Assembly (NCBI RefSeq): GCF_013520985.1
Contig: NZ_JACDTY010000027.1
Coordinates: 1 to 64,000, forward strand
Length of the DNA stretch: 64,000 bases
Reading direction: 5' to 3'
DNA from: Mesorhizobium neociceri
GTDB taxonomy: Bacteria > Pseudomonadota > Alphaproteobacteria > Rhizobiales > Rhizobiaceae
A program made the translations under genes and the position numbers. A model generated the notes under the pieces. The model did not search any database and was not told the DNA's origin. It worked only from the letters and a program-made list of their open reading frames with translations. Below, in pieces: positions 1 to 64,000 of this stretch; the first letter of the stretch is position 1; every line of letters begins with the position of its first letter.

Positions 1-264
1 CGCTCAGGCGTTGGCGATCAATCGGCGAAACGGTGAGGAATATTCCTGTGCGCATGCGCCAAACTCGCATGCGCACTCGCGAAAGGGAATCCCAAGCCGG
101 ACTCTTATGTTAAACGGAAACCACTAGACGGATTATGAATTGGCAACTGTCACTGGCGACAGTCATGGGCATCGATGATTGAGAGTTTGCTGTGCTCCCG
201 CCCTTGAGGCGTTGCGATGCTACGGGTTCCGCTAAGACAATTCCTGGGACCAAACGACTAGGCC

Positions 265-351
265 TTTTGCCAGCGCGTGTTCGATGAGATATACGCCGAT
301 GCCGGTTGGGATCATGCCTCAGTTGAAGCCGAAGGTTGGTTCTTGATTGAA
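265..351 (+). pseudogene. Fragment of a small rhizobial protein family
   Basis: About 29 codons read as FCQRVFDEIYADAGWDHASV followed by EAE. This resembles the 'ICQGVFDQICAKRAF..ATKEAE' segment of the small protein encoded at 53837, so it looks like an internal piece of a paralogue. No start codon or proper C-terminus is present and the frame soon runs into unrelated sequence. Bases 1-264 show nothing I can support. Confidence 0.35.
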
Positions 352-593
352 CAACTAACCTCCGAATTTTGTATTCCGGTAATAATCGCCGCGCCTTTCA
401 GCACACGCTGGCGATGCTGGCGACGGTTTTCATCAGAGGGGAGGATTTGGTGACATACATTTTGTCCGCGAAGCTTTTGCCCGTCCAAGCTCCTAAACCT
501 AGCGTCTTGCTTTCATGAGTAACAGCGCACGAAGACGCAGATCGTGGTCCATTCAGCAAGCGCCTTTCGACAACCAGTTCAGCAGGCAACTAC

Positions 594-767
594 CTACTCG
601 ACCTCAAACATCCCCTTTACAGTGGCAATCGCCTCATCGAATGTTTTGTGGGGAGTGGTTATTCCGGTCTCGCCCAAACCTGGCAGCACTATGAACAGCA
701 GCCAACCCGTATCGGTGCGCTCCAGTTTGACTGACGAATTCACGGGTAGCGGAGGTTTCTTTCTCAA
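594..767 (-). CDS. Small hypothetical protein with a stress promoter
   Basis: The frame is open from 824, but a perfect GGAAC-N16-CGTT promoter occupies 822-798 on the same strand, so translation must begin later. The TTG at 767 (57 residues) or the GTG at 743 (49 residues) are the candidates. The protein is short, has a hydrophobic middle (TGWLLFIVLPGLG) and ends FDEAIATVKGMFEVE. I do not recognise the family. The promoter is the main reason to accept the gene; the start codon is uncertain. Confidence 0.5.
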   Translation of the reverse strand: MRKKPPLPVNSSVKLERTDTGWLLFIVLPGLGETGITTPHKTFDEAIATVKGMFEVE

Positions 768-797
768 TGCCGAATTGCCTTGGTTTGCCGGTGACTT

Positions 798-822
798 AAC
801 GGCGATTGGCCCGCTCTGTTCC
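798..822 (-). promoter_or_regulatory. EcfG-type promoter (perfect)
   Basis: Read on the minus strand: GGAAC at 822-818, a 16-base spacer, CGTT at 801-798. This is the exact -35/-10 arrangement bound by EcfG/RpoE2 sigma factors of alphaproteobacteria. It faces the small gene ending at 594. Confidence 0.65.
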
Positions 823-854
823 AATCAAATCACCTTAGCACACCCGCTCAGACC

Positions 855-1304
855 GGGGAGACCATCATCCATGCCAGCAACGCCACACAGGCGGCAAAGC
901 GGGCCGGGTACCGGGACTTGGCAATCCAGGTGCAGGGATCGCGCCTATTATCGAAGGTTATGGTTGCTGAGGCCATCGCTACAAGGCAGGCGGCAATTGC
1001 TCCACAAGCTTGGTGTCACCCAACAACGCATTGTGACCGAGCTGGCCAAGATGCCTTTGCTGACATCCGCAAGTCGGTGCAGTGGGGCCGCAGCCCGATC
1101 GACACGGAGCCGGAAAACGCCAAGCCGAACGGTGTCGGCAATCCGGTCGAGCTAGTGCCAAGCGAGATGATCGACGACGACACGGCCGGAGCGGTCTCCG
1201 AGGCCCAGCTTGCTCAGACAGGCATCCCGATCAAGATGCATGACAAGAAATCGGCGCTAGTCTGCGCCGTAAGCAAGGGGCACCCTCCACTTGATCTCTG
1301 GTGA
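855..1304 (+). pseudogene. Phage terminase small subunit remnant
   Basis: Terminase small subunits bind the packaging site of phage DNA and hand it to the large subunit. The frame starting near 855 gives NATQAAKRAGY then QGSRLLSKVMVAEAIATRQA, the conserved N-terminal helix-turn-helix pattern of the Terminase_2 family. At about 1000 the sense moves to the +1 frame (KLGVTQQRIVTELAKM). At about 1055 it returns to the first frame (FADIRKSVQWG, then EMIDDDTAGAVSE and IPIKMHDKKSALV). The two shifts compensate. There is no start codon, and the usual C-terminal IGKHLGMF is replaced by unrelated residues. No large terminase or other phage gene adjoins it, so this is an isolated prophage scar. Confidence 0.7.
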
Positions 1305-1321
1305 GAGCCGGATTCATCCCA

Positions 1322-1352
1322 AGCCCGCTGGCTCGCGCCGGCGGGCTTTTTT
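1322..1352 (+). terminator. Rho-independent terminator
   Basis: AGCCCGC pairs with GCGGGCT and is followed by six T residues. It lies just after the terminase remnant and was probably its terminator. Confidence 0.75.
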
Positions 1353-1483
1353 GTTTCCGGTGGAACATCAAAATCGCTGGCTAGTAGAGCAAACAGCGCT
1401 CATCCTCACGGGCGCTGCTTGACCAGGCCCGGAACCCTGGTCGGCCCGCGCTTTTGTTCCCTCGAAGCGCGGGCCATTGATAT

Positions 1484-1684
1484 GAGGCGCCATTTTTGGT
1501 CCCTGAGTGATGATGGGGGTGCGGAATTGCGGGTAGCCGCCGATATAAGGGTGCCGGAGCACTATCTGCTATACATGCCAACCACGGAATTGCCTACCGT
1601 TGCGAGGTTCGCTGGCGGCGTAATGATCGGATCGGTGTGAAGTTTACCGGCACCGAGCCAAAACCAAAGCTCCATTACGGCTAA
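1484..1684 (+). pseudogene. PilZ-domain protein remnant, frameshifted
   Basis: One frame reads MRRHFWSLSDDGGAELRVAA then IRVPEHYLLYMP. After a shift near 1577 the next frame reads YRCEVRWRRNDRIGVKF and ends KPKLHYG-stop. The pattern 'lP..f.L......yrC.V.WR..dRIGV.F' is the second half of a PilZ domain, which binds cyclic di-GMP. The N-terminal RxxxR motif is missing, so the remnant could not bind the ligand. It is broken by at least one frameshift. Confidence 0.55.
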
Positions 1685-1777
1685 GCCGACCGACGATAAA
1701 GCTTCTCCCATCTACCGCTTCGGGAGCAACTCGATTGCGGGCATTGATGGTCTCCCCGGTCTAAACGGGTGCGAGGC

Positions 1778-2032
1778 ATGGAACTTTATGAGCTTCTGGA
1801 AATTAGGACTAATGTTCCGGGGATGAGGTTTGTTGTGATCATGGATCCAGCCGACCAATGGTTGGTCTACGATGAGGTGGTTGGGGTGCCTACCGAAAGA
1901 GATGGAGAGGTTCTAGTCGCGCTGTCGCGGGAGGCTGCGGAACGTTTGGCATCAGAAGCGAATTTTTCCTGCGCGGTAGGAATGTTGGTTCGGCAGATGG
2001 AACCGGCTGGTTCGTACGATTTCGAACGTTGA
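1778..2032 (+). CDS. Small hypothetical protein
   Basis: 84 residues from ATG 1778 (a GTG at 1769 is an alternative). It is acidic and soluble, with no signal peptide or membrane segment, and no family I recognise. Codon use and the open frame look genuine, and a second small gene in the same direction starts 16 bases after its stop. Confidence 0.5.
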   Translation: MELYELLEIRTNVPGMRFVVIMDPADQWLVYDEVVGVPTERDGEVLVALSREAAERLASEANFSCAVGMLVRQMEPAGSYDFER

Positions 2033-2047
2033 TCGGCGACGCCGGCC

Positions 2048-2284
2048 GTGATTGGTTTTCATCTCCGATCTGTGGGAAGCAGCGCGGTGGATGACCATCC
2101 GAAAAACATTGTCTCGATTGAGCAGCTAAACGGCCGATGGGCTGTGCAGGTCATGGAAGACGGCGCGGTCACCCAGCATCTTTTCGAGACCGAAGACTTC
2201 GCGAGAAATTTTGCAGCTGGTCAATGGATAAGGCTTAATCCCAAACCGGCCCTGCCGAAGAGCAGGCGAAAGCCAAAAGTGTAA
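2048..2284 (+). CDS. Small hypothetical protein
   Basis: 78 residues from GTG 2048. The middle has a beta-rich look (NIVSIEQLNGRWAVQVMEDG) and the tail is basic (PKSRRKPKV). Family unknown. It follows the gene ending at 2032 closely, so the two may be co-transcribed. Confidence 0.5.
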   Translation: MIGFHLRSVGSSAVDDHPKNIVSIEQLNGRWAVQVMEDGAVTQHLFETEDFARNFAAGQWIRLNPKPALPKSRRKPKV

Positions 2285-2317
2285 TCTCGGTCAGCCATTG
2301 TTACTTGCCGCCACGGC

Positions 2318-2342
2318 GGAACAGGTTGTCAGCAGGCACGTT
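2318..2342 (+). promoter_or_regulatory. EcfG-type promoter (perfect)
   Basis: GGAAC 2318-2322, 16-base spacer, CGTT 2339-2342, 29 bases before the ATG at 2372. Confidence 0.75.
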
Positions 2343-2371
2343 GCTTCAAGGCGTAACCTTGGAGAACACAA

Positions 2372-2575
2372 ATGGACGACGATCTCCGCAGGAGACTTAG
2401 GGAACTCAGCGTCACTTTGCAAAATCGTGCGACAGGGCTCTCGTTAACCGGTTCTAGCGGCGACACAGCCATCCTCATGTCAGGAGTCGCGATCATCCTT
2501 GAGGCTTTGCTCGTCGTAGCCGACGAGGCCCGGACCCCACGCTCCGGCCCATCCGTCGCGCCCGACGCCGGATAA
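2372..2575 (+). CDS. Small stress-regulated hypothetical protein
   Basis: 67 residues from ATG 2372, with GGAG in the leader. The N-terminus is charged and helical (DDDLRRRLRELSVTL), followed by a mildly hydrophobic stretch (TAILMSGVAIILEALLVVAD) that could be a buried or membrane-associated helix. Family unknown. A perfect EcfG promoter ends 29 bases upstream, so it is probably a general stress response gene. Confidence 0.6.
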   Translation: MDDDLRRRLRELSVTLQNRATGLSLTGSSGDTAILMSGVAIILEALLVVADEARTPRSGPSVAPDAG

Positions 2576-2699
2576 ACATCTCCTAGGCCTGGAGAGGTTC
2601 AACCGCGACAGTGCATTGCTCTTGATGATTGTGGACAGGATCAGAGCGCCGAGTGCTTACCTCTCACCAGCAAATCGCTCGCCGGGAATTGGCTTTGTT

Positions 2700-3730
2700 G
2701 GCCTGCTGCCGGTTTTTCGGACACGAGGTTTAAGCTAACATAGCTTGTTCCTCGAACTCCACGGGGCTCAGATAGCCCAGTGTGGAGTGCCTTCGCCGAG
2801 GATTGTAGAAGCGCTCGATGTAGTCGAACACATCTGCCCTGGCGGCAGCTCTCGTCCTGTAGACCTTGCGGGCTACTGCGTTCGGTTTTTAACGACGAGA
2901 AGAAGCTCTCCATCGCAGCATTGTCCAGACGTTGCCCGACCGGCTCATCGAACACGTAATGCCGTGGTCGGCCATCAGGCGTTTGGAACTGGTCGCTCGT
3001 ATATTGCGATCCCTGGTCGGAGTGATGCAGCAGGCTGTCGGACTTACCCCGGCGCCAGATCGCCATGATGAGGGCGTCGGTGACGAGTTGGGCTGTCATC
3101 TCGGCCTTCATAGCCCAACCGACGACCCGCCGGGAGAACAGGTCGACCACGGCGGCAACGTAAAGCCAACCTTCCGCGGTCCAGATGTAGGTGAAGTCGG
3201 CGATCCACTTCTGGTTCGGTGCCGATGCCTCGAAGGCGCGGTCGAGGAGGTTGTCCGACACTGCCGCTCGCTCGCCGGTGTCCTTCGGCAGCCCACGACG
3301 CCTCGGCCGGGCACGCAGCCCGTTCTCCCGCATGAGCGGCTCGATACGATGCAGCTCGCAGGAAAGCCCCTCGGCCAGAACGCGTGCCAGACGCGCCTGG
3401 CGCCATAGGTGCGGTCGCTGCTCTTGAAGCTGCGGTCGATCCTGGAAATGAGAACCTCATCGTGCTGGGAGCGAGCGCTGGGGCTGCGGTTGAGCCAGGC
3501 ATGGAAGCCGACCGGGACGCGTCCAGCGCACTGCACAGCCATGCCACCGGCCATATGTTCCGGTGCCTCGCGATGAAAGCGAACCTCATGTCACGTCCCT
3601 CGCGAAGTAGGCTGCGGCCTTTTTAGGATGTCGCGCTCCGCCTTCAGCTCCGCCACTTCCTTGCGCAGCGGTCGATCGCTTGCGTCAGCGGCAGACGGAA
3701 ACTCAGGCTGGTTGTGCAATTCACTACCTT
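2700..3730 (-). mobile_element. IS3-family insertion sequence, decayed
   Basis: On the minus strand an orfB-type DDE transposase can be followed in pieces: MRFAFIARHRNIWPVAWLCS (from 3589), then a second frame (GFHAWLNRSPSARSQHDEVL, from about 3520), then a third from 3333 (NQKWIADFTYIW, then VVDLFSRRVVGWAM, LLHHSDQGSQYTS and DNAAMESFFSSLKTER). These contain the D, D and E catalytic neighbourhood of the retroviral-type integrase fold. At least four frameshifts break it. Only the last ~25 codons of orfA remain (LRKEVAELKAERDILK, about 3600-3680), so the 5' end of the element is lost. I could not recognise the terminal inverted repeats. Non-functional. Confidence 0.85.
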
Positions 3731-4550
3731 CAATCGAACGTAAAGTTCGCAAATCAGATGGGCCAGATGAGAGATCTTCGATCGGCGCCCCATAGCGACG
3801 ATCCATTCCCGGTGGATCGCCCGAAATCACCGCGCCGCGAGCGGCTAGCGGACTGGCTTCGTTGCCGACGCCACGCCGGAATCAATCGCGGTCCGCGGTG
3901 GCCGTAGTCGACACGGTGGCGACTGTGCTCGAGCGGGAATGGTGGCGCTGCTTCCCTGAGAGTCGCGACGAATCAGCGCCGCCGACGGGCTACATATTGC
4001 TGCAGGGCCGGGTTGGCGGCCGAGGTTTGAAAGCCACCGCCCGACGCTTCCTCGGCCAGTTGGCTGTGACAGGCAGATCCGCCAGAGAAGTCTTGATGAT
4101 GGGTATGGTTGGTGTGGTCGCGCGCCGTTTCAGCAAAGCTGCAGACATCTTTGCCACAAGGTCTCTAACTTCCATAGCTGGCGTCTCCTCCCGAGAAACG
4201 CCCTCCCGCTCATTGTCCATAGCACGGTTGCGAACCCCTCGCATTTAATTCTGACTTTTGGGGCATCTTGGCGCTTTCGCGCGCGGTGGACCTCGGTTCC
4301 AAATTTGGCACAACGGCAAAACGCGAGTTCCGCGCTCCTACAGGGATGAGACCGCCTCCCCACCCCAGATGACGAGGCAGACCTACCAGCAGCGGCCTGG
4401 AGGAAGCATCGCATGAGAGTAGTCCGACTGCATCAGACCTGCCGAGCCGTTTCGATTTCACAGCCCGAGCGTTTGGCCCCGTTTGCAGATGGATGAAAGC
4501 CGCGAGGAAATTGCTGATAACCGCCTCGTTGAACGCATTGACGGCAGAGC
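3731..4550. other. Region without a supportable gene
   Basis: Several open frames exist on both strands, for example 84 codons on minus at 3990-4244, but none has a convincing start, a family resemblance or consistent coding character. It probably consists of remnants between the IS scar and the duplicated block starting near 4555. Confidence 0.4.
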
Positions 4551-4554
4551 CGCG

Positions 4555-4919
4555 GACAACATCAACCAGCACGGCGGCCGCGGCTTCAACCTTGTCGGAT
4601 GATCAAGCCGATCCATGCGCTTCACAACGCGATCGCCGGGCGGAATGGTAGACCACGCTGCGCTTGTAACCGTTCGTATCAAGTGGTTCGAACAGCATTG
4701 TCATGCGGGCAAATCCTCAGCGAATCGGGACCAGCTTCAACAGCCGCCGTCTGGCAGCTTTCGCCCGCGCTTGCCCGGCTCGTATCCGGCTGCAGAGTGC
4801 AAGACTGATCGCAATCCGTGATTCTCGTTGAGCATTTTTTCTGCACGCTTGAGCGAGAGTTCGGCTCGCTTCGCGCGTTGTCGGGCGATCGCCATTTCCA
4901 AGTTCCAAAGTTCAACCAT
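4555..4919 (-). repeat. Diverged duplicate of the block at 56935-57323
   Basis: Both blocks share the same order on the minus strand: a small coiled-coil gene, then a short ORF starting MLFEPLDTNG, then a segment encoding a run like AAAVLVD. A core around the MLFEPLDTNG start (cacttgatacgaacggt against cacttgacacgaacggt) is nearly identical. The rest is clearly diverged. Confidence 0.6.
4717..4919 (-). pseudogene. Frameshifted copy of a small coiled-coil protein
   Basis: From ATG 4919 the frame reads MVELWNLEMAIARQRAKRAE then LSLKRAEKMLNENHGL. The continuation (ISLALCSRIRAGQARAKAAR) lies in the neighbouring frame that ends at 4717. The intact homologue at 57108-57323 runs through this point without a break, so a single indel near 4820 disabled this copy. 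Confidence 0.55.
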
Positions 4920-5002
4920 TCCTCGGCATCCTCGATTCTCATCCTTTTCGTTAGCAAACCATCATTTTCCGCTTTGGTTCCGATTGCTGTGAGCGGGGAT
5001 GC

Positions 5003-5173
5003 ATGACCGACCCGCTCGACATCCTCGCCGATCATCTGCAAGGCCTCGCCGATCAGGTAGCAGCTGCTCTACAGGATGCGCGGGGAATGCAAGCCCAACG
5101 CGATGGGTCACGCGTCGCAAAGAGTGCAAAAGTGGCGGGTCCGCTTGTCGAGCCCCGAAAGGCGAGAGGATGA
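5003..5173 (+). CDS. Small hypothetical helical protein
   Basis: 56 residues from ATG 5003 with GGGG in the leader. It starts MTDPLDILADHLQGLADQVA and ends VEPRKARG. It is helical, with no signal or membrane segment and no family I recognise. From here to 5600 I see no other supportable gene. Confidence 0.4.
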   Translation: MTDPLDILADHLQGLADQVAAALQDARGMQAQRDGSRVAKSAKVAGPLVEPRKARG

Positions 5174-5600
5174 CGAGGCTATAGGCCCTGACGTCGAACC
5201 GAGCGCAGATTTGAAGAGCGTGATCTTGTGACGCCGCATATCGCTGAACTGCGCACTGGTATCGCCTAGATGTCAAAACTCTGCCGCGTGCGCGAGGTGC
5301 GGCCTTATGTGCACTCCAGTAGTCCGGCTTACTTGGTGAGATGCGACACATGCCGAGCAAGCCGGGCTACGACCCTGCTTTCTGTATGTGGCCGGGCGAT
5401 GGGAAAATTACCGCGCACTCGGTGCGTCGCAACTACGACCGAAGTCCCTGTCCGGCTCGCAAAGGTCTGAAGTCGGAAACATAGGACGTCGTCATTCATT
5501 GTGAAATGACCGCCGGCTTTATGAGTCCCTTGATCGTCGGGTTAAAGTGCTCACCCGCACGCTGGCTTGGCGTGGCGGATGAGTCATTTACGGAGAATGC

Positions 5601-5846
5601 ATGCAACCGGGTAAGATCATAGCTGATGCGTTCGCTGCCGGTTTCCTGATCTGCATATTGGCAATTGTATTCATGCTTTTTGGCAAGCCACTTTGGCCGG
5701 AACGACACGTGCGAATGGTGATTTTCCCGCCCGCCCATAGAATGACCACCGCTGCCATTAAGACGACGACGCCCGAACTGCCAACCAACTTTGATCTGAG
5801 CAGGGCGGCCCCGAGACCTCCTACAAATTCGGGCGGGCCTTTTTAG
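5601..5846 (+). CDS. Small membrane protein, hypothetical
   Basis: 81 residues from ATG 5601 with GGAGA close upstream. Residues 9-28 (DAFAAGFLICILAIVFMLFG) form one membrane helix, followed by a polar tail. The 3' end overlaps an imperfect GC-rich hairpin and T-run at about 5805-5846, so the last codons may be non-native. Family unknown. Confidence 0.45.
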   Translation: MQPGKIIADAFAAGFLICILAIVFMLFGKPLWPERHVRMVIFPPAHRMTTAAIKTTTPELPTNFDLSRAAPRPPTNSGGPF

Positions 5847-5933
5847 CTAGCGTTAATATTCCATTTACTGTGCGCGCGCATGTTCAGATGGCGTGGCTAA
5901 GTTTTCTCGCAGGCAACAACTCGTCGCTCCTGA

Positions 5934-6200
5934 ACCTTTGGGAGCGAACTTTCGGTCGGTATCCTTGCCGAGAAAGTTCAACTCAGCCAATCGGCCCTGT
6001 CGCAGCATCTTGCCAAGCTCCGCGCCTTCGGCGTTGTCGACACTCGTCGCGACCGCCAGATGGTCTACTATTCCTGCTCGTCCGGTGCGGCGCGCGAACT
6101 GCTTGCCATGCTGGATAGTTTCCTGGCGACCGAAAGATCGCTCACGGGGCCGGGGCCGCATTACGTCGCCGAAAGACTGCGCCGGGCGCGAGCAGCCTGA
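5934..6200 (+). pseudogene. ArsR-family regulator, 5' part lost
   Basis: The frame from 5934 to the stop at 6198-6200 reads ELSVGILAEKVQLSQSALSQ, HLAKLRAFGVVDTRRDRQMV and YYSC. This is the helix-turn-helix and wing of an ArsR/SmtB repressor. The N-terminal helix lies in another frame behind an in-frame stop at 5931, and there is no start codon. The recognition helix is intact but the protein could not be made. These repressors usually control metal or redox genes; none adjoins it now. Confidence 0.7.
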
Positions 6201-6443
6201 GAACAGGAACCGGGTTTAAGGCGAGCCGGCTCATTTCATTCCGCTAGGGAAGAACGCAAGCTGTACCCATCAAGAATGAGCGTTCTCCAGCCTCTTGAAG
6301 TCCGAAAGTCCTAACGATCCGCTGGCCTTCCGCAAAGGCCAATGCGAACGTTCCATCTCGAGTGGCAAAGTCCCCATCGCGATTCGCCAGGAGGCGAAAG
6401 GGCACCTCTTTTCGAAATGCAAGGGACTGCTAATATACCTTGA

Positions 6444-6719
6444 GGGAGAGCGGGTGATAAAGCGGAATCTCAGAAGTCCAAGAAGGCCTATCCGAATAGC
6501 GATCGGTTCGCAGAGGACGGCAAGCGCCGCGACAGCGCCTATGATGCTGCAAAGACGACCATGGTTGCCGAGGCGGCGAAGTCCGCCTTCATCGCAGCGG
6601 CCTTAAAGGGGAAGAAGCCGATCCCTCGCGTCAAACTGCGGCGCCGTTCAATGCTCATAAGCGGCGCCTCCCTCGCTGCCGTTTTGGGTTTGTTGATGTA
6701 CTTGCTAAGCACGAGCTAA
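6444..6719 (+). pseudogene. Tail-anchored small protein without a start codon
   Basis: The frame after a stop at 6441 reads DKAESQKSKKAYPNSDRFAE, a lysine-rich helical middle, then a C-terminal membrane helix (LISGASLAAVLGLLMYLL) and STS-stop at 6719. A Shine-Dalgarno-like GAGGGAG sits at 6442-6448 and a GTG at 6454 is one base out of frame, so loss of a single base would explain the missing start. The coding character is good. The ATG further in would skip half the protein. Family unknown. Confidence 0.45.
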
Positions 6720-6846
6720 ATTAAGAGCCGGCCCGACACACCCGCCGGAGCGATTCCACGCATCAATAGCCGGCCCGCGCTTCCCTTTCCTCGCCTACGA
6801 AAAATTGTCCTGCCTGGAACATTTTGCCGCCGACAAAATTTAGCTG

Positions 6847-7960
6847 ATGTCCCCAGCTCGGATTTGCCGTTCAGCTCTGCCTGATGCGATATCCAGGCAG
6901 GGTGTTGGGACCGACGAAACTCCGCCTCGCGCAATGCTAAAGTACATTGCTGAGCAGATTGGCGCCGACGCTGGAAAGTTTGCGCTCTATGCACGCCGTG
7001 AAGAAACGCGTCGCGATCACATTGCTCGCTTGATGGTTTATCTGGCCGCGCGGAGCGCGACGGGGCACTGCGCTGTTAGCTGCAATTCAGGCGGCCACGA
7101 TGTCCGACGACGGAGGCGCGATAGCGAGTGCCACTGTCGCCATATTTCATGAACGCGGATCTCTTCTGCCAGCAATCGACACGATCGAACGGATCGGTCT
7201 TGCCGCCCGCGCCATTGCCCGTCGGCGGGCGGAGAGAACGCTGATCGAAGAAATTTCGGTCGATACGCTTCGATCATTGGACAAGCTGTTGGAGGTTGAC
7301 GCGGCCATCGGTCAGACGCGCTTTCATTGGCTGCGATCAGCGCCGGATGCGCCAGGTGCGTCAAACCTGGTCGGGCTGACCGAACGGATTGTTCCTGCGC
7401 AAGCTAGATATCGATCCGGAATTGCAGATGCGCATATCATCTGGACGGTGGGATCAGATGATCCGTGAGGGCAACGCCACACCAGTGGGCTGGCCAACGA
7501 CTTCAATGCCAGCCGTCGACACGCGCTGATCGTGGCGCAGATAATCAAGCTCGGCCAAAAGCTCACGGACGATGCAGTGTCGATGTTCATCAAGCTGATA
7601 GGTCGGCTGTTCTCGCAAGCCAATAACCGCAAGAAGCAGCGGCATGCAGGTCGGATACCGCCAAAGCGCTACGCATGTTCCTGGATACGATCACAGCGCT
7701 GCAGTCCGCAAACGATTATGGTCGGAACGCGTTGGAGGTTATCGGTCAGGAAGTTGAATGGCACCGGTTGCTTCGGATGAAGCCCGAGCTTGGGTCGATG
7801 GTCGAGGACAACGAGGCGTCGCCGTTAACCTTAGCAGCGGAGCAATATGCGACCGTCAACAAGTATGCCGGCGCGTTCCTGCAGGCGTTCACGTTCCGCT
7901 CAGCGCGCCGCCACGATCCCCCTATTGCGGCGATTTCGTTGCATGAAGAGCGAAGTTCTC
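6847..7960 (+). mobile_element. Tn3-family transposase remnant
   Basis: The pieces match the N-terminal (DUF4158-like) half of TnpA in order. First comes GTDETPPRAMLKYIAEQIGA, then FALYARREETRRDHIARLMV. After a frameshift near 7130 the sense continues in the frame from 7100 (TVAIFHERGSLLPAIDTIER, RFHWLRSAPDAP). Further frames hold KLTDDAVSMFIKLIGRLFSQ and NNRKKQRH near 7550-7640, and ITALQSANDYGRNALEVIGQ, KPELGSMVEDNEASPLTLAA and YAGAFLQAFTFRSARRHDP (7690-7930). The C-terminal catalytic half is absent, and I found no resolvase or 38-bp inverted repeats. At least three frameshifts; non-functional. Confidence 0.8.
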
Positions 7961-8319
7961 ACGCGCCACTCACGCGGCCTACACCGAACGGCTCTTGTCA
8001 TCCGTGCCGGAAATGGATCTGGACTGGCTTAGAAGGCTGCTGGCCAGCCGGAATATCTGACTGAGGGCGGCCAGGGTCACGGCCCTGCTGCTTATCGGAT
8101 GTCAAACGTGGCTAGCAGTGATGCAACTTCTGGAACCGGATTCGGCTCACGACCAAGATCTCAGGAAATGGCCGGCGTGCCGGCATCGGAGCCGAAGGCA
8201 CCGATAGGATTCCTGGCTCTTCTCGCTGATTTGATGACGACTCCATGCCTGTAGAAAAAGGAACGGCCCGGCTTCGCTCGGATCCATCGCGCCGGCAGTC
8301 ACATTTTCGGCTCGCCTTA

Positions 8320-8451
8320 TCAGCCGCTAGATGGCAACAAGCCGAATACAACCAGCAGGACAACGAAAATAGCAAAGGCAAACACCACCCCCCACATTAG
8401 CACCCGTCTCGTACCGCGCTGCGCTTCACTGCGAGATAAGTCTTTCGCCAT
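8320..8451 (-). CDS. 43-residue membrane protein, stress-regulated
   Basis: From ATG 8451: MAKDLSRSEAQRGTRRVLMW, one membrane helix (VVFAFAIFVVLLVVFGLL) and PSSG-stop at 8320. The N-terminus is basic, so it should stay in the cytoplasm. A perfect EcfG promoter lies 31 bases upstream (8506-8482), which strongly supports this short gene. It is too small for most gene finders. Function unknown; single-helix stress micro-proteins often modulate envelope complexes, but that is only analogy. Confidence 0.65.
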   Translation of the reverse strand: MAKDLSRSEAQRGTRRVLMWGVVFAFAIFVVLLVVFGLLPSSG

Positions 8452-8481
8452 AGCTCAGATCCTCGCTTCGGCTGAACTAGC

Positions 8482-8506
8482 AACGGGATTGCCGCTTTGA
8501 GGTTCC
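8482..8506 (-). promoter_or_regulatory. EcfG-type promoter (perfect)
   Basis: GGAAC 8506-8502, 16-base spacer, CGTT 8485-8482 on the minus strand, directly before the 43-residue membrane protein gene. Confidence 0.75.
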
Positions 8507-9149
8507 CCAGCTAGTTCGACAAGCAATCTTTCGGCGGTGGCGCGCCGCCGATCGTGTCGGTTGGCGGCAGGGCACGTGCTTCGCTTTCGGATAGGAGCGC
8601 ACGCCACTCTTTCTCTTGCGACATACATAGCGCAAGGGTTAGGAACGGCGCACGCAATATGCTGCCGTTGACAGCGGTGCCGACACACTACGGCGGTGTC
8701 AAACGGCGGCACCCGGGGCGAGTAATTCCGCCACCCGCCGATCTCTCTCGAGCGAGCGAAGAACCTCGCCGAGCATCCGCTACTGGACGCGCGTGGGCTG
8801 CAGTCTATTCCAATGATGGTCGTCGCTTTGTCCATGTGAGGATCCCTAGTAAGGCGTGACAGCTCGATACCGAATGGCACGGGGCGAAGTTTTGAGTATC
8901 CCCACCGATGGCTTCAAAGTCGACGATACCCGCTCTTTACCTTTGAATTTTCCGGATCATAAAATTGCCCCCCCCCAAGGTCGGTGAGCTGATCCGATCG
9001 TCCAGGCTGCTCGGGGTTGCGCACTTGCGGTTCAGCGGGTTGGGGTTCAGGCGCGGTTCTTGAGAAGCGGCCGGCAGCCCGTTGTCTGAACGCTGTGGTG
9101 ATCCTCCTGTCGAAGCCTGCTTCTAGGAAAGACACTAAGATCTCGATGA
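8507..9149. other. Region without a firm gene
   Basis: A minus-strand frame at 8914-9135 (73 codons, proline-rich, ending SKVKSGYRRL) and a 37-codon frame starting MSQEKEW near 8627 look mildly coding, but neither has a ribosome site or family support. A run of nine C residues near 8968-8976 lies in the first of these. Confidence 0.35.
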
Positions 9150-10079
9150 TTAGCGAGATGGCGAACGCTGAACGTTGCGAACAAACAGCGCCTCCTCTTC
9201 GTCTCTCTGCTTGCCACCCAGCGCCCCAGCAACGCTTGCTATGAACGCGCCTATCACCAACGACAGGGCACCCAGGAGCGCAAAGGTGGCACTCGCTTTC
9301 CGGGCGGTGTCGGCCGCCGCTTTGGCCTTGTTTTTGGCAGCGTCAACGTTGGCAAGCACAGTGTCGACCCTAGCTTTAGCATCCGCCTCTGACAGACCGG
9401 TGCGGGAAGCGACCAGTCGCGCCAGATAGGTTTTATCATCGGCTGAAACCTCGCCATTCGCGGCGCTGGCGATCAGGATGCGTGTTGCCTGCCCAGTCGT
9501 GGCAGCATCGTTTTGGTCAGCTGCGGCCACAGTCCCGGTATTGGTTGGCCGAAACAGCGTATCGACAAAGTAGCCGAGAAAATTGTCAGTTGAGCGAGCC
9601 CCGTTGCTCGCCGCGGCGGAGGAGGCCCCTACCGCGGCGCCAGAGGCCACGGTGGAGGCTGCTTGCACACCCGAACCCAGTGCTGAGGAAAGCGCCGAGC
9701 CGAGAACGCCAGCAACCAACAAGGTCGCCAACGCCCAGGCGAGAAACCCATGAGCGGTATCACGAAAATAGACTTCGTCGGTGTGAACGTTCACCCATGT
9801 GGTGCGCAGCCGACCGGTAAGATAGCCGCCAACTCCGGCTGACAGCCACTGCACCACGACGAGCCAGGCGGCGGCCGAAACCGTGAAGGTTGTGGCGGAG
9901 GCGCTCGATCCGGTCCAGGGCGAAACCATTGTCAGCCCAAGACCTGAACCGACCAGCAGAAGGACAACTGACAGGGTCGATGCCGCAAAGGCGCCAGCGA
10001 CAATCGGGCCCCAGCTGACCGCCGATGAGGAAGATTCAGTAACCGACGAAACGTCCGTTGGTGAGAGGGCGGTTTGCAT
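9150..10079 (-). CDS. Hypothetical four-helix membrane protein
   Basis: 309 residues from ATG 10079. Membrane helices lie at about 24-50 (VAGAFAASTLSVVLLLVGSG), 66-88, 110-135 (AHGFLAWALATLLVAGVLG) and near 270-290 (FALLGALSLVIGAFIASVAG). The loop between the third and fourth is long, alanine-rich and probably helical (residues 190-265, with AAKNKAKAAADTARKA). The N-terminus is polar. The family is common in Hyphomicrobiales but has no established function. It follows the 25-residue membrane ORF at 10089-10166 by 9 bases, so it is probably expressed with it. Confidence 0.8.
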   Translation of the reverse strand: MQTALSPTDVSSVTESSSSAVSWGPIVAGAFAASTLSVVLLLVGSGLGLTMVSPWTGSSASATTFTVSAAAWLVVVQWLSAGVGGYLTGRLRTTWVNVHTDEVYFRDTAHGFLAWALATLLVAGVLGSALSSALGSGVQAASTVASGAAVGASSAAASNGARSTDNFLGYFVDTLFRPTNTGTVAAADQNDAATTGQATRILIASAANGEVSADDKTYLARLVASRTGLSEADAKARVDTVLANVDAAKNKAKAAADTARKASATFALLGALSLVIGAFIASVAGALGGKQRDEEEALFVRNVQRSPSR

Positions 10080-10088
10080 TTGCCCCCC

Positions 10089-10166
10089 CTAACGCGCAAA
10101 GAGCATGAGCAGAATGATGATGGGGATCGGAACCCCGAGCAACCACAGCAAGATACCGCGTCCCAT
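10089..10166 (-). CDS. 25-residue membrane micro-protein
   Basis: From ATG 10166, behind a strong AGGAGGAT ribosome site: MGRGILLWLLGVPIPIIILL and MLFAR-stop. It is a single hydrophobic helix with a Pro-Ile-Pro kink. It is clearly related to the 27-residue protein at 49271-49354 (same GILLWLLGxPIPIIIxL core), which supports both as real. Function unknown. Confidence 0.6.
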   Translation of the reverse strand: MGRGILLWLLGVPIPIIILLMLFAR

Positions 10167-10201
10167 GAGATCCTCCTAATAAAGCGCTGCGACGAAGTAA
10201 C

Positions 10202-10226
10202 AATTGTTGGAAGTCCCTTTCGTTCC
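10202..10226 (-). promoter_or_regulatory. EcfG-like promoter (variant -10)
   Basis: GGAAC 10226-10222, N16, AATT 10205-10202. It fits the relaxed GGAAC-N18-TT consensus and lies 36 bases before the micro-protein gene. The paralogue at 49354 has a perfect site in the same place. Confidence 0.5.
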
Positions 10227-10414
10227 ATGAGGGTTTAGAATCTGATTTGCCTCCCCCTGTCGGGGCCGCCGGTGCCACCAACGCCAATCGGAAAAGCAGC
10301 CGCAAGCGCGGTGTTTTCGCCTCATGCCCAAGCGCGTTGTCCATTTGCTGCCGAAGCGGCATCCCGGCAGCGGCTGCGCCAAGGGCAGTACAACCCGTGT
10401 TGATCTGCGATTCC

Positions 10415-10900
10415 TCAAGTCTTCTTCCAACTTTGCAAAAGTTGGCCTTTACTCCCATAAACGGGATCCCTTTTCGGACGGCCAACCTTTCGGATCGTGG
10501 CGAGCGCGCCGCTATGCTGCTTAGCAGTCGTGCATTCGTCATAGGTCCCAAATGGAGGATATGCGCCGACGACCAGAAAATCGTCGGATACCGACAGGCA
10601 TTGGTGGCCGGTGCCAGCCGGCAAAACCACGACATCGCCGGCCTTGATGGATAGTGTTCGGCCCTTTTTGCCTCCAAACTGAACCACGGCCGTTCCGCAC
10701 GCGACGCCGAGCACCTCATGGATTCGCGAATGGTAGTGAACGTAGTCGTAGATGCCATTCCGCCAGCTATGCCCCCATCCATTGGCTTGGAACAGTTCCT
10801 CCATGACGGCCGCGGGATCGAATTCGTCGGGCGGCTTCACGGATGATTAGGCACCAAGCCATCATCCTTGAACCGAAACTCATTCGGTTTTCTCCGCTTT
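10415..10900 (-). pseudogene. Cupin-fold protein with damaged N-terminus
   Basis: Residues from GTG 10840 (141 codons) cover most of a YjlB-like cupin: YDYVHYHSRIHEVLGVACG, GGKKGRTLSIKAGDVVVLPA, GTGHQCLSVS and VVGAYPPFGTYD. The histidines of HYHS..HE and GTGHQ are the usual metal ligands. The family normally begins about 35 residues earlier. Just upstream, in another frame at about 10850-10900, the sequence EFRFKDDGLVPNHP matches that lost N-terminus and ends in a stop. A deletion plus frameshift has therefore removed the linking segment. Translation from GTG 10840 could still give a truncated protein, but its stability is doubtful. Confidence 0.6.
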
Positions 10901-10979
10901 ACACATTTGGCAACTTCTTGCTTTGCCGGTCTTGCGATCCCCGTGACCTGCTCGACGCCTTTTTTCAGACTATGCAAGA

Positions 10980-11743
10980 TGTTCATGGCTGGGCCTTCCA
11001 AAAGCGACTGGAAGGATTGCCTGCCAGCCGAGCTGTTATCGTCTCGTTCACCTCAAACAAGCACTTGCTGGCTTTGTTCCGGTCAGTGGCGAAAGGCCAG
11101 CATGCTGATAATTCATGCACCAGCGACCACGATGAGCTGTTATCGTCTAGCGCGGCCAGAAAAGTCCATGGTGAATTGCGTGGAGCAATCGCATTCGCGG
11201 ACCGTTTTCCCACCATTGAGCGCGACGCCGTATTTGGCGAGGCCAATCGAGTTTCAGGCGGTGGTGACGAAAAGGAGAGCCACCATTCCCGCCATCCAGC
11301 CAAGAAGGGCGGCAAAAGTTGAATCGAAGGCGCGCGCCCTTGCCCGATACTTCCCTTGCGAGACCCCCGAAAATGATCCGCTGGGGTTAGATCTGATGCC
11401 TAAAAATCGACGGCCACTAGCCAGCCCAGAACAAAAACCGTGGAACTGCCAAGGGCGCCTCCGAAGAGGATTTCAATCGCACAATGAAGAAAGTCATCAA
11501 GGAGGCTAAACCTAGGGACAAGGCCCCGCCGCTGCCGATCAAGAAGGTGGCGAAGTCACCGCCACGGGCGAGGTAGATCGCATGCTCAGCGGCCGAATCC
11601 CTATGCCCTTGAGCGCCAGGCGGGAACCTCTGGATCGCCAGAGGGCCGTCGGGGCCTAAGTCTGCTTCAGGGGTCCAAGGCTGTCGTCCCGCACAGATGG
11701 CCCCATTCCCGAAATGATCTATGTCTGCGCGTTTGCTTGGCAT
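10980..11743 (-). pseudogene. Degenerate membrane-protein remnants
   Basis: Coding-like stretches occur in different minus-strand frames: GGDFATFLIGSGGALSLG (about 11510-11570), IEILFGGALGSSTVFVLGWL (about 11410-11480) and STFAALLGWMAGMVALLFVT ending in a stop (about 11265-11325). They look like pieces of one or two small membrane proteins broken by shifts and stops. No family can be named, and no intact gene is supportable here. Confidence 0.3.
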
Positions 11744-11756
11744 AGGGGCGAAAAGA

Positions 11757-11963
11757 TTAAGCGTTGGGGCCTGGCACCTGATGACAGGGTGAGGTCAACA
11801 AGACGCCAAGCCTGACCGGCGTCTCGCGCCAAGTCGGGAAGTTCTCTGCAAAAATGGCGTGGCGTTCGGTTGCCGCAGATGCTTTGGCGATTTCCAGCTC
11901 GGCAATGTACCGGTTCGCGGATTCGAGTCGACCAGCGAGGTCGATTTCGACTGAACTCTGCAT
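11757..11963 (-). CDS. Small hypothetical protein
   Basis: 68 residues from ATG 11963, preceded by AAGGAGAAAG. The first 40 residues (EIDLAGRLESANRYIAELEI, then AKASAATERHAIF) suggest a short coiled coil; the tail is irregular and may be non-native. Family unknown. Confidence 0.45.
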   Translation of the reverse strand: MQSSVEIDLAGRLESANRYIAELEIAKASAATERHAIFAENFPTWRETPVRLGVLLTSPCHQVPGPNA

Positions 11964-12066
11964 GTCGGCTTTCTCCTTTTATGCCACCACTCGCCATTCG
12001 AATGAGCGGGCACATAACGCGCATGTTCCCCTCCCTTAGGCCAGACCAGGTCAGGGCTAACGGTGC

Positions 12067-13068
12067 CTACGGACGGCGAAGGCCCAGAACGAGGGCGGTC
12101 ATCGTTGCGCTTGCGCACGCCACCGCCAGCAGGGCGACAACGCCTGCCGAATTGGACTCTGCCTCTGTGCGAAATGGGACCTGTTTTGCAGGCCAAGGAT
12201 TGTCAACCAGTGCGTTCAGATCCGACCTGCTGCCGTGTCGAACCGAATAGGCGCGCGTAAATTCGGCACCGAGAAGGAAAATTTCCGATGAGTAATAAAC
12301 CCACAGCAGAACGACGAGCAGGCTACCGGCGGCACCATATGAGGATGCGACCGCGCTGGTCCCGATATACCAGCCGATAAGTGATTTTCCAAGCGTGAAC
12401 AGGGCTGCGGTCACAACAGCACCAATCCCGACATCGCGCCATTCGAGCGACCGATCCGGCAAAACTTTGTAGATTGCGGCGAACATGACCGAGATCAGGA
12501 CGAAGGAAACGACCGCATTGATCATGGTAAGCACGATCGTGCCGAAAGGCAGGTGCGCGTTGATGATGTTTCCCAGTGCCGAGATCGCTGCGCTCCCAAC
12601 GAGCGACACGAGCAACATGAAGCCGAGGGCTGCGACCAAGCCGAGACTTGCGGCACGGGCGCGGACTAGGCGCGACAACGAACTTCCCTGAGGTTCAACC
12701 TTCCATATCATGTTCAGCGATTGCTGCATTTCGCCAAAGACGCCCGACGCAGCCACCAGCAAGGTGATTATTCCGATCATCGCGGCCCAGCTTCCGGATA
12801 ACCTGCTCGATGCGCTCTCCAGCGCGGCTTGAAGGAGATTTGCGCTCTCTGGCCCCATCAGCCCCGAAATCTGAGCGGACAACGCCAATTGGGCAGCGTC
12901 GTGACCAAAAACGAGACCTGCAATTGCGACCACGATCAGCAAAATAGGTGCCAGGGATGTGGTGGCGTAAAAAGCCATTGCCGCGCCATGACTAAGAGCG
13001 TTATCGTTGACGAACCCGACCACGCTTTCTTTGACCAGATCCCAGACATTCGTGATCGAGCGTCGCAT
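12067..13068 (-). CDS. YihY/BrkB-family inner-membrane protein
   Basis: 333 residues from ATG 13068. This matches the YihY/UPF0761 (formerly BrkB, 'virulence factor') family: the N-terminal AMAFYATTSLAPILLIVVAI segment, FGEMQQSLNMIWKVEP after the second helix pair, LPDRSLEWRDVGIGAVVTA and the late YGAAGSLLVVLLWVYYSSEI helix. Six to seven membrane helices are visible, with a last one at the extreme C-terminus. Length is usual for the family, whose biochemical role is not settled. An EcfG-like promoter with CATT at the -10 lies 40 bases upstream, placing it in the stress group. Confidence 0.85.
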   Translation of the reverse strand: MRRSITNVWDLVKESVVGFVNDNALSHGAAMAFYATTSLAPILLIVVAIAGLVFGHDAAQLALSAQISGLMGPESANLLQAALESASSRLSGSWAAMIGIITLLVAASGVFGEMQQSLNMIWKVEPQGSSLSRLVRARAASLGLVAALGFMLLVSLVGSAAISALGNIINAHLPFGTIVLTMINAVVSFVLISVMFAAIYKVLPDRSLEWRDVGIGAVVTAALFTLGKSLIGWYIGTSAVASSYGAAGSLLVVLLWVYYSSEIFLLGAEFTRAYSVRHGSRSDLNALVDNPWPAKQVPFRTEAESNSAGVVALLAVACASATMTALVLGLRRP

Positions 13069-13107
13069 CTCTTGAATCCGTCGGCATTTGCAATGGCGTC
13101 CATCACC

Positions 13108-13132
13108 AATGCCCCAGAACTCGCGATGTTCC
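13108..13132 (-). promoter_or_regulatory. EcfG-like promoter (variant -10)
   Basis: GGAAC 13132-13128, N16, CATT 13111-13108 on minus, facing the YihY/BrkB gene. The same CATT variant precedes the sigma factor gene. Confidence 0.5.
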
Positions 13133-13469
13133 GATCGCGCGCCGGGTAGCGTCCCAGTTTGAAATTTGAAATATGCGAAAGCGCCTATCCCGGTTTGCCC
13201 GGATAGGCGAAAGGGACTATATGCTTAGCGTAAAGCATCGAGAAGGCGTGTCCCAAGAGCGTGACGTGCGTGTGTGGCGCCAGGCTGGGACCTGGGGGAG
13301 TTAGGGCGCGCCAATTGACCCGGCAATTCTTTGGTTAAAAACGTACAGTGAATCCTCATTGAAGCCGCCGTTGAGCGGATTAAAATCCCTGTGTCACTGG
13401 CTATTGGTTGACGGCGCACCGGTGCTTGAGAGTAACGCTAAGCTCCCGCCCTGATGGGAGGTTGGCATC
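13133..13469. other. Intergenic region with a perfect hairpin
   Basis: CGCCTATCC (13182-13190) pairs exactly with GGATAGGCG (13201-13209) around a short loop. It lacks a T-run and lies between divergent genes, so it is more likely a folded leader or protein site than a terminator. I see nothing else here. Confidence 0.4.
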
Positions 13470-13658
13470 ATGTCCCAGCCAGGTAATCTGGTATCGGCGT
13501 TCGACTGCGACATCCTGCGCAGCGCCTTTATAAAATGCGTCATCGAAAAGAAAATTCCAGAGGACAAATGGCGGGCTGAGGCCGAGCTTTTGATCGGGCA
13601 CTATACCGATAACGATGACATCGAGCCCGGCTTGCTGGAATGGATTGTGCGAAAATAA
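13470..13658 (+). CDS. Small hypothetical protein
   Basis: 62 residues from ATG 13470 with GGGAGG 7 bases upstream. It is acidic and helical (CDILRSAFIKCVIEKKIPED, then KWRAEAELLIGHYTD) and ends LLEWIVRK. No signal or membrane segment; family not recognised. The good ribosome site and codon use support it. Confidence 0.6.
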   Translation: MSQPGNLVSAFDCDILRSAFIKCVIEKKIPEDKWRAEAELLIGHYTDNDDIEPGLLEWIVRK

Positions 13659-13673
13659 TCGGTCGCTGAAATT

Positions 13674-14012
13674 TCAAACTGAGACACTACCCTCGGTCGA
13701 CATCTTCATCTCAGAAAGCTCGGCTATCGGACACAACAGTCGCGGCCGCCCCGGGTCTGAGATATCGAGCTTGTCCCAAGGAATGCGGTACAAGACGTCG
13801 CGATGGCGGAGCCGGAAAAGATCAAGCAGCGCGATGCCGATGGTGGAAGCTGAAAGACGCTCAAACACAGCATAGATACCGACGTGGAATTCCGTGATGA
13901 TCACGCCCTTGCCATGCCGTTTGGCGCATATTTCCTCGATGTGACCGATGCTTTTGCCCCGTTGCGAAAGAACGCGTCGCCCCACCAGGTGTTCGAGGTT
14001 CACTGTGGTCAT
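13674..14012 (-). CDS. PRC-barrel-like protein
   Basis: 112 residues from ATG 14012. The first 80 residues (NLEHLVGRRVLSQRGKSIGH, then IEEICAKRHGKGVIITEFHV) have the strand-turn pattern of a PRC-barrel fold: 'vvs.dGk.iG.v.dl......g.i....v'. The distal part (VLYRIPWDKLDISDPGRPRL) fits the second half. PRC barrels act as small adaptor or binding modules. It follows another PRC-like gene by 2 bases and is the last gene of the lipoprotein-Nramp operon, so it probably serves or senses that transporter. The specific role is not known. Confidence 0.65.
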   Translation of the reverse strand: MTTVNLEHLVGRRVLSQRGKSIGHIEEICAKRHGKGVIITEFHVGIYAVFERLSASTIGIALLDLFRLRHRDVLYRIPWDKLDISDPGRPRLLCPIAELSEMKMSTEGSVSV

Positions 14013-14014
14013 CG

Positions 14015-14374
14015 TCACGCTCCAGGAATGCGCCCGATGACATGATCGCGTAGCCAATCCTGCCAGGCGAATATCGAGGTCTCGCGCACATCGATGTCCA
14101 ATTCGATGTCTATGCCGATATCTCGCACCTTGCCCCATGCGATCCGATGCGGCCGTGCATGCCGCTTGCCGCCCAGCTTTGCCGCGAGTCCAGCCATCAG
14201 GTGCCCAGGCCGTTGACCAAGGCGACGCGCCAAAGTGATGGATCCGAGTTCGATCGAAACGATCATGGGCGGCTTGCCCGGGCGCAACTCTGCCACCAGC
14301 CCGTCTACCTTGCCGATCTTGACATGATTGCGGTCTAGGACTTGCTTGTCCAGGATATCACGCAGCAATTTCAT
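14015..14374 (-). CDS. PRC-barrel-like protein
   Basis: 119 residues from ATG 14374, which overlaps the stop of the transporter gene (TGATG), so the two are translationally coupled. It begins MKLLRDILDKQVLDRNHVKI then GKVDGLVAELRPGKPPMIVS, a PRC-barrel-type start, and ends in an acidic stretch (DIGIDIELDIDVRETSIFAW). There is no signal peptide. Coupling to an Nramp-type transporter suggests a cytoplasmic accessory or regulatory domain supplied as a separate protein. That is inference from context. Confidence 0.65.
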   Translation of the reverse strand: MKLLRDILDKQVLDRNHVKIGKVDGLVAELRPGKPPMIVSIELGSITLARRLGQRPGHLMAGLAAKLGGKRHARPHRIAWGKVRDIGIDIELDIDVRETSIFAWQDWLRDHVIGRIPGA

Positions 14375-15594
14375 CACGTGCCTCCGAGTATCTGCAGCGG
14401 AATTGTGACCAGAGCGAGCACGAAGCCCAGCGCGATAATAAAGATCACCGCGGCGTTCGAAATGAAGCCATTGCGGTGCTCGCCGACATAGCGCTCGTCG
14501 TTCAGCAAAAACAGGAATGGGACGACCGTTAGTGGCAGGCTGGCCGCCGTCAGCGCCATGGAAAAGATGGTGAGCTTTAGCGGGTCGATCCCGAGCGTGA
14601 TCGGGACGGCGGCGAGGAGCAATGAAAGTGTGTAGACGGCGCTGAAACCCGGATCGTCGCGTGGCTTGCGATCCTCGCCCCATGCCCAGCCGAACCCTTG
14701 GGCCACCAGATAAGCCTGTTGCAGCCCCACCTCGAGTGCGGCCCCGAAACAGGCAATGGCGAGAGATGCAACGAACAGGATGAAGCCCCAGAAGCCGAAT
14801 ATCGGAATCAGCATCAATGGCAATTGGTGATAGTCATTCACCTGATCGATACCGTGCGTCGCGAGCACGAGAGCGGCCACGATCAACACGCCAATCGAGA
14901 TCGTGCCCCCGAAGGTCATACCCATTCCCGCAATGGCCCTATTGGTTCCGAGATAGCTTTCGTCCCAGTGATCCTCGATAGCGCCCGAGGAGTAAAACAT
15001 GAACAGGTAAGGCGATATCGATGCACCGAGAATGCTGACCGCCATGAACCAGTAATTTGCACCATCATGGGCCGGTAGCGAGGGGACGGCGGCGGTCGCG
15101 ACGGCTTTCCAGTCGGGCTTCAACATCACCGCTCCAACGACAAAACACAGCGTCACCAGACCGAGGATCGACACACCTTTTTCGATAAAGCCGAACGTGC
15201 CTTTCCAGAGCAAAAGCCATGCCAGCAAAGCCGCCGGAAGTGCCCACCATTGGAAACCTATCCCGGTGGCAAATTCGAGTGCGATGGCGACGCCGCCGAT
15301 CTCGGCGGATAGAACCATGAAATTGACGAGCAGCGCGGCGAGAAAAGGCCACAGAAAAACATTGAACCCAAATCTCTCCCGGATGCCATCGGAGATCGTA
15401 TGATGGCTCATGGCAGCGAACCGACCGGCCATCTCGACCAGAAAGATGATGCAGATGGTGCCGAGAACCACAGCCCAGATCAGCTGGAAACCAAAAGTTG
15501 CGCCAGCTTGTGCGGCCGTCGCCATTGATCCGACTTCGAGGAAGCCGCCGACGCTGGTGACAATGCCAAGCGATATTTCCAGGAGTTTCTTCAT
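14374..15594 (-). CDS. Nramp-family divalent metal transporter
   Basis: 406 residues from ATG 15594. Eleven or so membrane helices are visible, in the pattern of Nramp/MntH-like proteins: SVGGFLEVGSMATAAQAGAT for helix 1, EMAGRFAAMSHHTISDGIRE after helix 2-3, GASISPYLFMFYSSGAIEDH for helix 6 and GAALEVGLQQAYLVAQGFGW later. The canonical DPGN of helix 1 is replaced by a GFLEVGS motif and the MPH of helix 6 by SPY, so substrate preference may differ from classical Mn/Fe importers. It overlaps the lipoprotein gene upstream (ATGA) and two PRC-barrel genes downstream, forming a tight four-gene operon. Confidence 0.75.
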   Translation of the reverse strand: MKKLLEISLGIVTSVGGFLEVGSMATAAQAGATFGFQLIWAVVLGTICIIFLVEMAGRFAAMSHHTISDGIRERFGFNVFLWPFLAALLVNFMVLSAEIGGVAIALEFATGIGFQWWALPAALLAWLLLWKGTFGFIEKGVSILGLVTLCFVVGAVMLKPDWKAVATAAVPSLPAHDGANYWFMAVSILGASISPYLFMFYSSGAIEDHWDESYLGTNRAIAGMGMTFGGTISIGVLIVAALVLATHGIDQVNDYHQLPLMLIPIFGFWGFILFVASLAIACFGAALEVGLQQAYLVAQGFGWAWGEDRKPRDDPGFSAVYTLSLLLAAVPITLGIDPLKLTIFSMALTAASLPLTVVPFLFLLNDERYVGEHRNGFISNAAVIFIIALGFVLALVTIPLQILGGT

Positions 15595-16058
15595 GGCATT
15601 GGCCCGAAATATTTGGCATGCGCAACGGCCATCGCGCGGAGAGCCGCTCGAAGATATCGTTGCGCTTTTTGTACTTCCGCGCGATTTCCGACTCGCAGTC
15701 CGGCCTCGGCATGCGCTACCGAGGTCGACAGATCCTTGACGACTGTCGATAGAGCAAGTTGAGCAAGTTGCGTGTCCGATTGAGCTGACGCGTCTGTTCG
15801 GATTTGCGTCTCGACGTCGACCAATATCTCTCCGACCGCATGCACCGTGTCGGTGGCATAGCGCGTTGGTGCCGATCCGGCTAACCACGTATCAAGCGTC
15901 ATCGATACAGACTGTGCTGCCGAGGTGGCACTGCGCAACTGCTGCTTAAGCTGATCGGCCGGCGAGCATGCTGTCAAAAGACCCAGTAGCATCAATCCGA
16001 TGAGTCGGCAGAATCTGAGAGGATGGCCTTGCAAGGGTACAGCCGCTTGGTACACCAC
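15591..16058 (-). CDS. Predicted lipoprotein of the Nramp operon
   Basis: The frame is open to ATG 16115 (174 residues), but a normal lipoprotein signal begins at GTG 16058: a short basic stretch (HPLRFCRLIG), a hydrophobic core (LMLLGLL) and a lipobox LTAC whose Cys is residue 31 from this start (50 from the ATG). The mature part is helical with repeated Ala/Thr/Ser (VSMTLDTWLAGSAPTRYATD) and no named domain. Its stop overlaps the transporter start by 4 bases. It probably sits in the inner or outer membrane as a periplasmic helper of the transporter; the role is inferred from coupling only. Confidence 0.65.
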   Translation of the reverse strand: MVYQAAVPLQGHPLRFCRLIGLMLLGLLTACSPADQLKQQLRSATSAAQSVSMTLDTWLAGSAPTRYATDTVHAVGEILVDVETQIRTDASAQSDTQLAQLALSTVVKDLSTSVAHAEAGLRVGNRAEVQKAQRYLRAALRAMAVAHAKYFGPMP

Positions 16059-16195
16059 AGGATTGTCTTCCCGCGAAACTGTGGTCTGATTTAGAGCGCT
16101 CGACAGATCCGTCAATCAGGCTGGCAAGGCATCCCAACGCCGATTAGGACCTCATTGCGGGCGCAGTAAGCGCGCATTCATCCGACCCGGGGCCG

Positions 16196-16220
16196 AACCA
16201 GTTGTTGGCACCGTTGTTCC
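16196..16220 (-). promoter_or_regulatory. EcfG-like promoter (variant -10)
   Basis: GGAAC 16220-16216, N16, GGTT 16199-16196 on minus, upstream of the lipoprotein-Nramp-PRC operon. It stands back to back with the perfect csbD promoter 45 bases away. Confidence 0.5.
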
Positions 16221-16264
16221 GAAGTGGGATGGGCGCCGGGCGCGACGGGAACTGCCGCCTGTAT

Positions 16265-16289
16265 GGAACCTGTCCAGACTTCCGGCGTT
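16265..16289 (+). promoter_or_regulatory. EcfG-type promoter (perfect)
   Basis: GGAAC 16265-16269, 16-base spacer, CGTT 16286-16289, 31 bases before the csbD-like ATG. A ribosome site AGGAGG follows at 16307-16312. Confidence 0.8.
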
Positions 16290-16320
16290 TCAGAAGCTCT
16301 GCCATCAGGAGGCCAAAGCC

Positions 16321-16524
16321 ATGGATTGGAACCGCGTTGAAGGAAACTGGAAACAGGTAAAGGGGAAGGTGAAGGAACAGTGGGGCAAGCTCACTGACGA
16401 CGACCTCGATCGCATTGCCGGCAAGCGAGATCAACTCGAAGGCAAGATTCAGGAGAGATACGGCATCGAGAGGGACCTGGTCCGGCGCGATGTCGATGAC
16501 TGGTACCGGCAGCAGGGGTGGTAG
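16321..16524 (+). CDS. CsbD-family stress protein
   Basis: 67 residues from ATG 16321 behind AGGAGG. It is a full-length CsbD-like protein: MDWNRVEGNWKQVKGKVKEQ then WGKLTDDDLDRIAGKRDQLE, ending VDDWYRQQGW. It is a small, very hydrophilic, helical protein of the kind induced by general stress in many bacteria; the mechanism is unknown. A perfect EcfG promoter lies immediately upstream. The Ku gene starts six bases after its stop, so ku is read from the same stress promoter. Confidence 0.92.
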   Translation: MDWNRVEGNWKQVKGKVKEQWGKLTDDDLDRIAGKRDQLEGKIQERYGIERDLVRRDVDDWYRQQGW

Positions 16525-16529
16525 ACTTG

Positions 16530-17357
16530 GTGGCGCCGCGTGCCGTCTGGAAAGGTTTTTTGAAGGTCGGTTCGGTTGCCTGCAGCGTAAAAATTATCGG
16601 CGCCACCAGCGAATCTTCGAAGATCCACTTCAAGATACTCAACCGCGCCGACGGGTTGCCGGTCAAAAGCGCCTATATCGACGAGGAAACGGGTGAAACC
16701 GTTGAATTCGAGAACCAAGTGAAAGGCTTTGAGCTCGACAAAGATGATTTCATTCAGGTCGAGCCGGACGAGATAAAAAAATTGAAGCTGACGTCTCAGC
16801 ACACGCTCGAAGTCGGCGAATTTGTATCGCTGGACGATGTCGATACGCGCTACCTCGAAAAGCCCTATTACCTGATACCGTCGGACGGCGTCGCCGCCGA
16901 GCCGTTCGAAGTCATTCGAAAAGCGATGGAAAAGAAGAAGGTGGCCGCGCGGTCATGCGTGGTGCTCTACCAGCGCGGACGAGAAGTGCTCATCCAGCCC
17001 TTTGAAAAAGGCATGCTGCTGACCGAACTTCGGACCCCCAACGAGATGACGTCTGAAGGCAGCGTCTTCAAGGACATCAAGAAGACGGACTACGACCCCG
17101 AGTTGCTCGAGATCGCCGGCATGCTGATCGACAAGAAGGTCACCAAATTCGATCCGTCCAAATTCGAGGACACCTATGAAGATGCTCTGATCGCGATGAT
17201 AGATGCGAAACGAAAGGGTAAAGCCCCACCGAAACCCGCGCCGAAGCCGAAAGAAAATGTCGTCAATCTTGCCGAGATTCTCCGCAAGAGCCTAGCACAT
17301 GAAGGCGGCGGAGCGCCAAAATCCAAGGCTGGTTCATCGAAGCGCAAATCTGCATAG
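16530..17357 (+). CDS. ku: Ku protein, non-homologous end joining
   Basis: 275 residues from GTG 16530, chosen because bacterial Ku proteins begin MAPRxxWKGFLKVG (here MAPRAVWKGFLKVGSVACSV); an in-frame GTG at 16518 is less likely. Ku forms a homodimeric ring on double-strand DNA ends and recruits LigD. The Ku core is complete: FKILNRADGLPVKSAYIDEE, then GFELDKDDFIQVEPDEI and KRTDYDP-like KKTDYDPELLEIAGMLI. The C-terminus is the usual basic proline-lysine tail (PPKPAPKPKEN, SKAGSSKRKSA) that helps DNA binding. It shares the csbD stress promoter. Two LigD-type ligases lie 33 and 41 kb away in this window. Confidence 0.95.
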   Translation: MAPRAVWKGFLKVGSVACSVKIIGATSESSKIHFKILNRADGLPVKSAYIDEETGETVEFENQVKGFELDKDDFIQVEPDEIKKLKLTSQHTLEVGEFVSLDDVDTRYLEKPYYLIPSDGVAAEPFEVIRKAMEKKKVAARSCVVLYQRGREVLIQPFEKGMLLTELRTPNEMTSEGSVFKDIKKTDYDPELLEIAGMLIDKKVTKFDPSKFEDTYEDALIAMIDAKRKGKAPPKPAPKPKENVVNLAEILRKSLAHEGGGAPKSKAGSSKRKSA

Positions 17358-17399
17358 GGTCGCCTGTCCGGTCGGCGGCGAGCTGCTACTGAACGGTGA

Positions 17400-17515
17400 G
17401 CGATACCGCCAGCTGACGACGCATTGGTTTGCCGACGAATTTGCGGCATTAAAGCCTTGAGGTCGGCAACGATGAAGGCTTCGTCCTCCAGAATTAGGGC
17501 CAAGGGTTTTCCATG
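17400..17515 (-). pseudogene. Response-regulator receiver fragment
   Basis: About 25-35 codons read KPLALILEDEAFIVADLKAL, the first strand, acidic pair and first helix of a receiver domain. The phosphoacceptor Asp region and everything after are absent. The rest of 17358-17825 shows no supportable gene. Confidence 0.45.
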
Positions 17516-17825
17516 GTTGCCTCCCTTTGGCGAAGCCTCGACAGCCGCTCGCCAATTGCCGGCAGAGCACGGCATTGGCGGCCAGAATCACTTTCAAATC
17601 TTTCCGTGGCTGGCGTGAGGAAAAACCACTTTTCGAACCGTGCCTAACAAAGCAACTTCTTGCGGCCTGGCCCCATTAGGCGACCAGATCATCCCGCCGC
17701 TGCAACGCATCTTCGCGGACTTCGCGCAAAAAAGCGGGGGGCCATGGATCATTTTGCCGTGTCGCTAGTTAGGCGCCAACATCTCCAAAAGCGTCGGGCC
17801 GCAGAACACTGGGCAAGAAGGTCGA

Positions 17826-18068
17826 ATGGGCAAGGTCAAGCTGACATCCGAACACAAGAGACATCAGCGGATAGGTGCGGGAATTGTTTCCGAGGCGAAC
17901 TATTTTGCCCGCAGGTGCGGCTTGAGCACGGAAGAAGCGGTGGCGCTGATGACCGCGGATCACGGTTCTTACGAAACCCAGATCACCCCGATTAAGAACA
18001 AGCGTGGTCGAAAAAGTGCCGCGAAAAACAAACCCCTGCGAGCCGGCAAGCGCAGCCGAACGAAGTAA
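17826..18068 (+). CDS. DUF3606-like small protein
   Basis: 80 residues from ATG 17826 with AAGAAGG upstream. The core ANYFARRCGLSTEEAVALMT matches the 'wakkfgvs.eel..av' helix pair of DUF3606 proteins, and the tail is strongly basic (KNKRGRKSAAKNKPLRAGKR), suggesting nucleic-acid binding. It is located between ku and a DUF4142 gene. Function unknown. Confidence 0.65.
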   Translation: MGKVKLTSEHKRHQRIGAGIVSEANYFARRCGLSTEEAVALMTADHGSYETQITPIKNKRGRKSAAKNKPLRAGKRSRTK

Positions 18069-18090
18069 CCCGAAAGAACGGGTTCGCTCG

Positions 18091-18115
18091 GGAACAAAGC
18101 TGACCGCCGGTTGTT
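18091..18115 (+). promoter_or_regulatory. EcfG-like promoter (variant -10)
   Basis: GGAAC 18091-18095, N16, TGTT 18112-18115, 33 bases before the DUF4142 gene start. Confidence 0.5.
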
Positions 18116-18148
18116 CGGCCACCCGATTAAGCAAAGGAGCTTGGAATC

Positions 18149-18892
18149 ATGAACACACGCACATTGCTTGCGCCGCTGACACTCGCCTTGGGTGTGGTGC
18201 TCGCCCTGCCCGCGTTCGCGGCCCACGACGCACAGACATTCGTCAACAAGGCAGCCATTGGCGGCCTATTCGAAGTCGAGTCCAGCAAGATCGCGCAGGA
18301 CAAAGCCAAGGATCAAAAGGTCAAGGACTTCGCCCAGAAGATGATCAGCGATCACGGCGCCGCCAATGCCAAGCTGCAATCGATCGCCGGCGAGCAGAAA
18401 CTGCAGGTGCCGGGCGAGCCCGACGCGGCACATAAGAGCGACCTGGAAAAGCTGCAGAACACCGGAGATGGCTTCGACCAGCCTTACGTCGAGATGCAGC
18501 GCAGCGCGCATACCGATGCCATCACCCTTTTTCAGTCCTACGCCAAGGATGGTGACAATGCGACGCTGAAGGCCTTCGCGGCGGAGACGCTGCCGACGCT
18601 CAAGATGCATGAAGAAATGGTCGAGAAAATCGCTTCGGGGATGCCGGCGGCAGCCGATGCCGGGATGCCGGCTGTCAAGTCAGCCTCGAGTCCGAAACCG
18701 GCAGGCCCGGTTCCAGGCGCCAACAGCTTCACCGAGACGCAAGCCATGAGCCGTATCCAGAATGCCGGCTACAGCGACGTTTCATCACTCGCCAAGGACG
18801 ATAACGGCATATGGCGCGGCCAGGCGAAGAAGGACGGCAAGAACACGTCCGTCGCGCTCGACTACCAGGGCAACGTCTTCGGCGGCCAATAA
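18149..18892 (+). CDS. DUF4142 secreted protein with C-terminal PepSY-like part
   Basis: 247 residues from ATG 18149 with AAAGGAG. Residues 1-24 are a clear signal peptide (TLALGVVLALPAFA / AHD), so it is periplasmic. Residues 27-165 form a DUF4142 four-helix bundle, ferritin-like in shape (DAQTFVNKAAIGGLFEVESS, then FAQKMISDHGAANAKLQSIA). After a linker, residues 193-247 (SFTETQAMSRIQNAGYSDVS then GIWRGQAKKDGKNTSVALDY) resemble a PepSY-like or DUF-type small alpha/beta unit. DUF4142 proteins are common stress-regulon members in rhizobia. It is followed 20 bases later by a stress-protein gene with its own strong ribosome site. Confidence 0.88.
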   Translation: MNTRTLLAPLTLALGVVLALPAFAAHDAQTFVNKAAIGGLFEVESSKIAQDKAKDQKVKDFAQKMISDHGAANAKLQSIAGEQKLQVPGEPDAAHKSDLEKLQNTGDGFDQPYVEMQRSAHTDAITLFQSYAKDGDNATLKAFAAETLPTLKMHEEMVEKIASGMPAAADAGMPAVKSASSPKPAGPVPGANSFTETQAMSRIQNAGYSDVSSLAKDDNGIWRGQAKKDGKNTSVALDYQGNVFGGQ

Positions 18893-18912
18893 CTCAACAA
18901 GGAGTGCACGAG

Positions 18913-19512
18913 ATGCAAACAATCACCGCGCTGTTCGACGACTATGAGGACGCGTCAGACGCTGTAAGCGAACTCGAGGCGATGGGCATGCCCATTTCCG
19001 ACATCAGCATCGTTGCAAACAACGCCGATAGCCGGCACCACAATGTCGCTTCCCCAGCCGCCGAGGACGCAGCCACTGGCGCCGGCATCGGCGCCGTCGT
19101 CGGTGGTGCCGGAGGCCTGGCGACCGGCTTGGGTGCGATGGCCATTCCAGGGCTCGGTCCAGTCGTTGCTGCCGGGTGGCTGGCTGCGATGGCCGCCGGC
19201 GCAGTCGCCGGCGCCGTGGCCGGCGGTGCGGCCGGCGGCATCATCGGCGGGCTGACCGATGCGGGAGTGCCCGAAAATGACGCGCATGTCTATGCCGAAG
19301 GAGTTCGCCGCGGCGGCACGCTGGTGACGGCACGCGTCGACGAGGATGTAGCCCTTCAGGTGCGTGAAATCCTGAGCAGCTCCAGATCCGTCGACATCGG
19401 TGAGCGCCGCAGCGAATACGAGGCCGGCGGATGGGCCGCGTTCGACCCCGCTGCCGGAACCTATTCCGTCGACGACATCGAACGCGATGCCGCACGCCGG
19501 CGCGGCCTTTGA
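18913..19512 (+). CDS. General stress protein, glycine-rich membrane type
   Basis: 199 residues from ATG 18913 behind AAGGAG. The N-terminal 60 residues (TITALFDDYEDASDAVSELE, then AMGMPISDISIVANN) match the GSP17M/DUF1269-like alpha/beta fold. A long Gly-Ala-rich hydrophobic hairpin follows at residues 60-118 (GAGIGAVVGGAGGLATGLGA, then GAVAGAVAGGAAGGIIGG), of the glycine-zipper kind that inserts in membranes. Then comes a second alpha/beta part (GGTLVTARVDEDVALQVREI). It is probably an inner-membrane associated stress protein, likely co-transcribed with the DUF4142 gene. Confidence 0.85.
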   Translation: MQTITALFDDYEDASDAVSELEAMGMPISDISIVANNADSRHHNVASPAAEDAATGAGIGAVVGGAGGLATGLGAMAIPGLGPVVAAGWLAAMAAGAVAGAVAGGAAGGIIGGLTDAGVPENDAHVYAEGVRRGGTLVTARVDEDVALQVREILSSSRSVDIGERRSEYEAGGWAAFDPAAGTYSVDDIERDAARRRGL

Positions 19513-19523
19513 TTTCTGCAGCC

Positions 19524-19547
19524 AGCGGCCGGCCTTGTCCGGCCGCT
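19524..19547. terminator. GC-rich hairpin after the stress operon
   Basis: AGCGGCCGG pairs exactly with CCGGCCGCT around six bases, 12 bases after the stop at 19512. It has no T-run, so it may be a factor-dependent or RNA-stabilising hairpin. Confidence 0.5.
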
Positions 19548-19805
19548 ACGCCAACCAAGCCGGGGCACGGAATGAAACGCGCGCTGTTGTCGTTCTAATG
19601 GCCACGTGATTCTGGTGCTGTGCTACTAGGCTTTCTCTATGGTGGCACTGGCTGGCCGACGTCGCCTCTGAAGCGGGGCACCGGAGTAAAACCAGGGCGG
19701 CAACGCGCCACCGGGTATTCGCCGACAGCGGGTATCCACAAGCTTCCGCAAGGCAAGAATGAAATGCCCGGCAATCAATGATCAAACCGGGCACGTGGGT
19801 TTCCC

Positions 19806-20069
19806 TCAATTGCGCTCGACAAATCTGTTGGTAAGGCTGGTGGTGCCGCTCTCCGTCAAATCCTGATGCAGAAAAGCCAAATTGTTTCCGTCCAATATGC
19901 GGAAAAACTCATCCCATGCGACAGGCTGTAGCTGCTCGTCATCCTGTCCAAAATCGACCCGGAGAATGGCCCCTTTTCCCGAATCCCGAACCACCGCAGG
20001 CCTGCCTTCACGCGCTTCTATCCAGGCTCGGATCACTTCGTGATTTGTGGTTTTCAGTGCTTCGCTCAT
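19806..20069 (-). CDS. Small conserved hypothetical protein
   Basis: 87 residues from ATG 20069 with GAGGAGAG upstream. The frame stays open to 20426, but an EcfG-like promoter at 20132-20108 fixes the start at 20069. The sequence (EVIRAWIEAREGRPAVVRDS, GAILRVDFG, WDEFFRILDGNNLAFLHQD) belongs to a widespread small family sometimes mislabelled as 1,4-alpha-glucan branching enzyme. It has no enzyme motif and is far too short for that. Soluble; function unknown. Confidence 0.8.
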   Translation of the reverse strand: MSEALKTTNHEVIRAWIEAREGRPAVVRDSGKGAILRVDFGQDDEQLQPVAWDEFFRILDGNNLAFLHQDLTESGTTSLTNRFVERN

Positions 20070-20107
20070 AGCGTCTCTCCTCGCTGCAATGGTGACTATC
20101 CGAAGGA

Positions 20108-20132
20108 AACCGCGCGCCCATCCTATTGTTCC
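20108..20132 (-). promoter_or_regulatory. EcfG-like promoter (variant -10)
   Basis: GGAAC 20132-20128, N16, GGTT 20111-20108 on minus. The same GGTT form occurs at 16196, 22409 and 27327. Confidence 0.5.
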
Positions 20133-20382
20133 TGGGCCGCTTGGACCTGGTGGCAGCACACCGACAAAAAGGCCCGTTGCCGAGGGCAACATTCCCGCCT
20201 CCTTCAGGATGGCTTGGGTGGATGCCAGGTCCCAACCATCTACAAGGGAGGAATGTTCCCGAACGATTGGCCGATCGCCTAATCTCTCGACGAGCGTCAT
20301 GCTTTTGCTCTGTGCTCTGCTTCCAACCGGCCGGATTCGCCGCAGCCGTTTTGCTGTGCGAGGCCGGACCGACCGCAGGAAA

Positions 20383-21115
20383 TCATTCGGACTCCTCGTG
20401 AACGCTGTCGCATCTTGCGAACGCATTCAGAAATTTTTCGAGCACCTGCTGCACCAGCTCCGGCGCCTCGCGTGTCGGGAAATGTCCGACGCCGGGCAGC
20501 AGCTGCCGGTCATAGCCGGCTTTGAAATAGGGCGCTCCTTGCCTCGGAGGATTTGGCGGGCACAACGCGATCATCCTCGCCGTGGAGCAAAAGGGTCGGC
20601 ACCGCAATGTTTGGGGCTTCTATCTGCTTGCGCGCCAGTTCGGCGTAACGCGGATCGGGTTCGGCCTCGCCCCACCGCACCCGATAGGAATGCAGCGTTG
20701 CGTCTGCCCAGTCGCGAAGGCGCGACCGTCTTGTCGCACGCTCTCCTCGCCGCGTTTCGTGGCCATGAACTACTGGTACCAAAAGGCTTTCGCCTGTTCC
20801 AAAGGAGGTGTCGGCGGTTTGCCGGGCTGCCATCCGAGCGACATCGCGGCACAGCACGCGAGGCGCTCGGGACGGACCGAGGCGAGCAGATAGGCGATGC
20901 GTGCGCCCCAATCGTGGCCTACGACGGCAAACCGCTCAAGCCCGAGCGCGTCGGCGAAATCGAGCGCGTCCTGCGCCATCGCCGCGATCTCACCTGAACT
21001 GATTGTTCCATCGGAGAGGAAGGCCGTCGAGCCGAACCCCGTAGCCAGGGCGCGAAGGTGCGAAAGCCGGCCCCGTGCAGGAAAGGCGCAACGTCTGCAA
21101 ACGCAGTGGCGAGGC
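20383..21115 (-). pseudogene. Alpha/beta hydrolase, broken
   Basis: Pieces on the minus strand follow an epoxide-hydrolase-like alpha/beta fold: APFLHGAGFRTFAPWLRG, then ALDFADALGLERFAVVGHDW (nucleophile elbow, Asp after GH), ARIAYLLASVRPERL, YAELARKQIEAPNIAVPTLL, LHGEDDRVVP (acid loop), and LLPGVGHFPTREAPELVQQV (catalytic His). At least three frameshifts separate them, and the N-terminal strands before HG are missing. The gene ends abruptly at about 21115, where a second truncated gene starts on the other strand. Non-functional. Confidence 0.75.
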
Positions 21116-21747
21116 GAGCGGCTGGCCGACAACGCCCTGCTTGCCACCGATTCAGGCCAGAACACTGAATTGGCCGCACGACATGTCGACCTGCGCCACG
21201 GTCAGGCCTTCGGCGTTTCCGGCGCGCTGGCCTCGATGGCGTGCGGCCTGAGCTATGCGATCGCCGCCGGCATTGCCTTCCCGGGCCGACCCGTCGCTGC
21301 GATTGTCGGCGACGGCGGGCTTGCCATGCAGTTGGCGAATTTTCGACGGCTGTCCGCTATCGCATCCCGCTGAAACTTCTGGTCATCAAGAACAACATGT
21401 TGAACCAAATTGCCTGGGAGCAAATGATGTTCCTCGGCAACCCGCAATTCGGCTGCGAATTGCAGCCGATCGATTTCGCCAAGGCGGCGGAAGCGATGGG
21501 CGGCAAAGGTTTCAGCATCGAACGCGCCGATCAGGTAGAGCAAGTGCTCGACGACGCTTTCGCCACGCAGGGGCCGGTCGTCATCCAAGCGCTGGTAGAC
21601 GCCTATGAGCCAATGATGCCACCGAAGATGCCGAAGGATTATGCAATAAATTTCCGCAAGGCGTTGCCGGAAACGCCTGGCCACGAGCGCATCGCGGACA
21701 ATGTCGCTCGCGAGCCGGCCAAGACGATGATGGAGGCCGGCGAATAG
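21112..21747 (+). pseudogene. Thiamine-diphosphate enzyme, C-terminal domain only
   Basis: The PP domain of a pyruvate oxidase/acetolactate-synthase-like enzyme: DSGQNTELAARHVDLRHGQA, FGVSGALASMACGLSYAIAA, the ThDP motif GDGGLAMQL followed by STAVRYRIPLKLLVIKNNML N, and LNPQ-type GNPQFGCELQPIDFAKAAEA. The N-terminal pyrimidine-binding and middle domains (about 370 residues) are gone, and one base is lost near 21345, splitting the frame. The remaining 3' part is otherwise well preserved, which suggests fairly recent truncation. Closest in pattern to PoxB-like pyruvate dehydrogenases. Confidence 0.8.
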
Positions 21748-21809
21748 GCAGCCGACGCTCCACCGGTGGCGCAGGCATGCCAGGGAGGCATTCCCAAGGA
21801 GTAAGGCTG

Positions 21810-21938
21810 GATCTCGCCTGTGAACGCCGTCGAATGGTCGACATTCATCCCGGCCGGCTCGGCATCGCCGACCGCGAAGTCCTGGCAGCCATGCGGGAGG
21901 TGCCGCGCGAAGCTTTCGTCGACCCAGGCCTCGAGTAA
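21810..21938 (+). pseudogene. Protein-L-isoaspartate methyltransferase fragment
   Basis: The frame at 21825 reads RRMVDIHPGRLGIADREVLA then AMREVPREAFVDPGLE-stop. This is the N-terminal segment of Pcm-type methyltransferases ('..RMV..ql..rGI.d.rVL.Am..VPRe.FV'). The catalytic S-adenosylmethionine domain is absent. Confidence 0.6.
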
Positions 21939-22061
21939 TTCGCTCCGTTCCCTTGATCGGCGACCACGGCTGGCAGGAAGCCATCGACACAGGACCGGCC
22001 GACGCATCCGCGCGCGGGCCTAATGTTGCCGGGGACGACGCGGGCGATCGCCCCCACTTAC

Positions 22062-22376
22062 TCAATCCTTTACATAGGCTCCAGGCTGGCGACCGGTCTT
22101 GGGTGCCTTAGCATCCTTGGAATGCTCGGCGATCGATGGACCGGCACCGGAGGTCTTTTGCGTAGCCGCGCTCGGCGTCGCGTGGCCCGGAGGGTTGTGA
22201 CCGTCTGACTGATGGGTCTTATCCTCGACATCGCCTTGCTTGCGGGTGAGCCCCATTCCGCCAGCGGGCTTTTGGTTGCTTGCCGCATCCTGCGAGAATT
22301 GATCGGATGGGTCGGGATCGGTATTGGCAGGGTATTTCCTGGCGCCCGTCTCGCGGCGGTTTTCCTGATCGCTCAT
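22062..22376 (-). CDS. Hydrophilic low-complexity stress protein
   Basis: 104 residues from ATG 22376 with GGAG. It is rich in Asp, Pro, Gly, Ser, Gln and Lys and is probably disordered (NTDPDPSDQFSQDAASNQKP, then HQSDGHNPPGHATPSAATQK). There is no domain, signal or membrane helix. An EcfG-like promoter starts 33 bases upstream. Such hydrophilin-like proteins often accumulate in desiccation or osmotic stress; the assignment here is by composition only. Confidence 0.6.
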   Translation of the reverse strand: MSDQENRRETGARKYPANTDPDPSDQFSQDAASNQKPAGGMGLTRKQGDVEDKTHQSDGHNPPGHATPSAATQKTSGAGPSIAEHSKDAKAPKTGRQPGAYVKD

Positions 22377-22408
22377 GACGTATCTCCGGTTTGGCTTCGA
22401 TGAATAAC

Positions 22409-22433
22409 AACCCTGCCGCGGCAAGAGCGTTCC
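22409..22433 (-). promoter_or_regulatory. EcfG-like promoter (variant -10)
   Basis: GGAAC 22433-22429, N16, GGTT 22412-22409 on minus, facing the hydrophilic protein gene. Confidence 0.5.
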
Positions 22434-22481
22434 GCGCCAAGGCCAGCTTCACGCCGTCGATATCGAACAGGGAGCGTCAAG

Positions 22482-22694
22482 GAGATCGATCCTGGACAGG
22501 AAGAACGCATCAGGCGCCGCGCCCACGAAATCTGAGTACGCGAAGAGCATCCCGAGGGACGCCAGGAGGAACATTGGGACCAGGCGGTGCAGGAGGTCGA
22601 ATCCGAAGATTCGGAAACCGAGCGCAGTCCGGTCGAGCCTGACCTGACGGTCGGCTTCGACTCCGACCCGGCCATCAACAAACCCGGCGGCTAG
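22482..22694 (+). pseudogene. DUF2934 protein with nonsense codon
   Basis: The frame reads EERIRRRAHEI, TGA at 22533, then VREEHPEGRQEEHWDQAVQE and 30 acidic residues to the stop at 22692. In DUF2934 proteins the position of the TGA is the conserved Trp (HEIW), so a single TGG to TGA change has interrupted the gene. No start codon is evident upstream either. DUF2934 is a short helical domain of unknown role. Confidence 0.65.
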
Positions 22695-22726
22695 AGGCCA
22701 GGCGCAGAGCGAAAGAAAAACCAGCC

Positions 22727-22864
22727 GTGGCTCAAGCTATCTCATGGACAGTGGTTATTTTGGTCGTGGTGGTCAGCATCTGGCTCTGGTTCGATCGCCA
22801 CAAGGGACGCCCTGATGGCGGCGCCCAGCAACCTGCACCCCATGCGATCGACCAAGGCAGTTAA
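22727..22864 (+). CDS. 45-residue membrane protein
   Basis: From GTG 22727: MAQAISWTVVILVVVVSIWL W, one membrane helix, then a polar tail FDRHKGRPDGGAQQPAPHAI DQGS. The ribosome site is weak. It has the same overall build as the other single-helix proteins of this island. Family unknown. Confidence 0.45.
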   Translation: MAQAISWTVVILVVVVSIWLWFDRHKGRPDGGAQQPAPHAIDQGS

Positions 22865-22888
22865 ATCGTCTAGCGCTGCGCGGCAAAG

Positions 22889-23491
22889 CTAGCGTAGCGT
22901 GGTATCGCCGGGTTCGTGCCGCCTTGCCTTTGGCGGCGCCAGTCGGCCTGAATGGGCGCGCCAGCCCCTGACGAATTCCTCCAGATAGAGCAGGAATTCA
23001 AACAGCAGGATCACGATCATCACCGTCGCGATATAGCTCACCGGCAATTGCTGCTGTTTCCAGGCGATGTCGTAACGCGCCGGCTCGCTGCCGAAGCCGA
23101 ACAGCGCTAGGAACTGGCCCCAATGCAGCGAGACGACGCTGATGATGCCCATCAACGGGATCATCTCGAGAAAACTGTGAACGTGCTGTTCGACTGGCCC
23201 GACCGTTCGTGCCGAAGTAGCATAGCGAACGTCCCACATTGCCGTTGCCTCATGGATGAAAAAGGCGACGATCATCACGGCTATGACGAGCGCGTTGACC
23301 TCGAGGAACATGGCCGCTAGCAATGGCACGCCCACTTCCGCGAACATCAGCAAATGGATGAGCGATTCCTTCGCGCCGGTGGTGGTCTCGATATGCGTCG
23401 CGCGGTGGCAGAGCCAGTCGGCAAAGCCGGCGGCCAGCCAGACCGGCAACACGAAATACATCAGGATCAGCACCATCGGATCGGCAAGCAT
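22889..23491 (-). CDS. Histidine-rich membrane protein, hypothetical
   Basis: 200 residues from ATG 23491, which abuts the stop of the response-regulator gene. Four or five membrane helices (MVLILMYFVLPVWLAAGFAD, VNALVIAVMIVAFFIHEATA, VMIVILLFEFLLYLEEF). Histidines sit at helix ends in HRATHIE, IHLLM, IHEATAMWD and QHVHSFLE, a spacing reminiscent of membrane di-metal or fatty-acid hydroxylase-like proteins, but the standard HxxHH boxes are not present. It is probably co-transcribed with the regulator. Function unknown. Confidence 0.7.
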   Translation of the reverse strand: MLADPMVLILMYFVLPVWLAAGFADWLCHRATHIETTTGAKESLIHLLMFAEVGVPLLAAMFLEVNALVIAVMIVAFFIHEATAMWDVRYATSARTVGPVEQHVHSFLEMIPLMGIISVVSLHWGQFLALFGFGSEPARYDIAWKQQQLPVSYIATVMIVILLFEFLLYLEEFVRGWRAHSGRLAPPKARRHEPGDTTLR

Positions 23492-23869
23492 TCACTCGCC
23501 TTCCGGTTCCAGCCGTTCCCCGGCAAGCGCCGCGACTGCGGCGCTGAGGCCTTCGGCAGCCACCGGCTTCTGCAACACCGATGCGGTGGCGAATCTGGCG
23601 GGGATCTCGGACGTCACGTGACCGGTGACGAAGGCGAAGGGAATACTCTTCTCCTGCAGGGATTCAGCGACCCGGTAACTAGTTTCCCCGTTCAGCTGTA
23701 TGTCGAGCAGCGCGGCATCGATCTCTTCCTGCGCGATCCGATCGAGAGCCGCCTGCACGGAAGGAACAGGCCCGACGACACGATGGCCTGCGCTTCTCAG
23801 GCGCGCAGCGTGGTCCTCGGCGATCAGCCACTCGTCTTCCACGATCAAGATGCGCAATGCGGCTGCCAA
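23492..23869 (-). CDS. Single-domain response regulator
   Basis: 125 residues from ATG 23869. It is a full receiver domain: acidic pair in LRILIVEDEWLIAEDHAARL, phospho-Asp in DAALLDIQLNG, Thr in FAFVTGH and Lys in SVLQKPVA. There is no output domain, so it probably acts by protein contact or as a phosphate sink. The adjacent upstream kinase gene is broken, which leaves this regulator orphaned unless another kinase serves it. Confidence 0.85.
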   Translation of the reverse strand: MAAALRILIVEDEWLIAEDHAARLRSAGHRVVGPVPSVQAALDRIAQEEIDAALLDIQLNGETSYRVAESLQEKSIPFAFVTGHVTSEIPARFATASVLQKPVAAEGLSAAVAALAGERLEPEGE

Positions 23870-23871
23870 AC

Positions 23872-26065
23872 TCAGGTCTTTCGATCGAGCGGAATGGAGA
23901 TGCTTACTGTCAAACCCGTAGGATCGAAAAAGGTTTCCGCGGTGCCGCCGAGCCGGTACTCGATTTCGCCCTTCACCAGCGAAAGACCAAAGCCGCCATG
24001 TTTCGGTTCGACGATGGGCGGCCCGTCAATTTCCCTCCAGGCAAGGCCCAAACACTGATCGCGAACCGACCATCCGATGTCGACTTTGCCGCCCTGTTTG
24101 CTGAGGGCGCCGTATTTGGCCGCGTTGGTCGTCAGTTCGTGCATCACCATGCCGAGCGACAACGCTTGCTGCGGCCTAAGCTTGACCGGCGGGCCGGCGA
24201 TGGAAAAGCGTTGCGGGTCGAAAGGCGCCGCTTCCTGGGTGACCAGTTCCTCGATTGAAACCTCCGTCCAGTTCTCGCGCGACAGCACGCCATAGGCCCG
24301 CGACATGGCATGGAGGCGGCCGAGCAGCGCCGTCGCGAACTCTTCTTTGGTCGAAGAGGTCTCGACGGTGCGGTTGGTGATGTGGTGATGACGGCCAGCA
24401 TGTTCTTGACGCGGTGGTTCAACTCCGAGATCAGCACCTTCTGGTGCTCCTCGGCTTCGGTCAGCGGCGTGACGTCGACCAGCGTCACCACCACGCCCTG
24501 GATGCGCGTGCCCTTGTCGCGATACGGAATGAGCCGGACCATGTGGTAATGGCCTTGCGCATCGCGTGCCAGATGGTGAATGATCGGCTCGCCGTTCTCG
24601 AAAACCTTCTCGATCTGGCCGCGCATTTCCGGATAGTCGAGTTGCTGGAAAGCTCGGTGAGCGGCCGCCCGACGTCTGATGCGCGCAGATTGAAGAAGGA
24701 CGAAGCTGCCGGCGTGAAGCTGCGGATCACTAGTTCGCGATCGAGAAACACCGTTGCGATGTCGGTGCTCTCGAACAGGTTCTTCAGGTCGCTGTTGGCG
24801 TGGTCGAGCTCGTCGATCTTGCCGGAAAGCTCTGCGTTGATCGTGTTCAGCTCCTCGTTGAGGGACTGCATCTCCTCCTTCGAGGCCTCCAGCTCCTCAT
24901 TGGTCGACTGCGCCTCCTCATTGACGGAGACCAGCTCCTCATTGGAGGATTTCACCTCTTCCAACGCCGTCTCGTACTCCTCGATAGTCGATTGCAGGCG
25001 CTCGCGCGTTTCTCGCAGGTCGCGCTCGAGATGGGCTATGTCATCGGGAGAGCCGCTGCCGCGCTCCGCTTCCGATTTGTCGCGGGACGCCCCCACCGGC
25101 TGGAACAGAACGAGGTAGAACGGCTCGCCGCTGCTGCGATCCGGCAGCGGCTCGACGGTTATGGTGACGAGTTGCACGCGATCTTCCTCACCGTCGACGA
25201 CGACGTTCTCGCGCAGCACGATCTGATGCGTCGTCACGGCTTCGCGCAGCGACGCGCGCAGGTCGAGCCGAAGGCCGCGCCGCGCCATGCCGAGCAGGTT
25301 GCGGCTGGGCGCCCCCTGCGGCGGTTCGAGATAACGTCCGGTTCGCGCCGAATAGTAGACGACGTCGCCTTCTGAATTGACCACTACATGCGGCGGTGCG
25401 TGGCGTTCGAGGACCTGGGATTCAACGGATTGCCTCAGCGGATAACCGGCAATCTCGCCTATCCGGCCTTGTCGCCCATCGGACAGGAATGGTACGCCCC
25501 GGCCGCTTTCGCTGACCAGCAACGGGAGACGCGACTTCGGCAAGACGTCCTCGCGCGCCCTGAAGACGCGCTGCTTCTTGTCGACGGTCACGAACAGATC
25601 CGTGTGCTGGCCGAGGCTTTCGGAGGTGCCGAGGAAGAGATAGCCGGAGGGCTTCAGCGCATAGTGAAAGATCGGGATGACCCGGTTTTGGATATCGGGG
25701 CCGAAATAGATCAGGAGATTGCGGCACGAGACCATGTCCATGCGCGAAAAGGGCGGGTCCTTGATAACGCTGTGCGGCGAGAAGATGCACAGTTCGCGCA
25801 CTTCGCTGCTCAGCACGAAGCTCTCGCTTTCATTGGTGAAGAACCGCTGCCGACGCTCGGCGGAGACACCATCGTGCATGCTGACGGGATAGCGTGCCGA
25901 GCGCGCGACCGTGAGTGCGGGCTCGTCGATGTCCGTGGCGAAGATCTGTATCCTCGGTACGGCCGACAATGTGTCCATATGCTCGCGCAATAGCATGCCG
26001 ATGGAATAAACTTCCTCGCCGGTGGCGCAGCCCGGCACCCAGATCCTGATCGTATCGGACGCGGT
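23872..26065 (-). pseudogene. CheR-PAS-histidine kinase, truncated and frameshifted
   Basis: On minus, from about 26065: the C-terminal half of a CheR methyltransferase (TIRIWVPGCATGEEVYSIGM, IQIFATDIDEPAL, MDMVSCRNLLIYFGPDIQNR). A long coiled coil follows (STIEEYETALEEVKSSNEEL), then a PAS domain (FESTDIATVFLDRELVIRSF), a HisKA_2/HWE H-box (LISELNHRVKNMLAVI) and the ATPase (LSLGMVMHELTTNAAKYGAL, GGFGLSLVKGEIEY). Frameshifts near 24640 and 24395 split it into three frames. The CheB-like N-terminus normally present in such fusions is lost at a deletion junction near 26070. Confidence 0.85.
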
Positions 26066-26079
26066 CTTGCCCTCGGTCG

Positions 26080-26549
26080 CTACCGTCGCCCAGGCGCAAT
26101 CCCTGGTCGAGCGTGCCGACGCGGCCGTGTTGGACATCGACCTCAACGGCGCATCTGTGTTCCCGATCGCCGATCGCCTTTCGGAGCGCGGCATTCCCAT
26201 CGTCTTCTTCAGCGCCTACGACCGGAACGTCATTCCCTCCCGGCTCGACCATGTCGCCAACCTGATGAAGCCGATCGACCGGCGGAAAATCATCGCGGCG
26301 CTTTTTCCCGACAACGACCGGCAGGAGCCCTGGGACGAACCGCTTAATGTGATGGCACTGCTGCCGAAATTTCGGCTGGCGGCGCGCCTGATGCTGCCGG
26401 ATGCCGGCGCTGCCGACCGGTTGGTCGAAATGGCGCTGGAACTCGCTATTCGCGAAGTTGCCGACCGCCCTGATGAAATATCCACAGAGCAATGGTTGAA
26501 CTCCATCCTGAAACGGATCGCAAGCGGTTCTGCCGCTTTGCTCCATTGA
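26080..26549 (+). pseudogene. Response regulator lacking its N-terminus
   Basis: From about 26080 the frame reads TVAQAQSLVERADAAVLDID LNG (phospho-Asp), GIPIVFFSAYDRNVIPSRLD and LMKPIDRRKIIAALF, then a 90-residue C-terminal part with DRLVEMALELAIREVADRP. The first 35-40 residues, including the acidic pocket, are missing, and translation could start only inside antisense CheR sequence. It faces the truncated kinase across the same junction. Confidence 0.75.
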
Positions 26550-26621
26550 GTGTCAGCCAGGTCGCGCAGCCAACGCAATCCTCCGACCGGAGCGGCATAC
26601 TTCAAGCGCAAGCGTTATATT

Positions 26622-27056
26622 TCAGTGTGGCATGAATCCTTTTCTCAACCAGGCCAATATCTTGCTCCCATTGATAATCCTGCGGACACGTCCGGCGGCC
26701 CAGCCAGCCTGCATGGTGGCCCCGGCATGGCAACTGCAGACGATCTCATGCAACTGCCAATCGGAGAGTTCGAAGAAGCGTGTGGCTTCCCCGTAGGTGT
26801 CCGATTGCATACCCGACGCACGCAGCAGCGGATCGTCGAAGGCGACAGTGATTGCAGATTCGGCGGCTCGCGCTTCTCCGCGGACAGAGGGATGCAAATG
26901 CTCGGTGCCGGTGAGAGCGACAAGGCAGCGCTTCGGATTTCGGTCGAGCAGTTCCGCCCACCGCTCTATCCGTTGCGCCCTTGTAGCCATCAGAGCTGGC
27001 GATAGCGGACTGATGTCCGCGACTGACTGGAGTTGATCGAGTGTCTGGTGCTTCAT
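26622..27056 (-). CDS. Hypothetical protein
   Basis: 144 residues from ATG 27056 with AGGAGG 5 bases upstream. It is soluble, with a helical N-terminal half (PALMATRAQRIERWAELLDR) and two Cys near the middle of the C-terminal half (EIVCSCHAGATMQAGWAAG). No recognised domain. Convincing codon use and ribosome site. Confidence 0.7.
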   Translation of the reverse strand: MKHQTLDQLQSVADISPLSPALMATRAQRIERWAELLDRNPKRCLVALTGTEHLHPSVRGEARAAESAITVAFDDPLLRASGMQSDTYGEATRFFELSDWQLHEIVCSCHAGATMQAGWAAGRVRRIINGSKILAWLRKGFMPH

Positions 27057-27305
27057 GACTGCCTCCTGTTGGTCGTTCCAATCCCTTAGCCCTTTGGCTG
27101 CAGGGTGGGCTCACGCGCACGCCCGCTTCGTAAAGGAGCCGCGGCCGATTAGGTGTTGCTACCGATCATGCACAGGCACCACGCGGCACCTGCAGCGACA
27201 CCAAACTGTATTCCTTCGCCAATGTTCCAGCGGGATGAAAAAACTGTGTGGCCGACCGATCCGACGGACCGGCTGGCGCGCGGGATCGGGATGATCTGCC
27301 CGATG

Positions 27306-27330
27306 GGAACATCCTGGTCCGGCCGCGGTT
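27306..27330 (+). promoter_or_regulatory. EcfG-like promoter (variant -10)
   Basis: GGAAC 27306-27310, N16, GGTT 27327-27330, 31 bases before ATG 27362. Confidence 0.45.
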
Positions 27331-27361
27331 TGGAGAGCCCCGCCGCCGCAGGAGCATCATC

Positions 27362-27674
27362 ATGAACGTTGAACGTACCCCCGCCGAAAACAGAGGCGAC
27401 ATCCCGTCCACGACAGAGGACAAGACGCCGGGGTTCGACCCGGCGGCGGCGCCTCAGGAAACCGATGCCGAAGCTGCAGACACCGCACCGTGCCGGTGCC
27501 TGCCGCGACAGGCACGCCGGCTTTTGCCAATCAGGCAAGCTTCGCCAATGCGATGCGGTCGCCGGACGATGAGCGCACCCCACCCCGACCAAAGCCGGCC
27601 CGGTGCTGTGCATTGTCGCGCTCGTCGCCTTTGCGGCCGTCGTTTTCGTTTTCGCTGCGATGCTGGGGCGATAG
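27362..27674 (+). pseudogene. Small membrane protein broken by two frameshifts
   Basis: From ATG 27362 (AGGAG upstream): MNVERTPAENRGDIPSTTED and an acidic proline-rich stretch. The sense then moves to the next frame (VPVPAATGTPAFANQASFAN, then AMRSPDDERTP) and again to a third, giving a membrane helix GPVLCIVALVAFAAVVFVFA and AMLGR-stop at 27672. The parts make sense together as one tail-anchored protein of about 100 residues. Its promoter looks intact. Confidence 0.5.
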
Positions 27675-27847
27675 GAAGCGTTAGCGATCCCGCGCTTGCG
27701 CCACGCCCACAAGGCGGCTCGGCAACGAGGCTGCGTCGTAATCGCGCCGGCACAGATCGGCCCTGTTGCCGACAGCGCATTTGCAAACGCCGCCCGTCTG
27801 TGGTGACAGTGGCGCGAAGAGACTTTCATTTGTTAAGAGAAAACACC

Positions 27848-28024
27848 ATGTCTCGCACCGGCCCACCCAATCTCGCTTCCCAGGCCAGCCTGGGCGTGGA
27901 TCGCGAGATTGCATCCTTGTTGAGTGCTATCGAGCACGAGAAGGTTCCTGATCGCCTGACGCAACTCGCAATCGAATTGCAAAATGAACTTATCCAAAAG
28001 CGGCGGCACGAAACAACGAATTGA
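27848..28024 (+). CDS. Small NepR-like protein (candidate anti-sigma factor)
   Basis: 58 residues from ATG 27848. The centre, DREIASLLSAIEHEKVPDRL TQLAIELQ, resembles the core of NepR anti-sigma factors: a helix, then 'E.vPdrl..L...L'. NepR binds EcfG and is itself released by the PhyR regulator. The gene ends 12 bases from the end of an ECF sigma gene on the opposite strand, so the pair is convergent rather than in the usual nepR-ecfG order. The assignment rests on a short motif and on position; a general helical protein is also possible. Confidence 0.5.
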   Translation: MSRTGPPNLASQASLGVDREIASLLSAIEHEKVPDRLTQLAIELQNELIQKRRHETTN

Positions 28025-28035
28025 CATCCATCCGG

Positions 28036-28620
28036 TTACCTCCCTCCGCCCGGTTCCGAATCCCAGTGATTCTCAGCCAGCGGATGACATCTCTCCACCA
28101 ATGCTTGCGATGATGTCTCTCCCAGAAACTCCAGCACGCCGGCCCGCGCACGATTGAGCCGACTTTTTACGGTTCCGACCGCGCAGCCGCAAATATCGGC
28201 CGTCTCTTCATAGCTGACACCGAGCACGCCGATCAGCATCAGCACCTCGCGCTGGTGTTCCGGGAGCTTTTGGATCGCTTGGTGAACTTCCCTGCTCTGG
28301 ACGGACCAGTCTTGTGACGCTTCCGACACTGGACGGCTGGAGGCGCAGTCGAGCAGACCGGGCGCCTCTCGCGCCGCAGCCTTGATGCGCGTGTAGTGCG
28401 TGTTGCGCATGATGGTGAAAAGCCAGGATTTCATGCGCGTTCCCGGCGTAAATTTGTCGAGATTGGCAAGACCTTTGGCCAGGGTCTCCTGGACGAGGTC
28501 ATCGGCATCGTCCGGCACGCGGCAGAATGTGCGCGCAAAGGCGCGCAATGCCGGAATGAGATCGACGACAGAAAGGCTGTCGGCTTGGTGGCTCGCGGTT
28601 GCTTGATCTGTGGGTAACAA
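28036..28620 (-). CDS. ECF sigma factor, EcfG type
   Basis: 194 residues from ATG 28620. Region 2 covers about residues 20-92 (LIPALRAFARTFCRVPDDAD, DLVQETLAKGLANLDKFTPG, MKSWLFTIMRNTHYTRIK) and region 4 about 115-178 (HQAIQKLPEHQREVLMLIGV, YEETADICGCAVGTVKSRLN). The FTPGTxMKSWLFTIMRNTxY and GTVKSRLNRAR signatures are those of EcfG sigma factors, which drive the alphaproteobacterial general stress response. Its own upstream region carries GGAAC-N16-CATT, so it is probably autoregulated. No phyR gene is in the window. It is very likely the factor, or one paralogue, that reads the many matching promoters here. Confidence 0.9.
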   Translation of the reverse strand: MLPTDQATASHQADSLSVVDLIPALRAFARTFCRVPDDADDLVQETLAKGLANLDKFTPGTRMKSWLFTIMRNTHYTRIKAAAREAPGLLDCASSRPVSEASQDWSVQSREVHQAIQKLPEHQREVLMLIGVLGVSYEETADICGCAVGTVKSRLNRARAGVLEFLGETSSQALVERCHPLAENHWDSEPGGGR

Positions 28621-28662
28621 TGTCTGGCCCCGGCAAAAGCAGGTTGGATGCAGATGACGAGG

Positions 28663-28687
28663 AATGCACGAAAATGGGGAACGTTCC
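28663..28687 (-). promoter_or_regulatory. EcfG-like promoter of the sigma gene
   Basis: GGAAC 28687-28683, N16, CATT 28666-28663 on minus, 43 bases before the sigma factor start. The -35 lies within a perfect palindrome GGAACGTTCC. From 28688 to 29100 I see no supportable gene. Confidence 0.55.
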
Positions 28688-29100
28688 TCCCCGACACAAA
28701 CTCAGTTCAGAGTCCGCCGACCGGACCGCAACGCGACCGGCATGCGAAGAATTCTTCCCCCTCGACTGATCCTGTCAAACCATTCCACTGTGCCGAGGAG
28801 ATGCTGCCCACAGGAATGCAGAACTATCATGCGACCGGGAAGTTCTTGCCGCCGCGTCGAAGCAGAAGGTGCGCGGCATCGCCGTAAAAGCTTGATCCAA
28901 ACCGAACGGCCTTCCGCGTGGAACCGTCAGCCGGGTTCCAAGTTCTACATTCCGTGGAAACGTTGACTGATCCGCATCTGGCCCATCATGTCTTGGCCGG
29001 CTTTAGTGGCCGGCGGTGGAAAAGGGCGCGAAGCTTGGCGATTGGGGCAGCATGAAACAGCGAGACGGCAGCGAATCTCGCTTGGGCAAACGAGGCAGCA

Positions 29101-31497
29101 ATGACTTCGAAAACAATAACGCCGACCGTCAAGCCGTATGAAGGCCCTGCCGGCGGCTGGGACTCGGCGAAATCCGTAGCCGGTGTGCTCTTTAAAGAAC
29201 ACGTCCCCTTGAAGGGAAGCAGGTTGCTTTCGACGCAAAACAAGCCCGAAGGATACATGTGTGTGAGTTGCGCTTGGGCCAAACCGGCCCAGCCGCACCC
29301 GCTGGAATTCTGCGAGAACGGCGCCAAGGCAACGGCCTGGGAGACCACTTCACGACGCGCTGACTCGGCTTTCTTCAGCGGGCACACGCTAGGCGAGCTC
29401 GAGCAATGGGCGGACCACGATCTTGAGGAGAAAGGCCGCCTAACGCATCCCATGCGTTGGGACGCTGCCAGCGATAAATATGTCCCCGTCGCGTGGTCGG
29501 ATGCATTCCAAGAAATTGGCAGGGAGTTGCGTGCGCTGGACCCGCATCAAGTCGACCTTTACACCTCCGGGCGCGCGTCGCTCGAGGCGAGCTATATCTA
29601 CCAGTTGTTTGCGCGCATGTACGGCAGCAACAACATGCCCGACAGTTCGAACATGTGCCATGAAAGCTCTTCAGTGGCGCTTCCCGAGAGCATCGGCGCA
29701 TCTGTCGGCACCGCGATTTTGTCCGATTTCGAAAACACCGACTGTATTTTCTACATTGCCCAGAATGTAGGAACGTCTTCGCCGCGTCTTCTCCACGACC
29801 TCCAGGATGCCATCAACCGAGGCGTGAAGATTGTTACCTTCAACCTGCTGCGGGAGCGCGGACTGGAGCGCTTCGTTAACCCGCAATCGCCCGTCCAGAT
29901 GCTGACCGGGAAAGAGACACCGATTTCGTCGGAATATTATCAAGTCAAAAATGGCGGCGATATCGCAGCATTGTTCGGCGTCTGCAAGGCGCTCATCGAG
30001 GCTGACGACGTTCTGAAGGCTTCCGGTCAGAACCCTGTGGCCGGACGGGATGCGACGCCAAAAGACCCGGACAATGCCGCCATGATTGCTTTTGCGGCAT
30101 CGATGGCATCGGCTGACAAGAAGCACGTTCTTGATCACGATTTCATCAAGGAACACACGACCGGCTTCGAGGAATTCGCAGCCGCCGCGCGCGCCCATCA
30201 ATGGAACGAGCTTGAGCATGTATCGGGGCTGACACGTGCCGAAATGAAGAAGGCCGCTGCAACTTATGCCAACTCCAACGCAGTGATGATGGTTTACGGC
30301 ATGGGCCTGACACAGCACCTCATGGGCGTCGAAAACGTTCACATGGTCTGCAACCTGGCCCTTCTGCGCGGCAACATCGGCAAACCCGGAGCGAACATCT
30401 GCGCCGTGCGCGGCCATTCCAACGTGCAGGGTCAGCGAACCGTCGGGATTACCGAAAAACCCGGTCTTGCGCCGCTGGACAAGCTATCCGAACTCTATGA
30501 TTTTGAGCCGCCGCGATGGACGGGCCGATCGACGGTCGAAACGTGCGAAGCGATAATGAGCGGCCAATCCCGCGCCTTCGTCAGCCTTGGCGGCAACTTC
30601 CTGAGAGCGGTGCCGGACACCGCCGCCATGGAAGCGGGATGGCGCAAATTGCGTCTAAGCGTGCAGATAGCCACCAAACTCAATCGCAGCCACGTCTTGC
30701 ATGGAGAAGTGGCATATCTGCTGCCGTGCCTTGGCCGCATCGAACTCGATCAGCAGACGAGCGGACCACAGGCCGTATCCGTGGAAAGCTCGATCGCTCA
30801 TTTCCACGGCTCACGCGGCAAGGCGAAACCGGCAAGCCCAGAGCTTCTTTCTGAACCCGCTATTATTGCCGGCATTGCCAAGGCTACGCTCGGGCAGACG
30901 AAGATTCCATGGGACGCCTGGGTTGGCAATTACGCCGAGATCCGCAATGCCATTGAGCGGACCTACCCCGAAACCTTCAAGGATTTCAACGAACGGCTTT
31001 TTAAACCGGGCGGTTTCGCACGACCGCTGCCAGCGCGCGAACGCAAATGGGTAACGAAAACCGGAAAGGCGAACTTCATTACGCCGGGCAAGCTTTTTCC
31101 CGACTTTTCAACCGCCGACAGATCGGATGTCCTGCATCTTGCGACGCTGCGATCAAACGACCAATTCAACACCACCATCTACGGCTACAGCGACCGCTTC
31201 CGTGGTGTTGAAGGGACACGTCGGATTGTGTTCATGAATGGAGAAGACATCGCGCGACTGGGCTTTGTCGACGGTGAAATCGTCGACATGACGACGGCAA
31301 TCGATGACAACAGCGTCCGCAACGTCGGCGGTCTCAGGATCGTGCAGTACAACATTCCCAAGGGCTGCTGCGCGGCGTACTATCCCGAGACAAATCCGCT
31401 GTTTCCCTTGGCTCACCACGACCCGAAGTCGAAGACCCCTTCCTACAAGCTTTTGCCAGTGCGTCTTAGCCGATCAACCCTGACTCAGGATGATTGA
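29101..31497 (+). CDS. FdhF/YdeP-family molybdopterin oxidoreductase
   Basis: 798 residues from ATG 29101. Full-length member of the FdhF/YdeP group of bis-MGD oxidoreductases, formate-dehydrogenase-alpha-like. The N-terminus has GYMCVSCAWAKP (Cys54, Cys57) and EFCENGAKATAWE (Cys71), as expected for this group. The molybdopterin domains follow (DLYTSGRASLEASYIYQLFA, MCHESSSVALPESIGASVG, IAQNVGTSSPRLLHDLQDAI, MVYGMGLTQHLMGVENVHM, NLALLRGNIGKPGANICAVR GHSNVQG). The C-terminal MoCo-binding domain is near 680-790 (VLHLATLRSNDQFNTTIYGY). It has no twin-arginine signal, so it is cytoplasmic. Substrate unknown; a YdeP homologue is linked to acid resistance in E. coli. It precedes the oxidase cluster. 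Confidence 0.9.
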   Translation: MTSKTITPTVKPYEGPAGGWDSAKSVAGVLFKEHVPLKGSRLLSTQNKPEGYMCVSCAWAKPAQPHPLEFCENGAKATAWETTSRRADSAFFSGHTLGELEQWADHDLEEKGRLTHPMRWDAASDKYVPVAWSDAFQEIGRELRALDPHQVDLYTSGRASLEASYIYQLFARMYGSNNMPDSSNMCHESSSVALPESIGASVGTAILSDFENTDCIFYIAQNVGTSSPRLLHDLQDAINRGVKIVTFNLLRERGLERFVNPQSPVQMLTGKETPISSEYYQVKNGGDIAALFGVCKALIEADDVLKASGQNPVAGRDATPKDPDNAAMIAFAASMASADKKHVLDHDFIKEHTTGFEEFAAAARAHQWNELEHVSGLTRAEMKKAAATYANSNAVMMVYGMGLTQHLMGVENVHMVCNLALLRGNIGKPGANICAVRGHSNVQGQRTVGITEKPGLAPLDKLSELYDFEPPRWTGRSTVETCEAIMSGQSRAFVSLGGNFLRAVPDTAAMEAGWRKLRLSVQIATKLNRSHVLHGEVAYLLPCLGRIELDQQTSGPQAVSVESSIAHFHGSRGKAKPASPELLSEPAIIAGIAKATLGQTKIPWDAWVGNYAEIRNAIERTYPETFKDFNERLFKPGGFARPLPARERKWVTKTGKANFITPGKLFPDFSTADRSDVLHLATLRSNDQFNTTIYGYSDRFRGVEGTRRIVFMNGEDIARLGFVDGEIVDMTTAIDDNSVRNVGGLRIVQYNIPKGCCAAYYPETNPLFPLAHHDPKSKTPSYKLLPVRLSRSTLTQDD

Positions 31498-31512
31498 ACC
31501 CTTTGTAGGCGA

Positions 31513-32112
31513 ATGATGAAGAGGGAGATTAGCCACTCGAATGTCGCCTTTGCGGCTGCGGCCATAGCGATTGGCATTACGAGCGCCGCCCTGGGATGGC
31601 TTCGCGAGCCTCGAGAGCTTCGGTTAGATCCGCCTGTTGCATCTGGTCTTGACGGGCTTCGGCTGATGCCAAACGGCATCAGCGGAACGCCGCCCGAGAG
31701 CTACTTTGCATTGGGCAAGCCCTACGAAACGGACGCCTACAATCTCAGCCAGGGAAAGCGTCTTTACGCCTGGTTCGGCTGCCCAGCGTGCCATGGTGAC
31801 GGTCGCGGCGGCGCAGGTCCGTCATTCCTGGATGGCTGGTGGCTCTACGGACCTGAGATCGTTTCCATAGTTGCGTCCATCCGCGACGGCCGGCCGCATG
31901 GCATGCCCCCCTTTCGCGACCGGATGACGATCGAGCAGATATGGCAGCTTGCGGGCTATGTTCAAACGATTGGCGCCTATACTCCTAAAGTCGCGGCGCC
32001 CGGTCGCGACGATGACAAACAGACCCGCCCGGCCGAAAATCGCGGGCCTGCAAAAATCCTCTTCGACCAGGGGCCGGTGGGGGTTCATCCCGACCAGGGG
32101 CCGTCACCTTGA
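31513..32112 (+). CDS. Membrane-anchored cytochrome c
   Basis: 199 residues from ATG 31513 (the next codon is also ATG). Residues 9-30 (SNVAFAAAAIAIGITSAALG) form an uncleaved signal anchor. One haem c site, CPACH, is near residue 95 with a distal Met in GMPPF. The tail is proline-rich and disordered. Its stop overlaps the start of the oxidase subunit II gene, so it belongs to the oxidase operon and probably carries electrons to it. Confidence 0.85.
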   Translation: MMKREISHSNVAFAAAAIAIGITSAALGWLREPRELRLDPPVASGLDGLRLMPNGISGTPPESYFALGKPYETDAYNLSQGKRLYAWFGCPACHGDGRGGAGPSFLDGWWLYGPEIVSIVASIRDGRPHGMPPFRDRMTIEQIWQLAGYVQTIGAYTPKVAAPGRDDDKQTRPAENRGPAKILFDQGPVGVHPDQGPSP

Positions 32113-33101
32113 AAGCCGCGCGCGTCGTTGCGTTGGGGCTTGGTGCCATCGCGTGCGGCTGCAGCGGAAACCAGTCCGCGCTTCACCCCTACGGCGCTCC
32201 CGCCATCCATGTGGAACACCTGATCGTCGGCATCGTTGCGCTGTGCACGGTGGTCTGGGTCCTGGTGATGGCCACCCTCGGTGCCGCGCTGTGGCGCAGA
32301 CGACAGAAAAAGGTCGAGACCGAAATCTCGCAACAGTGGCTGACCATGACCGTGACCGCGGCGCTCGCTCTGACAGTGATCCTCATTGCCGGCATGACGA
32401 TTGCGAGTTTCTACACCACTCGCGCCATTGGCCTTCCAGCGAAAGCCGCTTTGACGATTACGCTTAAGGCGCAGCAATGGTGGTGGCAGGTCACCTACGC
32501 CGGTTCCGCCGCAATGCCGGGGTTTCAGACTGCCAATGAAATTCACATCCCGGTCGGCCAGGATGTTCAGATTCTGCTTGAAAGTGCGGATGTCATTCAC
32601 TCGTTTTGGGTGCCCAGCCTTGCCGGCAAGCAGGATCTCGTTCCGGGCCGGTCCAACAGCCTGCTGCTGCGGGCCGAAAAGCCAGGCGTCTACCGGGGCC
32701 AGTGCGCTGAGTTCTGCGGCCTGCAGCACAGCCATATGGCGGTGCTGGTCATCGCCGAGGCGCCCGCCGACTATACACGCTGGGCCGTGTCGCAAAGTGC
32801 CGATGCGATCATGCCGGCCGGTCCCGACGCCGCCGCCGGGCGGACGGCTTTCCTGGCAAAACCGTGCGCCGCCTGCCATACCGTCCGCGGAACGGCCGCC
32901 ACCGGCACCTCCGGGCCTGACCTTACCCATGTCGGGAGCCGTCAGACCATCGCGGCCGGGCTCGTGGAGACCACGCGCGGTTCGCTGGCCGCCTGGATCG
33001 CCGATCCGCAAACGCTAAAGCCCGGAAACAACATGCCGATGGTGCCGCTGACCAGCTTCGAGCTCCAGGATATCTCCGCCTATATGGAGAGCCTGAAATG
33101 A
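32109..33101 (+). CDS. coxB: Cytochrome c oxidase subunit II with fused cytochrome c (caa3 type)
   Basis: 330 residues from TTG 32109, overlapping the previous stop (TTGA). It begins with a lipoprotein-like signal (ALGLGAIACGCSG), then two membrane helices (residues 40-62 and 82-104). The cupredoxin domain has all CuA ligands: His in VIHSFWVPSLAGKQD and CAEFCGLQHSHM. A C-terminal cytochrome c domain follows (CAACH, with NNMPMVPL as axial Met). Subunit II with attached haem c defines the caa3 branch, which takes electrons directly from cytochrome c or from the attached haem. Its stop overlaps the subunit I start (ATGA). Confidence 0.95.
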   Translation: MKAARVVALGLGAIACGCSGNQSALHPYGAPAIHVEHLIVGIVALCTVVWVLVMATLGAALWRRRQKKVETEISQQWLTMTVTAALALTVILIAGMTIASFYTTRAIGLPAKAALTITLKAQQWWWQVTYAGSAAMPGFQTANEIHIPVGQDVQILLESADVIHSFWVPSLAGKQDLVPGRSNSLLLRAEKPGVYRGQCAEFCGLQHSHMAVLVIAEAPADYTRWAVSQSADAIMPAGPDAAAGRTAFLAKPCAACHTVRGTAATGTSGPDLTHVGSRQTIAAGLVETTRGSLAAWIADPQTLKPGNNMPMVPLTSFELQDISAYMESLK

Positions 33102-35008
33102 CCCGCTCGAAGGATGGTGAGCTCAGGGACACGGCATTGAGCGACAGGGAGCTCAAGCGCGCCCTCGCCGTGACCTGGTCAGCGCCGCCGGGCCTGTGGG
33201 GCGCACTGTCGACGGTCGATCACAAGGTGATCGGCCGGCGCTATGTGGCGACAGCTTTTGTCTTCCTGGCGCTTGGAGGGGTGCTGTCGATGCTGATGCG
33301 GCTGCAGCTGGCACAGCCTGAAGCGAGGTTCATCGGCCCGGACCGCTACAACCAGATCTTCACCATGCACGGATCGAACATGATGTTCCTGTTCGCCGTC
33401 CCTGTCATGCAGGCGATGGCCATCTATTTCGTGCCGTTGATGGTGGGCACTCGCAACATCGCATTCCCGCGCCTCAACGCTTTTTCTTACTGGATCTACC
33501 TCGCCGGCGGCTTGCTGTTGTGGATAGCCTTCGTCGTCGACACCGGCCCGGACGTCGGATGGTTTGCCTACGTACCCCTGTCGGGACCGCAATATGGCGC
33601 CGGGAAGCGCGCCGATGTCTGGGCACAGATGATCACCTTCACCGAGGTCTCCGCGCTCGCCATCGCCGTTGAAATCGTCGTGACCGTGTTCAAGCAGCGC
33701 GCGCCGGGAATGTCGCTGGACAGGCTCCCGCTGTTCGTCTGGTCTATGGTGGTGACATCGTTTCTTGTCATCATGGCCATGCCGGCGATCATGATCGCAA
33801 GCACCAGCCTTATCCTCGATCGGCTTGTCGGCACACATTTCTTCAATCCTGCCGAAGGCGGCGACGCGTTGCTATGGCAGCATCTGTTCTGGTTCTTCGG
33901 TCACCCCGAGGTCTACATCATCTTCCTGCCGGCGGTGGGCATGGTATCGACCATTGTCGCAACGTTCACGGGCCGTCCTGTGTTTGGCTATCTGGCCACG
34001 GTGATGGCTTTGATCGCGACGGGTATCCTGGCCTTCGGCCTATGGGTGCATCATATGTTCGTCGCCGGCCTGCCACGGCTGGGAGAAAGTTTTTTTACCG
34101 CATCCAGCATGGCTATCGCCGTTCCGGCGGGGCTGCAGATATTCTGCTGGCTCGCCACGATCTGGGCCGGCAGGCCGGTGTTCAAGACACCGTTTCTGTT
34201 TGTTATCGGGTTCATGGTGATTTTCGTCATTGGCGGCCTGACCGGTGTCATGGTGGCATCGGTTCCGTTCGACACCCAAGTCCACGACACCTATTTCGTT
34301 GTCGCCCATTTTCATTATGTCCTGGTCGGCGGTGCGGTTTTTCCGCTGCTTGGCGCGATCTACTACTGGTTCCCGAAGCTGACGGGCCGCACGATGAGCG
34401 AACCCTTCGGCCGCTGGGTGTTCGGCCTGATCTTTGTCGGCTTCAACCTGACCTTTTTCCCAATGCATATTCTTGGGCTGCAGGGCATGCCACGTCGAAT
34501 CTATACCTACCAGCCCGAGATGCCTTGGTCTGGGCTCAACATGTTCATCAGCCTCAGCGCGATTATCCTCGCCGCTGGTTTCCTCTTGTTTTTCATCGAT
34601 GCCATTCGTAGCGCAAGGTCAGGCGCCGTCGCGACAGCAAACCCCTGGGGCGCCTCGACGCTTGAATGGGCGACGGCGTCGCCGCCGCCACCTTACAATT
34701 TTGCCCGGCTGCCCGTCGTCGACAGCCGCGAACCGCTGTGGACTGAACCCGCAGAGCTACGCGTCGCTGCCGGGCTGGGAGTCGACCGTCGAGAGCTGTT
34801 GATCACGAGCGTCGCCGAAGCCGTTCCGGAGGCCCGAGAGTCGTCGGTCGGCAATTCGATCTGGCCGCTCTTGGCGGCCCTCGCCACCACCGTAGCGCTG
34901 GTCTGGTCCATATTCAGCCCGTGGGCGGTCGTCTGGGGTTCCATTCCCGTCGCGGTCTCACTCATTGGCTGGTTCTGGCCAAAGGGCGTGCCGGAGGACG
35001 AGTCATGA
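33098..35008 (+). CDS. ctaD: Cytochrome c oxidase subunit I
   Basis: 636 residues from ATG 33098. A haem-copper oxidase core of 12 helices plus extra C-terminal helices. Haem a ligand in MHGSNMMFLF (His91). CuB site and Tyr crosslink in HLFWFFGHPEVYIIFLPAVG, the HH pair in WVHHMFVAGLP, and the haem a3 and a ligands in YFVVAHFHYVLVGG. The GHPEVY motif marks an A-type oxidase with the D/K channel arrangement. The last 150 residues contain another two helices (SIWPLLAALATTVALVWSIF, PVAVSLIGWFWP), resembling caa3-type fusions. It pumps protons while reducing oxygen. Overlaps genes on both sides by 4 bases. Confidence 0.97.
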   Translation: MTRSKDGELRDTALSDRELKRALAVTWSAPPGLWGALSTVDHKVIGRRYVATAFVFLALGGVLSMLMRLQLAQPEARFIGPDRYNQIFTMHGSNMMFLFAVPVMQAMAIYFVPLMVGTRNIAFPRLNAFSYWIYLAGGLLLWIAFVVDTGPDVGWFAYVPLSGPQYGAGKRADVWAQMITFTEVSALAIAVEIVVTVFKQRAPGMSLDRLPLFVWSMVVTSFLVIMAMPAIMIASTSLILDRLVGTHFFNPAEGGDALLWQHLFWFFGHPEVYIIFLPAVGMVSTIVATFTGRPVFGYLATVMALIATGILAFGLWVHHMFVAGLPRLGESFFTASSMAIAVPAGLQIFCWLATIWAGRPVFKTPFLFVIGFMVIFVIGGLTGVMVASVPFDTQVHDTYFVVAHFHYVLVGGAVFPLLGAIYYWFPKLTGRTMSEPFGRWVFGLIFVGFNLTFFPMHILGLQGMPRRIYTYQPEMPWSGLNMFISLSAIILAAGFLLFFIDAIRSARSGAVATANPWGASTLEWATASPPPPYNFARLPVVDSREPLWTEPAELRVAAGLGVDRRELLITSVAEAVPEARESSVGNSIWPLLAALATTVALVWSIFSPWAVVWGSIPVAVSLIGWFWPKGVPEDES

Positions 35009-35607
35009 AAGCAAACACCGTCCTTGACCTAACGAAGCTTCCCGCGCACGGCCTTGGCACTGTAAGCCCGTCATGGTGGGGAACGCTCGCCTTCATGCTC
35101 ATCGAAGGGACAGGCTTTGCTCTCACGATCGTGATCTATCTTTACCTGATGAGCCTGGCGCCGCGATGGCCTTTGGGCACAACGCCGCCAGATCTGCTCG
35201 CCGGTACAACGCTGACAGTCCTTTTGCTGGCGAGTCTCGTTCCCAACATCCTGGTGGGACGCTGGGCGCGCGGACAGGATTTGCGAAAGGTCCGCCTCGG
35301 CTTGATCGTCATGGCCGCGCTCGGCATAGCTCCGCTGATCCTGCGTGCCTTCGAGTTTCCGGCGATGCATATCAAGTGGGATCAAAATGCCTACGGCTCA
35401 ATTGTATGGTTCATGCTGGGTCTTCACACCACCCACATTTTGACCGACGTGATCGAGACGTTGGTTCTGACGTGCCTGATGTTTTCCCGGCATGGCGACA
35501 CACCGCGCCGTTTCGGCGACGTCACCGACAATGCGATGTACTGGAACTTCGTGGTTGCAACGTGGTTGCCTATGTACGCCTGCCTTTACTGGATACCACG
35601 GCTTTGA
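35005..35607 (+). CDS. Cytochrome oxidase subunit III-like protein
   Basis: 200 residues from ATG 35005, overlapping the ctaD stop. Five membrane helices: WWGTLAFMLIEGTGFALTIV, LLAGTTLTVLLLASLVPNIL, VRLGLIVMAALGIAPLILRA, a helix with WFMLGLHTTHILTDVIETLV, and WNFVVATWLPMYACLYW. The GLHTTHILTD and DNAMYWNFVVATW segments match the subunit III signature (GLH..H...G, W.F....W). It is shorter than classical subunit III (about 260), as often seen in caa3 clusters. Structural subunit of the oxidase. Confidence 0.85.
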   Translation: MKANTVLDLTKLPAHGLGTVSPSWWGTLAFMLIEGTGFALTIVIYLYLMSLAPRWPLGTTPPDLLAGTTLTVLLLASLVPNILVGRWARGQDLRKVRLGLIVMAALGIAPLILRAFEFPAMHIKWDQNAYGSIVWFMLGLHTTHILTDVIETLVLTCLMFSRHGDTPRRFGDVTDNAMYWNFVVATWLPMYACLYWIPRL

Positions 35608-35912
35608 GAACAAGATGGCTGCAATGGATCGGACTTGGTGTCGCGCCGCTTGCCTGGGCGCTCAGCACCGAGCTTAGCCAGATCACACCCTATATTGACT
35701 GCCGACAGAATATTCCCTGGAGCGCCGTGTTCTGTGGCGCCACCCTTTTTGTTTCGGTCGCCGGCATTGCTGCAGCACGCGCGGTGTCCCCGGGCCGGGT
35801 TCAGACCAAGCGCTTTGTCGTTGATGTGGGATTTCTGATCGCGTTGGCTTTTGTCTTTGCGCTGTTGTTGCAGGAGGCGGCCACGATGCTGCTGGATGCA
35901 TGCCAACGCTGA
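35604..35912 (+). CDS. Small oxidase-cluster membrane protein
   Basis: 102 residues from TTG 35604, overlapping the previous stop. Three membrane helices: WLQWIGLGVAPLAWALST, FCGATLFVSVAGIAAARA and VDVGFLIALAFVFALLLQEA. The loop TELSQITPYIDCRQN has one Cys. Similar unnamed small proteins occur next to ctaG in other caa3 clusters. It probably helps assembly or is a minor subunit, judged by position only. It overlaps the ctaG start by 13 bases. Confidence 0.7.
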   Translation: MRTRWLQWIGLGVAPLAWALSTELSQITPYIDCRQNIPWSAVFCGATLFVSVAGIAAARAVSPGRVQTKRFVVDVGFLIALAFVFALLLQEAATMLLDACQR

Positions 35913-36769
35913 TCTGCGCCCTGCTCATGGCTGGGCCGGCAATGGCGCATGTTGACGACGATCATGGCCTGGAGCCTGCATGGACGTTCGATCCATGGAT
36001 TGCAGTGCCGCTTGGGACGCTGGCTGTTCTGTATTGCGTGGGGATGGGCAGGCTGGCTCGGCGCAGCAGACGACCAGGCGGCATGCGCGAAGGCATTTGC
36101 CTTTACAGCGCCGGAATCCTGACGCTGGGGGGCGCGCTGCTGTGGCCGCTTCACGAGCTTGGCAAACACCTTTTTACATTTCATATGATCGAGCACGAGA
36201 TCGTCATGGCTGTGTCGGCGCCCTTGATCGTGCTGGCCCGGCCGATTGGCATCCTGCTGTGGGGACTGCCCGGCACGGCCCGTCAGGTCGCGGGATTGCT
36301 GATGCGCGCGCCTTCGATGCGCAGGCTGTGGGACGGGTGCACGGGTGCGACGAGCGCAACCATCCTCCATGGTGTAGCGATCTGGGCATGGCACGTGCCC
36401 ATTCTGTTCGACGCCGCGGTGACAATTCCTGCGCTGCATCGTTTGCAGCATCTCAGTTTCCTCGTCACGGCAATATTGTTCTGGTGGGCACTTGTTTGGC
36501 GAAGTGATTATGGTTCGTCAGCCTGGCATCTGTTTTTGACAATGGTCCACACAAGCATTCTTGGCGCGTTGATGGCGCTTGCTCCCCGCGTTTTGTACAG
36601 CGCGCAGACACAAACCGCGATGGCTTGGGGCTTGACGCCGCTGGAAGACCAACAACTGGCAGGCATGATCATGTGGGTTCCTGCTGGCACCATCTATGCA
36701 TCTGCGGCACTAACGATGCTGGCGCTTTGGATCAGAGGCTCGAGCGGCAGAAAGGCGCAGAATGGCTAA
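35900..36769 (+). CDS. ctaG: caa3-type oxidase assembly factor CtaG
   Basis: 289 residues from ATG 35900. Seven membrane helices after a short N-terminal signal-like helix ending MAGPAMAHVDDDHG. Family motifs are the HELGKHLFTFHMIEHEIVMA segment with several His, APLIVLARPIGILLWGLP, a HGVAIWAWHVPILFDAAV helix and LHRLQHLSFLVTAILFWWAL. The caa3_CtaG family (PF09678) is needed for CuB or haem insertion in caa3 oxidases. It is unrelated to the Cox11-type CtaG of other bacteria. It overlaps genes on both sides. Confidence 0.9.
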   Translation: MPTLICALLMAGPAMAHVDDDHGLEPAWTFDPWIAVPLGTLAVLYCVGMGRLARRSRRPGGMREGICLYSAGILTLGGALLWPLHELGKHLFTFHMIEHEIVMAVSAPLIVLARPIGILLWGLPGTARQVAGLLMRAPSMRRLWDGCTGATSATILHGVAIWAWHVPILFDAAVTIPALHRLQHLSFLVTAILFWWALVWRSDYGSSAWHLFLTMVHTSILGALMALAPRVLYSAQTQTAMAWGLTPLEDQQLAGMIMWVPAGTIYASAALTMLALWIRGSSGRKAQNG

Positions 36770-37178
36770 TCGGCTCGCATCGGCCCCCGGTCGGGTCGCC
36801 TTGACGATGGTGCTCGTTGTCGGAGCCTCCGCCGCGTTCGTCACGGCCAGTGTCGTACGTGACAAGCATACCAAGGCCGCCACTGCCAGGATGATGACCG
36901 GAGGCGATCCAGACCGGGCGCCGGCGATCTTTCGCCGTTATGGCTGCTCCGGATGTCACACAATCTCCGGCATTCCCGGGGCGGACGGTCAGGCTGGCGC
37001 GCCACTAACGGAACTGTCGAAGCGCGTCTATATCGCTGGTGTCCTAGAAAACCGTCCCGACAATCTGGTCGCCTGGATCGTTTCGCCGCGCAGCTTCTCC
37101 CCGCAGACGGCGATGCCGCAATCCGGGATTTCCGAACAGGAAGCCAGAGATCTTGCAGCTTACCTCTATGCCCAGTGA
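36762..37178 (+). CDS. Cytochrome c, monohaem
   Basis: 138 residues from ATG 36762, overlapping ctaG by 8 bases. An N-terminal helix (VALTMVLVVGASAAFVTASV) is either signal or anchor. One haem site, CSGCH (about residue 63), then SGIPGADGQAGAPL and a distal Met in TAMPQSGISEQEARDLAAYL. It is a class I cytochrome c, the last gene of the oxidase operon, and a likely electron donor to subunit II. Confidence 0.88.
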   Translation: MANRLASAPGRVALTMVLVVGASAAFVTASVVRDKHTKAATARMMTGGDPDRAPAIFRRYGCSGCHTISGIPGADGQAGAPLTELSKRVYIAGVLENRPDNLVAWIVSPRSFSPQTAMPQSGISEQEARDLAAYLYAQ

Positions 37179-37180
37179 GG

Positions 37181-38101
37181 TTATGGGTTTGGGGTGTCGA
37201 CCGGTGCAAGCTCTTTGATGTAGCGCGCGATCGCCTGGCGATCGCTGTCAGGCAGCACGGCGGTATTTGTCACCACGTCGGCCATGGACGACCCCACTCG
37301 ACCGTGGCTGGGCGTCTCTCCGGTCCTTAACATCATCGCAATGTCGGTCTCTGTCCACGCGCCCAATCGTTCTCGCGTAATATTGGGCACGAAGCCGGTG
37401 CCCTGCGGGTCGATGCCGCCGGCAAACACCGTATCGGACCGGATTGCTCCGAACGCATTACGGCTGGAATGGCACTCCGCGCAATGGGAAACGGTCTCGA
37501 CGAGGTAGGCGCCGCGATCAAGCACGGTTTTGCCGTCAACATTCGCGACCGACCGGCCCTGCCGAAAAAACAGCAGCTTCCAAAACCCGACGGATCGACG
37601 AACGCCGAACAGGATTGCGGGGTCGTGCGCCGGCGCGCGTCCAGACACTTTTGGGAGTGTCATGAGATAGGCGTAGAGATCGTTGATATCAGCGCCGGTC
37701 ATGCCGGTGAAGCTGGTGTAGGGAAAAGACGGGTAATAGTGTGCACGCTTGGGAGAAACCCCGCCGATCAGGGCATTTGCAAGATCGGCAGCGCTCCACC
37801 TGCCTATGCCATCAACCGGATCCGGCGAGATGTTAGGGGGCCGAAAGGTGCCGAATGGCGAGGCGAGCGCCATACCGCCTCCAAGTTTCAGTCGATCGGA
37901 TTGTCCGGGGGTCGCGTGGCAGGAGGCGCAATCTCCCGCCGCGAAGACCAGCTTGCCGCGCACCACGTCGCCCCTCCCTCCAAATTGCGGATCGTCTTGG
38001 GAGAATGGCGGATCAGCCGAAGTCATGAAAAAAGTGGCTGTCGCAGCAGCCACTGCGGTCAGAAGGATGGCGACAGAAAACTTGTATACAATCCGCCCCA
38101 T
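37181..38101 (-). CDS. Diheme cytochrome c
   Basis: 306 residues from ATG 38101, convergent with the oxidase operon (stops 3 bases apart). A signal or anchor helix lies at residues 7-28. Two haem c domains: CASCH (about residue 58) with ASPFGTFRPPNISPD, and CAECH (about residue 209) with FAGGIDPQGTGFVPNITRE. The pattern 'GG.....PFGt..spNItPd..TGIG.Ws..d' is that of the cytochrome subunits of membrane alcohol, gluconate or aldehyde dehydrogenases, here with two instead of three haems. No dehydrogenase partner adjoins it, so it may link an unknown periplasmic donor to the oxidase. Confidence 0.88.
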   Translation of the reverse strand: MGRIVYKFSVAILLTAVAAATATFFMTSADPPFSQDDPQFGGRGDVVRGKLVFAAGDCASCHATPGQSDRLKLGGGMALASPFGTFRPPNISPDPVDGIGRWSAADLANALIGGVSPKRAHYYPSFPYTSFTGMTGADINDLYAYLMTLPKVSGRAPAHDPAILFGVRRSVGFWKLLFFRQGRSVANVDGKTVLDRGAYLVETVSHCAECHSSRNAFGAIRSDTVFAGGIDPQGTGFVPNITRERLGAWTETDIAMMLRTGETPSHGRVGSSMADVVTNTAVLPDSDRQAIARYIKELAPVDTPNP

Positions 38102-38143
38102 GACACCCTTAAGGGCTGTGCGAAGCTTGACGTGTGTATAGAG

Positions 38144-39037
38144 TCAGGCGACTCCCTTGCCGCCGGTGACGCCATAAACTTCGCCATTGATGAAACTGGC
38201 TTCCTGCGAGGCCAGCAGCACATAGACCGGCGCGAGTTCGACCGGCTGTCCGGGACGGCCGAAATCGCTGTCTTTGCCGAACTGCTGGACCTTCTCATCG
38301 GGCTGGCCGCCGCTTGGCTGCAGCGCAGTCCAGACGGGGCCGGGGGCGACCACATTGACCCGGATACCCCGCTTGATCAATTGCTTGGCGAGCGCCTTGC
38401 TGTAAGCGACGATGCCGGCTTTGGTGGTGGCATAGTCGAGCAGAATTGCTGAAGGCTGGTAGGCCTGGATTGACGCCGTGGTGATGATGGATGCGCCTGC
38501 CTGCAAGTGTGGCACGGCTGCTTGCGCGATCCAGTGAAGAGCGTAAAGGTTGGTCTTCATCGTCTTGTCGAAGTCGTCTGTCGTCAACTCTTCGATTTTC
38601 TCGCGATATTGCTGCCTTCCGGCATTGATCACAAGGATGTCCAGGCCACCGAGGGCGGAGACCGCCTTCTCCACCAAATCACGACACCAGGGCTCATCCC
38701 TGACATCGCCAGGCAGCGCCATCGCTTTCCTCCCGGCGGCTTCGATGACTGCGATGACGTCCTTGGCGTCCACCTCCTCTTCGGGGAGATAAGAGATGGC
38801 GACATCGGCCCCTTCCCTCGCAAAGGCGATGGCCACGGCGCGCCCTATCCCGGAATCGCCTCCTGTCACCAGCGCCTTGCGACCTGCGAGCTTCGCAGAG
38901 CCGCGATAGCTTTTCTCGCCGTGGTCGGGGATGGGATCCATCTTTTTGGCGAGGCCCGGCATGATCTGCGGCTGCTTTGGAAAGGGCGGCGCGGGATACT
39001 CCTTGCGGGGATCTCGAAGTAAGACACGATCACTCAC
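38144..39037 (-). CDS. Short-chain dehydrogenase/reductase, stress-regulated
   Basis: 297 residues from GTG 39037. A perfect EcfG promoter at 39096-39072 and GGAGG 7 bases before this codon exclude the longer frame start at 39085. It is a classical SDR with an extended N-terminus of about 45 residues ([20 protein letters not shown]). Rossmann motif [34 protein letters not shown], catalytic Ser-Tyr-Lys in [24 protein letters not shown], and a C-terminal [10 protein letters not shown]. The subgroup (YghA/YhdF-like) is often part of bacterial general stress regulons. Substrate unknown. Confidence 0.92.
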
Positions 39038-39071
39038 GGTTAAGCCTCCATTGCCACGCTGCCGTTGCCGC

Positions 39072-39096
39072 AACGCGGAGAACAACCCTTTGTTCC
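39072..39096 (-). promoter_or_regulatory. EcfG-type promoter (perfect)
   Basis: GGAAC 39096-39092, N16, CGTT 39075-39072 on minus, 35 bases before the GTG start of the SDR gene. Confidence 0.8.
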
Positions 39097-39293
39097 GCTG
39101 GAGAGCTGGCTAGCCAAGACAGGCACAAAGCCGCACGGCAGATTTCTCCAGCACAGCTGGCGTTGGTTGACGTCCGGCCGCGCGTCAAGCTGAAATAGTT
39201 GACCGTCGACCTTGCCGGATGTGGCGACGGTCGGTCGAGACCGCATGCCGGTTTTATGTCAGGCAGCTCCACAGACATGTTGCTGTTTCGGCC

Positions 39294-39318
39294 GGAACCC
39301 GCAGTCCACTTCCGAGTT
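39294..39318 (+). promoter_or_regulatory. EcfG-like promoter (variant -10)
   Basis: GGAAC 39294-39298, N16, AGTT 39315-39318, 43 bases before the DUF892 gene. Confidence 0.5.
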
Positions 39319-39361
39319 AACCAACACCCAAACCGGGTAATCCAAACCAAGGAGACGGGAA

Positions 39362-39883
39362 ATGGCAGCTACCAAGAAAACCAGCACCAAGGGCCTTGAG
39401 GATTTGTTCCTCGATGGACTGAAAGACATGTATTACGCCGAGAAGAAAATTCTCAAAGCGCTGCCGAAAATGGCCAAGGGCGCCGAAGACCAGCAGGTTT
39501 CTGCAGCCTTCGAAAAGCACCTCGCTGAAACCGAGGATCAGGTCGAGCGACTTGAAGAAGTTTTTGACATCCTGGGCGTTGCCGCCCGCGGCAAGACGTG
39601 TCCCGCCATCGACGGCATTCTCGAGGAGGGGTCCGAAATTCTCGACGAATACAAGGGGTCCAAACCGCTGGACGCCGGCTTGGTCGCGGCGGCGCAGGCG
39701 GTCGAGCACTACGAGATAGCTCGGTACGGCACCCTGATCGCATGGGCTACGTCGCTCGGGCGCGACGATATCGTCGAGCTTCTGAATGCCACTCTTGCGG
39801 AAGAAAAAGCAACCGACGACGCGCTCACTTCACTGGGTGAATCCGGCGTGAACGACAAGGCGGTCGAAAAGCAAGCCGCGTGA
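39362..39883 (+). CDS. DUF892 (YciE/YciF-like) ferritin-like protein
   Basis: 173 residues from ATG 39362 with AAGGAGA. It is a full-length DUF892 four-helix bundle: GLEDLFLDGLKDMYYAEKKI LKALPKMAKGA, FEKHLAETEDQVERLEEVFD, AAQAVEHYEIARYGTLIAWA and LLNATLAEEKATDDALTSL. Glu and His residues at YYAEK, HLAETEDQ, EHYEIARY and AEEKATD form the presumed di-iron centre. Cytoplasmic. The family is stress-induced in many bacteria; activity is not established. Confidence 0.93.
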   Translation: MAATKKTSTKGLEDLFLDGLKDMYYAEKKILKALPKMAKGAEDQQVSAAFEKHLAETEDQVERLEEVFDILGVAARGKTCPAIDGILEEGSEILDEYKGSKPLDAGLVAAAQAVEHYEIARYGTLIAWATSLGRDDIVELLNATLAEEKATDDALTSLGESGVNDKAVEKQAA

Positions 39884-39893
39884 TCGCCATGCC

Positions 39894-39930
39894 CTGAATG
39901 GGCCCCGGTGTCGCCACCGGGGCCATTCAT
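39894..39930. terminator. Long GC-rich hairpin
   Basis: TGAATGGGCCCCGGTG pairs with CACCGGGGCCATTCA with one bulged G, 11 bases after the DUF892 stop. No T-run follows, but the stability suits transcript termination or 3'-end protection. Confidence 0.6.
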
Positions 39931-40131
39931 GCGGGGAGCAGGTCTTGACCGGGCGGATTAGAGCCGCATCTGGAGCCCTTCCAAAAAAAGTGAGCCTCCA
40001 CCTTTAGGGCGAAGTGCAGATCGCTATGAGAGACGGCGCTGACCTACGGAAACTGGCTGTCGGAGATTCTTGATGCCGGAACCGCCCGCTGGTCTTGAGC
40101 CGCTGCCTGTGGCCTTAGCCAAGACGACGAT

Positions 40132-40156
40132 GGAACCAAGCTTGGTCCTAGGCGTT
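40132..40156 (+). promoter_or_regulatory. EcfG-type promoter (perfect)
   Basis: GGAAC 40132-40136, N16, CGTT 40153-40156, 45 bases before the sensor kinase start. Confidence 0.78.
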
Positions 40157-40201
40157 CGATAGGCTTGCGCCACGATGTAGCGCCTTGGGGAATGTCGCGA
40201 C

Positions 40202-42013
40202 ATGGTTCAATTCGTTGCGCAAAAGAACGGGCTCCGTTCCAGGCAAGAGCCGGCCGTCGACTATGAAGACTTCTTCGAAAACGGTGGCATCGGTTTGCAT
40301 ATGGTAGATACCGACGGTCGTATCCTCCATGTCAACAATGCCGAATTGAAACTTCTGGGATATACGGCCGCTGACTATATCGGTCATGACATATCGGACT
40401 TTCACACCGACCAACATGTCATCCGCGACATTCTCTTGCGCCTCAAGCAAGGGGAAAGCATCCAGAGATATCCCGCCAGAATGCGCGCTCGCGACGGCTC
40501 GATCCGGGATGTGGAAATCAGCTCGAGTGGTCAGTTTGAAGATGGCCAGTTCGTTCAAAGTCGCTGCTTTACTGTCGATGTCACCACGCTCAAGACTGCC
40601 GAGCGCGCAATCGGCCAACGAGAGGCTCGCTTCCACCAGACGCTCGAGGCATTGCCGGTAGCAGTGTACACCACCGATGCCGCCGGCAAGATCACCTACT
40701 TTAATCGGAAAGCGGCGGAACTCGCTAGTCGAGAGCCTAAGATCGGCGAAGATGAATGGTGGGTTGCGTTTCGCCTGTTCACCGCCGAAGGACAGGAACT
40801 GCCCCACAATGTCTCCCCTATGGCGATCACGCTCAACGAGAATCGCCCCGTCCGCAACATCGAAGCCGTTGCCCAACGCCCGGACGGGACTTTCTTCCCA
40901 TTTTTGCCGTTTCCAACTCCACTGAGAGATGACGACGGCAATTTGGTCGGGGCCGTCAATGTGCTTTTGGATCTCTCGGATCGCAAACGAGGCGAGGACG
41001 CTGTCCAGCATCTGTCCGCAATCGTCGAATCCTCATTCGACGCGATTGTGAGCAAGGATCTGAATGGCACCATCAAGAGTTGGAACCAGGGTGCCGAGCG
41101 GCTCTTTGGTTTTGATGCTGCCGAGGCCATCGGGCAACACATCAGCATGCTTATTCCTCTCGACCGTCAAGAGGAAGAACCTCGGATCATCGAGCGCATC
41201 CGTCGTGGCGAGCGCATCGAAAGCTACGAAACAAGCCGCCTGAAAAAAAACGGTGACAAGGTCCCCGTATCGCTGACGATTTCGCCGGTTCGTAACGCCG
41301 CCGGACGCATCGTCGGCGCTTCCAAAATCGCGCGGGACATTACAGCGACCAAGGAAAGCGAACATCGCATACACACGCTCATACGCGAGGTCAATCACCG
41401 CGTGAAAAACCAGTACTCGGTGATCCTGTCGATGATCCGGGAGACCAACAAGCGCTCGGACAGTCCTGACCAGTTCGAAAGACAGGTGCGGGAGCGCATC
41501 ATGGCGCTGTCGAGATCGCACGACCTGTTGGTGTCGGCCGACTGGAAGGGGGCCACGATTGGGGAGCTCGTACTGGCCCAGGCCAAACCCTTTGACCGGG
41601 AAGATGCAATCACCATGGCAGGCCCCGCCATAACGCTCAGCCCCAATGCCGTCCAATACCTGGGCATTGCTTTCCATGAACTATGCACGAACTCGGCCAA
41701 GTATGGTGTAATGTCAGGTCAACAGGGCATCATCGCCGTGACCTGGGGCGTAGCGGTGGATCAAGGCGTGCAAACCTTCAAGTTGGTGTGGGCAGAGCGG
41801 GACGGCCCCCAGATCAAGTCGATCACAAAAAGCGGTTTTGGGAGTGTCGTGCTGAACCGCGTCGCACCGCAGGCAATGAGTGGAACCGGCGAACTGAAGC
41901 ACGGCTCCAATGACATTGTCTGGACGCTCGAGGCGCCGATTAAGTTCGTCGAGGCCTCACTGTTCGATGATCACGGTGGGGACCATCATTCTGCAGCGAA
42001 GGCGCCTCACTAG
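40202..42013 (+). CDS. Three-PAS sensor histidine kinase, HWE/HisKA_2 type
   Basis: 603 residues from ATG 40202. It has no membrane helix and is cytoplasmic. PAS 1 about residues 20-130 (ENGGIGLHMVDTDGRILHVN), PAS 2 about 140-260 (LPVAVYTTDAAGKITYFNRK), PAS 3 about 270-390 (VESSFDAIVSKDLNGTIKSW). The phospho-His is near residue 398 in REVNHRVKNQYSVILSMIRE. The ATPase has FHELCTNSAKYGVMSGQQG and a WAERDGP motif typical of HWE kinases. Such kinases feed the PhyR-NepR-EcfG cascade in several alphaproteobacteria. A perfect EcfG promoter makes it a possible feedback input of the stress response. No receiver gene adjoins it. Confidence 0.93.
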   Translation: MVQFVAQKNGLRSRQEPAVDYEDFFENGGIGLHMVDTDGRILHVNNAELKLLGYTAADYIGHDISDFHTDQHVIRDILLRLKQGESIQRYPARMRARDGSIRDVEISSSGQFEDGQFVQSRCFTVDVTTLKTAERAIGQREARFHQTLEALPVAVYTTDAAGKITYFNRKAAELASREPKIGEDEWWVAFRLFTAEGQELPHNVSPMAITLNENRPVRNIEAVAQRPDGTFFPFLPFPTPLRDDDGNLVGAVNVLLDLSDRKRGEDAVQHLSAIVESSFDAIVSKDLNGTIKSWNQGAERLFGFDAAEAIGQHISMLIPLDRQEEEPRIIERIRRGERIESYETSRLKKNGDKVPVSLTISPVRNAAGRIVGASKIARDITATKESEHRIHTLIREVNHRVKNQYSVILSMIRETNKRSDSPDQFERQVRERIMALSRSHDLLVSADWKGATIGELVLAQAKPFDREDAITMAGPAITLSPNAVQYLGIAFHELCTNSAKYGVMSGQQGIIAVTWGVAVDQGVQTFKLVWAERDGPQIKSITKSGFGSVVLNRVAPQAMSGTGELKHGSNDIVWTLEAPIKFVEASLFDDHGGDHHSAAKAPH

Positions 42014-42081
42014 CCCGGATTGAAGTATCCGACAGCCATTTCCTCTGATGGAGACTGGTGGACGTCAGATTGGGCGGTTGT

Positions 42082-42106
42082 GGAACACAAGCCGCCGGTC
42101 GACATT
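42082..42106 (+). promoter_or_regulatory. EcfG-like promoter (variant -10)
   Basis: GGAAC 42082-42086, N16, CATT 42103-42106, 22 bases before ATG 42129. Confidence 0.5.
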
Positions 42107-42128
42107 GCATTGGGGACAGGAGGTCATC

Positions 42129-42422
42129 ATGCCCAGGTTTCGTTTCGAGACGATTGGATTCGACCAGACCACGACAGTCGAGGAAGAACTGGCAGGTGTG
42201 GATGTTGTCAGCCCCAGGGCAATCGAGCGAGCCCACGCTGCCCTGATGGCAGGCGCTTCTACGGGCGTTGACCACTCCGGCTCGATCACCAGGGTCTATA
42301 ATGAAGCCGGATATCTGGTCGCCACCGTCAAATTTTCCGATGTGATTGGCGACAAACCAGAGCTATCACCGCAATCATCTCGGATGGCGACAGAGGAGCC
42401 GGGCGTGATGCGCTCTGGATGA
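42129..42422 (+). CDS. DUF6894-like small protein
   Basis: 97 residues from ATG 42129 with AGGAGG. It begins MPRFRFETIGFDQTTTVEEE LAG and continues AIERAHAALMAGASTG..ITRVYNEAGYLVATVKFSD, the strand-helix-strand pattern of DUF6894 ('M.ryfF...g....De.G.e......A...A......v.d..G..v..v.f'). Cytoplasmic, function unknown. A second member is encoded at 53460. Confidence 0.65.
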   Translation: MPRFRFETIGFDQTTTVEEELAGVDVVSPRAIERAHAALMAGASTGVDHSGSITRVYNEAGYLVATVKFSDVIGDKPELSPQSSRMATEEPGVMRSG

Positions 42423-42467
42423 CGAGGCCGCTCTTACCACGGCGGAGCGCCGATGATCCAAGCAAGC

Positions 42468-43361
42468 TCAGCGTCGCTTTAGATCGCGGGTCCGCTTTCT
42501 ACGCTCACCACTTCTCGCATTTCGTCGAGCAACCCTGAGTTCGGCAAGCGTTGGCTGCCACCAGCCTCTGGATAGTTCGCTTGAGCGGGCGGCACGACGG
42601 GCAGGCCATGTCTCGATGAGTTCCGCCAGCGTCGCTGAGCGCCAGGATGCCCAGATGTAATCTCGGGCCGCGCTCATATGCGGATAGACGACGGAGAATT
42701 TGGACGGTTCCACCAGTTCTCCAGATACTCCCGTAAAGATGACAACACCGTATTGCTCGGTGGCAACGGCGCGCCCGACGGACGGCAGGTCTTCGGCCAA
42801 CACAGGATAGCGACGGCGGCGGCGTTCGGCAGTCCGCAACCGATCGGATTTTCCCGCCTCGGAATCCCGCTCCGCCTCTCGTCGTCGCCTCCTTGCCTCA
42901 GGTTCAGCCCCTTGAGCGGCCTGTTCGATTTTCGACCAGCGGCGTCTCAGCTCTTCATAGGATCTGAATGGAACCCGCCACACGTGCAGCCCATCATCCC
43001 AACTGGCCCAGGGGATTTCGCGCAGTTCCTTCAAAACGCTCCTCGAATAGGGCGTCCGAATGCGCAGGTCGTTCGCCACCTCGAGATATGGGCTTGAGAT
43101 AGGATCGAAGGCGAAGGCGTCGCGCCCTTTGTTGTCTGCGTAGATAGCGACCAGTTCAGCTTCATGCGCAAGCCAACGATCAACCCGCCGCGCCGCTGTC
43201 TTGCCCGGGACAAACCAGCTCTTACGCTCATCGCTCCACCTTGCTCGCGGAAAAACCTGGCGAAACCGCTCAATCGTCATTCTGTCATAAGGAAACGTGA
43301 CGACGGCACCCGAGATGTCCTGCACCGGCGGCTCAGCAAGATCATCGTCAGATTCTTCCAC
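42468..43361 (-). CDS. Protein with two HARP-like repeats
   Basis: 297 residues from ATG 43361. Two units of about 60 residues share one pattern. Unit 1, residues 20-70: VTFPYDRMTI..FRQVFPRARWSDERKSWFVP. Unit 2, residues 85-150: IRTPYSRSVLKELREIPWAS WDDGLHVWRVPFRSYEELRR RW. This 'pYd..li..lk.ip...wd...k.W.vP..sye.L' arrangement is like the HARP modules that bind forked DNA in SMARCAL1-type annealing helicases. A highly basic coiled segment follows (residues 150-190), then a mixed domain. No helicase motor is present. A DNA-binding role is inference from the repeat pattern. Confidence 0.6.
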   Translation of the reverse strand: MEESDDDLAEPPVQDISGAVVTFPYDRMTIERFRQVFPRARWSDERKSWFVPGKTAARRVDRWLAHEAELVAIYADNKGRDAFAFDPISSPYLEVANDLRIRTPYSRSVLKELREIPWASWDDGLHVWRVPFRSYEELRRRWSKIEQAAQGAEPEARRRRREAERDSEAGKSDRLRTAERRRRRYPVLAEDLPSVGRAVATEQYGVVIFTGVSGELVEPSKFSVVYPHMSAARDYIWASWRSATLAELIETWPARRAARSSELSRGWWQPTLAELRVARRNARSGERRKRTRDLKRR

Positions 43362-43467
43362 CTCACGGCCTCCGGGTCAGCGCACCGATAACGGCCGAGC
43401 CTGCTTCCGATGTTACCCTTGCGCGCCGGAGTCGGACCCTTGGCCTTCAGTCCTGATACTCCGGCAC

Positions 43468-44868
43468 CTAAAGCTGTGACTCGATCGGAAGCCAGCGAAC
43501 TAGGGCCGCCAGGATGCGGCGGGAAATCCCGGCTTCGGGCTCGTGAGTATAGTTATCCAGCCTGCCTTCATCGCATCCATGCCAGCGCAGCACATTGTTT
43601 TTCAGTTCGAGCCGATAGCTCGCTTCCGCTGATATCTCCAATTGGAACCGGCGATGCAGTTCAGCAACCAGTTTCTCATCCTCGAAAAGCACGCCCATTT
43701 CCGCGTTCAAAGACACAGACCGTGGATCGAAATTAAAGGAGCCGACGAAGCCGGTCTTGTTGTCAACGCTGAACGCCTTCGTGTGCAGACTGGCACCCTT
43801 GGAGCCGAATATTGAGATCGTCGGCCGTCGGCTGAAAGGCTGAAGCTCGAATATCCGGACGCCGTTCCGCAGCAACCGCTTGCGATAGTTTGCATAGGCA
43901 CCATGGACCGCGGCGACATCCGTGGCTGCCAGGGAATTGGTCAAAACCGTGACCGCCACCCCGCTGCTGACAAGATCGGACAAGAGTGCGGAACCCCGTT
44001 TGCCCGGGATGAAATAGGGAGAGACAATTTCCAGGCGACTGCGCGCCGACTGAATGATGGGAAGAAGCTCCTTCGTCAGCCAACTGCGACGTCTCCAGCC
44101 ACGAACCTTTTCTGGCGGGTCGGAGATCACTCGAACGCGTTCTACCCAATGGACCTCGTTGCTGGCTGCGACGAACTCTGCGATGGACCCTCGATCTCCG
44201 ATCCCGCCCAAAAGCTTTATCGCCGTTTCCACATCGCTCTCCTCAACGAAATGGGCATGCGTGCTCTGCGCGGCCGAGCCGAGCGCACCAATTGGCCTTG
44301 CTTCCTGGCAGGCCCAGAAAGTCTCGAATATTTCAGAGGTTTGCTGCACGGCGGGACCGAGGAGCAGCACGTCGAGATCACGGAAATTGGTTTCTGCCGC
44401 ATCAAAATAGGCGTCGCCAATATTGCGCCCACCGACAATGGCGACGTTGTCGTCGGCGATCCACGCCTTGTTGTGCATCCTTCGCGTCAATGCGAGAAGT
44501 CGTAGCAGAACTTCCACACTGCGCACGATGCCGCGCGCTCTAACGCCGCTCGGGTTGAACAGTTTCAGCTCGATGTTCGGATGACTGCTCAGCGCCAGAT
44601 AGGCTGAATCGTTCTTGCGCGGATTGACATCATCAAGGAGCATCCGCACACGCACGCCCCGCTGAGCGGCTCGGAACACTTCCTGCAGGAGCAGGCGGCC
44701 GGTGCGGTCGTCATGCCAAAGATAGTACATGAGGTCGAGCGTGCGAACAGCACTTCTTGCCGCCAGAACCCGCGCGGCAAAGGCATCATAATTGTCCGAG
44801 ATCAGCAGCAAGCCGCTCCTGCCCGCTTTGACATAGTCGCCGGCTGTTCGCGCGATGGAGACGTCCAT
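43468..44868 (-). CDS. Phospholipase D / cardiolipin synthase-like protein
   Basis: 466 residues from ATG 44868. It has two HKD motifs of the PLD superfamily: MHNKAWIADDNVAIVGGRNI GDAY (about residue 132) and LHTKAFSVDNKTGFVGSFNF DPRS (about residue 360). It also has the AARSAVRTLDLMYYLWHDDR TG segment near residue 35 typical of cardiolipin synthase-type transferases that join phosphatidyl groups. There is no N-terminal membrane helix, unlike ClsA, but the layout fits ClsC-like enzymes. It is probably membrane-peripheral and involved in phospholipid remodelling. Confidence 0.88.
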   Translation of the reverse strand: MDVSIARTAGDYVKAGRSGLLLISDNYDAFAARVLAARSAVRTLDLMYYLWHDDRTGRLLLQEVFRAAQRGVRVRMLLDDVNPRKNDSAYLALSSHPNIELKLFNPSGVRARGIVRSVEVLLRLLALTRRMHNKAWIADDNVAIVGGRNIGDAYFDAAETNFRDLDVLLLGPAVQQTSEIFETFWACQEARPIGALGSAAQSTHAHFVEESDVETAIKLLGGIGDRGSIAEFVAASNEVHWVERVRVISDPPEKVRGWRRRSWLTKELLPIIQSARSRLEIVSPYFIPGKRGSALLSDLVSSGVAVTVLTNSLAATDVAAVHGAYANYRKRLLRNGVRIFELQPFSRRPTISIFGSKGASLHTKAFSVDNKTGFVGSFNFDPRSVSLNAEMGVLFEDEKLVAELHRRFQLEISAEASYRLELKNNVLRWHGCDEGRLDNYTHEPEAGISRRILAALVRWLPIESQL

Positions 44869-45013
44869 GAATTGTTGCCTTCGGTCGGCGCTCTTCGACT
44901 AAAATCTTAGCAAGAACCTTTCAGACGTAATCTGGTTGCATGCGTGCTGTTACGCGCGCCCGGGCCTACGCGAATGCCAGTCGTCGGGGCACCCAAACGA
45001 ATTCAGTGGCCCT

Positions 45014-45241
45014 TCAGGACACCTCGATCATCTTGCGCACCCGCTTTTGCCGGCGTGGCGGCTGAGGTTCCTTCGACACCGGGTCGGGAGGAAGCCGTGC
45101 TGCCGATGCCTCCAGAAACTGGCGCTGCGCCTTAAGCCGCGCGGTCTTGGCCTCCCTGGCTCGCCGCTCGGCGTCGAGCACCAGCCTGCATTCTCGATCG
45201 GCCCTCTCAATCTTTTCTCTGTCAACACGTCGTGCGGTCAA
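45014..45241 (-). CDS. Small basic coiled-coil protein
   Basis: 75 residues from TTG 45241, chosen because AAAGGAGG stands 5 bases before it (the frame is open to 45301). One long charged helix (ARRVDREKIERADRECRLVL, DAERRAREAKTARLKAQRQF LEA), then a basic proline-rich tail (QPPRRQKRVRKMIEVS). Composition suggests nucleic-acid or ribosome contact; family unknown. Confidence 0.5.
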   Translation of the reverse strand: MTARRVDREKIERADRECRLVLDAERRAREAKTARLKAQRQFLEASAARLPPDPVSKEPQPPRRQKRVRKMIEVS

Positions 45242-45379
45242 AGCGACCTCCTTTGATCTGACGGCAAAAAAATTGCTGACTGGAGAAAATGTTCCCAACA
45301 AATAAGTTGAAACACGCCCTGGAAGATGTGGCGTATTGCGTCGCGGACAGCAGACCTAGTGTCCAGAGCGATGAGCCAG

Positions 45380-45590
45380 TGGGTGAAGGGCACCTCCGCC
45401 GTACCGCGGATTTCCTTCTCGCTGTCGGAGATCTCGACGCTGGGCCAGCGCCCACCATTGGCAGAGGACCTACTCAGAGCCGGCAATCCTCCGTCGAAGC
45501 CACGGAAGACATCGTCGAAGAGGCGGTTCACCTCCCGGTGCAGCGACAGGAATCCTTCGTCCGTGGCCGCTTAGGCCCAAGCTCCGACGC
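45380..45590 (-). pseudogene. Hsp20 small heat-shock protein fragment
   Basis: The frame reads GFLSLHREVNRLFDDVFRGF, then GGRWPSVEISDSEKEIRGTA EV. This is the N-terminal arm and first strand of the alpha-crystallin domain ('..R.f.dff..f....wP.vdv.e.dke..v.aelPG'). The rest of the domain is replaced by unrelated sequence. On the opposite strand at 45662-45850 a mildly coding frame has no family support. Confidence 0.6.
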
Positions 45591-45847
45591 CGGCTGCCGT
45601 CGTCAGCATCCCCAAGAGAAACCACGGAAAAAACATTGCCCAATCCCCTTCCCCTGAGGGGATGATTAGAACCCGCCGGGCGAAGACCCTCAAACCCGGC
45701 GATCCTACAAACCTGATCAGAGTACGCGATCAGGACCGGGGTGAGCCGGCAAACCTGCGCTGCAAGATTGATGCCGACACTCCCGAAATGGCAGAGGCAC
45801 ACGTCGTCGCGTCAATCAGAGATTGGTTCGCAGAGCGCTCTGGGTGG

Positions 45848-46066
45848 TCATTGATCCCGCCCCTTCAATATTCTGGCTCCCGCAGCAACGAGGCGCGATC
45901 GGTGCTGATCATTGTTGACGAGGTCCCGAGCCTGGGCTTCTGTGATGCCTGTTTCCCGCGCGAGGAACCGGACAAGAAAATCCTCTTGTCCCTCCCTATC
46001 CCCGCGGTCGCGCCGTTTCTCATCGCCGATGTAGGATGACTTGAGATGCTCAACTGAGTGGGGCAA
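45848..46066 (-). CDS. DUF3606-like small protein
   Basis: 72 residues from ATG 46066, overlapping the end of the DUF982 gene by 17 bases, so probably co-transcribed. The core FLVRFLARETGITEAQARDL V corresponds to the DUF3606 helix pair 'v.ylakkf.lt..e.reLi', preceded by the usual charged lead (DEKRRDRGDREGQED). Function unknown. Confidence 0.6.
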   Translation of the reverse strand: MPHSVEHLKSSYIGDEKRRDRGDREGQEDFLVRFLARETGITEAQARDLVNNDQHRSRLVAAGARILKGRDQ

Positions 46067-46334
46067 TGGAGCATCGTCCTTTACATACAGATTTCACATT
46101 CAGACCAGCTTCCTTGGCTGCCGTCAGAAAGGCACGCCGAGCATTCTCCACGTGTTCGGCTATACTCAGAAGGCCCGTGCAAGCCTGAAGTGCAGCCTGG
46201 AATCTTGGCCCGCGCGATTCCGGCCAGCGCTCCATCATAAATATGGCGGCCTCGGATGCGCTGCTCAAAGCGCGAAACTCACCCGTTATTTCCGTTTCAA
46301 CGATGATCGGAACTGCGAAAAACGCGTCCTGCAT
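46050..46334 (-). CDS. DUF982 family protein
   Basis: 94 residues from ATG 46334. A perfect EcfG promoter at 46387-46363 rules out the longer open frame. The DUF982 pattern is clear: FAVPIIVETEITGEFRALSS ASEAAIFMMERWPESRG..FQAALQACTGLL, then ENARRAFLTAAKEAGLNV. Small cytoplasmic protein, restricted mostly to rhizobia, function unknown. Confidence 0.82.
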   Translation of the reverse strand: MQDAFFAVPIIVETEITGEFRALSSASEAAIFMMERWPESRGPRFQAALQACTGLLSIAEHVENARRAFLTAAKEAGLNVKSVCKGRCSIAPLS

Positions 46335-46362
46335 GATTACCCCCCTGGTAACACTAGGACCG

Positions 46363-46387
46363 AACGGCGGAGCAGTGGTTTCGTTCC
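46363..46387 (-). promoter_or_regulatory. EcfG-type promoter (perfect)
   Basis: GGAAC 46387-46383, N16, CGTT 46366-46363 on minus, 29 bases before the DUF982 start. Confidence 0.78.
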
Positions 46388-46467
46388 GGCAGTCGCCAGA
46401 AAAGCTCATCGGACCGTGCGTCAACAAGCGTGTAGACGGATCGTCGGGCGATCGATAAACACATCCA

Positions 46468-46629
46468 ATGGACAACAAGCGGCTCGACCACAAACTGGAC
46501 TGTAAGGCGTGCGGCACGATCCAGATGGACATCCCGGATGGTGCTGAAGAGCACACGCTGATTCATTGCAGTAAGTGCGGTGGCTACTTCGGAGAATGGG
46601 GAGCACTGCAGGACGATTTTTACGCCTAG
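46468..46629 (+). CDS. 53-residue zinc-ribbon protein
   Basis: From ATG 46468: MDNKRLDHKLDCKACGTIQM DIPDGAEEHTLIHCSKCGGY then FGEWGALQDDFYA-stop. Two CxxC knuckles (Cys12/15 and Cys34/37) 18 residues apart make a complete zinc ribbon. It is too short for usual gene calling. The partner is unknown; such ribbons bind DNA, RNA or proteins. No promoter motif of the EcfG type is seen. Confidence 0.65.
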   Translation: MDNKRLDHKLDCKACGTIQMDIPDGAEEHTLIHCSKCGGYFGEWGALQDDFYA

Positions 46630-46779
46630 ACACGCGGCACTGAAGCCTTTGATCTGAACAACGGCAACATCACCAAGAATTAAAGCCGGAGGTGAGGCCC
46701 TGTTCGTCGGCGGCATTCATGGCTTGGTCGCTTCTTAGGGGTTTTCGGCCCAGGGGCAGCCTTGAAAGCGTAATCAGTT

Positions 46780-46890
46780 CCGACCATCGACCATGCCGGC
46801 CAAAAAATTGGCGATGATCCGAGAGGCCAGTCGGTCCGCGACTTAAGATGTTCGAACACCCGCCCCCAGCAACTCGCAACCTAAATCCAG
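46780..46890 (-). pseudogene. Third, decayed copy of the MPIRR small-protein family
   Basis: Fragments in two frames, GRVFEHLKSRTDWPL and RIIANFLAGMVDGRN-stop, correspond to 'GRAFEQLKLDG' and 'RIIANYMAGVTDE' of the paralogues at 60.4 and 62.3 kb. No start remains. Confidence 0.45.
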
Positions 46891-46903
46891 TTCCCTTTAA
46901 ATT

Positions 46904-46917
46904 GTACGATTTCGTAC
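46904..46917. promoter_or_regulatory. Conserved palindrome upstream of crp-like gene, copy 1
   Basis: GTACGA-TT-TCGTAC, a perfect 6-2-6 inverted repeat, about 120 bases before the Crp-like start. The identical element stands at the same place in copy 2 (52592-52605), while surrounding bases differ. Possible operator. Confidence 0.5.
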
Positions 46918-47035
46918 CCGAGCCCGTAACCTATTGCTCGCGGTCCGCCTTAGGCGGATATTTGACCATCGCTTGCCGGGCGCAAGCGGCTAGGAGATGA
47001 TGCATGTGCTCTTGCCCCAACCGGGAGCGGAGAGC

Positions 47036-47768
47036 ATGGCTCAGCTTCAGCAATCGGTTGTTCGCAATCGCCTGCTGGCATCTCTGTCGCCTGACGACTT
47101 TGCGCTGGTGCAGCCGCACCTGGAAACCATCACATTTGAGTTGCGGGCACATCTGTTCAGAGCAGATCAAAGGATCAGTCATGTCACTTTCCCCGAACGT
47201 GGGATTGCCTCGATCGTCGCCGACACTGCGGAAGGACGGTTCGAGGTCGGCATGGTTGGATCGGAGGGCCTGGTGGGTACAGCTCTCTTGCTCGGCGTCG
47301 ACCGTACACCCCACACCTGCATGGTACAGGCCACGGGCGAAGCACTCCGCATCGGGGGCCGGCGAGCTACAGGCCGCGATGGAGCATAGCCCCACTTTGC
47401 GTGCTCTGCTTCTTCGCTTCGTGCACACCTTCCTCGTACAGGTCAGCCAGACGGCCTATGCCAATGCCGGCTACTCCGTTGAGGAGCGGCTGGCGCGCTG
47501 GCTGCTGATGACGCATGACCGGCTGGACCACGACGACATGCCGATCACGCATGAGTTCATGAGCATCATGCTGGGCTCGCGTCGTCCAGGCGTCACAATC
47601 GCGGTGCAGACGCTGGAGGGCACCGGTGCGATCAGGGCTACGCGCGGTAACATCACGTTGAGGGATCGCCAGAAGCTGGAACAGATTGCCGGCCAGTCCT
47701 ACGGCTTCGCCGAGAAGGAATACTCCAACGTGTTCCAATCCCGATCAAGCGAGGCGGATGAGGTGGAC
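47036..47768 (+). pseudogene. Crp/Fnr-family regulator, frameshifted copy
   Basis: Starting at ATG 47036 the frame gives the cyclic-nucleotide-binding-like domain (RNRLLASLSPDDFALVQPHL, ISHVTFPERGIASIVADTAE, MVGSEGLVGTALLLGVDRTP). An extra G in a run near 47355 moves the sense to the next frame, which carries the dimer helix and winged helix (FVHTFLVQVSQTAYANAGYS, VEERLARWLLMTHDRLDHDD and LGSRRPGVTIAVQTLEGTGA). A second indel near 47740 removes the stop, so the tail runs into the following DUF6894 frame. The intact paralogue at 52728 shows both changes. Confidence 0.85.
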
Positions 47769-47954
47769 GTGCGCTACTTCATGAATATTCGCTGCTGCGG
47801 CCGACTGATACCCGATCCAGAAGGCGACGAAGTTTCAGACGAAGAGGCGGTGCACGGCCATGCGCTCGCCACTGCGCGGGATTTAGTATTCGGCACCCGC
47901 ATGGACACAATCCGCAGCTGGGGCTATTTGCCTTCGGTAGTATCCGTAGGCTGA
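47769..47954 (+). pseudogene. DUF6894 protein, C-terminus lost
   Basis: From the former GTG start at 47769: [40 protein letters not shown], nearly identical to the protein at 53460 up to RSW, then unrelated residues to the stop at 47954. The last two strands of the domain are missing. It is now fused in frame to the broken Crp-like gene. Confidence 0.7.
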
Positions 47955-47968
47955 CTCCTCGCTTTCAT

Positions 47969-47993
47969 GGAACCGGATCGAACGGCCTGCATT
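47969..47993 (+). promoter_or_regulatory. EcfG-like promoter (variant -10)
   Basis: GGAAC 47969-47973, N16, CATT 47990-47993, 23 bases before the BA14K-like gene. Confidence 0.5.
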
Positions 47994-48016
47994 CTTCCCT
48001 GGAGGAGGAGCGCAGG

Positions 48017-48649
48017 ATGAAAGCCTTGTTGGGGATAGTCAGTGGCTTTGCGCTGACGCTCGCCGTCTTCGGTAGCGGCCTGGCCTTTGCCGCCTGGATT
48101 CTCGCTGCCAAGCCCGTGCGGCAGGCAACACCCAGCATCAGTGTCGTAGATCTGTGGACTAGAGACGCACGGCCTGTAAAGAGGGCGTCGCAGTCCTTCG
48201 AGCGCATTCCGGCCGCTGAGGTACCCGAGGCCTCCGCGATGGCGAAAGGGGCAATCGACCCAATCACGACGTCCGCCGTTCAGCCCTCGACAGGCGATTC
48301 TCAGCCCTCAACAGGCGATTCAACGACCGAGTTGCCGGCCGCTCATGTCGGATGGTGCGCGAGTCGGTACCGGTCCTATAATCCAGAGGACAACAGCTAT
48401 CGGTCCTACGCAGGGCGGCAGCGACAGTGCCGGTCGCCCTACCTCGACGTCGCTAGCGAGCAGCTGACGAATGCCGACTTTGTTGATACAAGCTACTCTT
48501 CGATGGATGGAAACGCCTCAACGGACGACGTCCGCCCCCAGCTTTCGGTTGACCATGTCGACTATTGCTTCAGCCGGTACCGCTCCTATCGGCCGGAGGA
48601 CAACACGTATCAACCCTATTCGGGTGGCCCACGCAGACAGTGCCAATAG
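48017..48649 (+). CDS. Secreted protein with two BA14K repeats
   Basis: 210 residues from ATG 48017 with GGAGGAGG. A signal anchor at residues 5-30 ([25 protein letters not shown]). Two BA14K-like repeats: [29 protein letters not shown] (about 110-138) and [30 protein letters not shown] (about 180-209). Each has a pair of Cys that could form a disulfide. BA14K proteins of Brucella are surface or periplasmic, lectin-like immunoreactive proteins. A nine-residue direct repeat ([14 protein letters not shown]) lies at 89-102. Likely envelope-associated. Confidence 0.85.
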
Positions 48650-48867
48650 GGGAATTGCCCCTAATAGAGCTTCCGCCGATTTCATAGGAACTTCGACGTC
48701 GAAAGGGTTGAGACCAGTGACGGCGGAGCATTTGTTTGTCCCTCAACAGCGATGTCGGGTCTCGTAACCCTAATTCGCCGTCACGCCCATCCATCCCAAA
48801 TCACCATTACGTATGGATCATTCCGCTCTCCTTCGCGTTGAGAGAGAGAATTCACGGAGGGATCACC

Positions 48868-49188
48868 ATGGGCGACGATCGGCACCAAAGAATTCAGCAG
48901 CGGGCATACGAGATTTGGGAGCATGAGGGCGGCATACATGGCGTTGACGAATGTCAATGGCATCAAGCCGAAGCCGAAGTTGACCGCGAGGACCAGATGC
49001 AGAGAGGCTTGCCTGCCACAGACCCGAGTGCCGTTGGAGCGACCGTGCTATCAGCCAAGACGAGAAAGCCGCGGCGCGATAAGACTGCCAGTTCCGACGT
49101 CATGACGGTAGAAGCGCTGGCGATGCGTACCGGCATTACGGGCGACCAGGCCCAAGACCTGATTGATAGGTTGGGCAACGACCCGTGA
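48868..49188 (+). CDS. DUF2934 protein with DUF3606-like C-terminus
   Basis: 106 residues from ATG 48868 with GGAGGG. Residues 6-40 (HQRIQQRAYEIWEHEGGIHG, VDECQWHQAEAEV) are a DUF2934 domain with the conserved Trp that is a stop codon in the broken copy at 22482. Residues 80-106 (MTVEALAMRTGITGDQAQDL IDRLGND) resemble the DUF3606 helix pair. Cytoplasmic; function unknown. Confidence 0.75.
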   Translation: MGDDRHQRIQQRAYEIWEHEGGIHGVDECQWHQAEAEVDREDQMQRGLPATDPSAVGATVLSAKTRKPRRDKTASSDVMTVEALAMRTGITGDQAQDLIDRLGNDP

Positions 49189-49270
49189 GGCGATCGAGGA
49201 AGCAGCCCGGAGTTTGGCAACCGGACAACAGAATTTCAGCAAATAGGAAATGGCTGTGCTGTCGGCTAAT

Positions 49271-49354
49271 CTAATGCAAATATCCCAAAAGCCACAGAAT
49301 GATGATAATTGGGATCGGGATTCCGAGGAGCCAGAGTAGTCCGCCTCTTAGCAT
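49271..49354 (-). CDS. 27-residue membrane micro-protein, stress-regulated
   Basis: From ATG 49354 behind GGGAGGAAA: MLRGGLLWLLGIPIPIIIIL then WLLGYLH-stop at 49271. A single hydrophobic helix with a PIP kink, paralogous to the 25-residue protein at 10089-10166. A perfect EcfG promoter lies 31 bases upstream (49410-49386). The conserved core, ribosome site and promoter together make this a firm gene despite its size. Function unknown. Confidence 0.72.
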   Translation of the reverse strand: MLRGGLLWLLGIPIPIIIILWLLGYLH

Positions 49355-49385
49355 GATTTCCTCCCTTTGGTTGGCTGGAGGTGGA

Positions 49386-49410
49386 AACGCTCCTCGATGG
49401 GCTTAGTTCC
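49386..49410 (-). promoter_or_regulatory. EcfG-type promoter (perfect)
   Basis: GGAAC 49410-49406, N16, CGTT 49389-49386 on minus, facing the 27-residue membrane protein gene. Confidence 0.78.
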
Positions 49411-49622
49411 CGCGCGGCGGTCCTGACTAACCGCCCGGCCGGCGCTGATCAGGCAAATCTCCCGTCTGCAGCACCGGCCACATTTTCCGGCCATCATCGC
49501 CGCTGCCGCCAGTGCATCGATCCTTATTTTAGTAATCTCTAAATTTCTCAACGATTTGAACGCCAGAGTTAACGCAGCCCGTGCAAAATTGATGGCGACG
49601 TTTGTTCTGCGTGGGGTTGGAT

Positions 49623-49847
49623 ATGCGAGCCCGGATTATAGTTAGGAACTCGAAGGCTACGGAAGCCTTGGAACTGCGCGTGAAAATCGCATCCTTGGAA
49701 GAGGAGCAGAGGCGAAGAGTGGCGAGCTCGGCTGGTATGTTAAAGCTGGCGCAAGTCGGCCAAGAATTAAAGTGGCTTCGGTTTCGTCTGGCCATTCTGG
49801 AAGACTGTGTGGCGGCGCTTTCAGCCGAACAAAAATTGCGCCACTAG
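49623..49847 (+). CDS. Small helical protein, hypothetical
   Basis: 74 residues from ATG 49623. Almost entirely one or two amphipathic helices (NSKATEALELRVKIASLEEE, then GQELKWLRFRLAILEDCVAA). Likely a coiled coil. Ribosome site weak; family unknown. Confidence 0.45.
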   Translation: MRARIIVRNSKATEALELRVKIASLEEEQRRRVASSAGMLKLAQVGQELKWLRFRLAILEDCVAALSAEQKLRH

Positions 49848-50077
49848 GTCTGTCCTGCGCAGCCGCCTACGGCTTGGTAGCGCCTAGCGCCCAAGCACCC
49901 GCCGCCCCATTCACGGCAGCGGCGGGTTTCGCCCCTAGGGATTATCGGGACTTGCCGGAGCATTGGAAATTCCCCTGCCGCAACGGAAGTTATCAGCATC
50001 GATGTTCGGTGACTCTTGCGTGGGCGAAGCATGCGCGCGATGATGGCCGCGCTCAGCGCCTACGCGCTGTTGCTCTG

Positions 50078-50109
50078 AAAAAAAGCCCGCTGCCGGCAAG
50101 CAGCGGGCC
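50078..50109 (-). terminator. Terminator for the minus strand
   Basis: Seven A residues, then GCCCGCTGC pairing with GCAGCGGGC. On minus this is a hairpin followed by a T-run. Another GC-rich hairpin stands at about 49890-49915. No gene is supportable between 49848 and 50355. Confidence 0.6.
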
Positions 50110-50355
50110 TTGTACACAGGATGGCCGGTAGCCAATGGGGGACAAGAGCGCGGCCAGCCCAACAAACGGCCATTGGCCGCTATTGGTTCCACCCTCGCAT
50201 CGGATGGTTATTTTCGTACAAACTTCGTTGCATCTTTAAGCCCGCGCCTCTCTCTTGCGGACAAGAAGCGCGGGCCGATCGGAGGCCCGATCTTCAGCAA
50301 GCGATGGAGGGCACCACCTGCCGCACCACCACCTTTAGAGGCGGCTAATGTTACG

Positions 50356-50661
50356 TCAAGCCGGCGGTTCATCACTTCGCCTGAAGGTCGGTTTCCAATC
50401 GAGGTTGCGAGCCCTGTTAAGGCCCTCATAGTCGGGAATGCAGGTGAAGAACACGGGCCGGCGATCGCGGCCGGCGGCCTTGCACGTCGAGCAAGCGAAG
50501 AGCCCGACCAGATCCCAATGCATGGAACCATGATGCGGTCCCAGCCGCTCAATCAATGCCTGGATATCGAGCTTGGTCGACTTGGCGCATATCGGATGCC
50601 CGCAATTCACATAGATCGATTCGCGGTCGGCCAGGGTATCGGCGAGGGTCTTTTGAGGCAT
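50356..50661 (-). CDS. Zinc-ribbon protein near the ligase
   Basis: 101 residues from ATG 50661 with GGAG. Cys pairs in NCGHPICAKSTKLD (about residues 20-25) and FACSTCKAAGRDRRP (about 56-59) form a zinc ribbon; the middle is a helix (LDIQALIERLGPHHGSMHWD). It follows the LigD-type ligase gene on the same strand after 73 bases, so it may share its transcript. A role in DNA repair is suggested only by position. Confidence 0.65.
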   Translation of the reverse strand: MPQKTLADTLADRESIYVNCGHPICAKSTKLDIQALIERLGPHHGSMHWDLVGLFACSTCKAAGRDRRPVFFTCIPDYEGLNRARNLDWKPTFRRSDEPPA

Positions 50662-50734
50662 GGCGATCTCCGTTGAAGGGGGTCGCCGCAACGGAGGATA
50701 TATTTGTAATCTCGATGGCGATGGCAAGTGCCGG

Positions 50735-51598
50735 CTATTGCTTCTCCCGGAAATCAAGCAGCTTGGCATGGCGAAGCTTCTCCTCGCCCTTAAGGAATCG
50801 CACGCGGCCGACTAGACCAGGCTTCAGCCATTGTGCCTTGTCGCTCTTAAGCCCTTTCGGCGCCGGCCCGCCGATCTTTCCTTGCACGCGGTCCCATAAG
50901 CGCTGGCGCTTGTCCGCCTTGAAGGTGACGAAAGCGCCGCCGGCATAGCGGCCCATGTCGGCCATCAGCACCATGGCGGGCTTGCCGGCTTCGCGCTGCA
51001 CGCCGATGATGTCCATTTCCCTTTCGGCATAGCACTTGATCTTGCGCCAGTTCATCGTTGGCCCGCTGCGATAGGCGCTGTTCCTGCGCTTTGAAACCAT
51101 GCCTTCAAGCCCCGCCTGGTCTACCAGGTGATAGACAGCATCACCTGTGCCCGGCATCGCCTCGCTGAACTGGATGCGGCCGCCGGTCGGGATAAGCTCC
51201 TGAAGGATCTCACGACGATCCTCCACCGGCATATTTCGCAAGTCATGTCCATTCAGATGCAGGAGGTCGAATGCCACCAGGTATAGGTCACGTGACGGTC
51301 GGCGTCTGGTGACGGCTGATTGAAGCGCGTGGAAGTCTGAAAGGCCGGCTTCATTGGTGGTGATCGCCTCGCCGTCAATGATGAAGCTCTCCGCTTCGAT
51401 CGCTTCTGCCTCACCGGCAAGCTGGATATAGCGGCCAGTCCAGTCATAACCGTTCTTGGTGATCAGCCGGATGCCGTCGTCATCCTTGATGACCTGGGTG
51501 CGGTAGCCATCGAATTTGATCTCATGAATCCAGTCACCGCCCATGGGTGGCGTGTCGACAAGTTCCGGCTCCATTGGCTTGATGAATTTCAGACGCAT
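50735..51598 (-). CDS. LigD-type ATP-dependent DNA ligase (ligase domain only)
   Basis: 287 residues from ATG 51598. A GGAAC-N18-TT promoter at 51648-51624 excludes the in-frame start at 51625. The nucleotidyltransferase motif I is HEIKFDGYR with the AMP-accepting Lys28; motif III in IIDGEAITTN, motif IV EGMVSKRR, motif V WRKIKCY. The OB domain follows (EMDIIGVQREAGKPAMVLMA, KPGLVGRVRFLKGEEKLRHA KLLDF). The polymerase and phosphoesterase domains of full LigD are absent, as in many rhizobial ligD paralogues. It should seal ends held by Ku. Confidence 0.92.
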   Translation of the reverse strand: MRLKFIKPMEPELVDTPPMGGDWIHEIKFDGYRTQVIKDDDGIRLITKNGYDWTGRYIQLAGEAEAIEAESFIIDGEAITTNEAGLSDFHALQSAVTRRRPSRDLYLVAFDLLHLNGHDLRNMPVEDRREILQELIPTGGRIQFSEAMPGTGDAVYHLVDQAGLEGMVSKRRNSAYRSGPTMNWRKIKCYAEREMDIIGVQREAGKPAMVLMADMGRYAGGAFVTFKADKRQRLWDRVQGKIGGPAPKGLKSDKAQWLKPGLVGRVRFLKGEEKLRHAKLLDFREKQ

Positions 51599-51623
51599 GC
51601 ACTGACTCGCAGGACAGCGATTC

Positions 51624-51648
51624 AATTAGCGCATGCTTAATTAGTTCC
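51624..51648 (-). promoter_or_regulatory. EcfG-like promoter of the ligase gene
   Basis: GGAAC 51648-51644, N16, AATT 51627-51624 on minus, 25 bases before the ligase start. It has the relaxed -10 also seen at 10202. Confidence 0.45.
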
Positions 51649-51838
51649 GGAGAATTTTAACGAATCGTTGACCGCGCTGTCCCATTATAGGACGGCGCGG
51701 TCAACCCGACCGGACTGCGCAGGCGGCTCCGGCACCCAAGCGCCCGCTCGACTGTCGGAGCCGCCACCTTCACCTGATATACCAGCAATGGTTGAATCAA
51801 CTGTTATCGCGCACGTTAGCAGTCGCTTAAATATTGTC

Positions 51839-51863
51839 GGAACTTTCTGTTCCATCCGCTGTT
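51839..51863 (+). promoter_or_regulatory. EcfG-like promoter (variant -10)
   Basis: GGAAC 51839-51843, N16, TGTT 51860-51863, 24 bases before the DUF3606 gene and back to back with the ligase promoter. Confidence 0.5.
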
Positions 51864-51887
51864 CTGATCGGCAGGAAGGAAATGACG

Positions 51888-52082
51888 ATGACCGACGATA
51901 AGACCAAGCACGATTTCCGCGACCGCGACCGGGTAGCGGGGGATGAAGAATACGAGGTCGGCTACCTCGCCAGCAAATTCGAGCTCACCATTCCCGAAGT
52001 TCGGGAACTGATCAGGAAGCACGGCAACGACCGTGACACGCTGGAGCGTGAGGCGAAGGCCCTGGGCAACCGGTCGCGGTAG
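51888..52082 (+). CDS. DUF3606 protein
   Basis: 64 residues from ATG 51888 (GGAAGGAA upstream; ATG 51882 is too close to it). MTDDKTKHDFRDRDRVAGDE EYEVGYLASKFELTIPEVRE, then LIRKHGNDRDTLEREAKALG: a full DUF3606 domain. The 59149 paralogue is about 85 percent identical, and both stand divergent from a LigD-type ligase, so the pairing is conserved. The function may relate to end joining; this is inference. Confidence 0.85.
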   Translation: MTDDKTKHDFRDRDRVAGDEEYEVGYLASKFELTIPEVRELIRKHGNDRDTLEREAKALGNRSR

Positions 52083-52148
52083 GCAACATGGCAGGAAACA
52101 CGACGAATTCAGTCGTGAGAATGACGCGGCGGGGATTTGCAAATACCT

Positions 52149-52328
52149 ATGACGAGAATTGCGGATCTTGGACCACCTAAGCCCGGCAAGCCGCACGAGC
52201 CGGGGAAGAATGGCCACGACCGCTTTCACGAGTGCCCAATCTGCGGCCAACAGGTCGACCGGCGCGACTTCCGCCAGGTGATGTGGCACGAGCAGCCGGA
52301 TCACGAACCGCTGGAATTGGATCAATGA
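52149..52328 (+). CDS. C2H2-like zinc-finger small protein
   Basis: 59 residues from ATG 52149. ECPICGQQVDRRDFRQVMWH then EQPDHEPLELD: Cys29 and Cys32 with His near 47 and 52 could bind one zinc. The first half is Pro/Gly/Lys-rich and flexible. It lies 66 bases after the DUF3606 gene, same direction. Unknown function. Confidence 0.6.
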   Translation: MTRIADLGPPKPGKPHEPGKNGHDRFHECPICGQQVDRRDFRQVMWHEQPDHEPLELDQ

Positions 52329-52591
52329 AATGGCCATGCCTAGCCGAAAATCAGCAACGATCCGACATCGGACGTTTGCCCCTATGAACTTACCCTCTTC
52401 ATGGAAGAGCATGGGCTAAGCAGGATGCGGCCGCAGTGATCCTGCACCAACGGTCGCGTGCGCGTTGCGTATGCGGCGGAAGCTTTCCTGCGGTTCGCGA
52501 GGCGCCGCTGAAACCGCCGGCCCGAGCATCCGCGCGTGACAAGGACGCGGCTTAGGTGATGCGCAAGCTATCGGATCTTCCTCTTTGAACT

Positions 52592-52605
52592 GTACGATTT
52601 CGTAC
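52592..52605. promoter_or_regulatory. Conserved palindrome upstream of crp-like gene, copy 2
   Basis: GTACGA-TT-TCGTAC, 123 bases before ATG 52728 and identical to 46904-46917. A second shared block (AGGATATTTGACCATCGCTT in this copy) follows in both. Confidence 0.5.
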
Positions 52606-52727
52606 CCGACCCGTAACCTGTTGCTAGTGGCCCGCCTTAGGAGGATATTTGACCATCGCTTGCTGACTGTAAGGGCGCAAGCGGCTAGGAGATTACCGTG
52701 CTCTTGCCCCAACAGGGAGGGGAGAGC

Positions 52728-53453
52728 ATGGCTCAGCTTCAGCAATCAGTTATTCGCAATCGTCTGCTGGCATCTCTGTCGCCTGATGACTTTGCGCTGG
52801 TGCAGCCGCACCTAGAAACCGTGACACTTGAGTTGCGCCAACATCTGTTTAGAGCAGATCAAAAGATCAGCCATGTCACTTTCCCCGAGCGTGGCATTGC
52901 CTCGATCGTCGCCGACACTGCGGAAGGACGGTTCGAGGTCGGCATGGTTGGATCGGAGGGCGTGGTGGGCACAGCTCTGGTGCTCGGCATTGACCGTACA
53001 CCTCACACCTGCATGGTACAGGCTGAGGGCGAAGCACTCCGAATCGGGGCCGGCGAGTTACAGGCCGTGATGGAACAAAGCCCAACTTTGCGCGCTCTGC
53101 TTCTTCGCTTCGTGCACACCTTCATCGTACAGGTCAGCCAGACGGCCTATGCCAACGCCGGCTACTCCGTAGAGGAGCGACTGGCGCGCTGGCTGCTGAT
53201 GACGCATGACCGGCTGGACCACGACGACATGCCGATCACGCATGAGTTCATGAGCATCATGCTGGGCTCGCGTCGTCCAGGCGTCACAATCGCGGTGCAG
53301 ACGCTGGAGGGCACCGGTGCGATCAGGGCCACGCGCGGTAACATCACGCTGAGGGATCGCCAGAAGCTGGAACAGATTGCCGGCCAGTCCTACGGTTTCG
53401 CCGAGAAGGAATACTCCAACGTGTTCCAGTTCCCGATCAAGCGAGGCGGATGA
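52728..53453 (+). CDS. Crp/Fnr-family transcriptional regulator
   Basis: 241 residues from ATG 52728, chosen for the strong GGGAGGGGAG just before it. N-terminal effector domain residues 15-130 (RLLASLSPDDFALVQPHLET, VTFPERGIASIVADTAEGRF, EVGMVGSEGVVGTALVLGID), dimer helix about 140-170 and a C-terminal HTH_Crp_2 domain (RLARWLLMTHDRLDHDDMPI, THEFMSIMLGSRRPGVTIAV). The cAMP-binding Arg-Ser pattern of true Crp is not present and there are no Fnr cysteines, so the signal is unknown. A DUF6894 gene follows 7 bases later. Confidence 0.93.
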   Translation: MAQLQQSVIRNRLLASLSPDDFALVQPHLETVTLELRQHLFRADQKISHVTFPERGIASIVADTAEGRFEVGMVGSEGVVGTALVLGIDRTPHTCMVQAEGEALRIGAGELQAVMEQSPTLRALLLRFVHTFIVQVSQTAYANAGYSVEERLARWLLMTHDRLDHDDMPITHEFMSIMLGSRRPGVTIAVQTLEGTGAIRATRGNITLRDRQKLEQIAGQSYGFAEKEYSNVFQFPIKRGG

Positions 53454-53459
53454 GTAGAC

Positions 53460-53711
53460 GTGCGCTACTTCATGAATATTCGCTACCGCGGGCGGCTGAT
53501 ATCCGACCCCGAAGGCGACGAACTTTCAAACGAAGAGGCCGTGCATGGCCATGCGCTTGCCACTGCGCGGGATCTTGTCTTCGGCGCCCGCATGGAGACA
53601 ATCCGCAGTTGGTTCGATTGCAGTTTCGAGATCACCGATGAAGGCGGCAGAACCGTACTCGTAATGCCTTTCGACGAGGTAGTTCCAGCGTCTCAATTCG
53701 GATCGGCCTAG
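53460..53711 (+). CDS. DUF6894 protein linked to the Crp-like regulator
   Basis: 83 residues from GTG 53460. [40 protein letters not shown], then FEITDEGGRTVLVMPFDEVV: complete DUF6894. It is almost certainly co-transcribed with the regulator 7 bases upstream, and the linkage is kept in the broken copy at 47 kb. This suggests the two work together, perhaps as sensor partner or target. Function unknown. Confidence 0.8.
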   Translation: MRYFMNIRYRGRLISDPEGDELSNEEAVHGHALATARDLVFGARMETIRSWFDCSFEITDEGGRTVLVMPFDEVVPASQFGSA

Positions 53712-53836
53712 CGTAGTTTGAGGCGATCAAGCGGCTCGAACGGTACGGTTTCCTACCATTTATTGACTCTCCTCGTGGGCAATAATTACATGCATTGAGT
53801 AGCAAAATCCGGCCATCCGCAGGGGGAGTGTGCTTG

Positions 53837-54139
53837 ATGCTGACAAGACTTGACCTTTCAGTGTTTTGCCCCGCCGATCTTGCAATCTGCCAAGGCGTGT
53901 TTGATCAAATTTGCGCCAAGCGAGCATTCGCGCGGGCAACCAAGGAAGCCGAGTTAACCGCGAACGCAGTGCTGGTATTATTTCAGAACGGATTCATCGA
54001 GGAATCCGATCTGTTTGTGGCAGCCATGCGATTCATCGACCGGAACGGTGGCTGGCGCAAAGCTAGCCCTTTCGAAAATCCTGGGAGGCGTGGCGCAGAT
54101 CTTCCTCGCCGCGCAGGTGTTGGACAGTGGCACCACTAG
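53837..54139 (+). CDS. Small hypothetical protein, tail possibly altered
   Basis: From ATG 53837: MLTRLDLSVFCPADLAICQG VFDQICAKRAFARATKEAEL, a helical protein family seen in rhizobia (fragment at 265). After about residue 75 the frame passes through sequence that is antisense to a DNA-ligase fragment, so the last 25 residues are not native. It may have lost its proper C-terminus when the ligase piece was joined. Confidence 0.5.
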   Translation: MLTRLDLSVFCPADLAICQGVFDQICAKRAFARATKEAELTANAVLVLFQNGFIEESDLFVAAMRFIDRNGGWRKASPFENPGRRGADLPRRAGVGQWHH

Positions 54140-54175
54140 CCCCGATTTCACCCATTGTGTAGCCGGCCGTGCGCT
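54063..54175 (-). pseudogene. 3' fragment of a third LigD-type ligase
   Basis: Two frames carry RPATQWVKSGLV and QHLRGEEDLRHASQDFRKG-stop, matching the end of the ligase at 58176 (RPATQWVKPGLVGR..YLRGEEDLRHASLQDFREE). Only the last ~37 codons remain, with a frameshift between. Evidence of a third copy of the ligase module. Confidence 0.7.
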
Positions 54176-54367
54176 ACGCGAAGTCCATGAGCCGCTCTTG
54201 AAGTCGATCGAGAAAATCAAAATGGAGGGGCCCGGGGCAGTCTCAGTAGGAGCGCAGGCTGTCAATGCGGTGCCAGCTCGGCAAGCGACAGGGACAACAC
54301 CGGAGAACAATAACAAGAGGTTGCCAGGATTCCTGCTACAATCCAGAATCGTTTCGACTTCGGCATG

Positions 54368-54433
54368 TCAGCCTATTCCGCTACCGCCTTCACGATGCTG
54401 CACGGCGTCGGCGATCACCTCGAACACGCTCGT
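54368..54433 (-). pseudogene. DUF768 C-terminal fragment
   Basis: Reads TSVFEVIADAVQHREGGSGI G-stop, matching the end of the DUF768 protein at 61948 (PSVFEVIAEAMDHREGGRL). The start and first 50 codons are missing. Confidence 0.55.
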
Positions 54434-54462
54434 AAAAAAGGCCCGTGCTTAAGGAACGGGCC
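54434..54462 (-). terminator. Terminator for the minus strand
   Basis: Six A residues followed by GGCCCGT pairing with ACGGGCC; on minus, a hairpin with a T-run 60 bases after the secreted-protein gene. Confidence 0.65.
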
Positions 54463-54521
54463 CAGATACGGCTTGGGAACTACGCCTTTAGAGCTTTCGT
54501 TTCCGCGCCACAGGAGATTGT

Positions 54522-54800
54522 TTAGCCGCCCATCTTCTTCGCCATGGCACAGAAATCCGCGTGCGCCTTGTTGAGCGTGGTGTCGCCGCAGTCTTTCAGC
54601 ACCGCCTTTTGTTCATCCGGTTTCATGGCCATCCATGCGGTCTTGAAATCCGCTTCCGACCTCAAGGTTTTCATGCCGGCATCGGTGAAGAACGGTGACA
54701 TTTTTGCCGGATCGTCGAGCGCGGAAGTGTTACCAGCCAGCGCTGAGCACGTCATCATTGCGAGCGCCATCGCGCCCATCGTAAGCATTTTGATGTTCAT
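54522..54800 (-). CDS. Small secreted protein, stress-regulated
   Basis: 92 residues from ATG 54800 with AAGGGAGA. Signal peptide 1-22 (MLTMGAMALAMMTCSALAG), mature part helical: SPFFTDAGMKTLRSEADFKT AWMAMKPDEQKAVLKDCGDT and two late Cys (KDCGD, ADFCAMAKKM) that could form a disulfide. Periplasmic. A perfect EcfG promoter lies 53 bases upstream. The promoter and start region are partly duplicated about 350 bases further on. Family name not known to me. Confidence 0.78.
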   Translation of the reverse strand: MNIKMLTMGAMALAMMTCSALAGNTSALDDPAKMSPFFTDAGMKTLRSEADFKTAWMAMKPDEQKAVLKDCGDTTLNKAHADFCAMAKKMGG

Positions 54801-54853
54801 CTCAATTTTCTCCCTTTAGTTCAACACGCCCAAGGCGCGTGACCTGGAGGAAA

Positions 54854-54878
54854 AACGTCTGTTTCTGAACTCTGTTCC
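54854..54878 (-). promoter_or_regulatory. EcfG-type promoter (perfect)
   Basis: GGAAC 54878-54874, N16, CGTT 54857-54854 on minus, serving the secreted-protein gene. Confidence 0.78.
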
Positions 54879-55084
54879 CGCATATCGCCGATTCTTCTAT
54901 CCACAGCCGTCTGACGCGGGCCGGCGGGTGCCGTAGTGGGCCGGTGCTGTCGGGCAACGGACTACACCGGCCACCAGGGGGCATATTAGCAATCGCGCAA
55001 TTGGCCTATCGGGCCCACCCGCCGTAGGAGGCTGCGCCACCGGCTAACCTTACCAAGTGGTTAGGTGAAAAAACTTAGCCGGGC

Positions 55085-55250
55085 TGAATTGTGGCAACAC
55101 GTCCCCGCTAGAAGATCCGGCAAGGATGTCGCCCGTCGTAAGCATCTTGATGTTCATTTTGATAACCTCCCTTTAGGTCATTCAACACGCGTGACCTGCG
55201 GGAGAGCTTCCGCCTCTAAACTCTGTTCCGGCATGTCGCCGATCCCCTTT
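55085..55250 (-). repeat. Truncated duplicate of the secreted-protein 5' region
   Basis: It repeats the leader and first codons of the gene at 54800 (MNIKMLTTGDILAG.. from ATG near 55158, with a similar ribosome site). The GGAAC at 55230-55226 is kept, but the -10 now reads AGCT where AACG is expected on the plus strand, so the promoter has decayed. The coding part ends after about 14 related codons. Confidence 0.55.
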
Positions 55251-55392
55251 CTATCGTCAGCGCTTTGGCCTTGTTCGTCGCCAGCGGTCCGCCAATGTGG
55301 TTTCTTGAAAACCCACGATGTAGGTTTTTGCCGGCTAATCGGTCATCGCTACAATATAGCCTGTGCTTGTCGGTGGCGTCTAAGGGCGCCCC

Positions 55393-55614
55393 TCACAGAC
55401 CGCCAGTTCCGCCACCCGCCCAAGTGATTATCTGGGAAAGATCGGCGATGTCGCCATAGATCATCGAACCTTTGACGAGATAACACTTGTCACCCAGGAC
55501 TTCGGCGAGTGAGCTTGATGCGGTGCAAACCGGCAGGTTCACCTTACGGTCCTTGGCATCGGCATAGCCGATGCTGATCGCGAGGCTAGCGAGTATGAGA
55601 GTCGTCTTGCTCAT
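55393..55614 (-). CDS. Small secreted protein
   Basis: 73 residues from ATG 55614 with AAGGG. Signal peptide 1-20 (TTLILASLAISIGYADA), mature part with two Cys (LPVCTASSS, GDKCYLVKGS) and a Gly-rich end. Periplasmic; a one-disulfide fold is likely. No EcfG site seen upstream, and 55615-55930 contains no other gene. Confidence 0.65.
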   Translation of the reverse strand: MSKTTLILASLAISIGYADAKDRKVNLPVCTASSSLAEVLGDKCYLVKGSMIYGDIADLSQIITWAGGGTGGL

Positions 55615-55933
55615 AGTTAGCCCTTTGGCGACAAATCCGGGTTGCCGCCCTTTGCATTGCCATTAGGTGGAGCAGCGGGCTACGTCGCGCCATCCCTCGA
55701 TTGTATGACGGGGCTCATCTGTATTAGCTAACGCTTAACGACACGGTGACCTCGTCTCGGCCCGGCAAAGCCTGAGCGGCTTTGGTCACAGTCTTGCGGT
55801 TGTATGGCCGGCGCGGCTTGCAACCTTCGAGGATGTGATGATCACACACCGGCAATTCGGCATATTAGCACCCGCGCAATTAAGTCTGTATGGCGGTGGT
55901 GGCGCATTCTTGCCGGTGCCGGAAGGACGACGC

Positions 55934-55967
55934 AAAAAGCCCGCGCCTCTGGCGGAGAGCGCGGGCT
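55934..55967 (-). terminator. Terminator for the minus strand
   Basis: Five A residues, AGCCCGCGC pairing with GCGCGGGCT. It ends the transcript of the secreted-protein gene at 56003-56635. Confidence 0.75.
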
Positions 55968-56002
55968 GAGAGTTCGTTTGTTGCCTCAATCTTCAGAGGC
56001 AG

Positions 56003-56635
56003 TCAGGCCTTAAGCTTATCGGGAAACTGTTTGGCGATACCGTCGGTCAGCATGTCGGCGAACTTCAACATGTGAACGTGCCCTTCGTCATAGGACTTGA
56101 TGTCCGTCGCCCAATCCTTTTTCAGCCGACCAACCACTTCGCCGGTTGTCAGCTCCAAATGCTTATGTAGCATGTCCTGCATATCCTTTTCCGACCAGTT
56201 CGGATTGGCCTTACCGAGAAACATTGCGATATCGTCGGCGTTGTCAGTCCATTTTTTCTGAGCGGCAGAGAGCTTGGTCTTGTTGCCTGACTTGGCAGCC
56301 TTAACAACCTCCGTTGCAATCTTGATGTGGTCTTTCAGCAGCGTGGCCAGTTCGTTGCCGGCCGCATCGCCATAGTAAGGCTTTATCGCGTCCCCAATGT
56401 CATCCTGGTTCTTGAGAAGGCGCTTCGCGACCTCATCCGTATCTCGAAGGCCTGCGAGGGTGCTGATGATGTAGTTGCGCGTGTAGATGATATGGTCTTC
56501 CCAAAGTTTGCGCATGGCAGCCCGAACGTCTGCCGCCGTTTGCGGTTCGTCAGCACGAGCAACGGGCACGGAGAATAGGCCGGCAGCTGCAAGATACACA
56601 GTGAAGGAGGAAAGGAGCATCAAACGCCTGTTCAT
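56003..56635 (-). CDS. Secreted helical protein, hypothetical
   Basis: 210 residues from ATG 56635. Signal peptide 1-28 (LAAAGLFSVPVARA / DEP). The mature part is a helical bundle with a conserved-looking start WEDHIIYTRNYIISTLAGLR and later NELATLLKDHIKIATEVVKA and LHKHLELTTGEVVGRLKKDW. Repeated His/Asp/Glu in DH, DHIK and HKHLE could bind metal or haem, but no named motif is visible. Periplasmic. It stands alone with its own terminator. Confidence 0.75.
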   Translation of the reverse strand: MNRRLMLLSSFTVYLAAAGLFSVPVARADEPQTAADVRAAMRKLWEDHIIYTRNYIISTLAGLRDTDEVAKRLLKNQDDIGDAIKPYYGDAAGNELATLLKDHIKIATEVVKAAKSGNKTKLSAAQKKWTDNADDIAMFLGKANPNWSEKDMQDMLHKHLELTTGEVVGRLKKDWATDIKSYDEGHVHMLKFADMLTDGIAKQFPDKLKA

Positions 56636-56934
56636 GGCTCCTAATGTGGCGCCAATGCTCGCGAGACAGGCAGGGCAGCAAGGCGCGATTAATCGGGCGT
56701 TGCGTTGCCAAAGTTAAACATTAGCGGCAGCTAAAAGGTTCCGCGTCGCTCAAGAAAGGCCGCTGTTGGACTGGTTGGAACGAGGACACACGCCGGCCGG
56801 AGACGCACATAAGCCGGAGCTAACGGTTAGGTTCCGGCGCCCCATTGTCGTCGACTGCAGTCTGAAGAAACTCGCCGAGGGTTTGCTGAAAACCGCGCGT
56901 CACGGAACGGGCCGACGGCGGAGGCGTGGATAGC

Positions 56935-57325
56935 ATCAACCAACACGGCGGCCGCACGATCAACTTCATCTGCCAAGTGATCAACCCAATCCATGCGCTT
57001 CACGACACGACGTGGAGTATCTCCAACCGGGCGGCATGGTAAAGCACGCTCCGCTTATGACCGTTCGTGTCAAGTGGTTCGAACAGCATTGTCAAGGCGG
57101 CAAATCCTCATTTGGAGCTCTCTTCGCGCGGACAGATGAGACTGTGGCGCTGCCTGGCCTCCGTCACGCGTTTTTGAGCTGCCAGGATTCTGCAGCACAG
57201 GGAGAGGTTGACCGCGGCGCCATTTTCCCTGTCCATTTCTTCCCTTGCGCGTGTGAGCGAATTCTCGGCGCGTTTGACGCGCAGCCTGGCACTGTCAAGT
57301 TCGAAATCAAGAATCTCAACCATGT
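56935..57325 (-). repeat. Diverged duplicate of the block at 4555-4919
   Basis: Same minus-strand order as the other copy: intact coiled-coil gene, MLFEPLDTNG start 18 bases after its stop, then an AAAVLVD segment. Only the first gene is intact here. From 56636 to 56935 I see no gene. Confidence 0.6.
57108..57323 (-). CDS. Small coiled-coil protein
   Basis: 71 residues from ATG 57323 with GGGAG. MVEILDFELDSARLRVKRAE NSLTRAREEMDRENGAAVNL, then CRILAAQKRVTEARQRH: a heptad-like charged helix. It is the intact partner of the frameshifted copy at 4717-4919. Function unknown. Confidence 0.55.
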   Translation of the reverse strand: MVEILDFELDSARLRVKRAENSLTRAREEMDRENGAAVNLSLCCRILAAQKRVTEARQRHSLICPREESSK

Positions 57326-57841
57326 TCCGCTCCCTCTACGGTTGCGGTCCCTTCGACTAATAAATCACGGCTGTTCAGTTTGGTTCCGGCCAAAAAGATT
57401 GGTTGCCACAGGCGCAACCTATGGCCTTTCCGAGGGCGCTTATCGCAAATGGCGCCGCAGGGGTAATGAGAGCTCTACAGGTGCGACTCATGGAGCCTGT
57501 AATCGCAAGGCTCGTTCCGAACCGGGCCTCGATAACGCACAGGCGGGGCGGGGCCGATCAGATCGCGCATTGGCGGCTGCTGCTCCGCAGGGCGCGTGTC
57601 CACGCCGACCGCCTTTCTGCTCAGCCACGCCGGCAGGAGTTCCTGGATGACCAATTTGAGGTAATGGACCATGAAAGGGCAACGCATGTTGCCATCAGCA
57701 GGTTCCGTCACTAGCAGACTGCGCCCGTTCCGGTTTCCGAGCCAGTGCTGCGACAAGCACCGATTACAAGTCTCCGCAGTCGGGATTTCAATATCAAATG
57801 CTTGTACGAATCGGACGAAACAGCATCTCCTTCGGTTCCAC
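57324..57841. other. Region without a supportable gene
   Basis: Open frames on both strands (for example 127 codons on minus, 57475-57858) lack start signals and family resemblance. It is probably decayed sequence. Confidence 0.35.
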
Positions 57842-57875
57842 AAAAACCCGCCGCCCATTCACGGCAGCGGCGGGT
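57842..57875 (-). terminator. Terminator of the ligase-DUF768 operon
   Basis: Five A residues, then ACCCGCCGC pairing with GCGGCGGGT, 83 bases after the DUF768 stop on minus. Confidence 0.7.
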
Positions 57876-57957
57876 CGATCTAGCCTTTTGAGCCAGACCT
57901 GCGGCAAGCGAAAGTGAGGGACTGCGCCTGCCGTAAGCACAAACCTTTGTCGATCAC

Positions 57958-58179
57958 TTACGTTCCGGAGTGACCTTCTTCGCGCAACTCCTGCATGAGG
58001 ACTTGGAACATCGCGCCGATCTCTTCATCGATCTCTTGGCCCGGAATGCCTTGGGTTTGCGCTGCCCGTTTTGCGTCCACAGCCATATCGATCACCATCA
58101 GCACAGGGTCGCTGATCGGAGCGTCCTGCAGATGATCCGATATCCAATGATAGAGAAAATCGCTTCCCCGCTTGCTCAT
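57958..58179 (-). CDS. DUF768 protein coupled to DNA ligase
   Basis: 73 residues from ATG 58179, which overlaps the ligase stop (ATGA), so translation is coupled. MSKRGSDFLYHWISDHLQDA then VIDMAVDAKRAAQTQGIPGQ EIDEEIGAMFQVLMQELREE: a typical DUF768 protein ('M..rg.nFLd.wi...l'). The family is largely confined to Mesorhizobium and relatives. Coupling to a LigD-type ligase is the best clue to its role. Confidence 0.82.
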   Translation of the reverse strand: MSKRGSDFLYHWISDHLQDAPISDPVLMVIDMAVDAKRAAQTQGIPGQEIDEEIGAMFQVLMQELREEGHSGT

Positions 58180-59033
58180 TCTTCCCGAAAATCCTGCAGC
58201 GAGGCGTGGCGCAGATCTTCTTCGCCGCGCAAGTACTTCACACGGCCTACCAAACCGGGCTTCACCCACTGCGTCGCCGGCCGCTTCATGCCCTTCGGTG
58301 CCGGCCCGGCGTGCTCTTGGACGCGCTTCCGCAAACGGTCTCGGATTGCGCCGCGTGAGTTGATGAAGGCCGAGCCGACATACTGCCCGGTTGCCCGATC
58401 GGCCATCAGGGCGAAGGCCGGCTTGCCCGGCTCACGCTCGACGCCGAGCAGATCGTATTCGTTGATCTCATAGCTCTTGATCTTCAGCCAAGCTGTCGAG
58501 CGGCCGCTGCGATATTTGCTGTCGCGGCGCTTCGAGACCATTCCCTCGAGTCCTCCCTTGTCGACTAGGTGATAGATCGCCTTGGCGTCACCGGGAAGCG
58601 CTTGACTGAACTGGATGCGGATGTTGGGCGGGATCATGCTCTCAAGGATTTCACGCCGTTCCTCAAGCGCCATATCGCGCAAGTCGTGGCCGTTGAGGTG
58701 CAGAAGATCAAATGCGACGAAGTAGAGGTCGTGCTGCCGCCGTGTGATCGCCTTCCGCAACTCAGAAAAGTCGGAAAGGCCGGCTTGGTTTAGCACGATG
58801 ATCTCGCCGTCAATGATTGCCTTCTCAGCGCCGAGCTTCGCGCTCGCCGCGACGATGTCGCGGTATTTGGCCGTCCAGTCCAGTCCCCGCCGGGTGTAGA
58901 TGCGCGTCCCGTACTGGTCGATGATCATCTGGAAACGGTAGCCGTCGAACTTCACCTCATGAATCCAGGCGTCGCCCTCCGGAGGCTTGTCCACAAGGGT
59001 CGGCAGCAAAGGCGCGACGAACTTCAAACGCAT
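58176..59033 (-). CDS. LigD-type ATP-dependent DNA ligase (ligase domain only)
   Basis: 285 residues from ATG 59033, aligned with the start of the 50735 paralogue. Motif I HEVKFDGYR with Lys28, motif III AIIDGEIIVLN, motif IV EGMVSKRRDSKYR, motif V WLKIKSY, OB domain with YDLLGVEREPGKPAFALMAD and KPGLVGRVKYLRGEEDLRHA SLQDF. It lacks polymerase and nuclease domains. About 60 percent identical to the other ligase, so this is an older duplication. Unlike that gene it has no visible EcfG site, so the two may be used under different conditions. Confidence 0.92.
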   Translation of the reverse strand: MRLKFVAPLLPTLVDKPPEGDAWIHEVKFDGYRFQMIIDQYGTRIYTRRGLDWTAKYRDIVAASAKLGAEKAIIDGEIIVLNQAGLSDFSELRKAITRRQHDLYFVAFDLLHLNGHDLRDMALEERREILESMIPPNIRIQFSQALPGDAKAIYHLVDKGGLEGMVSKRRDSKYRSGRSTAWLKIKSYEINEYDLLGVEREPGKPAFALMADRATGQYVGSAFINSRGAIRDRLRKRVQEHAGPAPKGMKRPATQWVKPGLVGRVKYLRGEEDLRHASLQDFREE

Positions 59034-59148
59034 GAACACACCCACCACCCGCGATACAATAAGCTTAAGCTAAAATAATTCCCGGAAATCGGGACCGAGG
59101 GAAACAAAGCGGCGCGTCTCGCGTTGCGGGTCACGGAGGTACATCATC

Positions 59149-59337
59149 GTGCCGGACGAAAAGAGCAAAACGGATAACCGGGATCGCGGTCGGGTCGCTG
59201 GAGACGAAGAGTATGAGGTCGGCTACCTCGCCAGCAAATTCCAACTCACCATTCCTGAGGTTCGGGAACTGATCAGGAAGTATGGCAACGACCGCGACAC
59301 GCTGGAGCGTGAGGCAAAGGCTCTCGGAAACAGGTAA
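59149..59337 (+). CDS. DUF3606 protein
   Basis: 62 residues from GTG 59149 (GGAGG upstream). MPDEKSKTDNRDRGRVAGDE EYEVGYLASKFQLTIPEVRE is almost the same as the protein at 51888. It is divergent from the ligase gene (115 bases apart). A degenerate site GGAAA-N17-CGTT stands at 59100-59125. Confidence 0.85.
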   Translation: MPDEKSKTDNRDRGRVAGDEEYEVGYLASKFQLTIPEVRELIRKYGNDRDTLEREAKALGNR

Positions 59338-59413
59338 CGGAAGGCCAACATGTACTAGGAGATCGTATGCTGAAGTATCATGTTGAGGAAATGGACGGCG
59401 ATAGCGACCTACC

Positions 59414-59641
59414 ATGCCGTCGACCTCGATAAGCAAGTTCGACTATGACCCAGACACCAGGGTTCTCTCGGTCTGGTTTGTAGCCAGCGGGAAGCACTAC
59501 GAGTTCTTGGACGTCCCGCTTGAGGCCTTTGCCGCGTTTCAAACTGCATTTGCTAAGGGCCGATATTTCAACAACCACATCCGCAACCACTACGCATTCC
59601 GGCTCGCGCAAGGGATGCCAGGAAACTCATCGAGCGATTGA
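59414..59641 (+). CDS. KTSC-domain protein
   Basis: 75 residues from ATG 59414. STSISKFDYDPDTRVLSVWF VASGKHYEFLDVPLEAFAAF, then AKGRYFNNHIRNHYAFRLA: complete KTSC domain ('S.i....Yd..t..L.v.F..g..Y.y..Vp..vy..f..A.S.G.yfn..I...y'). KTSC stands for its Lys-Thr-Ser-Cys-type tRNA-synthetase-linked module; as a stand-alone protein it may bind RNA. Located after the DUF3606 gene. Confidence 0.82.
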   Translation: MPSTSISKFDYDPDTRVLSVWFVASGKHYEFLDVPLEAFAAFQTAFAKGRYFNNHIRNHYAFRLAQGMPGNSSSD

Positions 59642-60304
59642 CATAAGTGGCCCTCGGCCCCCAAGGGGGGAAAGCCCGACCGTTGCCCTCTCGACAACGA
59701 GAGGCATCCACACAAAGCCTGCGGCGCGAGCCAGCGGCTTGCGATGAAAACGGCTCTCAGAGCTTAGCGGCCGATACCAGGGCAACAACTGCAGATAGCC
59801 TGCCTTTCTTGACGAGACTTGGCCTCTCATATTGTTTTTCACGGAAAATCCCCTGATTTGCGTTGGCTCGGCCGCACATGCCAGCGCAGGGATCAAGTGG
59901 ACGGTGCCCCCTTGCTTACGGCGTCAAGCTCCCGTGACGCATCGCTGCAAAACGGCCCTGCCGGCCATAGGCGAAAACCATTGTAACTTTGGTGGGCCCG
60001 CACCACTGGGGGGCGATGCGGGCCCGGCCAAGGGTTGCCTTTCCTCGACCAGCAGCGGGGGGCCGCTGCCGCACCTGAAACCAGCTGCAGAATATCAGGT
60101 TCCGCTTATGTACAAAAAAGCCCGCCGGCGCGAGCAAGCAGGCAATTTGGTCTGGAGTAGCCGGAATCAACCGGCGCGAAGTCAACGAACGTTGAAGATG
60201 TCGGTTGCAACTTCGCTCACGCCGCTCCAGAGAGAGGCGAGTTGTTGCCTGCGAGCGGCGCGGTACTAAAACATCGCCGCACAATGGCGGACTTGATGCG
60301 CTCA
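59642..60304. other. Region without a supportable gene
   Basis: It contains a perfect GGGCCCGCA/TGCGGGCCC hairpin near 59994-60026 and an A-run plus GCCCGCC hairpin near 60114-60150 (minus-strand terminator of the decayed gene at 60305). Near 59830 a short minus-strand stretch FREKQ recalls the end of the LigD-type ligases but is too short to count. Confidence 0.4.
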
Positions 60305-60513
60305 CTATCCGCATCGCTCCGAGGGCTGTCTTGAGAGCGAGACCAGCTCGTCTGTCACATCGGCCATGTAATTGGCGATGATCCGGTGCGATTGCCTCAC
60401 GCGCTTCCGGTGATTGGCCTGCAAGCCGAAGCTGCTTCGAACTCGCGCCCCAACAGATCCAGTTCGGCTGGCTTTAATATACCGGCCTCCGTCGCCCTCC
60501 GCCGGATCGGCAT
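60305..60513 (-). pseudogene. MPIRR small-protein family, frameshifted copy
   Basis: From ATG 60513: MPIRRRATEAGILKPAELDL LGREFE, then one inserted base moves the sense (QLRLAGQSPEAREAIA), and a second indel leads to HRIIANYMADVTDELVSLSR. With both corrected the protein is about 70 residues. Same family as 62200-62417 and the fragment at 46780. Confidence 0.6.
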
Positions 60514-60832
60514 GGCTACCCGCCCTCGTCTTCCAGCGTCCGAAGCTTTTCCCTCCTCGAGCTCGGCATGCTCCAAGCTCCGAGCCGACAACGTCATTTC
60601 TGGTTTCCGCCAGCGAGACAATGATCTCGTCAAGTTTGGCAGGGATAGCGGCGGTGTCGCGACAGCCTTGGATCAACACCACCCCGGTGATGACGATGGC
60701 CGCAACCGGACAGCGCGTAAGTGACTACATGTCAGGCCGAATGGGACCAGCGCAGTGTAGAGCAGCATGGCTATGAGCAGGAAATAAAAACCCGGAGGGC
60801 GGGATAGAAAGTCCCCACCACAAAGAGGAAGC

Positions 60833-60874
60833 GATTCATATCCAGCCCGACGTGATTCATATCCAGCCCGACGT
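60833..60874. repeat. Tandem 21-base direct repeat
   Basis: Two exact head-to-tail copies (60833-60853, 60854-60874) of a unit starting GATTCATATCCAG and ending CCCGACGT. The second unit holds the last codons and stop of the small membrane gene at 60857. Confidence 0.8.
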
Positions 60875-60973
60875 CAAGTAGACGACCAGTGCCGTGATGG
60901 CGACGGAAATAGGCACGGCCGCCAGCCAACTCGCCTCCAGGAACCAGGTCTCCTTGTCACCAAGCATGGACAT
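60857..60973 (-). CDS. 38-residue membrane protein
   Basis: From ATG 60973: MSMLGDKETWFLEASWLAAV PISVAITALVVYLTSGWI-stop. A single membrane helix covers residues 15-35. A purine-rich AAGAGAAG precedes the start. Its 3' end lies in the 21-base tandem repeat, so seven codons plus the stop have been duplicated beyond it. Function unknown. Confidence 0.5.
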   Translation of the reverse strand: MSMLGDKETWFLEASWLAAVPISVAITALVVYLTSGWI

Positions 60974-61000
60974 TCTTCTCTTATTCGCCCGGACATAACC

Positions 61001-61030
61001 AAACCCGCCGCCCTGCTTGGAGCGGCGGGC
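61001..61030 (-). terminator. Terminator for the minus strand
   Basis: AAACCCGCCGC pairs with GCGGCGGG, 18 bases after the stop of the gene at 61048. Confidence 0.65.
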
Positions 61031-61047
61031 ATTCGCATTACGTAGGA

Positions 61048-61326
61048 TCAGCCGCCATTAGCAGGGGCTGGGGCTGGGGCTGGTGCAGCCGGGGCTGGAG
61101 CAGGCGCAGCCGGAGCTGGCGCAGGTTCCGCAGGCTTCGCCGGGAATGCCGGACTTTCCGCCTTTGGAGCTTCGACCTTGACGTTGATATCCTTGCCGCC
61201 GTCGCCGTGGATATCGATGGCGCCGGTAAATATCAGCAAGACAACGATTGTAATAAGCCCAAGAACAACAGCAATCGCAGTGCCGCCGCCTCCACCAGAA
61301 TTAACAACAGTTGGGCCGTCAGCCAT
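61048..61326 (-). CDS. Membrane protein with Ala-Pro repeat tail
   Basis: 92 residues from ATG 61326 with AGGAGAGG. Residues 10-36 (GGGGGTAIAVVLGLITIVVL LIF) form one membrane helix; residues 37-55 are acidic (GAIDIHGDGGKDINVKVEAP). The last 35 residues are an imperfect PAPAPA repeat, a stiff spacer found in envelope-spanning proteins. A perfect EcfG promoter lies 35 bases upstream. Likely periplasm-facing; function unknown. Confidence 0.8.
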   Translation of the reverse strand: MADGPTVVNSGGGGGTAIAVVLGLITIVVLLIFTGAIDIHGDGGKDINVKVEAPKAESPAFPAKPAEPAPAPAAPAPAPAAPAPAPAPANGG

Positions 61327-61361
61327 GATATCCTCTCCTATTTAGTTTCTTAGATTTGTAC

Positions 61362-61386
61362 AACGTTCGCAGTTACATAGTGTTCC
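61362..61386 (-). promoter_or_regulatory. EcfG-type promoter (perfect)
   Basis: GGAAC 61386-61382, N16, CGTT 61365-61362 on minus, facing the Ala-Pro tail membrane protein gene. Confidence 0.78.
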
Positions 61387-61456
61387 ACCCAGGGGTCTAG
61401 GGTCTACGCGAGATAGGCCTTTAGTCTGACGCACTTCGGACTGAAGCCCCATAACA

Positions 61457-61481
61457 GGAACAATCTGCCGCTAATCAAGTT
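61457..61481 (+). promoter_or_regulatory. EcfG-like promoter (variant -10)
   Basis: GGAAC 61457-61461, N16, AGTT 61478-61481, 52 bases before the DUF1236 gene; same -10 as before DUF892. Confidence 0.5.
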
Positions 61482-61533
61482 CGAACTTCTGGCGAGCAGG
61501 CGTGCTGCCGCCAGGTTCAACGAGGAGAAAATC

Positions 61534-61833
61534 ATGAGAATGCACCTCACAAGCGTCGCCGCGGCGGCATTGCTGTTGGCAGGCGTTGGCGCAGTCGCAG
61601 CGCAGGATGTCATCATCACTCCTGAGCAGGATACGGTCGTCCGTGAATACGTGAAAAAGCAGCCGCTCGCCTCGGTGAAGATTCCCGGCGTCGAACTCAA
61701 TGTCGGGACGGCTTTACCCGATACGGTGGAACTTCACGAGGTCCCGAACGTCAAGTATCGGTATGTTGTGGTCGACAACCGCACCGTCCTGGTCGACCCG
61801 GGCACCCGTAAAATTATCAAGGTCTACGACTGA
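61534..61833 (+). CDS. DUF1236 secreted protein
   Basis: 99 residues from ATG 61534 with GAGGAGAA. Signal peptide 1-24 (VAAAALLLAGVGAVAA / QDV). Mature part: ITPEQDTVVREYVKKQPLAS, VELNVGTALPDTVELHEVPN, KYRYVVVDNRTVLVDPGTRK IIKVYD, the DUF1236 signature ('lp.tv.l...P......Y.y...n...v.Vdp..r.iv.ii'). Periplasmic, function unknown; common in rhizobial stress regulons. A GC-rich hairpin follows at about 61848-61872. Confidence 0.9.
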   Translation: MRMHLTSVAAAALLLAGVGAVAAQDVIITPEQDTVVREYVKKQPLASVKIPGVELNVGTALPDTVELHEVPNVKYRYVVVDNRTVLVDPGTRKIIKVYD

Positions 61834-61947
61834 TTGAATGGCTGTGGCTCGCCGCCGGTTGCGGCGGCGGGCCGCGGATTTCAAATCTCGACTTGTAGTT
61901 AGTGCCTACTGCAATAATTTCGAAAAGCTGACAACGCTCACGATGGC

Positions 61948-62175
61948 TCAGCCCGTGCTAAGGCGACCGCCTTCGCGATGGTCCATAGCTTCCGCGATAA
62001 CCTCGAATACGCTGGGCACCTCCTCAGCTATTTCGCTCATGCGGATGCCTTCCTTGTCCGCAGCCTTCATCGCCTGGTCGGCCAGAACACTGATAGCAAC
62101 AGGGTCATCTGTCATCGCGTTCGGCAGGTGTTCCGCCATCCATTTGTCGAGAAAGTTGATGCCCCGAGTGCTCAT
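61948..62175 (-). CDS. DUF768 protein
   Basis: 75 residues from ATG 62175. MSTRGINFLDKWMAEHLPNA then AISVLADQAMKAADKEGIRM SEIAEEVPSVFEVIAEAMDH: full DUF768. Second intact copy in the window, here without a ligase neighbour. A GGAAC at 62210-62206 with TT 18 bases on lies almost at the start codon, so if used the transcript would be nearly leaderless. Confidence 0.85.
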   Translation of the reverse strand: MSTRGINFLDKWMAEHLPNAMTDDPVAISVLADQAMKAADKEGIRMSEIAEEVPSVFEVIAEAMDHREGGRLSTG

Positions 62176-62199
62176 AAGGCTTTAAGCGCGGCGGTAGGT

Positions 62200-62417
62200 T
62201 TAGGTTCCAGCGCTATCGGCACAATGGGTGTCTGGAGAGGGAGGTTCGACCTCATCCGTCACGCCCGCCATGTAGTTTGCGATGATCCGAGACGGAGGGC
62301 GTCGCGGGCTTCCTCGGGTTGACCGTCGAGTTTGAGTTGCTCGAATGCGCGCCCCAGAAGATCAAGTTCGAATGGCTGACAAACTCCGACTTCAGCAGCC
62401 GTTCGTCGAATTGGCAT
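62200..62417 (-). pseudogene. MPIRR small-protein family, frameshifted copy
   Basis: From ATG 62417: MPIRRTAAEVGVCQPFELDL LGRAFEQLKLDGQPEEARDA L, then a shift near 62290 to RIIANYMAGVTDEVEPPSPD and the stop at 62200. One indel disables it; the rest is well kept. Confidence 0.6.
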
Positions 62418-62645
62418 GATCTTCCTCCCCGGGAATCTTGCGAATCCCAACTCTTCTTCGCCCTCCGATAAACGTGACGTCTGCCGAATTGGCGGCGAAC
62501 ACGAACGTTCGCGCAACTTTTTTGGGTTGATGAGTTTGAGTTTGCTGCGTCCCATCATATTTCACCAACCGGAGTTGCGCGTTGATTCGACATCCGGCCG
62601 TCAGTTCGTTTTGCGGCCTTGATGATGCTCAGGTGCAGCGCCATT

Positions 62646-62964
62646 TCAGCCTGTGATTGATTGCGGCGAACCTCTCGACCCAGCCATGTCATGCCAGACG
62701 ATCTTTCCGTCGATCTTCATCGGCTTATGGATCATAAGGCGCTTCGGCAGGTGGTCGGGATGAACCTCAAGAAGCGTGATTTTGATCTGCGGTTTGCAGC
62801 GGTTGCAGTCGAACTTCAGCTTCTGGGGGTCGACACCTCCACCATAGACCATCATGAGATGGGCCGACCGGCAGTAGCGGACATTGCCACAACTGTATTC
62901 GGCTTTCACATAGCATGTTGTGCCGGGTCGCCTTGCCCAGCGAGTCGATCGGATCGTGCGCCAT
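62646..62964 (-). pseudogene. Zinc-ribbon protein, frameshifted
   Basis: From ATG 62964: MAHDPIDSLGKATRHNM, then the sense moves to the next frame: VKAEYSCGNVRYCRSAHLMM VYGGGVDPQKLKFDCNRC. The Cys pairs around CGNVRYC and CNRC form the ribbon of a small protein family common in rhizobia. One frameshift near 62910 separates the two halves; the second half alone is open to 62646. Confidence 0.55.
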
Positions 62965-63058
62965 AAACCTAAATGAGGAACATATTCCTGTCGGGTCAAG
63001 GGTCTCTTGACTCTTCTGTTCTCATTTTGTTCACTGTTGGCAAATTGGAGACACAGCC

Positions 63059-63337
63059 ATGAAACCGACTATCGCCACCGAATCCGAACAGCCTGAGCTT
63101 TACGCCCTAGTAAAGCTTGAACGTCCAGCGATTAACAGTGCGGTCGACAAGATGGCCAAGCAAATGCGTGGCCTGTCCGATGTTAGTCAGAAAGTTGCCA
63201 TTGCCCAGCTTACCGCAACCTGGGCTTTGGCGAACTATCCCGAAGACCCCGATATTGCGTTGTCTCTGACGGAGGCCATACGCCATCAGACTGACATCTA
63301 TTTCCGGGAAGTCACAGAGGCCGGCGCTCGTCATTGA
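63059..63337 (+). CDS. Small hypothetical protein
   Basis: 92 residues from ATG 63059 with TGGAGA. Helical and soluble (LERPAINSAVDKMAKQMRGL, KVAIAQLTATWALANYPEDP). Its stop overlaps the start of the next gene (TGATG), so they are coupled. Family not recognised. Confidence 0.65.
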   Translation: MKPTIATESEQPELYALVKLERPAINSAVDKMAKQMRGLSDVSQKVAIAQLTATWALANYPEDPDIALSLTEAIRHQTDIYFREVTEAGARH

Positions 63338-63717
63338 TGGTCACGCGCAGCCGAAGCATTCCGGCGCCATCGGTCGTCGACGAGAAATGGCCGCACCAAG
63401 TCGCGCTGCCCGACGACATCTGCACCGACCGGAACCTGACGGTGATCATGAAGTTTTGCCAGGACGCCGATATCAAGCTGCAGATCCGGCACGTTCAGGC
63501 GATCTGGCCGAGCGGGAAGTATGAGAACTGGCGGCTCCACTGCTTCGTCGACGCCGCAGACGCCCAGGCCTTCCTTAATCACTTCAGCGGCTTGAGGTTC
63601 GATCCGAAACGCGATCGAGAGAAGGGCAAGGTGCATGGCATTTGGCGCCGCACCGGAAGCTATGAGCGGATACTTGATCTCGGCCCGCTGAGTGTGCCCG
63701 AGATCCTGCGCAATTGA
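63337..63717 (+). CDS. Hypothetical protein coupled to the preceding gene
   Basis: 126 residues from ATG 63337. Alpha/beta character (NLTVIMKFCQDADIKLQIRH VQAIW, WRLHCFVDAADAQAFLNHFS) with a basic stretch (DPKRDREKGKVHGIWRR). No named domain. It lies 10 bases before a SRAP-domain gene, so all three may form one operon connected with DNA damage. Confidence 0.65.
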   Translation: MVTRSRSIPAPSVVDEKWPHQVALPDDICTDRNLTVIMKFCQDADIKLQIRHVQAIWPSGKYENWRLHCFVDAADAQAFLNHFSGLRFDPKRDREKGKVHGIWRRTGSYERILDLGPLSVPEILRN

Positions 63718-63727
63718 GGTCTGGGCA

Positions 63728-64000
63728 ATGTGTGGACGCTATACCCGATATCTGTCGTGGTCGGAGATCCATCGGCTCTACCGGCTGACTGCGCCGGCTG
63801 AGGTCGGCCGCAACGACGCGCCGCGATACAACATCGCGCCCACCGACGAAGTCCCATTCATCACCGCCAGTGACGACGGAAACCATAAGCTTCGGACCGG
63901 TCGCTGGTGGCTGGTGCCGTTCTGGGCGAAGGAAATGCCCAAGGCGGCAATGTTCAATGCCCGGATCGAGGGCATCGACACGGCGCCGGCGTTTCGAGAT
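63728..64000 (+). CDS. SRAP-domain abasic-site protein (YedK/HMCES family), cut by window end
   Basis: The first 91 residues from ATG 63728 with GAGG. MCGRYTRYLSWSEIHRLYRL, PRYNIAPTDEVPFIT, GRWWLVPFWAKEM, MFNARIEGI: the SRAP signature. Cys2, exposed when Met1 is removed, forms a covalent thiazolidine link with abasic sites in single-strand DNA and shields them; Asn37 (YNIAPT) and the later Glu and His complete the site. The C-terminal third lies outside the window. With ku and two ligases it adds to the DNA-repair content. Confidence 0.92.
   Translation, partial: MCGRYTRYLSWSEIHRLYRLTAPAEVGRNDAPRYNIAPTDEVPFITASDDGNHKLRTGRWWLVPFWAKEMPKAAMFNARIEGIDTAPAFRD

Follow-up and report, generated by a model that had tools for sequence, protein, structure and literature searches.

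Introduction

Genome annotation frequently overlooks small membrane proteins. AcrZ, CydX, KdpF and MgtS are small single-helix regulatory subunits of known membrane complexes, and subunits of the AcrZ, CydX or KdpF type need not be encoded beside their complex. In Alphaproteobacteria, it is established that the PhyR-NepR switch frees EcfG under stress. For the EcfG regulon of Rhizobium etli, GGAAC-N16-CGTT is reported as the consensus of EcfG1 (PMC3892343); for Sphingopyxis the same consensus is given, and the -10 box is described as variable or flexible (PMC7083833). A limited literature search found no paper naming small membrane proteins of the alphaproteobacterial general stress response.

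The present study concerns a short open reading frame (ORF) at position 8320 of the window, by which we mean the whole 64,000-nucleotide stretch of Mesorhizobium DNA that was analysed. An earlier note had proposed that this frame specifies a 43-residue membrane protein placed directly behind a perfect stress promoter, and that four other short ORFs of the window form a group of stress micro-proteins with it. The comparisons described below make it likely that the 8320 product is a real, EcfG-controlled membrane protein.

Results

The 8320 gene and its promoter

The locus comprises the following features:

8506-8482, minus strand: EcfG-type general-stress promoter GGAACCTCAAAGCGGCAATCCCGTT, GGAAC-N16-CGTT, matching nine of nine consensus bases
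8461..8464, minus strand: GAGG, a putative ribosome-binding site 9 nt ahead of the ATG, found by eye
8451-8320, minus strand: 43-codon ORF MAKDLSRSEAQRGTRRVLMWGVVFAFAIFVVLLVVFGLLPSSG (43 aa plus stop) with an ATG start; short-type member of the family described below
8404..8442, minus strand: charged, conserved N-terminal motif DLSRSEAQRGTRR, codons 4-16, predicted to be cytosolic
8335..8391, minus strand: predicted transmembrane helix, codons 21-39, the most hydrophobic 19-residue stretch (hydropathy and AlphaFold2)

The promoter is perfect at all nine bases, as had been claimed, and the ATG does start at base 31 behind it, with 30 nt between CGTT and ATG. Taken singly, a perfect match of this kind is weak proof, because in the whole genome (7.29 Mb) the EcfG motif occurs less often than its reversed control (123 sites with spacers of 16-17, versus 209). 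The window, however, contains 14 sites against 1.08 expected from the genome (spacers of 15-18 were allowed; 11 sites have a spacer of 16 and three a spacer of 17). Dinucleotide shuffles of the window yielded 2.04 sites on average, and none of 100 shuffles reached 14. This local clustering, together with the conserved position of the promoter in relatives (see below), places the 8482-8506 site above chance. A terminator scan of positions 7900-9200 found none. As for the regulatory cascade, the one component sought, NepR (PF18557), is encoded on contig C55 of the genome, above the model cut-off (E 4.2e-15). Beside the NepR gene, at least five perfect EcfG sites lie within 3 kb (G000 C55, 207881-210867), as expected of a self-regulated stress locus.

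The 8320 protein has fewer than 50 residues and one predicted transmembrane helix. Its maximal 19-residue hydropathy is 3.1, with five K/R residues before the hydrophobic stretch and none after it. AlphaFold2, run with a 20-row alignment, returned one helix spanning residues 7-42 (mean pLDDT 80.1, pTM 0.44), which together with the hydropathy bears out the single-helix architecture proposed in the earlier note. In all 38 complete members of the family (38/38), more K/R residues precede the hydrophobic peak than occur in the 15 residues following it. Hydropathy and charge distribution thus make it very likely that the 8320 protein sits in the inner membrane with its N-terminus inside and its C-terminus outside.

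A family of micro-proteins in Mesorhizobium

A protein search with the 8320 product found matches in 10 of 61 genomes, its own included. A profile built from ten members matched 37 of 146 genomes of the genus, again with the own genome counted, 34 of them below 1e-10 and three (G031, G090 and G113) through weak partial matches only. Conservation in related genomes, a check suggested at the outset, is therefore found. The own copy, single in its genome, scored E 3.6e-21. Beyond the genus, 394 genomes sampled from the taxonomic family gave one convincing match in another genus (G539, E 7.9e-15) and one doubtful match inside a 400-aa frame (G286, E 7.5e-4), and 385 genomes sampled from the class gave the own genome as sole match, in each case among the scored candidates; since no more than 18-19 candidates were scored for any one genome in these wider searches, distant members may have been missed. 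Named loci encoding relatives all belong to Mesorhizobium (15/15).

The 8320 product had no Pfam or NCBIfam match at E 0.1. Across 20 members, the same models gave scattered weak matches, the strongest being PLDc_N (7.4e-5, in one member) and the commonest DUF3999 (five members, best 0.0041). With no consistent model match, a known Pfam or NCBIfam domain was rejected. Searching plasmids by tblastn with the 8320 protein gave no match at E 0.01; with relative L026 as query, matches appeared on four Mesorhizobium plasmids, where the long relatives are annotated as "hypothetical protein" in three cases and the fourth has no listed gene (incomplete table). The stress-response and small-protein literature, in titles and abstract openings for the most part, does not name the family. 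As judged by these comparisons, the 8320 gene is a member of an undescribed, largely Mesorhizobium-specific micro-protein family.

Of the 48 profile matches, 47 (all except G113) were taken on, giving 45 distinct rows. Seven rows (L063, L064, the truncated L060 copy, L067, L069, L010 and L070) were truncated, frame-broken or without a matching start, and were left out of the promoter count. In the L060 locus (G104 C5:48007-52202), an intact gene copy lies directly behind the truncated copy. It is the truncated copy that bears the promoter, and since one of its bases is unread, the assembly may be at fault here. The complete members number 38 and are of three types: 19 short with an ATG start, 11 long with an ATG start and a Pro/Asn/Gln-rich tail after the helix, and eight short with a GTG start. 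A tail resembling that of the long type (KRAPEQNRGGNAP...NPQENTEMPGQQ) is also seen in L075 (G035, 14953-15498, minus strand), where the hydrophobic stretch ahead of it is a different one; the tail therefore looks like an exchangeable module.

Among 20 diverse members, R7, G13, T14, W20 and L32 are invariant, and the motif SRxxEQRGT...W ahead of the helix is common to them with few exceptions. Eleven positions are invariant or nearly so. Seven of them fall within the charged N-terminal part, up to and including W20; the other four (F29, L32, F36 and P40) lie in or after the membrane stretch.

Selection on the reading frame

Because the window copy is too distant from all other members for a clean dS, selection was measured on the latter. 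Of the 38 complete rows, 35 entered the codon analysis, L062 being omitted for an indel and L065 and L066 on account of the E-value limit. Among the family rows, L065/L066 and L060/L023 each represent two copies from a single genome. Fifteen close pairs, non-overlapping yet phylogenetically dependent, gave a pooled pS of 0.204, a pN of 0.065 and a dN/dS of 0.287. Read in the +1 and +2 frames, the same pairs gave 1.06 and 2.67. Sequence data of this kind indicate that the family frame is under purifying selection in the relatives. The earlier note had held that a lack of such selection would speak against the gene; run on the relatives, the comparison favours the gene, and the window copy is consistent with it. 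Aligned with 34 relatives, the 8320 ORF shows identities of 0.64, 0.73 and 0.44 at the three codon positions, with pN of 0.23-0.41 and pS of 0.49-0.87.

Conservation of the promoter in relatives

A sequence of the form GGAAC-N16/17-CGTT or -AGTT occurs 30-52 nt before the start in 24 of the 30 complete ATG-start members (16 of 30 if CGTT alone is counted). The perfect CGTT form lies 30-37 nt upstream of 14 of the 19 short ATG members, the other five having none. In the 11 long members, where the distance is 34-52 nt, CGTT is found in two, AGTT in eight and neither in one. No such promoter precedes any of the eight GTG-start members. EcfG control is consequently not universal in the family, as it would be missing from 8/8 GTG, 5/19 short and 1/11 long members. 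For comparison, random 120-mers drawn from control regions carry the CGTT form at a distance of 20-60 nt in 0.094% of cases and the AGTT form in 0.028%. A perfect promoter also stands upstream in three of the rows left out (truncated L060, L010 and L070). We infer that AGTT may work as a -10 variant in Mesorhizobium.

In the 17 relatives with a 16-base spacer, identity to the window's promoter region averages 31% in the spacer, 29% in the preceding 15 bases and 31% in the following 20. With identity in spacer and flanks as low as about 30%, the conserved promoter amounts to a footprint, and control of the 8320 gene by EcfG appears highly probable. The family, the frame selection in relatives and this footprint support the central claim of the earlier note, namely that a genuine micro-protein gene lies behind a stress promoter. 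The same three lines led us to reject a chance ORF, and 8320 is almost certainly a real gene.

Other micro-proteins of the window

The proposed group of five comprises, besides 8320, four ORFs, listed here with the promoter of one of them:

49386..49410, minus strand: perfect EcfG promoter of the 49271 gene, from the motif scan
49271..49354, minus strand: 27-aa membrane micro-protein MLRGGLLWLLGIPIPIIIILWLLGYLH; perfect promoter in nine of ten other 27-aa members
10089..10166, minus strand: 25-aa protein, MGRGILLWLLGVPIPIIILLMLFAR, related to that of 49271; AGGAGG ahead of its ATG; perfect EcfG promoter absent
22727..22864, plus strand: 45-aa micro-protein with a GTG start; relatives present, with a tail like GGAQQPSPHAIDQNG; no perfect EcfG promoter
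60857..60973, minus strand: 38-aa micro-protein; relatives present, which share an N-terminal motif like DKETRFLEA; no perfect EcfG promoter

The grouping is only partly borne out. Relatives in other genomes of the genus exist for each of the five ORFs, but a perfect EcfG promoter is found only at 8320 and 49271. Counting the own genome, relatives of the 49271 and 10089 types occur in 40 of 61 genomes, those of 22727 in 20 and those of 60857 in 16. The promoter check covered 30 of 53 matches for the 49271/10089 types, 20 of 23 for 60857 and 20 of 21 for 22727, with identical proteins recurring among the rows. Within these loci, the perfect promoter precedes 10 of 11 members of the 27-aa 49271 type (the window's own included) and none of the 18 relatives of the 25-aa 10089 type, five of which have a GGAAC-N16/17-CATT variant; a 26-aa relative (L129) has the CATT variant as well. 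None of the 20 relatives of 60857 has a perfect promoter (GGAAC-N16-AGTT in three), nor has any of the 20 relatives of 22727 (CGTC in one). Most of these 20 22727-type loci encode a tail like GGAQQPSPHAIDQNG after the helix. The variant promoters in some relatives leave open a weaker stress link for 10089 and 60857. A search of plasmids with the 27-aa 49271 protein gave no match. The 10089 ORF directly precedes a 309-aa ORF at 10079-9150. A further short ORF (52 aa, hydrophobic stretch at its end) lies at 6561-6719 on the plus strand of the window.

Genomic setting

We compared 20 family regions (310.8 kb; 19 of the 48 profile matches plus G539) with 20 control regions (317.6 kb), 19 of the latter situated on contigs that also bear family loci. 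In the family regions, 27 further perfect EcfG sites were counted, where the densities of the respective genomes would predict 6.5. The control regions contain 14, about twice the genome average, and the direct comparison of 27 with 14 is weak (one-sided P 0.025). Ten "stress neighbour" genes of the window were also followed: Ku, two DNA ligases, DUF4142, DUF892, CsbD, BrkB/YihY-like, Nramp, one that we take to be a glycine-zipper gene, and the 42468 gene. Eight have domain matches; to one of the ten we gave, as an assumption, the name DUF2293, where the model search returned a weak DUF5710 match only. One or more of the ten occur in 12 of 20 family regions and in two of 20 control regions, a difference whose P value is descriptive because the genes were picked after a first look. 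No neighbouring ORF of at least 70 aa is common to more than five of 21 stretches, so no constant neighbour names a partner.

Adjoining the 8320 gene, positions ~7000-7950 show up to 92% identity to Tn3-family transposase genes carried on Mesorhizobium and Xanthobacter plasmids, with no long ORF. Elsewhere in the window (16265-17357, plus strand), a perfect EcfG promoter is followed by a CsbD-like gene (16321-16524), whose end runs into the start of the Ku ORF (16518-17357). In this arrangement, end-joining repair seems to be linked to the general stress response. The pattern of EcfG sites and neighbour genes suggests accessory stress islands, as an association and not as proof of mobility.

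Discussion

The 8320 gene is probably stress-induced. Under stress, the PhyR-NepR switch would release EcfG, which would transcribe the gene from its perfect GGAAC-N16-CGTT promoter. The short mRNA would be translated into the 43-residue protein, to be inserted as one inner-membrane helix with the N-terminus inside. The SRxxEQRGT...W face might then dock on a partner and tune it during stress; a core complex of the inner membrane, or one bound to the membrane, is the likeliest candidate. The N-terminal face suggests itself as the docking site because most of the best conserved positions (7/11) lie at or before W20. Action on a partner through this motif is the reading that we favour, as a plausible one that stops somewhat short of being probable.

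Its main rival is that the protein acts on the bilayer itself, accumulating until membrane potential or fluidity falls and metabolism slows, with no specific partner. Small size and a single helix suit such a role, the 27-aa YohP of Escherichia coli is reported to act likewise (PMC12719787), and the window has in 49271 a second membrane micro-protein, of 27 aa, that lies behind a perfect EcfG promoter. Conservation, however, is concentrated at or before W20 instead of in the membrane stretch, and members of the long type have a further tail behind the helix. We regard bilayer action as rather doubtful for 8320.

A growth-stopping hydrophobic peptide, similar to a type I toxin or a dormancy effector and harmful when over-produced, is a less likely product still. 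One could point to a short hydrophobic protein lying beside transposase-like DNA and to the patchy distribution of the family. On the other hand, expression seems tied to a conserved stress promoter, the relatives are under purifying selection, and a scan restricted to sigma-70-type promoters found none facing the ORF.

It is also conceivable, and quite improbable, that the family is real and the window copy is a decaying accessory gene that no longer matters. The copy shares no more than 41-60% identity with the other 19 aligned members and has A10 where nearly all others have E; Tn3-like DNA adjoins it, and truncated or frame-broken copies exist in other genomes. Yet its frame is intact, its promoter is perfect and its divergence from 34 relatives is concentrated at third codon positions. 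Finally, a promoter driving a small RNA across an incidental ORF, a notion that the perfect promoter, the mere GAGG stretch as ribosome-binding site and the EcfG-driven non-coding RNA ReC64 reported in R. etli (PMC3892343) might encourage, is scarcely credible, and a promoter for non-coding RNA only was rejected, given codon-level selection confined to the ORF frame and a protein motif kept among members whose upstream DNA, the promoter apart, shows about 30% identity.

The family also points to accessory DNA that may extend the core stress regulon. We put forward, tentatively and as a possibility only, that Mesorhizobium carries accessory "stress cassettes" composed of dense EcfG promoters, Ku, DNA ligase, DUF892, DUF4142, CsbD and membrane micro-proteins. 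These would be joined to the core stress response simply via EcfG promoters, with the 8320 family as a recurrent, selectively maintained membrane effector. The conserved promoter, the selected frame and the defined N-terminal motif mean that standard methods (deletion, tagging, pull-down) can address the role of 8320 in a bacterium of root nodules.

The 8320 promoter has the GGAAC-N16-CGTT form of the EcfG regulons of R. etli and Sphingopyxis, and the passages on those regulons name no such micro-protein family (PMC3892343, PMC7083833). In size and single-helix architecture the protein resembles AcrZ, CydX, KdpF and MgtS, with the difference that no partner complex was found for the 8320 family. 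Closer at hand is WP_013525235.1, a long member on the Mesorhizobium plasmid pMESCI01 annotated as "hypothetical protein", which shares the N-terminal motif and helix and differs in its length of 87 aa and in the Pro/Asn/Gln-rich tail after the helix. Like E. coli YohP, the 8320 protein has fewer than 50 residues, a single helix, no enzymatic domain and a link to stress, and its site of action would be the membrane. Unlike YohP, as described in PMC12719787, it is placed under the alphaproteobacterial EcfG and has a longer charged N-terminal motif, and we claim no homology between the two. Set beside these systems, the 8320 family is a new family within the stress-linked small membrane proteins.
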